Shown here one piece after another: positions 1 through 33,541 of a stretch of 33,541 nucleotides of DNA (positions are counted from its first letter, which is position 1; each line of letters begins with the position of its first letter). The notes under the pieces were generated by a model. The model was not told the DNA's origin, did not search any database, and saw only the letters and a program-made list of their open reading frames with translations. Both the position numbers and the translations under genes were made by a program. Source of the DNA: Candidatus Competibacteraceae bacterium (lineage in GTDB: Bacteria > Pseudomonadota > Gammaproteobacteria > Competibacterales > Competibacteraceae); contig JAPUDV010000092.1 in NCBI GenBank assembly GCA_027492875.1, forward strand, positions 24,924 through 58,464, read 5' to 3'.

Positions 1-1
1 G

Positions 2-499
2 CTGGCGCTGGCGCTGGCGCTGGCGGCGCCCTTGGCCGTCGCCCTGCCGGAAGACCGCGAGCAGCCGATTCATCTCGAAGCCAGTCGCGGTCAATTGGAT
101 CAAAAGACCGGCGTGAGCGTCTACGAGGGCAACGTGGTGATCAGCCAGGGTTCGATGCGCTTGACCGCCGACACCGCCACCATCCACGTCAAGGACAGCA
201 GTTTCGAGCGGATGGAAGCGGTGGGAAACCCCGTCAACCTGCGCTACAGGCCGGCGGCCGACAAGCCGGAAATCCTGGGGACCAGCCAGCGGGTCGAATA
301 CAACGTCGGCAGCGCCAAGGTGGTCATGAGCGGCGACGCCCGGCTGGTGCAGGGACAGGATGTATTTACCGGTGATCGAGTGGAATACGATCTCAAGGGC
401 GATGTGGTACGGGCGCGCGGCGCCGGCGCGAACGGTCGCATTCAGTTCACCATCCAGCCGCGCGGGCAAAGCGCGCTCCCCGCCGCCAAGAAGCCCTGA
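2..499 (+). CDS. lptA: LptA, periplasmic LPS-transport bridge protein (5' end cut by window)
   Basis: LptA carries lipopolysaccharide across the periplasm between LptC in the inner membrane and LptD in the outer membrane. The visible part starts inside a hydrophobic Leu-Ala run ([14 protein letters not shown]), which reads as the end of a Sec signal peptide. An OstA/LptA beta-jellyroll follows, with typical segments such as '[14 protein letters not shown]', '[10 protein letters not shown]' and '[15 protein letters not shown]'. The true start codon lies before the window; a TTG at 32 is in frame but would delete the signal peptide. The stop is 2 bases before lptB, the usual lptA-lptB order, so the two are surely cotranscribed. 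LptC would be expected just upstream. The C-terminal tail after the jellyroll is short and basic. Confidence 0.93.
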
Positions 500-501
500 C
501 C

Positions 502-1227
502 ATGGCCCAGTTGATCGCCAAGGAAGTCGTCAAGCGCTACCGCAAGCGGGTGGTGGTGGACGCTGCCTCGCTGACGGTCGCCAGCGGCGAGGTGGTTGGC
601 CTGCTGGGGCCGAACGGCGCGGGCAAGACCACCACCTTCTACATGATGGTCGGGCTGATTCATTGCGACGAAGGGCGGGTGTTGCTGGACGACCGCGATC
701 TGACTCACCTGCCGATGCACGCGCGGGCGCGGCTGGGGGTTGGCTACCTGCCGCAGGAACCGTCGATCTTCCGGCGGTTGACGGTGCTGCAAAACGTGAT
801 GGCGATTCTGGAAACCCGCCCGGATCTGACCAAGGCCGAGCGCCGGCCACTGGCCGAGGATCTACTGCACGAACTGCATGTCGGCCATCTGTACGACAGC
901 CCCGGCATCAGCCTGTCGGGCGGCGAGCGCCGGCGGGTGGAAATCGCCCGGGCGCTGGCGGCTCGGCCGGCGTTTATGCTACTGGACGAACCGTTCGCCG
1001 GAGTCGATCCCTTGTCGGTACTGGATATCCAGCGAATCATCGGCCACTTGTGCGAACGCCGGATCGGCGTGCTGATCACCGATCACAACGTCCGGGAGAC
1101 CTTGGGGATTTGCGACCGTGCCTACATTCTCAACGAGGGCCGGGTGATCGCCGAGGGCGACCCCGGCGCGATTCTCGCCGACCAGCAGGTCCGTCAGGTT
1201 TATCTGGGTGAATCGTTCCAGCTTTAA
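502..1227 (+). CDS. lptB: LptB, ATPase of the LPS export ABC transporter
   Basis: LptB is the cytoplasmic ATPase that, with LptF and LptG, extracts lipopolysaccharide from the inner membrane and pushes it onto the LptC-LptA bridge. The 241-residue length is normal. All nucleotide-binding motifs are intact: Walker [10 protein letters not shown] at residues 36-44, Q-loop Gln85, signature LSGGE at 138-142, Walker B ending in Asp162 with catalytic Glu163, and switch His195. The ATG follows the lptA stop by 2 bases. rpoN comes next, as in many gammaproteobacteria. There is no sign of degradation. Confidence 0.97.
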
Positions 1228-1332
1228 ACCCGGCGGGCGCCGGCCGGCAAACGTCCGCCGCGCTAGCCACTCTAGCCGAAAACCCGCTAGGATTATAGGT
1301 AGGTTAAGTGAAGTGGCTTGGTGCAGGCTTGA

Positions 1333-2793
1333 ATGGTTATGAGACAGTCATTACAGCTACGCCTGGGTCAGCAACTGACCATGACCCCCCAATTGCAGCA
1401 GGCAATCCGCCTTTTGCAGTTGTCCAGCCTGGACTTGCAGGTGGAGGTGCAAGCGGTCCTCGATTCCAACTTGATGCTGGAGCAGGCCGACGAGCCGCAG
1501 GATCCGCCGGCGCAGCCGGAAGCCTCGGCCGTTCGGACGGCGGACGACTCCGAGGCCGAAATCGGCGCGGTGGCCAGCACCCTGCCGGACGAGCTGCCGG
1601 TGGACAGCGCCTGGGAGGATATCTACGAGTCGTATGACGGCGCGACCAGCTATTCCCGCAGCGAGGAAGAGGAATGGGATCCCTACGAGCGCTATGCCGG
1701 CGCCGGGGAATCGTTGCGCGACTATCTGTACTGGCAGATGCGGCTGACGCCGTTCGGCGAGCGGGAACTGGCGGTCGCCACCGCCATCATCGACGCGATC
1801 GACGAATCCGGTTATTTGACCCTGCCGCTGGAGGATCTTTGCCAGGATTTGCGGGAAGGGTTCACGATGACGCCGGCCGAAGCCGAGAAGGTGTTGGGGC
1901 AGATTCAACGCTTCGACCCGCAGGGCGTCGGCGCCCGCAGCCCGGCGGAATGCCTGCTGCTGCAACTGGAAGCGCTGCCGGCCGATACTCCGTGGCTGGT
2001 CGAGGCGCGCCGCCTGGTCGAGCATCATCTGGAATTGCTGGCCGAGCGTGATTTTACGGGTCTGATGCGTCGGCTCAAGGTGACGCGCGAGGCGCTACAG
2101 GGTATCGTGAGCCTGATTCAGTCGCTGGACCCGCACCCGGGGGCCCGTCTGTCCAACGCCGCGCCGCAATACGTCGTGCCGGACGTGCTGGTTTACCGCC
2201 AGCGCAACGCCTGGCGGGTCGAACTGAACCTCGACAGCACGCCCAAACTGCGCATCAACGCCCGCTATGCGGCTCTGGCGCGGCAAAACAGCTCGAACGG
2301 CGATACGGCTTATCTAAAAAACCATTTGCAGGAGGCGCGCTGGTTTCTCAAAAGCCTGCAAAACCGCAACGAAACCCTGCTCAAGGTGGCCACCTGCATC
2401 GTCGAGCGCCAGCGGGAGTTTCTGGAGCAGGGCGACGAGTCCATGAAGCCGCTGATCCTGCGGGATGTCGCCGAGGCGCTGGGCATGCACGAATCGACCA
2501 TCTCGCGGGTGACCACCCAGAAATACATGCATACGCCGCGTGGGATCTACGAACTGAAATATTTCTTTTCCAGCCATGTCGGCACCAGCGATGGCGGCGA
2601 GTGTTCGTCCACCGCCATTCGCGCCATGATCCGCAAGCTGATCCAGGTGGAAAACCCCGGCAAGCCGCTCAGCGACGATAAGATCGCCAAGCTGCTGGAG
2701 GTCGAGGGGATTCAGGTAGCCCGGCGCACGGTGGCGAAATATCGGGAAGCCATGTCCATTCCTTCTTCTTCGGATCGTAAACGCCTCGTCTGA
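1333..2793 (+). CDS. rpoN: RNA polymerase sigma-54 factor RpoN
   Basis: This is the alternative sigma factor that recognises -24/-12 promoters and needs AAA+ enhancer-binding activators. Region I is the Gln/Leu-rich N-terminus (QLRLGQQLTMTPQLQQAIRL). An acidic region II follows at about residues 50-110, rich in Asp and Glu. The core-binding and DNA-binding domain follows, and the RpoN box ARRTVAKYRE, which reads the -24 element, is at about 463-472. Length 486 aa is usual. A second ATG at 1339 gives the N-terminus MRQSLQLRLG, which matches the family equally well; neither start has a clear Shine-Dalgarno. A gap of 105 bases separates it from lptB. The genes downstream (hpf, ptsN, rapZ) are its classical neighbours. 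Confidence 0.97.
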   Translation: MVMRQSLQLRLGQQLTMTPQLQQAIRLLQLSSLDLQVEVQAVLDSNLMLEQADEPQDPPAQPEASAVRTADDSEAEIGAVASTLPDELPVDSAWEDIYESYDGATSYSRSEEEEWDPYERYAGAGESLRDYLYWQMRLTPFGERELAVATAIIDAIDESGYLTLPLEDLCQDLREGFTMTPAEAEKVLGQIQRFDPQGVGARSPAECLLLQLEALPADTPWLVEARRLVEHHLELLAERDFTGLMRRLKVTREALQGIVSLIQSLDPHPGARLSNAAPQYVVPDVLVYRQRNAWRVELNLDSTPKLRINARYAALARQNSSNGDTAYLKNHLQEARWFLKSLQNRNETLLKVATCIVERQREFLEQGDESMKPLILRDVAEALGMHESTISRVTTQKYMHTPRGIYELKYFFSSHVGTSDGGECSSTAIRAMIRKLIQVENPGKPLSDDKIAKLLEVEGIQVARRTVAKYREAMSIPSSSDRKRLV

Positions 2794-2954
2794 ACGGACG
2801 GGGGATACCCGCCCCGCAAGGGGCATTGCAACGGGAGTCTGGGGCGTGCCGGACGGTTCGAGCCCGCAACGGTCGAGCGGCCGCCATGGAGCGCGCGCCG
2901 GTCGACGGCTCCGACGCCCGACCCAAACAAGACCTGCCAGCCAGGAGCCATGTC

Positions 2955-3281
2955 ATGCAAATCAAACTGAGCGGACACCATGTGGAGATCACCCAGGCGT
3001 TGCACGACTACGTGCACGACAAGCTGGAGCGCATCGAACGGCATTTCGATAATGCAACCAGCGCCCAAGTGATTCTCAGCGTCGAGAAACTGCGCCAGAA
3101 GGCCGAAGCGACGATCCATGTGGCCGGTAACGAGATCTACGCCGACGCCATCGATGAAGACATGTATGCCGCGCTCGATGCTCTGGTCGACAAGATCGAC
3201 CGTCAGATCAAGAAACACAAGGAAAAACTGACGGACAAGCATCGCGGCGAAAAGGCGCGCAGCTATCCCCACCTTGAGTGA
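2955..3281 (+). CDS. hpf: Ribosome hibernation promoting factor (short HPF/YfiA family)
   Basis: HPF binds the 30S subunit at the tRNA/mRNA channel and favours inactive ribosome dimers in stationary phase. The product is 108 aa, the short type without the C-terminal dimerisation domain of long HPF. It shows the family's beta-alpha-beta-beta-beta-alpha pattern, beginning MQIKLSGHHVEIT and ending in a basic helix (DKIDRQIKKHKEKL). The reading frame is open upstream to 2826, but ATG 2955 is chosen because it matches the family start and has an AGGAG 7 bases before it. A small GC hairpin with a GCAA loop (2811-2824) lies between rpoN and hpf, without a T-run. The stop overlaps the ptsN region, so the genes are cotranscribed. 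Confidence 0.95.
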   Translation: MQIKLSGHHVEITQALHDYVHDKLERIERHFDNATSAQVILSVEKLRQKAEATIHVAGNEIYADAIDEDMYAALDALVDKIDRQIKKHKEKLTDKHRGEKARSYPHLE

Positions 3282-3286
3282 GCCTC

Positions 3287-3760
3287 ATGGATATCACAGA
3301 CCTGATTACCTCCGACCGGATCGTCTGCGACAGCGAAGTAACCAGCAAGAAAAGGGTCATCGAGGTACTGAGCGAGCTGCTCGCCACCGGTCAGCCCGAT
3401 TTGGCGGTCCGGCCGATCTTCGACAGCCTGATCGGCCGGGAGCGCTTGGGGAGCACGGGTCTGGGCCATGGGGTCGCACTGCCTCATGGCCGCTTCGAGC
3501 ACAGCCAGCAGGCCATCGGCGCGTTCGTCAAGCTGAAGAATGGCGTGGATTTCGACGCCATCGACCAGCAGCCCGTGGACCTGGTGTTCGGTCTGCTGGT
3601 GCCGGATCATTACACCGACGAGCATCTCAAAATTCTCGCCTATCTGGCGGAAATGTTCAGCGATCAGGCCTTTTGCCAGCAGTTGCGGGAAACCGACTCC
3701 GACCAGACGCTGTTTGCCCGGTTCCACGATTGGAAGCCGGCCGTCATGACCTTGCCATGA
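3287..3760 (+). CDS. ptsN: PtsN, EIIA-Ntr of the nitrogen-related phosphotransferase system
   Basis: EIIA-Ntr is the output protein of the regulatory PTS. In other bacteria its phosphorylation state controls potassium transport, nitrogen responses and more; it does not carry sugar. The phosphorylatable histidine sits in the motif HGVALPHGR (His67 with the ATG start used here), and the later 'NGVDFDAIDQQPVDLVFGLLVP' region is typical of the fold. A GTG at 3278 would overlap the hpf stop and add three residues; ATG 3287 gives the standard N-terminus MDITDLI. The stop overlaps the hprK start (ATGA), which suggests translational coupling with the kinase. Confidence 0.94.
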   Translation: MDITDLITSDRIVCDSEVTSKKRVIEVLSELLATGQPDLAVRPIFDSLIGRERLGSTGLGHGVALPHGRFEHSQQAIGAFVKLKNGVDFDAIDQQPVDLVFGLLVPDHYTDEHLKILAYLAEMFSDQAFCQQLRETDSDQTLFARFHDWKPAVMTLP

Positions 3761-4701
3761 ACCAGCCGGTGCGGGCGAAGGATGTATTCCAGGCGCTGGA
3801 GACCGTGCTGAACTTGGGCTGGGCCGGGGGCGCGTCGGGGGCGGAACACATTTTGTGGTCGACGGCCGAAGCCGGCACGCCCCTGTATGGCCGGCTGAAC
3901 TGGATTCATGCGCCCCGGTTACAAATCTGCGGTCCGGAAGAAAGCGACTTTCTCGACCGGCTGGAATCGGTGGTGCGGGAAGCATTGATCCGCGATCTGC
4001 TGAAGGTTCCCACCGGCGCGGTTTTGGTGTGCGGCGGCGTCGAGCCGGCCGGGGCGCTGCGGGCCGGCGCCGAGGCGGCCGGTGTCCCGCTCTGGTCCAG
4101 TCCGGCCCCGCCCGAGGTGGTGCTGGAGCAACTCAACCACTACTGGCACAGTCTGGACGCCTCCACCGTGATTCACGGCGAATTGCTCGAAGTGTTCGGT
4201 TTGGGCGTGCTGATCACCGGCGGCAGCGGCATCGGCAAGAGCGAACTGGCCCTGGAGCTGATCAGCCGCGGCCATCGCCTGATCGCCGACGATACGCCGA
4301 CCCTGACCCGGGTGGCGTCGACGGTCCTGGAAGGGACCTGCCCGCCCGCCCTGGGCGATCTACTGGAAGTGCGCGGGCTCGGTATCCTCAACATCCGCCG
4401 CATGTTTGGAGACAGCGCCATCAAGCGCAACAAGCGCATCCGGCTGATTCTCCACCTGGTCAAAATGGAGGAGATCGCACCGCCGGCCGATGCCCGACTG
4501 CATGGAATGCGGGAAAACCGGGTGATTCTGGGCGTCGGCGTGCCGACGATCACGCTGCCGATCGCGCCCGGCCGCAATCTGGCGGTGCTGGTGGAATGCG
4601 CGGTGCGCGACCACATCCTGCGGCTGGGCGGATATCACGCCGAACAGGATCTGATCGCGCGGATGGAAAAAACCATGGCGAGGGCCGTTCCGTGCGAATA
4701 A
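3757..4701 (+). CDS. hprK: HPr kinase/phosphorylase HprK
   Basis: HprK phosphorylates HPr on Ser46 with ATP or pyrophosphate and reverses the reaction with phosphate. In proteobacteria it is thought to tune the regulatory PTS rather than sugar catabolite repression. The 314-aa protein has the N-terminal Hpr(Ser) domain, including 'YGRLNWIHAPRLQICGP', followed by the kinase domain. There Walker A GGSGIGKS is at residues 155-162, the conserved STVIHGE histidine is His140, and the signature EVRGLGILNIRRMFG is present. It starts within the ptsN stop (ATGA) and its last 10 bases overlap rapZ. Its substrate HPr is encoded two genes downstream and carries the target serine. Confidence 0.95.
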   Translation: MNQPVRAKDVFQALETVLNLGWAGGASGAEHILWSTAEAGTPLYGRLNWIHAPRLQICGPEESDFLDRLESVVREALIRDLLKVPTGAVLVCGGVEPAGALRAGAEAAGVPLWSSPAPPEVVLEQLNHYWHSLDASTVIHGELLEVFGLGVLITGGSGIGKSELALELISRGHRLIADDTPTLTRVASTVLEGTCPPALGDLLEVRGLGILNIRRMFGDSAIKRNKRIRLILHLVKMEEIAPPADARLHGMRENRVILGVGVPTITLPIAPGRNLAVLVECAVRDHILRLGGYHAEQDLIARMEKTMARAVPCE

Positions 4702-5558
4702 TCATCGTCAGCGGTTTGTCCGGCTCCGGTAAGACCATCGCGCTGCAAACCCTGGAAGACCTGGACTACTACTGCGTCGACAACCTGCCGTTCAAGCTGA
4801 TTCGACCCCTGGCCCGGGAAATCACCGCCGCCGGGGGCCACTTGCCGCCGACGGTGGCGGTGGGGGTGGACGCGCGCAATTTCATCGATGATTTGCATCA
4901 GTTTCCCGCCACGCTGGCCGAACTGCGCGCCAGCGACCTGCGGGTGGACGTGCTATTCCTGCAAGCCGACGACGAGATCCTGCTCAAGCGCTACAGTGAA
5001 ACCCGGCGGCGGCATCCCCTGGATCTGGGCAGCATCCCGTTGCGGGAGGCGATTCAGCGGGAGCGGCGGCTGCTGGAGCCGATCATCGCCTGCACCGATC
5101 TGATCGTCGACACCAGCGACACCAATCTCTATCAGTTGCGCGAGCTGATTCGCGCCCGCGCGCACGATACGCCCGGCGAGGCGATGTCGCTGCTGTTCGA
5201 GTCGTTTGGGTTCAAGAACGGGGTTCCCGCCGACGCCGATTTCGTGTTCGATGTCCGCTGTCTGCCCAACCCGCACTGGGAGCCGCATCTGCGCCCCCTG
5301 ACCGGCCTGGATCAAACCGTGATCGACTTTCTCGCCGGCCAACCGGAAGTGGGCGCGATGACCGCCGACATCGGCCATTTTCTGGAAGGGTGGTTGCCGC
5401 GATTCGAGCGCAGCGAGCGGAGTTACCTGACCGTCGCTATCGGGTGTACCGGCGGCCAGCACCGCTCGGTGTTCGTCGCCGAGGCGCTGGCCCGCCATTT
5501 CAGCGGACTGCGCGACTATGTCATGGTCCGCCATCGAGAACTAAAATTAACGGTGTAG
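4692..5558 (+). CDS. rapZ: RapZ, RNase adapter / nucleotide-binding protein (YvcJ family)
   Basis: In E. coli RapZ binds the small RNA GlmZ and presents it to RNase E, linking glucosamine-6-phosphate to cell-wall synthesis. In other phyla the role is less clear. The protein (288 aa) has Walker A GLSGSGKT at residues 8-15. The C-terminal half carries the family signature GCTGGQHRSVFVAEAL beginning near residue 251. The start is GTG at 4692, 10 bases inside hprK, placed by the N-terminus RIIIVSGLSGSGKT. The extreme C-terminus ends RHRELKLTV and lacks the Lys-Arg-Lys tail that E. coli RapZ uses to hold RNA. GlmZ-like function should therefore not be assumed. Confidence 0.95.
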   Translation: MRIIIVSGLSGSGKTIALQTLEDLDYYCVDNLPFKLIRPLAREITAAGGHLPPTVAVGVDARNFIDDLHQFPATLAELRASDLRVDVLFLQADDEILLKRYSETRRRHPLDLGSIPLREAIQRERRLLEPIIACTDLIVDTSDTNLYQLRELIRARAHDTPGEAMSLLFESFGFKNGVPADADFVFDVRCLPNPHWEPHLRPLTGLDQTVIDFLAGQPEVGAMTADIGHFLEGWLPRFERSERSYLTVAIGCTGGQHRSVFVAEALARHFSGLRDYVMVRHRELKLTV

Positions 5559-5607
5559 CCGGATGGGTGGTCGAGGTCGGGTCATTGGGAATAGCGGGAG
5601 CGCCAGG

Positions 5608-5877
5608 GTGCTGAAGCGGGAAATTGTCATCGTCAACAGGCTGGGGTTGCACGCCCGCGCCGCCGCCAAGTTCGTGACCCTGGCGGCCGGATTCGAAGCC
5701 GAAATCCGGCTGTTGCGCGACGGGCGCGAAGTCAACGGCAAAAGCATCATGGGCGTCATGATGCTGGCGGCCGCGCGCGGCGCCCGATTGGAGTTGTGCG
5801 CCAGCGGTCCCGAAGCCGAACAGGCGCTCGAACATCTCGAAGATCTGGTGCGCCGCCGCTTCGACGAGAGCGAATGA
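5608..5877 (+). CDS. ptsH: HPr-family phosphocarrier protein (NPr/PtsO-like)
   Basis: This is the small phosphocarrier that takes phosphate from enzyme I and passes it to EIIA-Ntr. With the GTG start at 5608 (a CGGGAG ribosome site at 5595-5600, 7 bases upstream) the product is 89 aa. The numbering then falls exactly on the family standard: catalytic His15 in NRLGLHARAA and regulatory Ser46 in VNGKSIMGVMML. A longer frame opens at 5563, but its first 15 residues fit no HPr. Both phosphorylation sites are kept, so it can serve the upstream HprK and the downstream enzyme I. It is 12 bases before ptsI. Confidence 0.93.
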   Translation: MLKREIVIVNRLGLHARAAAKFVTLAAGFEAEIRLLRDGREVNGKSIMGVMMLAAARGARLELCASGPEAEQALEHLEDLVRRRFDESE

Positions 5878-5889
5878 GAGGGCTGCCGC

Positions 5890-7647
5890 ATGCCGTTTTC
5901 GCTGCATGGCATCGGGGTTTCCCGGGGGTATGCGATCGGCAGGACCTACCTGCTGCAGCGCAACCAGCCGGAAATCGCCGAGTACACTATTCCGGATACC
6001 ATCGTCGAGGATGAAGTTCATCGCTTTCTGAACAGTCTGGACGTGGCCAGGCAGCAACTGCGCGATATCCGGGTGCAGGTTCCCGCGACGGCGCCCGGCG
6101 ATGCCGCCGCCTTCATCGACACGCATCTGCTGATGCTGGAAGACGCGACCTTTACCGAGGCGCCGATCAAGCTGATTCGCACGCGCAAGTGCAACGCCGA
6201 ATGGGCGCTGAAAATCCAGCGGGACACGCTGGTCCAAGTGTTCGAGGACATGGACGATCCGTATCTGCGCACCCGCAAGGACGATGTGGACCATGTGGTG
6301 CGGCGAGTGCAGCGCGTTCTGGTGACCGAGGATCCGGCCTATCTGCACGACCCCGATTACACCGAGCTGGCGTCCAGCCGACTGGAAGGGCGCATCGTTG
6401 TCGCCGACGACCTGACTCCGGCCGACACCATCCTGATGCAGCATCAGGGCGTGCTGGCTTTCGTGACCGAATACGGCGGCCCGCTGTCCCACACCGCCAT
6501 TCTGGCGCGCAGCCTGGGCATCCCGGCGGTGGTCGGCGCGCGCAACGCCCGCGCCTATTTGGGCCACGACGAACCGGTGATCGTCGATGGCCGCCAGGGC
6601 GTGATCCTGCTCGGTTTGGACGAGCGTATTCTGCGCTACTACCGCCACAAGCAGCAGGAGGAGCGCCGGCAACAGCGCGAATTGAACAAGCTCAAGGGCA
6701 AGCCGGCGATCACTCGCGACGGGCTGACGATCAGCCTGTACGCCAACATCGAACTACCGGAGGACGCGGCGGCGGTGCGGGACGTGGTGGCCGACGGGGT
6801 CGGCTTGTACCGCACCGAATTTCTGTTCATGAACCGCTCCGACGTGCCGGACGAGGAAGAACATCTGGCTTCCTACCTGCATGTGATCAAGACCCTGGAA
6901 GGCAGCCCCATCACCATCCGCACCGCCGATCTCGGCGCTGACAAGCAGGTGGACGGCGGCCGCGGCAGCGGCCCGGTCTGCACCAATCCGGCGCTCGGCT
7001 TGCGGGCGATTCGGATGTGCCTCAAGGACTTGGCAATGTTTCGCCCGCAGTTGCGCGCCATCCTGCGGGCCTCGGCGCACGGGCCAGTACGGATGATGAT
7101 TCCGATGTTATCCGCCATCCAGGAGGTGTTCCAGGTGCTGCGGCTGGTGGCGGAGACCAAGCAGGAATTGCGCGACCGGGGTCTGGCCTTCGACGACAAG
7201 ATGCCGGTCGGCGGCATGATCGAGGTGCCGGCGGCGGCGGTATGCGCGCCCCAATTCGCCCGCTATCTGGACTTCCTGTCGATCGGCACCAACGATCTGA
7301 TCCAGTACACCTTGGCCATCGACCGGGTGGACGATGAAATCAACTATCTCTACGATCCGCTGCATCCGGCAGTGCTGATGCTGATCCGCAACACCATCCG
7401 CGCCGGCCACAAAGCCGGTATTCCGGTCAGCCTGTGCGGGGAGATGGCCGGCGATCCCCGCTACACCCGGTTGCTGCTGGGGCTGGGCCTGATCCAGTTC
7501 AGCATGCATCCCACCGCGCTGCTGGAGATCAAGCGGGTCATTCAGGGCAGCGAGGTTGCCGGGTTGACCGCTGCGGTCCACCATCTGCTGCGCGTTACCG
7601 ACGCCGAGAAATACGTCGAAGCGCTTAAGAACATCGCCCAGAATTGA
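5890..7647 (+). CDS. ptsI: Phosphoenolpyruvate-protein phosphotransferase (PTS enzyme I)
   Basis: Enzyme I autophosphorylates from phosphoenolpyruvate and hands the phosphate to HPr. At 585 aa it is a plain enzyme I: it begins MPFSLHGIGVSRGYAIG and has no N-terminal GAF domain, unlike enteric PtsP. The phosphohistidine is His201 in GGPLSHTAILARSLGIPAVVG. The C-terminal TIM-barrel PEP-binding half shows 'TADLGADKQ', 'SIGTNDLIQYTLAIDR' and the catalytic cysteine Cys516 in VSLCGEMAGDP. It is the last gene of the block. No sugar-specific EII gene is visible, which supports a regulatory role. The 97-base gap to the convergent Nudix gene shows no convincing terminator. Confidence 0.96.
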   Translation: MPFSLHGIGVSRGYAIGRTYLLQRNQPEIAEYTIPDTIVEDEVHRFLNSLDVARQQLRDIRVQVPATAPGDAAAFIDTHLLMLEDATFTEAPIKLIRTRKCNAEWALKIQRDTLVQVFEDMDDPYLRTRKDDVDHVVRRVQRVLVTEDPAYLHDPDYTELASSRLEGRIVVADDLTPADTILMQHQGVLAFVTEYGGPLSHTAILARSLGIPAVVGARNARAYLGHDEPVIVDGRQGVILLGLDERILRYYRHKQQEERRQQRELNKLKGKPAITRDGLTISLYANIELPEDAAAVRDVVADGVGLYRTEFLFMNRSDVPDEEEHLASYLHVIKTLEGSPITIRTADLGADKQVDGGRGSGPVCTNPALGLRAIRMCLKDLAMFRPQLRAILRASAHGPVRMMIPMLSAIQEVFQVLRLVAETKQELRDRGLAFDDKMPVGGMIEVPAAAVCAPQFARYLDFLSIGTNDLIQYTLAIDRVDDEINYLYDPLHPAVLMLIRNTIRAGHKAGIPVSLCGEMAGDPRYTRLLLGLGLIQFSMHPTALLEIKRVIQGSEVAGLTAAVHHLLRVTDAEKYVEALKNIAQN

Positions 7648-7744
7648 CCCTTGGTTTCACGGAGCGCCGCCGGCCGGGCGTCACGCCACCGCGCCGTGAT
7701 CATCGCGCCTTTCCCGGTCCTTGCCGGACTTGCACGATCGCTAT

Positions 7745-8236
7745 CTAGGCGGCGGATGGACGGGTTGCCAGCCAGTCGCGGACGGCGGGGCCAGTGCCGA
7801 TGGTCCACGGCTTTAGCCGCTCGACGGGCACGCGCTTGATGTCGGCCAGCTCCTCGCCGAGCGTAATGGCGCCTTGCGCCGGTACATGGAAGGCCAGGAT
7901 CAACTGGTTCATTTCGAAAAACGGGTAGTAGCCGATGAAACGGGCGGTGGCGGCGTCCAGCCCCAGTTCCTCGCGCACCTCGCGCAGGACGGCGGCGTCC
8001 GGCGTTTCGCCCTTTTCCAGAAAACCGGTGATCAGCCCGTACATTTTCTCCGGCCAACTCCGGTTGCGGGCCAGGATGACCGCGCCGTCCAGTTCGACGA
8101 TGGCGGCGACCACCGGCACCGGGTTGTCCCAGTGCACGTAGGCGCAGCCGGCGGCGGCGCAGCGCCGGCGGGATCGGCCACCAATATCGGCGGTTTGCAG
8201 CGGATGGCCGCATTGCGGACAGAAGTTGGCTTGCAT
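7745..8236 (-). CDS. Nudix hydrolase with N-terminal zinc ribbon
   Basis: Nudix enzymes cleave nucleoside diphosphates linked to another moiety, using the Nudix box to bind Mg2+. This 163-aa protein has a zinc-ribbon pattern with Cys6, Cys9, Cys26 and Cys31, then a complete Nudix box at 71-93 (Gly71, Glu77, and the REVREELGL end). The layout resembles the C-terminal half of the NAD(H) pyrophosphatase/decapping enzyme NudC. However, the SQPWPFPxS motif that marks NudC after the box is absent; the region reads YYPFFEMNQLILAFHV instead. Substrate is therefore open (NADH, ADP-ribose or another). It is transcribed away from argF and converges on ptsI. Confidence 0.85.
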   Translation of the reverse strand: MQANFCPQCGHPLQTADIGGRSRRRCAAAGCAYVHWDNPVPVVAAIVELDGAVILARNRSWPEKMYGLITGFLEKGETPDAAVLREVREELGLDAATARFIGYYPFFEMNQLILAFHVPAQGAITLGEELADIKRVPVERLKPWTIGTGPAVRDWLATRPSAA

Positions 8237-8282
8237 CGCGAGTCGTCCGGTAAAGTGGGGGAAGGCGGTGCCCGCCGGGGCT

Positions 8283-8312
8283 CCGTCAAAAAACTGATTT
8301 CTAACTTATAAT
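8283..8312 (+). promoter_or_regulatory. Possible sigma-70 promoter for argF
   Basis: An AT-rich island in the 225-base divergent gap between the Nudix gene and argF contains a perfect TATAAT at 8307-8312. A weak -35 (CCGTCA) lies 18 bases upstream. It lies about 150 bases before the argF start, so it would give a long leader. The rest of the gap shows no ORF. ArgR boxes were not recognised. Confidence 0.35.
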
Positions 8313-8461
8313 ATTACCTGCGGCGGCCAATCAGTGCTGCCGTTTTGATTTTGGAAAACGGTTTGCGGAAGTTTCGCACCGGGCCGGAGCGAATTTTCCA
8401 CAAGCCGGTATGCGACCACCCGAACGGATTGCCGGCAATCCGTGTTTTAGCGAACCCATAA

Positions 8462-9379
8462 ATGAAACCACGCCATTTTCTCAGCCTGTTTGATCTGACG
8501 CCAGCGGAGTTGCGGCACGTACTGCGACGCGCCGGCGAGTTGAAGGCCCTGCATCGGCGGGGGGAGCGCCATGCGCCGTTTCCCCAAAAAGTACTGGGGA
8601 TGATCTTCGAAAAGGCTTCGACCCGCACCCGAATTTCCTTCGAGGCCGGCATCGTGCAACTGGGCGGCGGCGCCATTTTTCTATCGCCGCGCGACACGCA
8701 ACTGGGGCGGGGCGAGCCGATCGAGGATACCGCGCGAGTGCTGTCGAGCATGGTGGATCTGGTGATGATCCGCACCTTCGAACACGCCAAGGTGGAGCGT
8801 TTCGCCGAGTACTCCAGCGTGCCGGTGATCAACGGATTGACCGACCACAACCATCCCTGTCAGCTGCTGGCCGATATTCAGACCTTCATCGAGCAGTGCG
8901 GCGACATTTGTGGACGGACCGTGGCCTGGATCGGGGACGGCAATAATATGTGCAACAGCTACCTCAGCGCCGCCTGTCAGTTCGATTTTCAATTGCGCAT
9001 CGCCGTGCCGGCCGGCTACGAGCCGGACGCGGATTTGCTCGAGCGCGCCGCCGGCCGGGTGGTGCTGCTGCGCGATCCGCTGGTCGCCGCCCGGGGCGTC
9101 GATCTGATCGCCACCGACGTATGGTCGAGCATGGGCAAGGAGGAACAGCAGCAACGGCGGTTGCGGGATTTCAGCGGCTATCAGGTCGACGCCGAGATCA
9201 TGGCTCAGGCCAAGCCCGAGGCGATTTTCCTGCACTGCCTGCCTGCGCACCGGGGCGAGGAAGTGAGCGCCGAGGTGATCGACGGACCGCAAAGCCGAGT
9301 GTGGGACGAGGCCGAAAACCGCCTGCACGTCCAGAAGGCGCTGATGGAGTTTTTGCTGTCGGGCGAGGAAATCGCCTGA
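8462..9379 (+). CDS. argF: Ornithine carbamoyltransferase
   Basis: ArgF joins carbamoyl phosphate and ornithine to give citrulline in arginine synthesis (anabolic type by length and context). The 305-aa protein has the carbamoyl-phosphate loop STRT at residues 53-56, HPCQ at 131-134, and the ornithine/catalytic loop [10 protein letters not shown] starting at His258. The start ATG matches the family N-terminus ([16 protein letters not shown]), but no Shine-Dalgarno is visible before it. It stands alone: no other arg gene is in the window, and a hairpin with a T-run at 9594-9615 follows. Confidence 0.97.
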
Positions 9380-9593
9380 GTGGGCTTGGAACGGGGAAGC
9401 CGTGGTTTCGCGCTTGGCCCGCCGAAGGCGCGGGAGGGGTGTCCGCCGACATAGCCGGACGCTATAAGCTTGCGCCGAAGCTGTCTGGCGAAGGCGCGGG
9501 TGAATCTGCTAGATTAGCGGCTGCTAATGGTCATTGCTTCGTGCCTTCTTGCGTGCCCACCCTGTTCCCGCCGATACCGCCTTTCGGGTCGCT

Positions 9594-9615
9594 CCTGCAA
9601 CCGCAGGCGTTTTTT
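9594..9615 (+). terminator. Rho-independent terminator-like hairpin between argF and rnfA
   Basis: A short stem CCTGC / GCAGG with loop AACC is followed by CG and six T. It lies 215 bases after argF and 72 bases before rnfA in a 307-base gap that otherwise holds no gene. A second T-run at about 9644-9649 has only a very weak stem. The hairpin probably ends argF transcription; an rnf promoter was not recognised. Confidence 0.5.
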
Positions 9616-9686
9616 ACGGTCTTTTCTCCGGGTTCGCGGGCTTTTTTCACACCGCCCAAAACCTTACTGTCCGGACGTCGCGCGCC

Positions 9687-10268
9687 ATGAAAGAATATGC
9701 GCTGATTTTGATCGGGACGATCCTGGTCAACAATTTCGTGCTGGTAAAATTCCTGGGGCTGTGCCCCTTCATGGGGGTTTCCCGCAAGCTGGAAACCGCC
9801 ATGGGCATGGGGTTGGCGACCACTTTCGTGCTGACGCTGTCGGCCATTTGCGCTTATCTGACCGACGAGTATCTGTTGGCGCCGCTGGGTCTGGAGTACC
9901 TGCGCACCATCGCCTTTATCCTGGTGATCGCGGTGGTGGTGCAGTTCACCGAAATGGTGGTGCACAAGACCAGCCCCTTGCTGTACCAGGTATTGGGGAT
10001 CTATCTGCCGCTGATCACCACTAACTGCGCGGTGCTGGGCGTGGCGCTGCTCAACGTGCAGACCCGGCACGGCTTCGTCGAGTCGGGCTTGTACGGCTTC
10101 GGCGCGGCGGTCGGTTTCTCGCTGGTGATGGTGCTGTTCGCGGCCATGCGCGAGCGCATCGCGGTGGCGGATGTGCCGGTACCGTTTCGCGGGGCAGCCA
10201 TCGCCCTGGTGACCGCCGGGCTGATGTCGCTGGCGTTCATGGGGTTTTCCGGGCTGGCCAGAGGTTAA
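9687..10268 (+). CDS. rnfA: RnfA, membrane subunit of the Rnf/Rsx complex
   Basis: RnfA is an integral membrane subunit of the Rnf complex, which couples ferredoxin and NAD(H) oxidoreduction to Na+ or H+ movement. In E. coli the same complex (Rsx) keeps SoxR reduced. The 193-aa length equals that of the E. coli protein. Six hydrophobic segments are apparent, with the conserved motifs [18 protein letters not shown] near the start and [19 protein letters not shown] in the middle; their cysteines hold an intramembrane iron-sulfur cluster shared with RnfE. The frame is open to 9534, but ATG 9687 gives the standard start [10 protein letters not shown]. rnfB follows after 4 bases. Confidence 0.96.
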
Positions 10269-10272
10269 GGCG

Positions 10273-10845
10273 ATGGGTGTGGCGATTGTGGTGCTGAGCG
10301 TCTTGGCGGGGGTTTCGGGCCTGCTGCTGGGATTTGCCGCCGTGCGCTTCAAGGTCGAAGGCGATCCCATCGTGGACAAGATCGACGCCATCCTGCCGCA
10401 GACCCAGTGCGGTCAGTGCGGTTACGCCGGGTGTCGGCCCTATGCCGAGGCTATCGCCGCCGGCGAGGCGGACATCAACCAGTGTCCGCCGGGCGGCGAG
10501 AACGGCATCGTCGCCCTGGCCGAACTGCTGGGCCGCGATCCCAAGCCGCTCAATCCGGATAATGGGATTGAGAAACCGAAAAGGGTCGCGGTCATCGACG
10601 AGCAAAATTGCATCGGCTGTACGCTGTGCATCCAGGCCTGCCCGGTGGACGCCATTCTCGGTGCGGCCAAGCACATGCACACGGTCATCGACCGGGAGTG
10701 CACCGGTTGCGAGCTGTGTCTGGCGCCGTGTCCGGTGGATTGCATCGACATGGTTCCGGTCGGGCAAACCATTACAAACTGGAAGTGGGCCTATCCCAGT
10801 CCCGTCTCCGAGGCCCGCCAACCGGCGGACCGGGCCGCCGCATGA
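10273..10845 (+). CDS. rnfB: RnfB, iron-sulfur subunit of the Rnf complex
   Basis: RnfB receives electrons from ferredoxin and passes them into the Rnf complex. The 190-aa protein has one N-terminal membrane helix (residues 3-24). A four-cysteine 4Fe-4S domain follows with Cys46, Cys49, Cys54 and Cys71, then two ferredoxin-type clusters: Cys113, 116, 119, 123 and Cys143, 146, 149, 153. This is the compact gammaproteobacterial form, without the extra clusters found in anaerobes such as Acetobacterium. The stop overlaps the rnfC start (ATGA). Confidence 0.96.
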
Positions 10846-12419
10846 ACAGCTTGTTTCCGTTCCACGGCGGGCTCAAGACCGTCCGCCATAAAGCCGAATC
10901 CAACCAGCGGCCCATCGCATCCGGGATATTGCCGAAACGGCTCGTGGTGCCATTGCACCAGCACATCGGCGCCATCGCCAAACCCCTGGTCCAGCCCGGC
11001 GACCGGGTGTTGAAAGGTCAACGGATCGGCCAGGCCGATGGTTACATCAGCGCCGCCGTGCATGCGCCGACTTCCGGAGTGGTGACTGCGGTGGATCAGC
11101 AAGCCGTGCCGCATCCTTCCGGTCTGACGGATCTGTGCGTAAGCATCGAAGCGGACGGCGAGAATCGCTGGATCGAGCGAGAACCGGTGGATTACCGCCG
11201 GTTGCACCCGAGCGATCTGCGCAACCTCGCGCGCAGCGCGGGGGTGGTCGGGCTGGGTGGCGCGGGTTTTCCAAGCGCGGTCAAGCTGAACCTCAGCGGC
11301 CATTGCGAGCGGTTGGAGCAGCTGATTCTGAACGGCGCCGAGTGCGAGCCGTGGATGACCTGCGACGATATGATCATGCGCGAGCGGGCGGATGAAATCG
11401 TCGCCGGCATTCATATCCTGGCGCACCTGCTGGAGCCGCGCGACGTACTGATTGGTATAGAGGATGACAAGCCGGAAGCCATCGCCGCCATGACCGTGGC
11501 CTGCGCCGGGACCGGCTACCAGGTGCGGCCGGTGCCGACCCATTATCCCAGCGGTGGCGTCAAGCAACTCACCAAGCTGCTCACCAACAAGGAAGCGCCG
11601 CTTAACGGGCGCTCGACGGACATCGGCGTGCAGTGCTTCAACGTCGCCACCGCCTACACGCTTCACCGGGCCATCAATTTCGGGGAGCCGGTGATTTCCC
11701 GCATCGTGACCGTGACCGGTCGGGTAGCCCAGCCGCAGAACATCGATGCCTTGCTGGGCACCGCGTTCGCGGACCTCGTCGCCCAATGCGGCGGTTATCG
11801 GGATAGAGTCGAGCGACTGATCATGGGCGGGCCGATGATGGGCTTTGCCCTGCACGGTGACGAGGTGCCGGTGACCAAGGCCACCAACTGCATTCTCGCC
11901 GCCAGCGCCGAGGAGTTGGCGCCCGAACAGCCAGCGATGCCCTGCATCCGCTGTGGGGCCTGCGCCGAGGTCTGTCCGGCCGACCTGCTGCCGCAGCAGT
12001 TGTACTGGCACGCCCGCGCCAGGGAGTTCGACAAGGCCCAGGACTATCACCTGTTCAGTTGCATCGAATGCGGCTGTTGCAGCACCGTTTGCCCCAGCCA
12101 TATCCCGCTGGTGCAATTCTACCGCTACGCCAAGAACGAAATCTGGGCGCAGGAAAAAGAGAAGCAAAAAGCCGAATTGGCCCGGCAGCGATATCAGGCC
12201 CGGCTGGAGCGGCTGGAACGCGAACAGAAGGAACGGGAAGCCAAGCTGCGCCAAAAGGCGCCGCCGCGTCCCGCCCCGGTAGCCGAGGCGAGCGAGGCGG
12301 ACCAGTTGCCCATCGAGGCGGCGGTTGCCCGCGCTCGGCCGGATCGGGCCACCGCGCCGGCGGATGCACCAAAGCCGCCGGTCGTGGTCGCCGCCGATAG
12401 CGCCGGACAGGACGGCTGA
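10842..12419 (+). CDS. rnfC: RnfC, NADH-binding flavin/iron-sulfur subunit
   Basis: RnfC is the peripheral subunit that reacts with NAD(H). It resembles the NuoF subunit of complex I. The 525-aa protein opens with a barrel-sandwich domain ('[17 protein letters not shown]...'). A glycine-rich nucleotide/FMN-binding part follows ('[14 protein letters not shown]', 'LNGAECEPW'). Two 4Fe-4S clusters follow, in [12 protein letters not shown] and [12 protein letters not shown]. The tail after the clusters is a charged Glu/Lys/Arg helix and an Ala/Pro-rich end, shorter than the long repetitive tail of E. coli RsxC. ATG 10842 lies in the rnfB stop codon and gives [10 protein letters not shown], the family start. 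Confidence 0.95.
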
Positions 12420-12425
12420 ATAGCG

Positions 12426-13457
12426 ATGCGTTTTAGAATCGCGACTTCTCCCCACATTCTGCGCGATACCAGCGTCGGCCAGGTGATGTGTCGAGTGTTG
12501 TACGCAATGACGCCCGGCGTCGTGGCGCTGGCCTGGTTCTTCGGCTGGGGCGTGCTGGTCAATTTGGCGCTGGCCACGGTGGTGGCGCTGACGGCCGAAA
12601 CGCTGGTGCTGGTGGCGCGCGGCAAGCCGCTGGCCTTGCATCTGAGCGACTTTAGCGCCGTGGTCACTGCCTGGCTGCTGGCGGCGGCGCTGCCGTCGCT
12701 GGCGCCGTGGTGGCTGACGGTCTTGGGCGTCGCCTTTGCCATCGTGGTCGCCAAGCACCTCTACGGCGGCCTGGGCTATAACCCCTTCAATCCGGCCATG
12801 GTCGGCTACGTGGTGCTGCTGATCTCGTTTCCGCGCGAGATGAGCACCTGGCTGATTCCTCACGGGATCGGGCAGGCGCACGCACTGAGCCTGCCGGATA
12901 CGCTGGAGATCATTTTCGGCGGTGCGGGGCGCCTGGTCGCGGACGGACTGACCGGCGCGACTCCGCTCGATCTGTTGCGCACCCAACTGGGCCTGGGTTT
13001 GACGGTGACCGAGATCCGCAACAGCCCGGTGTTCGGGATCGTGTCCGGCGGCGGCTGGGAATGGGCGGCGCTGGGTTTTCTGGCTGGCGGGCTGTGGCTG
13101 GTCTATACCCGTGCCGCCGACTGGCGGATTCCAGCCGGGATGCTGGGCGGGCTGGCGACGATCGCCACCGTGTTCTACCTGGTTGACCCTCAACACTACG
13201 CACCACCCTGGTTTCACGTCTGGAGCGGTGCGGCGATCTTCGGCGCCTTCTTTATCGCCACCGACCCGGTCACGGCCAGCACCACGCCGCGCGGCCGGCT
13301 GATTTACGGGGCCGGGATCGGCGTGCTGATCTACGTCATCCGGACGTTCGGCGGTTATCCCGACGGGGTGGCGTTTTCCGTGTTGCTGATGAATATCGTC
13401 GCGCCCACCATCGATCTGTATACCCAACCTCGGGTGTTTGGAGCGCGAGGCGGATGA
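12426..13457 (+). CDS. rnfD: RnfD, flavin-bearing membrane subunit
   Basis: RnfD is a membrane subunit related to NqrB and holds a covalently bound FMN. The 343-aa product has about nine to ten hydrophobic segments. The attachment motif TGATPLD places the FMN-bearing threonine at residue 179. 'YNPFNPAMVGYVVLLISFP' is another family hallmark. It starts 6 bases after rnfC and its stop overlaps the rnfG ATG (ATGA). Confidence 0.95.
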   Translation: MRFRIATSPHILRDTSVGQVMCRVLYAMTPGVVALAWFFGWGVLVNLALATVVALTAETLVLVARGKPLALHLSDFSAVVTAWLLAAALPSLAPWWLTVLGVAFAIVVAKHLYGGLGYNPFNPAMVGYVVLLISFPREMSTWLIPHGIGQAHALSLPDTLEIIFGGAGRLVADGLTGATPLDLLRTQLGLGLTVTEIRNSPVFGIVSGGGWEWAALGFLAGGLWLVYTRAADWRIPAGMLGGLATIATVFYLVDPQHYAPPWFHVWSGAAIFGAFFIATDPVTASTTPRGRLIYGAGIGVLIYVIRTFGGYPDGVAFSVLLMNIVAPTIDLYTQPRVFGARGG

Positions 13458-14113
13458 AAACCGTCGCGCGCAGCATGGGGATCGCCGCCCTGATCCTGAC
13501 TGGCTTCGCCGTGGTCGGCACCGGCTTGGTCGCCGTGACCCACAACGGTACCAAGGATATCATCGCCGAAGCCAACCGGGCGGCGCTGGAAGCGAGCCTG
13601 AACCGGCTGGTGCCGGCCGAGCGCTACGACAACCGCGTGATCGATGATCGTATCGAGGTGGTGGCGCCGGAGTGGTTGGGCACCGACCAGTCGGTGACCG
13701 TCTACCGGGCGCGCCGCAATGGCCAGCCGGTGGCGCTGTTCGCCACGCCCACCGCGCCGGACGGGTACAGCGGACCGATTCAACTGCTAATCGGCGTGTA
13801 TGCCGACGGGACCCTGGCCGGGGTGCGGGTGCTGGCGCACAAGGAAACGCCCGGCTTGGGCGACGCCATCGACGAGCGGCGCTCGCCGTGGATTCTGGCG
13901 TTTACCGGTCGCTCGCTGACCGACCCAATGCCGGAACAATGGAAGGTCAAAAAGGATGGGGGCGCGTTCGACCAGTTCACCGGCGCGACCATTACCCCAC
14001 GCGCGGTGGTTAAAGCCACCCATAAGTTTCTGGAGTACGTCCAAGCTCACCGCGAGCAACTGTTCGCCCCGGCGGTCGGGGTGAAAACGGTCGGCCCGTC
14101 TCCTCGTCCCTGA
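13454..14113 (+). CDS. rnfG: RnfG, periplasmic FMN-binding subunit
   Basis: RnfG is anchored by one N-terminal helix (residues 9-29) and carries a covalently bound FMN on its periplasmic domain, as does its relative NqrC. The FMN-binding motif [10 protein letters not shown] puts the linked threonine at residue 179. '[19 protein letters not shown]' is the conserved segment before it. At 219 aa it is a normal length. The start overlaps rnfD by 4 bases; a 44-base gap then leads to rnfE. Confidence 0.95.
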
Positions 14114-14157
14114 AAGAGTCGAGGGCGCGGGGAGCGATCTATGCGAAAGGAGCCATC

Positions 14158-14847
14158 ATGAGCGAAACGAGCTATGGGAAGATTCTCAAGGATGGCGTGT
14201 GGACCCAGAACACGGGTTTCGTGGCGCTGCTGGGCTTATGCCCGCTGCTGGCAGTGTCGAACTCGGTGGTCAACGGGTTGGGGCTTGGCCTGGCGACCAC
14301 GCTGGTGCTGCTGACCTCCAACGTGGCGGTGTCGCTGATCCGCACTCTGGTGCGGCCGGAGGTGCGGATTCCGGTGTTCGTCATGGTGATCGCCTGTGTG
14401 GTGACCGCCGTGGAACTGGCGATGCACGCCTTTCTGCCGGGGCTCTACACCGTGCTGGGCATTTTTATCCCGCTGATCGTCACCAACTGCTGCGTGATCG
14501 GTCGCGCCGAGGCGTTCGCGTTCAAGAACGGCGTGGCGAGGGCGGCGGTGGACGGTCTCGCCACCGGATTGGGGTTCCTGCTGGCGCTGGTGTTGCTGGG
14601 CGCGCTGCGGGAGGCGGTGGGGCAGGGGACGCTGTTCGCTCAGGCCGATCTGCTGTTCGGGGAATTCGGTAAGGGTCTGACCCTGCATCTGATCGACGAT
14701 TACCGCGGCTTCCTGTTGGCGATTCTGCCGCCGGGGGCGTTTATCGGTCTGGGTGGTCTGATCGCCGTCAAGAACGTGCTCGACGCCCGCGCCAAGCGCC
14801 GGACCGAAGCCAGGCCGGCGGCGGTGCTGCGCGAAGCGGGTGCCTGA
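14158..14847 (+). CDS. rnfE: RnfE, membrane subunit of the Rnf complex
   Basis: RnfE is the homologue and partner of RnfA; the two together surround an iron-sulfur cluster in the membrane. The 229-aa protein begins with a short cytoplasmic helix and the motif [20 protein letters not shown]. It also has the second inverted half-motif [23 protein letters not shown] clear AAGGAG at 14147-14152 precedes the ATG. In many gammaproteobacteria nth follows rnfE; here tex starts 3 bases after the stop. Confidence 0.95.
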
Positions 14848-14850
14848 GAT

Positions 14851-17223
14851 ATGACAAACATGCCAGACCAACGATCTCCATCCGCCATGCGCCTCATCCA
14901 AACCCTCGCCCGCGAGCTCGCCGTTCGGGAAAACCAGATCGAAGCCGCCGTCGCCCTGCTGGACGGCGGCGCCACCGTGCCCTTCATCGCCCGCTACCGC
15001 AAGGAAGTCACCGACGGGTTGGACGACACTCAATTACGCTTGCTGGAGGAACGGCTCGGCTACTTGCGCGAGTTGGAGGACCGGCGCGGCGTCATCCTCG
15101 CCAACATTCGCGAACAGGGGCAATTGAGCGCCGATCTGGAAGCCGCCCTCCTCGCCGCCGATACCAAGACCCGGCTGGAAGACCTCTATCTGCCCTACAA
15201 GCCCAAGCGCCGCACCAAGGCGCAGATTGCTCGCGAGGCCGGACTGGCGCCGCTGGCTCACGGTCTGCTGGCCGATCCCGCGCGGATGCCCGAGCAGGTC
15301 GCCGCCGGATTCGTGGATGTCGAGCGTGGCGTGGTGGATGCGAGGGCGGCGCTGGACGGGGCGCGGCAGATTCTGATGGAAGAGTTCGCCGAGAACGCCG
15401 AGTTGCTGGCGGAGTTGCGCGAGTACCTGTGGGACAACGCGGTGCTGCATTCGCAACTGATCGAGGGCAAGGCCGAGGAAGGGGCCAAATTTCGCGACTA
15501 CTTCGATTACCGGGAAGCGCTCCAGCAGATTCCCTCCCATCGTGCCCTGGCACTGTTCCGGGGCCGCAATGAAGGCGTATTGCAGATGGCGCTGGAAATC
15601 GGTGATCCCGAAGCCCCCGGACCCGATCCCGGCGAGCGGCGGGTCGCCGTCCGGTTCGGCATTCGCGACGACGGGCGACCGGCCGATGGCTGGCTGCGGG
15701 AAACCGCCCGCTGGGCCTGGAAGGTCAAGCTCTTGCCGCATCTGGAGACCGAATTGAAACAGCGCGTGCGCGAAGCCGCCGAGGAGGAGGCGATCCGGGT
15801 GTTCGCCAGTAATTTGCGCGATCTGCTGCTGGCCGCCCCGGCCGGCGCCCGACCGACCTTGGGGCTGGACCCTGGCCTGCGCACCGGGGTCAAGGTCGCG
15901 GTAGTGGACGCCACCGGTAAGCTGGTCGAAACCGCGACGATTTATCCGCACGTCCCGCGCAACCAATGGGATGAGAGCCTGCACGCGCTCGCCGGGCTAT
16001 GTCGCCGGCATCATGTGGAGTTACTCAGCATCGGCAACGGCACCGCCTCGCGCGAAACCGACCGGCTGGCGACCGAGTTGATGCACCACCATCCCGAGCT
16101 GCGCCTGCAAAAGCTGGTGGTGTCGGAAGCTGGGGCTTCGGTCTACTCCGCCTCGGAGCTGGCGGCGCGGGAGTTTCCCGAGGTGGACGTGTCGCTGCGC
16201 GGGGCGGTGTCCATCGCCCGCCGCCTGCAAGATCCGTTGGCGGAGCTGGTCAAGATCGAGCCGAAAGCCATTGGCGTTGGCCAGTATCAACACGATGTCG
16301 GGCAAACCCGGCTGGCGCGGAGCCTGGACGCGGTGGTGGAGGATTGCGTCAATGCGGTCGGGGTGGACGTGAATACCGCTTCGGCGCCGTTGCTGGCGCG
16401 GGTGGCTGGGCTGAACGCGACCCTGGCTCGCAACATCGTCGAGCACCGCGACGCCAACGGCCCGTTCCGGCGGCGGGAGCAGTTGCTGAAAATTTCCCGC
16501 TTGGGCGACAAAACCTTTGAACAGGCGGCTGGATTTTTGCGGATTTTGAACGGCGACAACCCGCTGGATCGTTCCGCCGTCCACCCGGAAGCCTATCCGC
16601 TGGTCGAGCGCATCCTCGCCGACAGCGGGCGGGGCTTGCACGAGGTGCTGGGCAACGCCGCCTTTCTCAAGACGCTGGAGCCCGCCCGCTTCACCGACGA
16701 GCGGTTTGGCGTGCCGACCGTGCGCGATATTCTGGCGGAACTGGAAAAGCCCGGGCGCGATCCCCGGCCCGAATTCAAGACCGCCGCGTTCCAGGAGGGC
16801 GTGGAGAAACTGACCGATTTACAGCCAGGAATGGTGCTGGAAGGGGTGGTGACCAACGTCGCCAACTTCGGCGCGTTCATCGATATCGGCGTGCATCAGG
16901 ACGGACTGGCGCACGTATCGGCGCTGGCGGATCGCTTTGTGAAAGACCCGCGCGAGGTGGTCAAGGTCGGTCAGGTGGTGAAGGTCAAGGTGCTGGAGGT
17001 GGACCTGGAACGGCGGCGCATCGCCCTGAGCCTGCGCCTGAATCAACCGCTTGCCGACGGGCAGGACCGTCAGGCGACCGCCGTCGCGCAATCGGCTGCT
17101 ACCCGCGAGCGCAACCGGCCGCGCAAGGACCGAAACGGTGGCCGCGACCGCCAGGAACAGCCGCCGGAAAATCGTCCGGGCGCCTTGGCCGAGGCGTTTG
17201 CTCGTGCGCGACGGGAAAAGTGA
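14851..17223 (+). CDS. tex: Tex, RNA-binding transcription accessory protein
   Basis: Tex binds nucleic acid and is linked to transcription fidelity and virulence gene expression; it is the bacterial relative of eukaryotic Spt6. The 790-aa protein has the helical N-terminal domain ('[21 protein letters not shown]'). A YqgF/RNase H-like domain begins near residue 334 ([17 protein letters not shown]). A helix-hairpin-helix part lies at about 500-570, and an S1 RNA-binding domain at about 657-730 ([21 protein letters not shown]). An Arg/Asn/Gln-rich basic tail ends the protein. It may be read through from rnfE, from which it is separated by 3 bases. Confidence 0.96.
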
Positions 17224-17259
17224 CGCCGGCGCGAGCCGCTGGAGCGACGAGGCGGGTGC

Positions 17260-17553
17260 TCAGTCTTCTTCCCGGTCGGCGAGCAGATCGTTCTCGTCGC
17301 TGAACTCTTCGTCCTTGTCGTAGCCCAGATCGTCCGGCTCGATTTCATCGTAGGGGCCGGACCAGTCCTCCGGTACTTCGATGGTCTCCAGCGGTAGTTC
17401 GTACCAGGCATCCAGATCCAAACCCTCCAACTCACCGTCGAAGTACTGGATCTCAACCGTCTGGGCGTCTTCGTCCAGGGCGACGACTTCGAAATCGTTG
17501 CCGGTGTCCTCGTTGCGGTACCAATTGCCGATGATGGGATCAACATCGCTCAT
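17260..17553 (-). CDS. Small acidic protein of unknown function (DUF6763-like)
   Basis: This is a 97-aa, strongly acidic protein. The first half (VIGNWYRNEDTGNDFEVVALDED to about residue 55) looks like a small beta-barrel with conserved Trp and Tyr positions. The second half is an Asp/Glu-rich tail (DEIEPDDLGYDKDEEFSDEN). From memory it resembles the gammaproteobacterial family DUF6763, which has no known role. It converges on tex (36-base gap) and is divergent from the eIF2B-like gene. No catalytic motif is visible. Confidence 0.75.
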   Translation of the reverse strand: MSDVDPIIGNWYRNEDTGNDFEVVALDEDAQTVEIQYFDGELEGLDLDAWYELPLETIEVPEDWSGPYDEIEPDDLGYDKDEEFSDENDLLADREED

Positions 17554-17663
17554 GACCGGTCTCCTGCTGAAGTCGGGAAGTGGGCGGGCCGCCGGCGGGC
17601 CGGCGTGGTCATATCCTGGTAGCGACCAGCGATCATTCTCATTATCCCTTTAGATTTTGAACA

Positions 17664-18536
17664 ATGAACCTCCCACAATTCAACCGCGAAATCGCAGAAA
17701 TTCGCAATGACCGCATCCGTGGCGCCAGCGAACTGGCCCGCCGTTGCCTGGCGATCCTGGCGGAGGCGGCGGAGACGCTGCCGGCCGCTGACGGTAGTGA
17801 ATTCCGGCAACGCTTGTTGGCTTTAGCCGCCGAACTGGCGGCAATCCGGCCGAGCATGGCGCCGATCGGCAATCTGCTGTGGCGCTGGCGGGCGCGGATC
17901 GGTGCGGCCAATGGGGATCTGAAACTGCTCCGCCGGCTGGCCGCCGAGCAAGCAGCAGCGCTGATCGCCCTGTCGCGCCAAGCAGTAACCGATTGCGCCA
18001 CCCATGCCGCCCGCTGGCTCGGCCCCGGACGCACGTTGATGACGCACAGCCTCAGCTCGACGGTGCTCGAAACCTGTCGCCTGCTCGGAAGCCAGGGTTT
18101 GCGGATGATCGTCACCGAATCGCGGCCGCTGGCCGAAGGGCGACGGGTGGCGAAGCAGCTCTCGGCCTGGAACGTACCGACGACCTATATCACCGACGCC
18201 CAGATGGGGTTGTTTGTCGCCCGCGCCGAGGGCGTGCTGGTCGGCGCCGACAGCCTGTTGGCCGATGGTTCGGCCATCAACAAGGTCGGAACCGCGTTGC
18301 TGGCGCTGGCGGCGCGCGAGTGCGGCGTGCCCTTCTACGTCTGCTGCGAGAGTTTCAAACAGCGCGCCGAGGACGAGCCGCCGCCGGAACTGGAGGAGAT
18401 GGCGTCCGCCGAATTGGAAGTGCCGGCCTGGCCCGGCGTCAGTGCACGCAACGTGTACTTTGACATCACTCCGGCGCGGTTGATCGATGCCTGGATCAGC
18501 GAAACGGGAGTGCGCCAGGCCGTCGCGGCGCCATAG
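17664..18536 (+). CDS. eIF2B alpha/beta/delta-like protein (MtnA/R15P isomerase superfamily)
   Basis: The 290-aa protein belongs to the fold shared by eIF2B regulatory subunits, methylthioribose-1-phosphate isomerase and ribose-1,5-bisphosphate isomerase. Family signs are 'TESRPLAEGRRVAKQL' (151-166), 'VLVGADSLLADGSAINKVGT' (191-210), and the end motif 'NVYFDITPARLIDAWISETG'. The aspartate in VGADSLLADG corresponds to the isomerase catalytic aspartate. The cysteine of true MtnA was not located with certainty. Bacterial members of this kind are annotated only as translation initiation factor 2B family, and the substrate is unknown. There is no methionine-salvage neighbour; a terminator follows at once. 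Confidence 0.8.
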   Translation: MNLPQFNREIAEIRNDRIRGASELARRCLAILAEAAETLPAADGSEFRQRLLALAAELAAIRPSMAPIGNLLWRWRARIGAANGDLKLLRRLAAEQAAALIALSRQAVTDCATHAARWLGPGRTLMTHSLSSTVLETCRLLGSQGLRMIVTESRPLAEGRRVAKQLSAWNVPTTYITDAQMGLFVARAEGVLVGADSLLADGSAINKVGTALLALAARECGVPFYVCCESFKQRAEDEPPPELEEMASAELEVPAWPGVSARNVYFDITPARLIDAWISETGVRQAVAAP

Positions 18537-18570
18537 AAAAACCCGGCCGTCTCGGAGAGACGGCCGGGTT
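18537..18570 (-). terminator. Strong terminator hairpin between the eIF2B-like gene and acs
   Basis: Perfect 14-bp arms (18540-18553 and 18557-18570) close a 3-base loop. On the minus strand the stem is followed by five T, so it ends acs transcription. On the plus strand the T-run is missing, but the stem directly follows the eIF2B-like stop and probably blocks transcripts from that side too. Confidence 0.85.
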
Positions 18571-18611
18571 CTGGGTTGCTGCGGGATCGTTGTCGTGATC
18601 CCGGCGGGCTG

Positions 18612-20549
18612 TTACTTCACCGCGCGGTTATCGACCAGATCGGTGACCACGTTCGGATCGGCCAGGGTCGAGGTGTCGCCCAGCGCGTCCACTTCGTTGG
18701 CGGCGATCTTGCGCAGAATGCGGCGCATGATCTTGCCGGAACGGGTCTTGGGCAGGCCGGGCGCCCACTGGAGCGCGTCCGGCGAGGCGATGGGGCCGAT
18801 TTCCTTGCGGACGTGGGCGATCAATTCCTTGCGCAGCGCCTCGGTCGGTTCGATGCCGACCTTGAGGGTGACATAGGCATAGATGCCCTGACCCTTGATG
18901 TCGTGCGGGAAGCCGACCACCGCCGCCTCGGCGACCGCCGGATGCAGCACCAGCGCCGACTCGACTTCGGCGGTGCCCATGCGGTGACCGGAAACGTTGA
19001 TAACGTCGTCCACCCGGCCGGTGATCCAGTAGTAGCCGTCCTCGTCGCGGCGGGCGCCGTCGCCGGTGAAGTACAGACCCTTGTACATCGAGAAATAGGT
19101 TTCGATGAAACGCGGATGATCGCCGTACACGGTGCGCATCATCCCCGGCCACGGCCGGGTGATGACCAGGTTGCCGTCGGTGGCGCCTTCCAGGAACTGG
19201 CCCTCGGCATCCACCAGGGCGGGGGTTACGCCGAAGAACGGCCGGGTGGCGGAACCGGGCTTCAGGGCGGTGGCGCCCGGCAGCGGGGTGATCAGAATGC
19301 CGCCGGTTTCGGTCTGCCACCAGGTGTCGACGATCGGGCAGCGGCCATCGCCGACATTGTGGTAGTACCATTCCCAGGCTTCGGGGTTAATCGGCTCGCC
19401 CACGGAGCCCAGCAGGCGCAGCGACTTGCGCGAGGTGGCCTTGACCGGACCTTCGCCCTCGCGCATCAGCGAGCGGATGGCGGTCGGTGCGGTGTAGAAG
19501 ATGTTGACCTGGTGCTTGTCCACCACCTGCCAGAATCGGCCGGCGTCCGGGAAGGTCGGAATGCCTTCGAACATGACGGAGGTGGCGCCGTTGGCCAAGG
19601 GACCGTAAACAATGTAGGAATGGCCGGTGACCCAGCCCACGTCGGCGGTGCACCAGTAGATGTCGCCGTCGTGATAATCGAAGATGTACTTGTGGGTGAT
19701 CGCGGTGTGCAGCAGGTAACCGCCGGTGGTGTGCAGCACGCCCTTGGGCTTGCCGGTGGAGCCGGAGGTGTAGAGGATGAACAACGGGTCCTCGGCGTCC
19801 ATGTGTTCCGGCGGGCAGTCGGCGGACGCGGTGGCCATCACGTCGTGGTACCACACATCGCGGCCTTCGACCCAGGCAACATTGCCGCCGGTGCGTTTGA
19901 CCACCACCATCTTCTGGACGCTGGGCGTGCTCTGCAACGCCTTGTCCGCGTTAGCTTTCATCGGTACTTGGCGCCCGCCGCGCAAACCTTCGTCGGACGT
20001 GATGACCACGTTGCATTCGGCGTCGATGATGCGGTCCTTCAGCGAATCCGGCGAGAAGCCGCCGAACACGATGGAATGGACGGCGCCGATCCGGGTGCAA
20101 GCCAGCATGGCGACCGCGGTTTCGGGGATCATCGGCATGTAGATGCAGACCCGGTCACCTTTTTTGACGCCCAGGCCCTTCAGGGCATTGGCGAACTTAC
20201 AAACATCCTCGTGCAGTTGCTTGTAGGTGATCTTTTTGTCTTCGTTGGGGCTGTCACCCTCCCAGATGATGGCGATTTGGTCGCCACGGGTTGCCAGATG
20301 GCGATCCAGACAGTTATGACTGACGTTGAGCTTGCCGCCTTCGAACCAGCGAATATGTCCCTTGGTGAAATCCCAGTCCAGCACCTTATCCCACGGTTTG
20401 AACCAGGAGAGAAACTGGTCGGCCTGTTCCGCCCAGAACCCTTCTGGATCGTCGACCGAACGCTTGTACATTTCCAGGTACTGGTCGTTGTTGATCCAGG
20501 CATGTGCGGCCACTTCGGCGGGCACTGGATAGACCTTGACTTCAGACAT
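18612..20549 (-). CDS. acs: Acetyl-CoA synthetase (AMP-forming)
   Basis: Acs activates acetate to acetyl-CoA through acetyl-AMP. The 645-aa product has the N-terminal ACS domain, the AMP-binding P-loop [11 protein letters not shown] at 260-270, and the C-terminal catalytic lysine Lys606 in [13 protein letters not shown]. In relatives this lysine is inactivated by reversible acetylation (Pat/CobB). AAGGAG lies 10 bases before the ATG on the minus strand. The stop is followed by a strong terminator. Upstream (same strand) is gluQRS, 90 bases away. A long open frame on the opposite strand is only a codon-bias shadow. Confidence 0.97.
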
Positions 20550-20639
20550 TATCGTGTTGCTCCTTTGGTAGGGATGGGGTTGTGATATCAGCGGCGACGG
20601 GCGGAGACCGGCGAGCGCCGTGCCTGGAGCCGTTTGATT

Positions 20640-21644
20640 TTATCGCTTTAAGTCTAGAACCTCGGTGGCCTGAGTCAATCCATCCGGTGCGGGTCCGCGC
20701 GCGCGTTGGGAGTCCCAGCGGCGTGGTATCGCCGGCACCCGTTCCAACCGCCAGCAAGCGCGCGCCCAAGCCAGAATCGCCGGCGGTGGCGCTCCGCTCA
20801 GATCGGGTGGTGGGTTTTGGCCGAGAAAATGCAATGCGGCCATGAGCGCCAGCCCCGGTTTGTCGAGGTCGAGCGGCGCCGCTCCGGTTTGCTTGCCGAG
20901 CTTGTGACCGTGCCGGTCGACGGCGACCGGCAGATGAGTATAAAGGGGTGTGGGCAGGCCCAGTAGATTTTGTAGATGGATTTGTCGGGGGGTGGAATCC
21001 AGCAAATCGCTGCCGCGCACGACTTGGGTGATCCCCTGAGCCGCATCGTCCACCACGACCGCCAGTTGGTAGGCGAACAGGCCATCGGCACGACGGATCA
21101 CGAAATCGCCCACCTCCTGGTCCAGACGCTGCTCGTAAGGACCCCGCAGGGCGTCCTGGAACGCCAGCGGCGCGTCGCCGACGCGCAAGCGGATGGTGGC
21201 GGGGCGGCCCGGCTGGCGGATGCCATGGCGGCAGTGGCCGGGGTAAATCGGACTGCCGTCGCGGGCGCGGATGGGGTGGGTCGCCAATTCCTGCCGGGTG
21301 CAAGTGCAGGGATAGGCCAGTCCGGCTCGCAATAACTGTTCCAGCGCTGCCTGATAGCCGTCCCGTCGCTGGCTCTGATACCACACCGATCCGTCCCAGT
21401 GCAGACCGTGGCGGTCCAGGGCGCGCATGATGGCGTCGGCGGCGCCTGGCGCGCTGCGGGGTGTATCCACGTCCTCGATGCGCAACAACCATTCGCCGTC
21501 GCGTCGCCGTACCTCCAGAAAACTGGCGAGCGCGGCGATCAGGGAGCCAAAATGGAGCGGTCCGGTCGGGGACGGCGCGAAACGGCCGCGTACCGGGCAA
21601 CTCCCCGTCGACGGGGAGTCTGCATCAGACAACCGCTGCGGCAT
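20640..21644 (-). CDS. gluQRS: Glutamyl-Q tRNA(Asp) synthetase
   Basis: GluQRS attaches glutamate to the queuosine base in the anticodon of tRNA(Asp). It is a truncated glutamyl-tRNA synthetase without the anticodon-binding domain. The 334-aa product shows RFAPSPTGPLHFGSL with the HIGH-like motif at 31-34. A zinc site follows with Cys113, Cys115, Tyr134 and Cys138, and KLGKQ at 248-252 is the KMSKS-like motif. The start is set at the ATG 37 bases after dksA; it has no clear ribosome site, and the first 15 residues are not family-typical. A perfect 20-bp palindrome lies inside that N-terminal stretch. The dksA-gluQ order is the standard gammaproteobacterial one. Confidence 0.92.
   Translation of the reverse strand: MPQRLSDADSPSTGSCPVRGRFAPSPTGPLHFGSLIAALASFLEVRRRDGEWLLRIEDVDTPRSAPGAADAIMRALDRHGLHWDGSVWYQSQRRDGYQAALEQLLRAGLAYPCTCTRQELATHPIRARDGSPIYPGHCRHGIRQPGRPATIRLRVGDAPLAFQDALRGPYEQRLDQEVGDFVIRRADGLFAYQLAVVVDDAAQGITQVVRGSDLLDSTPRQIHLQNLLGLPTPLYTHLPVAVDRHGHKLGKQTGAAPLDLDKPGLALMAALHFLGQNPPPDLSGAPPPAILAWARACWRLERVPAIPRRWDSQRARGPAPDGLTQATEVLDLKR
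21600..21619. repeat. Perfect 20-bp palindrome in the 5' part of gluQRS
   Basis: The sequence is fully self-complementary around its centre GTCGAC. As RNA it would give an 8-bp stem with a four-base loop. It falls 26-45 bases into gluQRS, before the conserved catalytic motif, and 63-82 bases after the dksA stop. It has no T-run, so it is not a standard terminator. Confidence 0.85.
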
Positions 21645-21681
21645 GAGCGAAATGCGGGACCGACCGGGCGATGCCGCGCGG

Positions 21682-22107
21682 CTACCCCTGTTTCTCGCGG
21701 ATTTCTTCCAGCATCTTGCAGTCGATGCATAAAGTGGCGGTCGGACGGGCCTGCATGCGCGGCAGCCCGATCTCCACGCCGCAGGCCTCGCAATAGCCGT
21801 AATCACCGCTTTCAATCTGGGCCAGGGCCTCGTTGATTTTCTTGAGCAGCTTGCGCTCCCGATCACGCGTGCGCAGCTCCAGGCTAAATTCCTCTTCCTG
21901 CGTGGCGCGGTCGTTGGGATCGGGGAAAGCGGTGGACTCGTCCCGCATGTGGTTGACCGTGCGGTTCACCTCATCCAGCAGGCCTTGCTTCCAGTCTTGC
22001 AGGATTTGGCGGAAGTAAGCCCGTTGGACGTCGCCCATGTAGGCCTCGTCTTCGGCGGGTTGGTGGAACACCGGCGCTCCCTGCGCGATCGGATTGGTAG
22101 CGACCAT
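21682..22107 (-). CDS. dksA: DksA, RNA polymerase-binding transcription factor
   Basis: DksA enters the secondary channel of RNA polymerase and, with ppGpp, represses rRNA promoters and activates amino-acid promoters in the stringent response. The 141-aa protein has the coiled-coil with tip acidic residues Asp63 and Asp66 in FPDPNDRA. The zinc finger is formed by Cys106, Cys109, Cys127 and Cys130. It closely matches E. coli DksA ('QEEEFSLELRTRDRERKL', 'PTATLCIDCK'). A frame extends upstream to 22239, but ATG 22107 has a perfect AGGAGG 8 bases before it and gives a normal N-terminus. Confidence 0.97.
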   Translation of the reverse strand: MVATNPIAQGAPVFHQPAEDEAYMGDVQRAYFRQILQDWKQGLLDEVNRTVNHMRDESTAFPDPNDRATQEEEFSLELRTRDRERKLLKKINEALAQIESGDYGYCEACGVEIGLPRMQARPTATLCIDCKMLEEIREKQG

Positions 22108-22577
22108 CGCGATTTCCTCCTGAATGAAACCAGACCGGCGCGGCGGGAGCAGACGTGAGCGCTCTTCGCCACGATGCTGACACCGGCGACTCGCGATGCC
22201 ATCGGCTAAAAATGTACAGCAGCCTTGTGGCCATGGCAAAAGTTATGAACGAAATGCCTGCTGTCGGTCGCGGGGCGCGGGGCGCGGGGGTGATCGCGCG
22301 GGTTCGACCGTGCTTACAGGGAAATGAATTAAAACAACTAATCGCAGGTTTATCCGCACCTGTGCCATCGTTATAATCACGGTTCCCTTAAAATCACCCA
22401 CACTGCTGGATACCCACCATGGCTTTCCGTCCGGCGCGTCCCGTCGTTCACCGCCGGCACGGTCCGGCGGGAGCGCGCCGCGCGGCCTGCCCGCATCTAT
22501 ACCCTGCACTCCAGGAAAAACTGCCCCAATAAGATCTCATGGGGTTCCTTACAATATCGGGGATTTGACGACCATCA
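22108..22577. other. 470-base divergent gap between dksA and sucA
   Basis: The gap holds the dksA ribosome site, three near-tandem GGGGCGC copies at about 22272-22292, an AT-rich stretch with a promoter-like element, and a 37-codon ORF (22419-22532, +) rich in Arg and Pro with no recognisable motif. No RNA gene was recognised. Most likely it carries the two divergent promoter regions. Confidence 0.6.
22349..22377 (+). promoter_or_regulatory. Probable sigma-70 promoter for sucA
   Basis: A perfect -10 TATAAT is at 22372-22377, with a partial -35 (TTTATC) exactly 17 bases upstream, in an AT-rich part of an otherwise GC-rich gap. The sucA start is 200 bases downstream, so a long leader is implied. 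Start site and regulators are not evident. Confidence 0.45.
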
Positions 22578-25409
22578 ATGAGCACATTTATCGAGCAGTT
22601 TCGCCAAAGTTCACCCCTGTTTGGCGGTAACGCGGCGTTCATCGAGGAACTGTACGAAAGCTTCCTGAGCGATCCGGAATCGGTCAGCGAAAACTGGCGG
22701 CAGTATTTCCGCAACCTGCAATCGCAGACTCAGGGCGCCCGCGACGTCGCGCACGGCCCGATCCGCGATTCCTTCGCCCGGCTGGCGTTGCAGCCACGAG
22801 CCGGCGTGGGGCGTGCGCAGGCGTTCAGCCCCGCCGCCGCCGAAAAGCAGGCTTCGGTGCTGCGCATTATCAACGCCTATCGCAACCGCGGCCACAAGGC
22901 GGCCAATCTCGACCCGTTGCGTCTGCGCGACCGGCCACCGGTACCGGAACTGGAGCCCGGCTACCATGGCCTGAGCGAGGCCGACATGGGCGCACTGTTC
23001 AACACCGGCTCGCTGGTGGCGCCCTCGCAGTGGTCGTTGCGCGAGATTCTCGACCTGATCCGCGATGCGTACGTCGGCACCGTCGGGTCCGAATACATGC
23101 ACATCAACGACACCGCCGAGAAGCGCTGGATTCAGAAGCGGCTGGAGGGGCAGCGCGCCCGGCTCGATCTCGACGCCGGGGAACGCCGGGCGCTACTGCG
23201 CTGGCTGGTGGCCGCCGAAGGACTGGAGCGTTACCTGCACACCCGCTACGTCGGCCAGAAGCGCTTCTCGCTGGAAGGCGGCGATAGCCTGATCCCGATG
23301 ATGGACGAGATCATCCAACTGGCCGGCGCCCAGGGTGTGCGGGAGATCGTGATCGGCATGGCCCATCGCGGTCGCCTCAACGTGTTGGTCAACATCATCG
23401 GCAAGGCCCCCAGCGAACTGTTCGAGGAGTTCGAGGGCAAGCGGCGAGTGGCCGAAAGCAGCACCGGCGATGTCAAGTACCACATGGGGTTCTCCTCGGA
23501 TGTCGAAACGCCCGGTGGCACGGTGCATTTGGCCCTGGCCTTCAACCCCTCGCACCTGGAAATCGCCAATCCGGTGGTCGAGGGCTCGGTGCGCGCCCGC
23601 ATGGAGCGTCGTCGCCCGCCCGGCGCGGAATTCCCGCCCCTGAACGCCGTGATGCCACTGTTGATCCACGGCGACGCCGCTTTCGCCGGCCAGGGCGTCA
23701 ATATGGAAACGCTCCAGTTCTCGCAGGTGCGCGGCTACCGCACCGGCGGCACCGTGCACATCGTCATCAACAACCAGATCGGCTTTACCACCAGCAACCC
23801 GTTGGATACCCGCTCGGCGCTGTACTGCACCGATGTAGCCAAGATGGTGCAGGCGCCAATCTTTCATGTGAACGGTGATGATCCGGAGGCGGTGCTGTTC
23901 GTGACCCGGCTGGCGCTCGAGTATCGGATGACCTTCAATAAGGATGTCGTCATCGACATGATCTGCTACCGCCGGCTGGGCCACAACGAGGCCGACGAAC
24001 CGGCCGCCACTCAGCCGATGATGTACAAGAAGATCCGGGCGCGCAAAACCACGGCCACCCTGTATGCCGAGAAACTGATTGCCGAAGGCGTGATCGCCGA
24101 GGCCGAATTTCACGACATGCAGAGCAAGTACCGCGACGACCTCGACGCTGGCCAGCAGGTGTCGCGACCGACGCAGCCCCACGTCAAGGGACCTTATTCC
24201 ATCGACTGGTCGGCATTCAAAAACGAGGACTGGAGCCTCCCGGTCGACACCGCCGTGCCGCTGGAGACGCTCCGCGAGTTGTCCGAGCGGCTGCTGAAAG
24301 TGCCGGAAGGGCTTGAGATGCACTCGCGCGTGGCCAAGATCATGGACGACCGCCGCAAGATGGCCGCCGGCGCCCTGCCGCTGGATTGGGGTTTCGCCGA
24401 GAATCTGGCCTACGCCACCCTGCTCAAGCAAGGCTATCAGGTGCGCATTTCCGGCCAGGATTGTGGCCGGGGCACCTTTTTCCACCGCCACTCGGTACTG
24501 CACAATCAGAAGGACGGCAGCAGTTACACGCCGCTGGCCAACCTGTATCCCGGCCAGCCGACCTTTTTCGTGATCGATTCTATCCTGTCCGAGGAGGCGG
24601 TGCTGGGCTTCGAATACGGCTACAGCACCGCCGAACCCAACGGGCTGGTGATCTGGGAGGGCCAGTTCGGCGATTTCGCCAACGGCGCGCAGGTGGTGAT
24701 CGATCAGTTCATTTCTTCCGGCCAAACCAAGTGGGGGCGGCTGTGTGGCCTGGTGATGTTGCTGCCGCACGGTTTCGAGGGCCAGGGTCCCGAGCACTCC
24801 TCGGCCCGGCTGGAGCGCTATCTGCAATTGTGCGCCGAGAACAACATGCAGGTGGTGGTGCCGTCGACGCCGGCCCAGTGCTTTCACATGTTGCGCCGGC
24901 AAATGTTGCGCCCGTTCCGCAAGCCGCTGATCGTGATGAGCCCCAAGAGTTTGTTGCGGCACCGACTGGCGGTGAACAGCCTGGAGGACCTGACCGAGGG
25001 CTGTTTCCAGGAGATCATCGGTGAGATCGATCCCCACGATCCGCCGCAGGTCACCCGGCTGGTGTTCTGCAGCGGCAAGGTCTATTACGATTTGCTGGAA
25101 GCGCGCCGCGAGCGGAAGCTGGAGCATGTCGTCATCATCCGCATCGAACAGCTCTATCCGTTCCCGCAGGCGCCCTACAGTCAGCAACTGGAGCGTTACC
25201 CCAACGTCACCGACATCGTCTGGTGTCAGGAAGAGCCCAAGAACCAAGGCGCCTGGTATCAAAGCTTGCATCATTTGGAGCGGGGCCTGCATCCGGGCCA
25301 GAAGCTCCATTACGCGGGTCGCGAACCTTCGGCATCGCCGGCGGTGGGTTACTACAGCGTCCACGTCGAACAGCAGCAAACGCTCGTCAACCAGGCCCTG
25401 GGCCAGTAA
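22578..25409 (+). CDS. sucA: 2-Oxoglutarate dehydrogenase E1 component
   Basis: E1 is the thiamine-diphosphate enzyme that decarboxylates 2-oxoglutarate and transfers the succinyl group to the lipoyl arm of E2 (TCA cycle). The 943-aa protein begins with the E2-binding N-terminal segment (FGGNAAFIEELYESFLSDPESVS). The thiamine/Mg region starts at residue 433 with GDDPEAVLFVTRLALEY and runs on to YRRLGHNEADEP. The transketolase pyrimidine-binding part ('GQDCGRGTFFHRHSVLHNQ') and the C-terminal domain are complete. No sdh genes precede it, unlike in E. coli. sucB starts 49 bases downstream. Confidence 0.97.
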   Translation: MSTFIEQFRQSSPLFGGNAAFIEELYESFLSDPESVSENWRQYFRNLQSQTQGARDVAHGPIRDSFARLALQPRAGVGRAQAFSPAAAEKQASVLRIINAYRNRGHKAANLDPLRLRDRPPVPELEPGYHGLSEADMGALFNTGSLVAPSQWSLREILDLIRDAYVGTVGSEYMHINDTAEKRWIQKRLEGQRARLDLDAGERRALLRWLVAAEGLERYLHTRYVGQKRFSLEGGDSLIPMMDEIIQLAGAQGVREIVIGMAHRGRLNVLVNIIGKAPSELFEEFEGKRRVAESSTGDVKYHMGFSSDVETPGGTVHLALAFNPSHLEIANPVVEGSVRARMERRRPPGAEFPPLNAVMPLLIHGDAAFAGQGVNMETLQFSQVRGYRTGGTVHIVINNQIGFTTSNPLDTRSALYCTDVAKMVQAPIFHVNGDDPEAVLFVTRLALEYRMTFNKDVVIDMICYRRLGHNEADEPAATQPMMYKKIRARKTTATLYAEKLIAEGVIAEAEFHDMQSKYRDDLDAGQQVSRPTQPHVKGPYSIDWSAFKNEDWSLPVDTAVPLETLRELSERLLKVPEGLEMHSRVAKIMDDRRKMAAGALPLDWGFAENLAYATLLKQGYQVRISGQDCGRGTFFHRHSVLHNQKDGSSYTPLANLYPGQPTFFVIDSILSEEAVLGFEYGYSTAEPNGLVIWEGQFGDFANGAQVVIDQFISSGQTKWGRLCGLVMLLPHGFEGQGPEHSSARLERYLQLCAENNMQVVVPSTPAQCFHMLRRQMLRPFRKPLIVMSPKSLLRHRLAVNSLEDLTEGCFQEIIGEIDPHDPPQVTRLVFCSGKVYYDLLEARRERKLEHVVIIRIEQLYPFPQAPYSQQLERYPNVTDIVWCQEEPKNQGAWYQSLHHLERGLHPGQKLHYAGREPSASPAVGYYSVHVEQQQTLVNQALGQ

Positions 25410-25458
25410 CCACCGTGGCTTAGGCTAAAAACCCCGGAATCCAAGGGAAACAAATACA

Positions 25459-26745
25459 ATGACCCTAGAAGTAAAAGTCCCCACTCTGCCTGAATCCGTC
25501 TCCGACGGCACGTTGGTCAACTGGAAGAAACAACCGGGTCAACCGGTACGGCGGGGTGAGAACCTCGTGGATTTGGAGACCGATAAGGTCGTGCTGGACA
25601 TTCCCGCCCCGGCGGATGGCGTGCTCGGTCAGATCCTGCGGCGGGAAGGCGACATCGTGACCACCGGTGAGGTGATCGCCACGATGGAAGAAGGCGCCGT
25701 CCAAGCGGTGGCCGAAGCACCCGTTACCCCGGCTCCGGCCGCCACCCCCGCCGCCCCCGCCGCCCCGGCGCACGCGGCAACAGCGGCAGTGGATCTGGAA
25801 GGTTTGAGCCCGGCAGTGCGCCGCTTGGCCGCCGAGCAGGGACTCGATGTCGGCAAGATTGCGGGCAGCGGGCGCGGCGGCCGCGTGACCAAGGCCGACG
25901 TGCTGGCCTACATCGAGGCGCAGAAGCAGGGCCGGCCAGCCCCCGTCGCCGCGCCGGTTTCCGCGCCGGTTTCCGCGCCGGTTTCCGCGCCGGTTTCCGC
26001 GCCGGTTTCCGCATCGGCCGCGCCGCTGCCGCCCGACGCCCTCGGTCGGCTGGAGCAGCGCGTGCCGATGACCCGGCTGCGCGCCCGCATCGCCGAGCGG
26101 CTGCTGATGGCCAAGAACAGCACCGCCATGTTGACGACTTTCAACGAAATCAATATGAAGCCGGTGATGGATCTGCGCAGCCGCTACAAGGATCAGTTCG
26201 AAAAAACCCACAATGTTCGCTTGGGCTTCATGGGTTTCTTCGTCAAGGCGGTGATCGAGGCGCTCAAGCGCTATCCAGCGGTGAACGGTTCGATCGACGG
26301 CAACGACATCGTTTATCACGGTTACTACGACATCGGTATCGCGGTGTCCTCGCCGCGCGGCCTGGTGGTGCCGATCCTGCGCGATGTCGACCAGATGAGC
26401 CTGGCCGATATCGAGAAAGCGATCGGCGAGTTTGGCCAGAAGGCGAAAGAAGGGACCTTGACCGTCGAGGACATGACCGGTGGCACCTTCACCATCACCA
26501 ACGGCGGCGTGTTTGGCTCGCTGATGTCCACGCCGATCCTCAACCCGCCGCAGAGCGGCATCCTCGGCATGCACGCCACCAAGGACCGGCCGGTGGCGGA
26601 GAACGGTCAGGTCGTGATCCGGCCGATGATGTACGTGGCCCACTCCTACGATCACCGCATCATCGACGGGCGCGAAGCCGTGACCTTCCTGGTCACCGTC
26701 AAGGAATGCATCGAGGATCCGGCCCGGCTGGTCCTGAACGTCTGA
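25459..26745 (+). CDS. sucB: Dihydrolipoyl succinyltransferase (2-oxoglutarate dehydrogenase E2)
   Basis: E2 forms the core of the complex and transfers succinyl to CoA. The 428-aa protein has one lipoyl domain with the lipoylated Lys43 in [13 protein letters not shown]. An Ala/Pro linker follows, then an E3/E1-binding domain near residues 115-152 ([20 protein letters not shown]). A second linker is made of five copies of Ala-Pro-Val-Ser. The catalytic domain has the motif DHRIIDG with His399 and Asp403. The Ala-Pro-Val-Ser linker is encoded by an exact 12-bp tandem repeat, likely variable in copy number. The lpdA gene is 102 bases downstream behind a repeat-rich gap. Confidence 0.96.
25951..26010 (+). 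repeat. Five exact 12-bp tandem repeats in the sucB linker
   Basis: The unit GCGCCGGTTTCC is repeated five times without a mismatch and encodes Ala-Pro-Val-Ser each time. It forms the flexible linker between the E3-binding and catalytic domains. Exact nucleotide identity suggests recent expansion by slippage. Confidence 0.95.
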
Positions 26746-28281
<1,536 letters not shown>

Positions 28282-28298
28282 GTTTTTGCGGGAGTCGG

Positions 28299-28329
28299 AA
28301 AAAAGGGCGCGCATATCGCGCCCTTTTTT
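28299..28329 (+). terminator. Rho-independent terminator of the sucAB-lpdA operon
   Basis: A perfect 13-bp inverted repeat (A6-GGGCGCG / CGCGCCC-T6) closes a 5-base loop, with the T-run forming part of the right arm. It starts 18 bases after the lpdA stop. Because the stem carries A-runs and T-runs on both sides it could also act in reverse. Confidence 0.93.
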
Positions 28330-28427
28330 GTCGTGCCGTAGAAAGTCGAGGCGGCTTCTCCGGTTCAGCCGGCCTGTCGATCTGGCAGGGTTTTGTTTTT
28401 CTTACAGGAGGGATGCTGTTAAGATTT

Positions 28428-28454
28428 ACAACAAGAAGTGTTGTTTTGACAACA
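28428..28454. promoter_or_regulatory. Operator-like triple half-site upstream of the SDR gene
   Basis: Three half-sites alternate in orientation: ACAACA (28428-28433), TGTTGT (28439-28444) and ACAACA (28449-28454), with 5- and 4-base spacers. They lie 27-53 bases before the SDR start in an AT-rich stretch. A TTGACA is embedded in the third site, and a TAAGAT at 28420-28425 could be a -10 just upstream. The pattern suggests repressor binding (TetR- or MarR-like); the regulator is not in the window. Confidence 0.5.
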
Positions 28455-28480
28455 AATAGGTTGGACTGGAGAAGATCATC

Positions 28481-29218
28481 ATGCTAACCGGTAAAAATGC
28501 CTCGCCCGTGGCGGTGGTGACGGGCGCCAACCGTGGGTTGGGTTTGGAGACGGCCCGTCAACTGGCCCGGCGCGGCTTCCGCGTGCTTCTCACCAGTCGC
28601 AACGCGGGCAAGGGCGAAATGGCTCTGGAAAAATTGTTGGCCGAGGGGCTGGACGTGCTGTTTCAGCCGCTGGACGTCACTGCGGAAAGCAGCGTCGCCG
28701 AGCTGGGCGCGTTCATTCACAGCCGGTGCGGCCGGGTCGATGTGCTGGTCAACAACGCCGGGGTTTTTCTCGACAGCCACGGTTCGGAAGACGCGGGCAA
28801 CACCAGCGTGTTCAACGCCAGCCTGGAAACCCTGACGGCCACGCTGAGAACCAACCTGTACGGCCCGCTGCTGCTGGCGCAGGAGCTGGCGCCGCTGATG
28901 AAGCAGCATCATTACGGCCGCATCGTCAACGTCTCCAGCGGCATGGGTCAGCTGAGCGAGATGGAAGGCAAATCGCCGGCCTACCGGATTTCCAAGACCG
29001 CGCTGAACGCGCTAACGCGCATCCTGGCGGCCGAGACCCAGGGTTATAACATCCTGGTCAATTCGGTCTGTCCGGGCTGGGTGCGCACCGACATAGGCGG
29101 TCCCAACGCCGAGCGGACGGTGGAGGAGGGGGCCACCGGCATCGTTTGGGCCGCCACCCTGCCGGATGATGGACCGACCGGCGGTTTCTTCCGGGACGGT
29201 CGGCCGATTCCCTGGTAG
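28481..29218 (+). CDS. Short-chain dehydrogenase/reductase (carbonyl reductase-like)
   Basis: This is an NAD(P)-dependent oxidoreductase of the classical SDR type, 245 aa. The cofactor motif is TGANRGLG at 14-21, with Arg40 placed to favour NADPH. NNAG is at 91-94, and the catalytic residues are Ser152/Ser153, Tyr168 and Lys172 (YRISK). The product resembles carbonyl reductases that detoxify aldehydes or quinones, but the substrate cannot be read from sequence. Operator-like repeats lie just upstream, so expression is probably inducible. It converges on the HAD gene with a 22-base gap. Confidence 0.9.
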   Translation: MLTGKNASPVAVVTGANRGLGLETARQLARRGFRVLLTSRNAGKGEMALEKLLAEGLDVLFQPLDVTAESSVAELGAFIHSRCGRVDVLVNNAGVFLDSHGSEDAGNTSVFNASLETLTATLRTNLYGPLLLAQELAPLMKQHHYGRIVNVSSGMGQLSEMEGKSPAYRISKTALNALTRILAAETQGYNILVNSVCPGWVRTDIGGPNAERTVEEGATGIVWAATLPDDGPTGGFFRDGRPIPW

Positions 29219-29240
29219 GCGACACGGCACTTTGCGGTAT

Positions 29241-29936
29241 TTAGGGAGAGCCGCCTTCCCACGCGGCCAATAGCCCTTCCAGTTCCACCAGACTGCTGAT
29301 TTCCGCCTCCGCTCGCGGGCCGCCGGGCCAGTCCCGGCCCGTGCGGTTGACCCAGACCGTGCGGAAACCGACCTTGGCCGCGCCGAAGACATCGTGTTCC
29401 GGATCGTCGCCGACATGGACGATTTGCTCGGGCCGCGCCGCCAGTCGCCGCCGGGCCAGGTCGAACATCAGCGACTCCGGCTTGGCCGCGCCGACGTCGA
29501 TGGCGTTGAGCGAGAAGGCAAAGACATCGTGCAAACCGATCAGCCGCAGGTCGGCGTTGCCGTTGGACAGCGAGGCCAGCGTATAGCGCCGGGCCAACCG
29601 TTCCAGGGTCGGCCGCACGTCCGCGAACGGTTCCACCGCGTTCCGAGCGATAAAGAACACCGAGAACGCGCCTTCCACGTCGAATTCGGGGTAATCGGCC
29701 CGCGCCGCCGCCAGCCGGAGCGCCTCCTTGCGCAGCAGGGTGCGATCGTGGGCGATTTCGGGCCGGGCGGCGATCACTTCGTCGGACAGTTCTCGCAATT
29801 CCAGGGGCGTGAACCGCTCCGGGATACGCGGGTAACGCGTCGCCAGCCAGTCGTGCAACAACTGCTCGGCGCGCTCGACCACCGGCCAGACCTCCCAAAG
29901 CGTGTCGTCCAGATCGAAGGTGATGGCTTTGATCAT
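29241..29936 (-). CDS. HAD-family hydrolase (YigB-like phosphatase)
   Basis: The 231-aa protein has all haloacid dehalogenase motifs: nucleophile Asp8 and acid/base Asp10 in FDLDDTLW, motif II SNGN near 124, Lys152 in GAAKPES, and the Mg-binding HVGDDPEHDV (Asp177, Asp178, Asp182). A helical cap lies between motifs I and II (subfamily IA). It resembles E. coli YigB, an FMN phosphatase, but this is family-level only. Its ATG overlaps the metZ stop (ATGA), so the two are translationally coupled. Confidence 0.88.
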   Translation of the reverse strand: MIKAITFDLDDTLWEVWPVVERAEQLLHDWLATRYPRIPERFTPLELRELSDEVIAARPEIAHDRTLLRKEALRLAAARADYPEFDVEGAFSVFFIARNAVEPFADVRPTLERLARRYTLASLSNGNADLRLIGLHDVFAFSLNAIDVGAAKPESLMFDLARRRLAARPEQIVHVGDDPEHDVFGAAKVGFRTVWVNRTGRDWPGGPRAEAEISSLVELEGLLAAWEGGSP

Positions 29937-31168
29937 CGAACGGCCTCTGCTCCTCTGGCGGGAGCGGGACAGGAATGAAGGTTTAGGTGCTGGAAGCCGC
30001 GTTCCAGATCGCGTTGCAGGTCGGCGACCTCCTCCAGGCCCACCGAAATGCGCACCAGCCCCTCGCGGATGCCGGCGGCTTCCCGTTCTTGCGGGCTCAG
30101 CCGGCCGTGGGTGGTGGTGGCGGGATGGGTGATGGTGCTCTTGGCATCGCCCAGGTTGGCGGTGATCGAAATCAGCCGGGTGGCGTCGATCAGCGACCAG
30201 GCGGCTTCCCGGCCGCCGCGCAGTTCGAACGAGACGATGCCTCCGAAACCGCTCTGCTGCCGTTTTGCCAACTCGTGCTGGGGGTGCGAGGGCAGGCCGG
30301 GGTAATAGACCCGTTCCACCGCCGGTTGAGTTTCCAGCCAGCGGGCCAAATGCAAGGCGCCTTCGCTGTGGGCGCGCATCCGCAGGGACAGGGTTTCCAG
30401 CCCCTTGAGGAACACCCAGGCATTGAATGGACTGAGCGTCGGCCCGGCGGTACGCAGAAAACCGTAAATATCGATGCCGACCCGCTGCCGATCGCCGACT
30501 ACCGCGCCGCCGACGCAGCGGCCCTGACCGTCCAGATATTTGGTGGCGGAATGGATCACCAGATCGGCGCCCAGTTCGAACGGCCGTTGCAGAGCGGGCG
30601 TGCAAAAACAGTTGTCCACCACCAGCAGGCAACCCCGCGCGTGGGCGAGATCGGCCAGTACCCGGATGTCGGCCAGTTCCATCAGCGGGTTGGACGGAGT
30701 TTCCAGGTAGAGCAATCGGGTTTCCGGGCGAATCGCGGTCTCCCAGGCGGCGGGGTCGCTCAAGGGGACGTAGCTGGTGGCGATGCCGAACTTGGCCAGA
30801 TATTGATTAAACAGCGAAACGGTGGTCCCGAATACTGCGTTGGCCGACACGATATGGTCGCCGCTCTTCAACAGCGCCATGCAGGTCGCCAGGATCGCCG
30901 CCATTCCGGACGAGGTGGCGATGCAGGTTTCGCCGCCTTCCAGCGCCGCCAGCCGTTCCTGAAACACCCGCACGGTCGGATTGGTGAAACGGGAATAGAT
31001 GTTTCCGGTGGCGGTGCTGAAACGGGCGGCGGCTTCGGCGGCGTTGGCGAACACGAAGCTGGAGGTGGCGAATATCGGTTCGGCGTGTTCCCCTTCGAAG
31101 GTGCGCTGCTGGCCGGCGCGCACCGCCAGGCTGGCGAAACCGAGTTCTGCGGTGTCATCGATGGACAT
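29933..31168 (-). CDS. metZ: O-succinylhomoserine sulfhydrylase
   Basis: MetZ makes homocysteine directly from O-succinylhomoserine and sulfide, bypassing cystathionine. The 411-aa protein is a PLP enzyme of the Cys/Met metabolism family, with Schiff-base lysine Lys210 in HSATKYLDGQGR. 'NIYSRFTNPTVRVFQERLAALEG' and 'TANLGDAKSTITHPATTTH' are typical family segments. A TTG at 31204 is in frame, but ATG 31168 has GGAG 10 bases before it and gives the usual start. Distinguishing the succinyl from the acetyl form rests on overall resemblance, so the exact substrate is less sure. Confidence 0.9.
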   Translation of the reverse strand: MSIDDTAELGFASLAVRAGQQRTFEGEHAEPIFATSSFVFANAAEAAARFSTATGNIYSRFTNPTVRVFQERLAALEGGETCIATSSGMAAILATCMALLKSGDHIVSANAVFGTTVSLFNQYLAKFGIATSYVPLSDPAAWETAIRPETRLLYLETPSNPLMELADIRVLADLAHARGCLLVVDNCFCTPALQRPFELGADLVIHSATKYLDGQGRCVGGAVVGDRQRVGIDIYGFLRTAGPTLSPFNAWVFLKGLETLSLRMRAHSEGALHLARWLETQPAVERVYYPGLPSHPQHELAKRQQSGFGGIVSFELRGGREAAWSLIDATRLISITANLGDAKSTITHPATTTHGRLSPQEREAAGIREGLVRISVGLEEVADLQRDLERGFQHLNLHSCPAPARGAEAVR

Positions 31169-31210
31169 GTCCGGGCGTCTCCACGGTAAGTCGGGAAGTT
31201 GCAAAATCCT

Positions 31211-31306
31211 GGGGTCAGGTCTCGCCTTCTGCGGGTCTGCTCGTCAATCACCAGCTCCCGAGTCCGGCTGACCACATCGGAGATGAGAAAGACCGGACCT
31301 GACCCC
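31211..31306. mobile_element. 96-bp MITE-like element with 11-bp terminal inverted repeats
   Basis: GGGGTCAGGTC at 31211-31221 is perfectly inverted at 31296-31306. The enclosed DNA is too short for a transposase, although one minus-strand frame is open through it. Ends of the GGGGTCAGGTC type are familiar beside IS200-like REP-associated tyrosine transposases, so this may be a non-autonomous derivative or relic. It sits 42 bases upstream of metZ and may alter its promoter region. No target duplication was evident. Confidence 0.6.
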
Positions 31307-31378
31307 GATAAGTTGTCGGATATCCTATACGATGTCCAAATACGCTGGTTGAATGACCGATTCAAAAACAACGCTTTT

Positions 31379-31510
31379 CGTCATACCCGTCCTCGCGAAC
31401 GCGGGGAACGCGGGTATCCCATTTTTCAGCGGCGGCCTGGATTCCCGCATTCGCGGGAATTCGGTCGGCGAGGCTCCCGAGCCGGACGAAAACCTATTCA
31501 GAATGGGTAT
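31379..31510 (-). repeat. Intergenic repeat, copy A (dRS3-like core)
   Basis: This is an about 130-base element whose reverse complement closely matches copy B at 32467-32574. It contains the 20-bp core ATTCCC-N8-GGGAAT (31441-31460), the pattern known as dRS3 in Neisseria. A second compound hairpin has arms ATACCCG / CGGGTAT at 31383-31417. The outer 19 bases (31492-31510) are identical to those of copy B. Copy A has about 27 extra bases near 31461-31488. Confidence 0.85.
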
Positions 31511-31670
31511 CACCTGGAACAGATAGGTCATTGATATCCTTCCAACCCTGAAGGATGGGGAGGATGTCAAGGGTTTCGGCGTGCTCGGCGGTGTTCCAGA
31601 GTGCCGCCCGGTTGGTGATCCAATCCGGGGCTTGAAACGTATTGCGGCGTCGAACCGCCTCAATAGACAA
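31494..31670 (-). pseudogene. Unrecognised gene fragment ending in repeat A
   Basis: The minus-strand frame is open from after a stop at 31683-31685 and contains protein-like sequence (RRNTFQAPDWITNRAALWNT, then 'DILPILQGWKDIND'). Only a TTG at 31670 could start it. The last five residues and the stop codon come from the end of repeat A, which suggests the repeat cut off the original 3' end. I do not recognise the family. The NRAALWNTAE stretch faintly recalls MobA/MobL relaxases, but this is too short to claim. Confidence 0.35.
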
Positions 31671-31711
31671 AACGAAAAACGATCAACGCCTCGCCCGTCC
31701 CCGGACGCGCC

Positions 31712-32098
31712 TCACACCTTGCGCACCGGGCCGGGGTATCGTGCGACCCGTTCGTCGGAAGTCAGCAGCGTGATCCCTTCGACCAGAGCTTGCGCGACCA
31801 AGAGGCGGTCAAATGGATCTTTATGGATCGGCGGCAACCCGTCGATGGCGACGGCGTGCTCGCTGCCGACCGGCAACTCGCCGTAGCCGTTATCCAGTAG
31901 CCCGCGGCGCAGCAACCGGACGTCGACCCGAAAATCCTCGCGCCCCAACCCGCGTTTGATCGCGATCTCCCACAAGCTCGCCGCGCTGAACAACAGCTCG
32001 TTTTCTGGGGTCTCGATCAAGGCGCGCGCCTCCGCCGACAGGCGAGCGGGACTTCCGGCTGCCCACAATAATAAATGGGTGTCCAACAGCAGCTTCAC
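31712..32098 (-). CDS. vapC: VapC-type PIN-domain toxin
   Basis: PIN-domain toxins are Mg2+-dependent ribonucleases that cut tRNA or rRNA when their antitoxin is lost. The 128-aa product has the acidic site Asp6 (LLLDTHLLLW), Glu44 (SLWEIAIK), Asp97 (KDPFDRLLVAQA) and Asp115 (TSDERVARY). It looks intact. The start is GTG, overlapping the antitoxin stop by 4 bases (GTGA), the normal arrangement for coupled expression. Codon use and length fit a functional gene. Confidence 0.93.
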   Translation of the reverse strand: MKLLLDTHLLLWAAGSPARLSAEARALIETPENELLFSAASLWEIAIKRGLGREDFRVDVRLLRRGLLDNGYGELPVGSEHAVAIDGLPPIHKDPFDRLLVAQALVEGITLLTSDERVARYPGPVRKV

Positions 32099-32340
32099 GC
32101 CTCGCCACCGAACAGCCGCTCGATCTCGGCATCGCCCATCCGATCAAAGTCGTCCGGGACAACGATCTGTCCGGCCATGAAGCCCAACCGTTGCCGCTGT
32201 CCCGCTTCCGGGGCGTTCAACGCCATGACCTTGACCAACGGCTTGCCGGCCTTGGCGATCACGAACGGCTCGCCCTGGGCCGCTCGCTCGACGAGTCGGG
32301 ACAACTGCGTCTTCGCCTGGTGGATATTGATGGTCTGCAT
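32095..32340 (-). CDS. vapB: Phd/YefM-type antitoxin
   Basis: This is an 81-aa antitoxin with the Phd/YefM DNA-binding N-terminus (MQTINIHQAKTQLSRLVERA, then GEPFVIAKAGKPLVKV). A C-terminal tail (DFDRMGDAEIERLFGGEA) probably wraps the toxin. GGAG lies 6 bases before the ATG. It should repress its own operon through the palindrome at 32353-32379. The vapBC name reflects the PIN toxin partner; by fold the antitoxin is of the Phd class rather than the AbrB class. Confidence 0.92.
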   Translation of the reverse strand: MQTINIHQAKTQLSRLVERAAQGEPFVIAKAGKPLVKVMALNAPEAGQRQRLGFMAGQIVVPDDFDRMGDAEIERLFGGEA

Positions 32341-32352
32341 CGTGGACTCCGA

Positions 32353-32379
32353 TAGACTAAATCTGATTAGTTTAGTCTA
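32353..32379. promoter_or_regulatory. Palindromic operator of the vapBC operon
   Basis: Perfect 9-bp arms TAGACTAAA / TTTAGTCTA are separated by 9 bases and lie 13 bases upstream of the antitoxin ATG. The region is the most AT-rich in this part of the window. Its position matches autoregulatory sites of Phd-type antitoxins. Confidence 0.75.
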
Positions 32380-32466
32380 AAAATCGCAATGCGGTCACCT
32401 CGAAACCGATTTCTCCTCGGGATCGTGGCGTCGCCTCATACCATTTTCGGGTCGGTTTTCGTTTTC

Positions 32467-32574
32467 ATACCCATTCTGAATAGGTGTTCGTCATTCCCGC
32501 GAATGCGGGAATCCAGGCCACCGTCGAACAACGGAAGACCCGCGTTCCCCGCGTTCGCGAGGACGGGTAGGACG
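32467..32574 (+). repeat. Intergenic repeat, copy B (dRS3-like core)
   Basis: This is the inverted partner of copy A. It carries the core ATTCCC-N8-GGGAAT at 32493-32512 and the outer 19 bases at 32467-32485 that are identical to copy A. A second half (about 32538-32574) holds the GC-rich compound hairpin. The two copies face each other across the vapBC module with about 956 bases between them. Confidence 0.85.
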
Positions 32575-32665
32575 AACAGGGGGGTTTTGGGCCTCCGAAA
32601 AAAACAAAACCGATCGGGAACCGGTATGACCCCGCTGACCCCCGACGCCGTGCACGGTCTGCCGA

Positions 32666-32725
32666 CAACTCGTGACAGGCTTGCACCGCCCGGGGGACCG
32701 CATCGCGCGCAGTTTCATCGGCCAT
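32666..32725 (-). pseudogene. Possible 5' remnant of an avd gene (DGR accessory protein)
   Basis: An ATG at 32725 opens a frame whose first 20 residues (MADETARDAVPRAVQACHEL) look like the start of bacterial Avd four-helix proteins. After the HEL the sequence changes to low-complexity, family-unlike residues, and the frame then runs into repeat B. The fragment lies 75 bases downstream of the FGE-fold gene on the same strand, where avd usually sits in a diversity-generating retroelement. The resemblance is from memory and only 20 residues long, so it is tentative. Confidence 0.4.
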
Positions 32726-32741
32726 TGTGGATAACTTTCTC

Positions 32742-32768
32742 AAAAAAATCGCCCGCGCTGCGCGCGGG
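32742..32768 (-). terminator. GC hairpin with T-run downstream of the FGE-fold gene
   Basis: Perfect 7-bp arms CCCGCGC / GCGCGGG close a 3-base loop. On the minus strand a run of seven T follows after CGA. It is 31 bases after the FGE-fold stop and works as a standard terminator. A GC hairpin just after the variable region is also a known target-site feature of diversity-generating retroelements. Confidence 0.75.
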
Positions 32769-32799
32769 AATAAAGGGTAAAAAGATAAAGATCAAAGGC

Positions 32800-33516
32800 T
32801 TATAACGATCTGGCGAGGCGAAAACCCGTGCCGTTGAAGCGGCTCGTCGGCGCGTTCCCGCCGCGGCTGGCGGAACGCACCCCTGCGGGTTCGACGTTCC
32901 AGGAGCCGCCGCGCAACGACCGGGGGTCGCTTGTATCTTTTGTGGTGCATTTCGTCTCCACGCCGCCGTAGTTCTCATCGTATAACGAGCAGGTCCATTC
33001 CCAGACGTTCCCGCTCAGGTCATAAAGTCCGTAGCCGTTGGCGGCTTTCCGACCCACCGGGTGGGTCTGGCTATCGCTGTTGTCGTAATACCAGGCCAGC
33101 CGGTCGGGGTCGTCACCGCCGCAGTAGCGTTGTCCCGCGACGCCACCCCGACAGGCGTATTCCCATTCGGCTTCGGTGGGAAGACGGTAGTTCCGGCCTG
33201 TTCGGGCGTTGAGCTTTTGCAGGTACGCCTGAATGTCGTTCCAGGAGACCTGTTCCACGGGGTAGTCGTCGCCGAGTTTGAAATGGGATGGGTTGTCGCC
33301 CATCACCGCTTGCCATTGCCCTTGAGTGACTTCGTATTGGCCGATTTCGAAGCTGTTCACACAGACTCGATGCTGCCGTTCGTCACTATCTCGATTCGCT
33401 TCCGATGCTGGACTGCCCATCTGAAAACACCCCGCCAGTATCCGCACCATTTTCGGTTCAAGAAGCGGTGCAGCGGGTGCGGCGACCGGCGGCGATTCGG
33501 CGACCGGCGGCGTCAT
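32800..33516 (-). CDS. Formylglycine-generating-enzyme-fold (SUMF1-like) protein, probably cut at its 5' side by the window
   Basis: The frame stays open upstream of ATG 33516 to the window edge (…SPKPPAI), so the real start may lie outside. The visible part is a Pro/Ala-rich linker of about 20 residues. A full FGE-sulfatase/C-type-lectin domain follows: MVRILAGCFQMGS, QYEVTQGQWQAVMG, YRLPTEAEWEYACRGG, NGYGLYDLSGNVWEW, and the end RGGSWNVEP...GTGFRLARSL. The active-site cysteine pair of true FGE is not present, so it is not a formylglycine enzyme. The C-terminal 40 residues have the form of a retroelement variable region, with AGC, GGC, GTC and TTC codons where related proteins carry AAC (Asn). 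Confidence 0.85.
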   Translation of the reverse strand: MTPPVAESPPVAAPAAPLLEPKMVRILAGCFQMGSPASEANRDSDERQHRVCVNSFEIGQYEVTQGQWQAVMGDNPSHFKLGDDYPVEQVSWNDIQAYLQKLNARTGRNYRLPTEAEWEYACRGGVAGQRYCGGDDPDRLAWYYDNSDSQTHPVGRKAANGYGLYDLSGNVWEWTCSLYDENYGGVETKCTTKDTSDPRSLRGGSWNVEPAGVRSASRGGNAPTSRFNGTGFRLARSL

Positions 33517-33541
33517 GATCGCTGGCGGCTTGGGCGAATCC

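Follow-up and report, generated by a model that had tools for sequence, protein, structure and literature searches.

Diversity-generating retroelements (DGRs) rewrite a short stretch of a target gene: a complex of reverse transcriptase (RT) and Avd copies the RNA of a template repeat (TR), inserting random bases where the template has adenines; the resulting cDNA then takes the place of the variable region (VR) beside a hairpin (PMC3240598, PMC10907252). In the DGR of the Bordetella phage BPP-1, the VR lies at the 3' end of a gene for a protein with a C-type-lectin fold, a GC hairpin follows downstream, and mutagenesis is adenine-specific and involves Avd; hairpins of BPP-1-like phages have 4-nt GRNA loops and lie 4–34 bp from the VR (PMC3240598). 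Thiohalocapsa PB-PSB1, a gammaproteobacterium with chromosomal DGRs, C-type-lectin targets and repeat-associated decay, offers a cellular counterpart: MITE-like repeats have replaced the RT or the TR at DGR loci, degenerate loci coexist in the population with variants in which these parts are intact, and diversification in trans has been inferred, an intact locus of each class remaining (PMC10907252).

Here we describe a locus at one end of a window of 33,541 nucleotides, the whole stretch of DNA that was analysed, from a Candidatus Competibacteraceae genome (G000:C92, positions 24,924–58,464) that is available as a draft of 146 contigs and is 97.6% complete. The locus most likely represents a decayed DGR, a formerly hypermutated and now frozen target. 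It resembles the BPP-1 system in the position of the VR at the 3' end of a gene for a C-type-lectin-fold protein, in the GC hairpin downstream, in the association with avd and in divergence directed to adenines, but it is cellular rather than phage-borne, and phage records returned nothing resembling it. It also resembles the gammaproteobacterial chromosomal DGRs of Thiohalocapsa in its type of target and in its repeat-associated decay; however, Thiohalocapsa keeps an intact locus of each class, whereas none was found in the genome of the window. Feature coordinates are collected in Table 1.

Table 1. Features of the DGR-derived locus; positions are those of the window unless another locus is named.
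Feature	Position	Strand	Basis
DGR variable protein (VP), C-terminal FGE-sulfatase (formylglycine-generating-enzyme/C-type-lectin fold) domain	32800..33540	-	Pfam PF03781, 5.7e-51
VR, 101 bp, GGCGGCTCC...CTCGCCAG	32810..32910	-	adenine bias against G047 TR; pN/pS
VR invariant 3' end, GGTTTTCGCCTCGCCAG, in the place of the IMH	32810..32826	-	comparison with G047 TR
GC hairpin CCCGCGC-GCA-GCGCGGG, perfect 7-bp stem, 31 bases past the VP stop	32752..32768	-	sequence
avd, first 20 codons, MADETARDAVPRAVQACHEL, remainder absent	32666..32725	-	identity to G053:C141
Breakpoint at which DGR homology ends	32665..32666	.	blastn boundaries against L115 and L116
Dispersed inverted repeat arm beside the breakpoint	32467..32588	.	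repeat-like similarity reaches about 32627
Phd/PIN toxin–antitoxin pair between the inverted arms	31712..32340	-	Pfam PF02604 and PF01850
Second DGR fragment: avd from codon 31, deleted RT, toxin–antitoxin pair	L245 (G000:C61) 6423-6901	minus	

The first-pass annotation, made from the sequence alone, had read a minus-strand FGE-fold protein ending RGGSW...GTGFRLARSL, and both the ending and the domain are confirmed. The open frame is 5'-incomplete: base 33541 of the window is the last of the contig's 58464 bases, so the listed coordinates cover only the C-terminal part of the gene. Its nearest relative (G001:C33, same genus, 71% identity) is a protein of 636 amino acids with a Ser/Thr kinase-like start, a proline-rich linker and a C-terminal FGE domain, and by analogy the window protein probably also sits behind a kinase domain. 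A search of the other contigs of the genome for the missing N-terminal kinase part returned only other kinases; a match on C70 was rejected as a short spurious frame. FGE-domain proteins are common in this bacterial family, and the genome encodes several others besides the window VP, which is the single member of its own VP family there.

Intact cassettes in close relatives supply the reference for what the locus would once have contained. A contig of Candidatus Contendobacter SCELSE-2-Con (G047:C26; JARSSO010000026) carries a complete cassette with a VP ending GFRLARSL, a hairpin, avd, an RT with the YVDD motif and a TR. Between its VR and its own TR, 15 of the 25 template adenines differ but none of the 76 other sites does, a pattern characteristic of a DGR that is active or was so recently. 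Elsewhere in the family DGRs give the same picture (for example, adenines account for 10 of 10, 11 of 11 and 14 of 14 differences). This cassette and that of G053:C141, the RTs of which are 88% identical to each other, share with the window the hairpin and the avd start, as well as, in G047, the GFRLARSL tail. Intact cassettes of this type are ordered VP, hairpin, avd, RT and TR, which corrects the earlier placement of the TR before the RT. In both relatives avd, RT and TR are intact, whereas in the genome of the window avd is split, the RT is deleted and the TR is absent.

We compared the window VR with the TRs of these relatives, no TR having been found in its own genome. It differs from the foreign G047 TR at 15 of 25 adenines and 7 of 76 other sites (Fisher 8.1e-7), and from the G053 TR at 17 of 28 adenines and 10 of 73 others (Fisher 5.6e-6). 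Some of the seven non-adenine differences from the G047 TR sit where the G053 TR has an A, so template drift between species accounts for part of them. Apart from a single T-to-C change, the invariant 3' end of the VR matches the G047 TR, which runs on beyond it. The codon pattern that had been noted in the last 40 codons is real: measured against a relative's TR, the changes concentrate at template adenines. Together with the C-terminal C-type-lectin/FGE-fold domain that ends in the VR and the GC hairpin close behind it, this clustering marks the gene as a DGR target by descent. Among 12 VRs of the family, pairs differ on average by 0.63 in template-A columns and by 0.11 elsewhere.

Substitution rates separate the two parts of the gene. 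When the window gene is compared with seven relatives, purifying selection is seen in the part of the domain just upstream of the VR (dN/dS 0.14–0.34 where dS is finite), whereas in the VR pS falls to 0.13–0.30 and pN/pS rises to about 0.9–2.0, as expected if a template had overwritten the stretch with mutation at adenines. A non-DGR FGE gene elsewhere in this genome, on C63, served as a negative control and keeps a conserved tail in 14 genomes; the PF03781 fold is common to such proteins and the window VP, but the tail of this orthologue group is conserved, unlike that of the window VP. Amino-acid identity of the tail (0.58) against that of the domain (0.50) is not diagnostic alone, because codons without adenines remain conserved through retrohoming; the per-column pattern, rather than overall identity, distinguishes DGR from non-DGR FGE families.

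The hairpin lies at the spacing given by the first-pass annotation and its stem is perfect. Downstream of it the sequence reads CGATTTTTTT, and the order from the VP stop onwards is 31 bases, the hairpin, a run of T, TTATCCACA and an ATG at 32725. Its position is kept in most relatives, with a varying stem sequence; hairpins after VP stops in L081, L083, L084, L117, L115 and L280 vary in both stem sequence and length, and their loops are of 3 nt, mostly GNA (GCA, GAA, GGA). Loops of 3 nt, mostly GCA or GAA, in the window and its relatives thus contrast with the 4-nt GRNA loops of BPP-1-like phages. In L078 (G001:C33, at about 1990–2010), most of the pairing is lost from the hairpin behind an RT-less VP, perhaps through decay of a homing site that is no longer used.

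Beyond the ATG, avd is cut short. The resemblance to an Avd start had been put at about 20 codons; it covers exactly 20, and all 20 residues are identical to the avd start of G053:C141. The avd start of G001, used as a query, finds the same stub in the genome of the window (E 4.8e-5). Blastn against L115 and L116, two relatives with a complete avd, places the end of homology exactly at 32666 (89% identity over 133 bp to L115), so that the earlier estimate of about 32665 was right to the base. A frame of 92 amino acids spanning the stub (32465–32743) was considered as a whole avd and rejected; it has no Pfam match, and its start alone is avd. About 40 bp beyond the break begins a dispersed repeat, the partner arm of which lies inverted at 31365–31510 (arms 88–96% complementary) and which has more copies on contigs C9 and C84. 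This repeat may have caused the break in avd. The Phd/PIN pair between the arms is no part of the DGR and probably belongs to what replaced its 3' half.

The remainder of the machinery was sought across the genome. The only full-length RT, and the single Pfam RVT_1 match, is on C145; PADLOC groups it with the type XIII retrons (8.7e-156), a WGR-domain gene adjoins it, and it was rejected as the DGR RT. This retron type XIII-like RT (L001, G000:C145, 1264–2562, minus strand) is flanked by the WGR-domain gene and a SWIM-like (CxC...CxH) protein, and several genomes of the family encode RTs that resemble it in length and score. The RT of G047, used as a query, instead identified C61:14503–14631, which is 88% identical to RT residues 1–43. 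The end of contig C61 falls within avd at codon 31 (FPRARRF), and on its minus strand the contig runs on from there to the end of avd and into the RT. After the hexamer GGAACG, a repeat shared at the deletion point, the RT makes an in-frame jump of 654 bp to a later part of the gene; the deletion removes the YVDD stretch, the catalytic core, and the frame continues for a short stretch before it is cut off into an antitoxin/PIN-toxin pair. The remnant is 89% identical to the G053 cassette up to the jump, and the RT/avd piece shows 86–89% DNA identity to the G047 and G053 cassettes. The avd pieces in the window (codons 1–20) and on C61 (codon 31 to the end) do not overlap, leave a gap of 30 bp and would fit a single locus that was split.

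Whole-genome DNA searches with the window VR and with the G047 TR found no TR, and none lies downstream of the RT remnant on C61; a 43-bp match of 81% on C84 and other short matches were rejected as chance or as parts of other FGE genes. Of what a functional cassette comprises, the assembly thus contains a remnant of a DGR-clade RT, an avd split between the window and C61, and, by either query, no TR near-identical to the VR save at adenines. The first-pass suggestion that the TR and RT were lost fits these results, the RT being broken and situated on another contig.

Related losses seem to recur in the family. G001, a 99% complete draft, has two VPs, one of which (G001:C33) is followed by 42 codons of avd, and yielded no DGR RT or TR. 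G024 is 100% complete and carries some eight DGR-type VPs (L080–L084; G024:C26, C71 and C21). Their tails are hypervariable and of the GFRLARSL type; no TR of the matching type was found, and the TRs that were found there belong to other types only. Several VPs on these contigs have a hairpin and no avd, and avd is cut at other points behind the VPs of G001:C33 (after 42 amino acids) and of G024:C24 and C29. Across these genomes, all drafts, this suggests repeated loss of machinery with retention of targets, and RT-less targets exist at least in G000 and G001, and apparently in G024 too.

How the stub arose is a question separate from the present state of the gene. The VP, hairpin and avd stub could be a satellite copy in which the 5' part of a cassette was duplicated, spreading targets, rather than the product of 3' loss. 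VPs of relatives with a hairpin and no avd, or with avd cut elsewhere, are what such copying might leave; however, the genome of the window contains a single VP of this family and a single avd remainder, and its avd fragments do not overlap, as one split locus predicts. We therefore regard duplication as somewhat unlikely and loss of the 3' half as considerably the more probable origin. The break itself might instead be an assembly chimera formed through the dispersed repeat, in which case the true locus would run from the VP through avd (perhaps interrupted by the repeat) into the deleted RT, as on C61. The repeat close to the break recurs near contig ends (C9 and C84), and C61 starts 30 bp further into avd, but the junction at 32665 falls outside the repeat, and a chimera is unlikely. 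There is next to no chance that the gene is an ordinary FGE-domain gene that was never part of a DGR: such genes are frequent in the family and in this genome, but the adenine-directed divergence from a real TR, the avd stub identical at every residue, the hairpin at the same spacing and the clean C63 control already contradict it.

The main rival for the present state, also raised by the first-pass annotation, is that diversification of the gene continues in trans, driven by an intact RT and TR that are missing from the draft or carried by only some cells of the population. Published trans diversification beside degenerate loci in Thiohalocapsa PB-PSB1 (PMC10907252) gives it a precedent, and the VR and hairpin are intact, as expected of a target still in use, which speaks against a frozen gene. 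Draft gaps also adjoin both DGR pieces, the VP being cut by a contig end and C61 ending at avd codon 31, so an intact second copy could be absent from the assembly. Against this, neither a TR-like copy nor an intact RT of the DGR clade was found in a genome that is 97.6% complete, the RT piece present has lost its core, and the sister genome G001 likewise has just VPs and an avd stub. The assembly thus lends no support to trans diversification, which we consider unlikely; the likeliest present state is that of a fixed-specificity protein.

The truncated-DGR reading is upheld by what is observed directly: the avd match and the boundaries of its homology, the adenine bias against a relative's TR, and a broken RT in an assembly with neither a TR nor an intact DGR RT. 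We propose that the FGE-domain gene was a one-time target, the final 101 bp of which were copied in by mutagenic retrohoming, an adenine-rich template being the source, and that the hairpin just past the gene, by analogy with phage BPP-1, marked the homing site. The cassette would then have broken, leaving 20 codons of avd followed by a repeat-flanked toxin–antitoxin segment; the remaining avd and an RT short of 654 bp, including its catalytic core, lie at the start of C61, and the template is gone. The gene carries the product of hypermutation and the target hairpin in a genome without the means to repeat the process, and we infer that in this lineage it is now frozen and retained as a sensor or binding protein of fixed specificity. 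Degenerate DGR loci have already been published for Thiohalocapsa (PMC10907252); the decay here looks to be of the same kind, and the locus is another, well-documented case.

For the family as a whole, it is possible, although doubtful, that the mutagenic machinery has been lost repeatedly while purifying selection maintains the orphaned DGR targets. Hypermutation would then be transient, and its products would become fixed as stable sensors that the return of a matching RT and TR might re-arm. The pieces can still be read here within one genome: a target with an adenine-directed scar, the homing hairpin, an avd in two parts and an RT with a deletion. Together with the intact cassettes of close relatives and the RT-less targets, they form a good natural series on the fate of hypervariable proteins after loss of the mutator.
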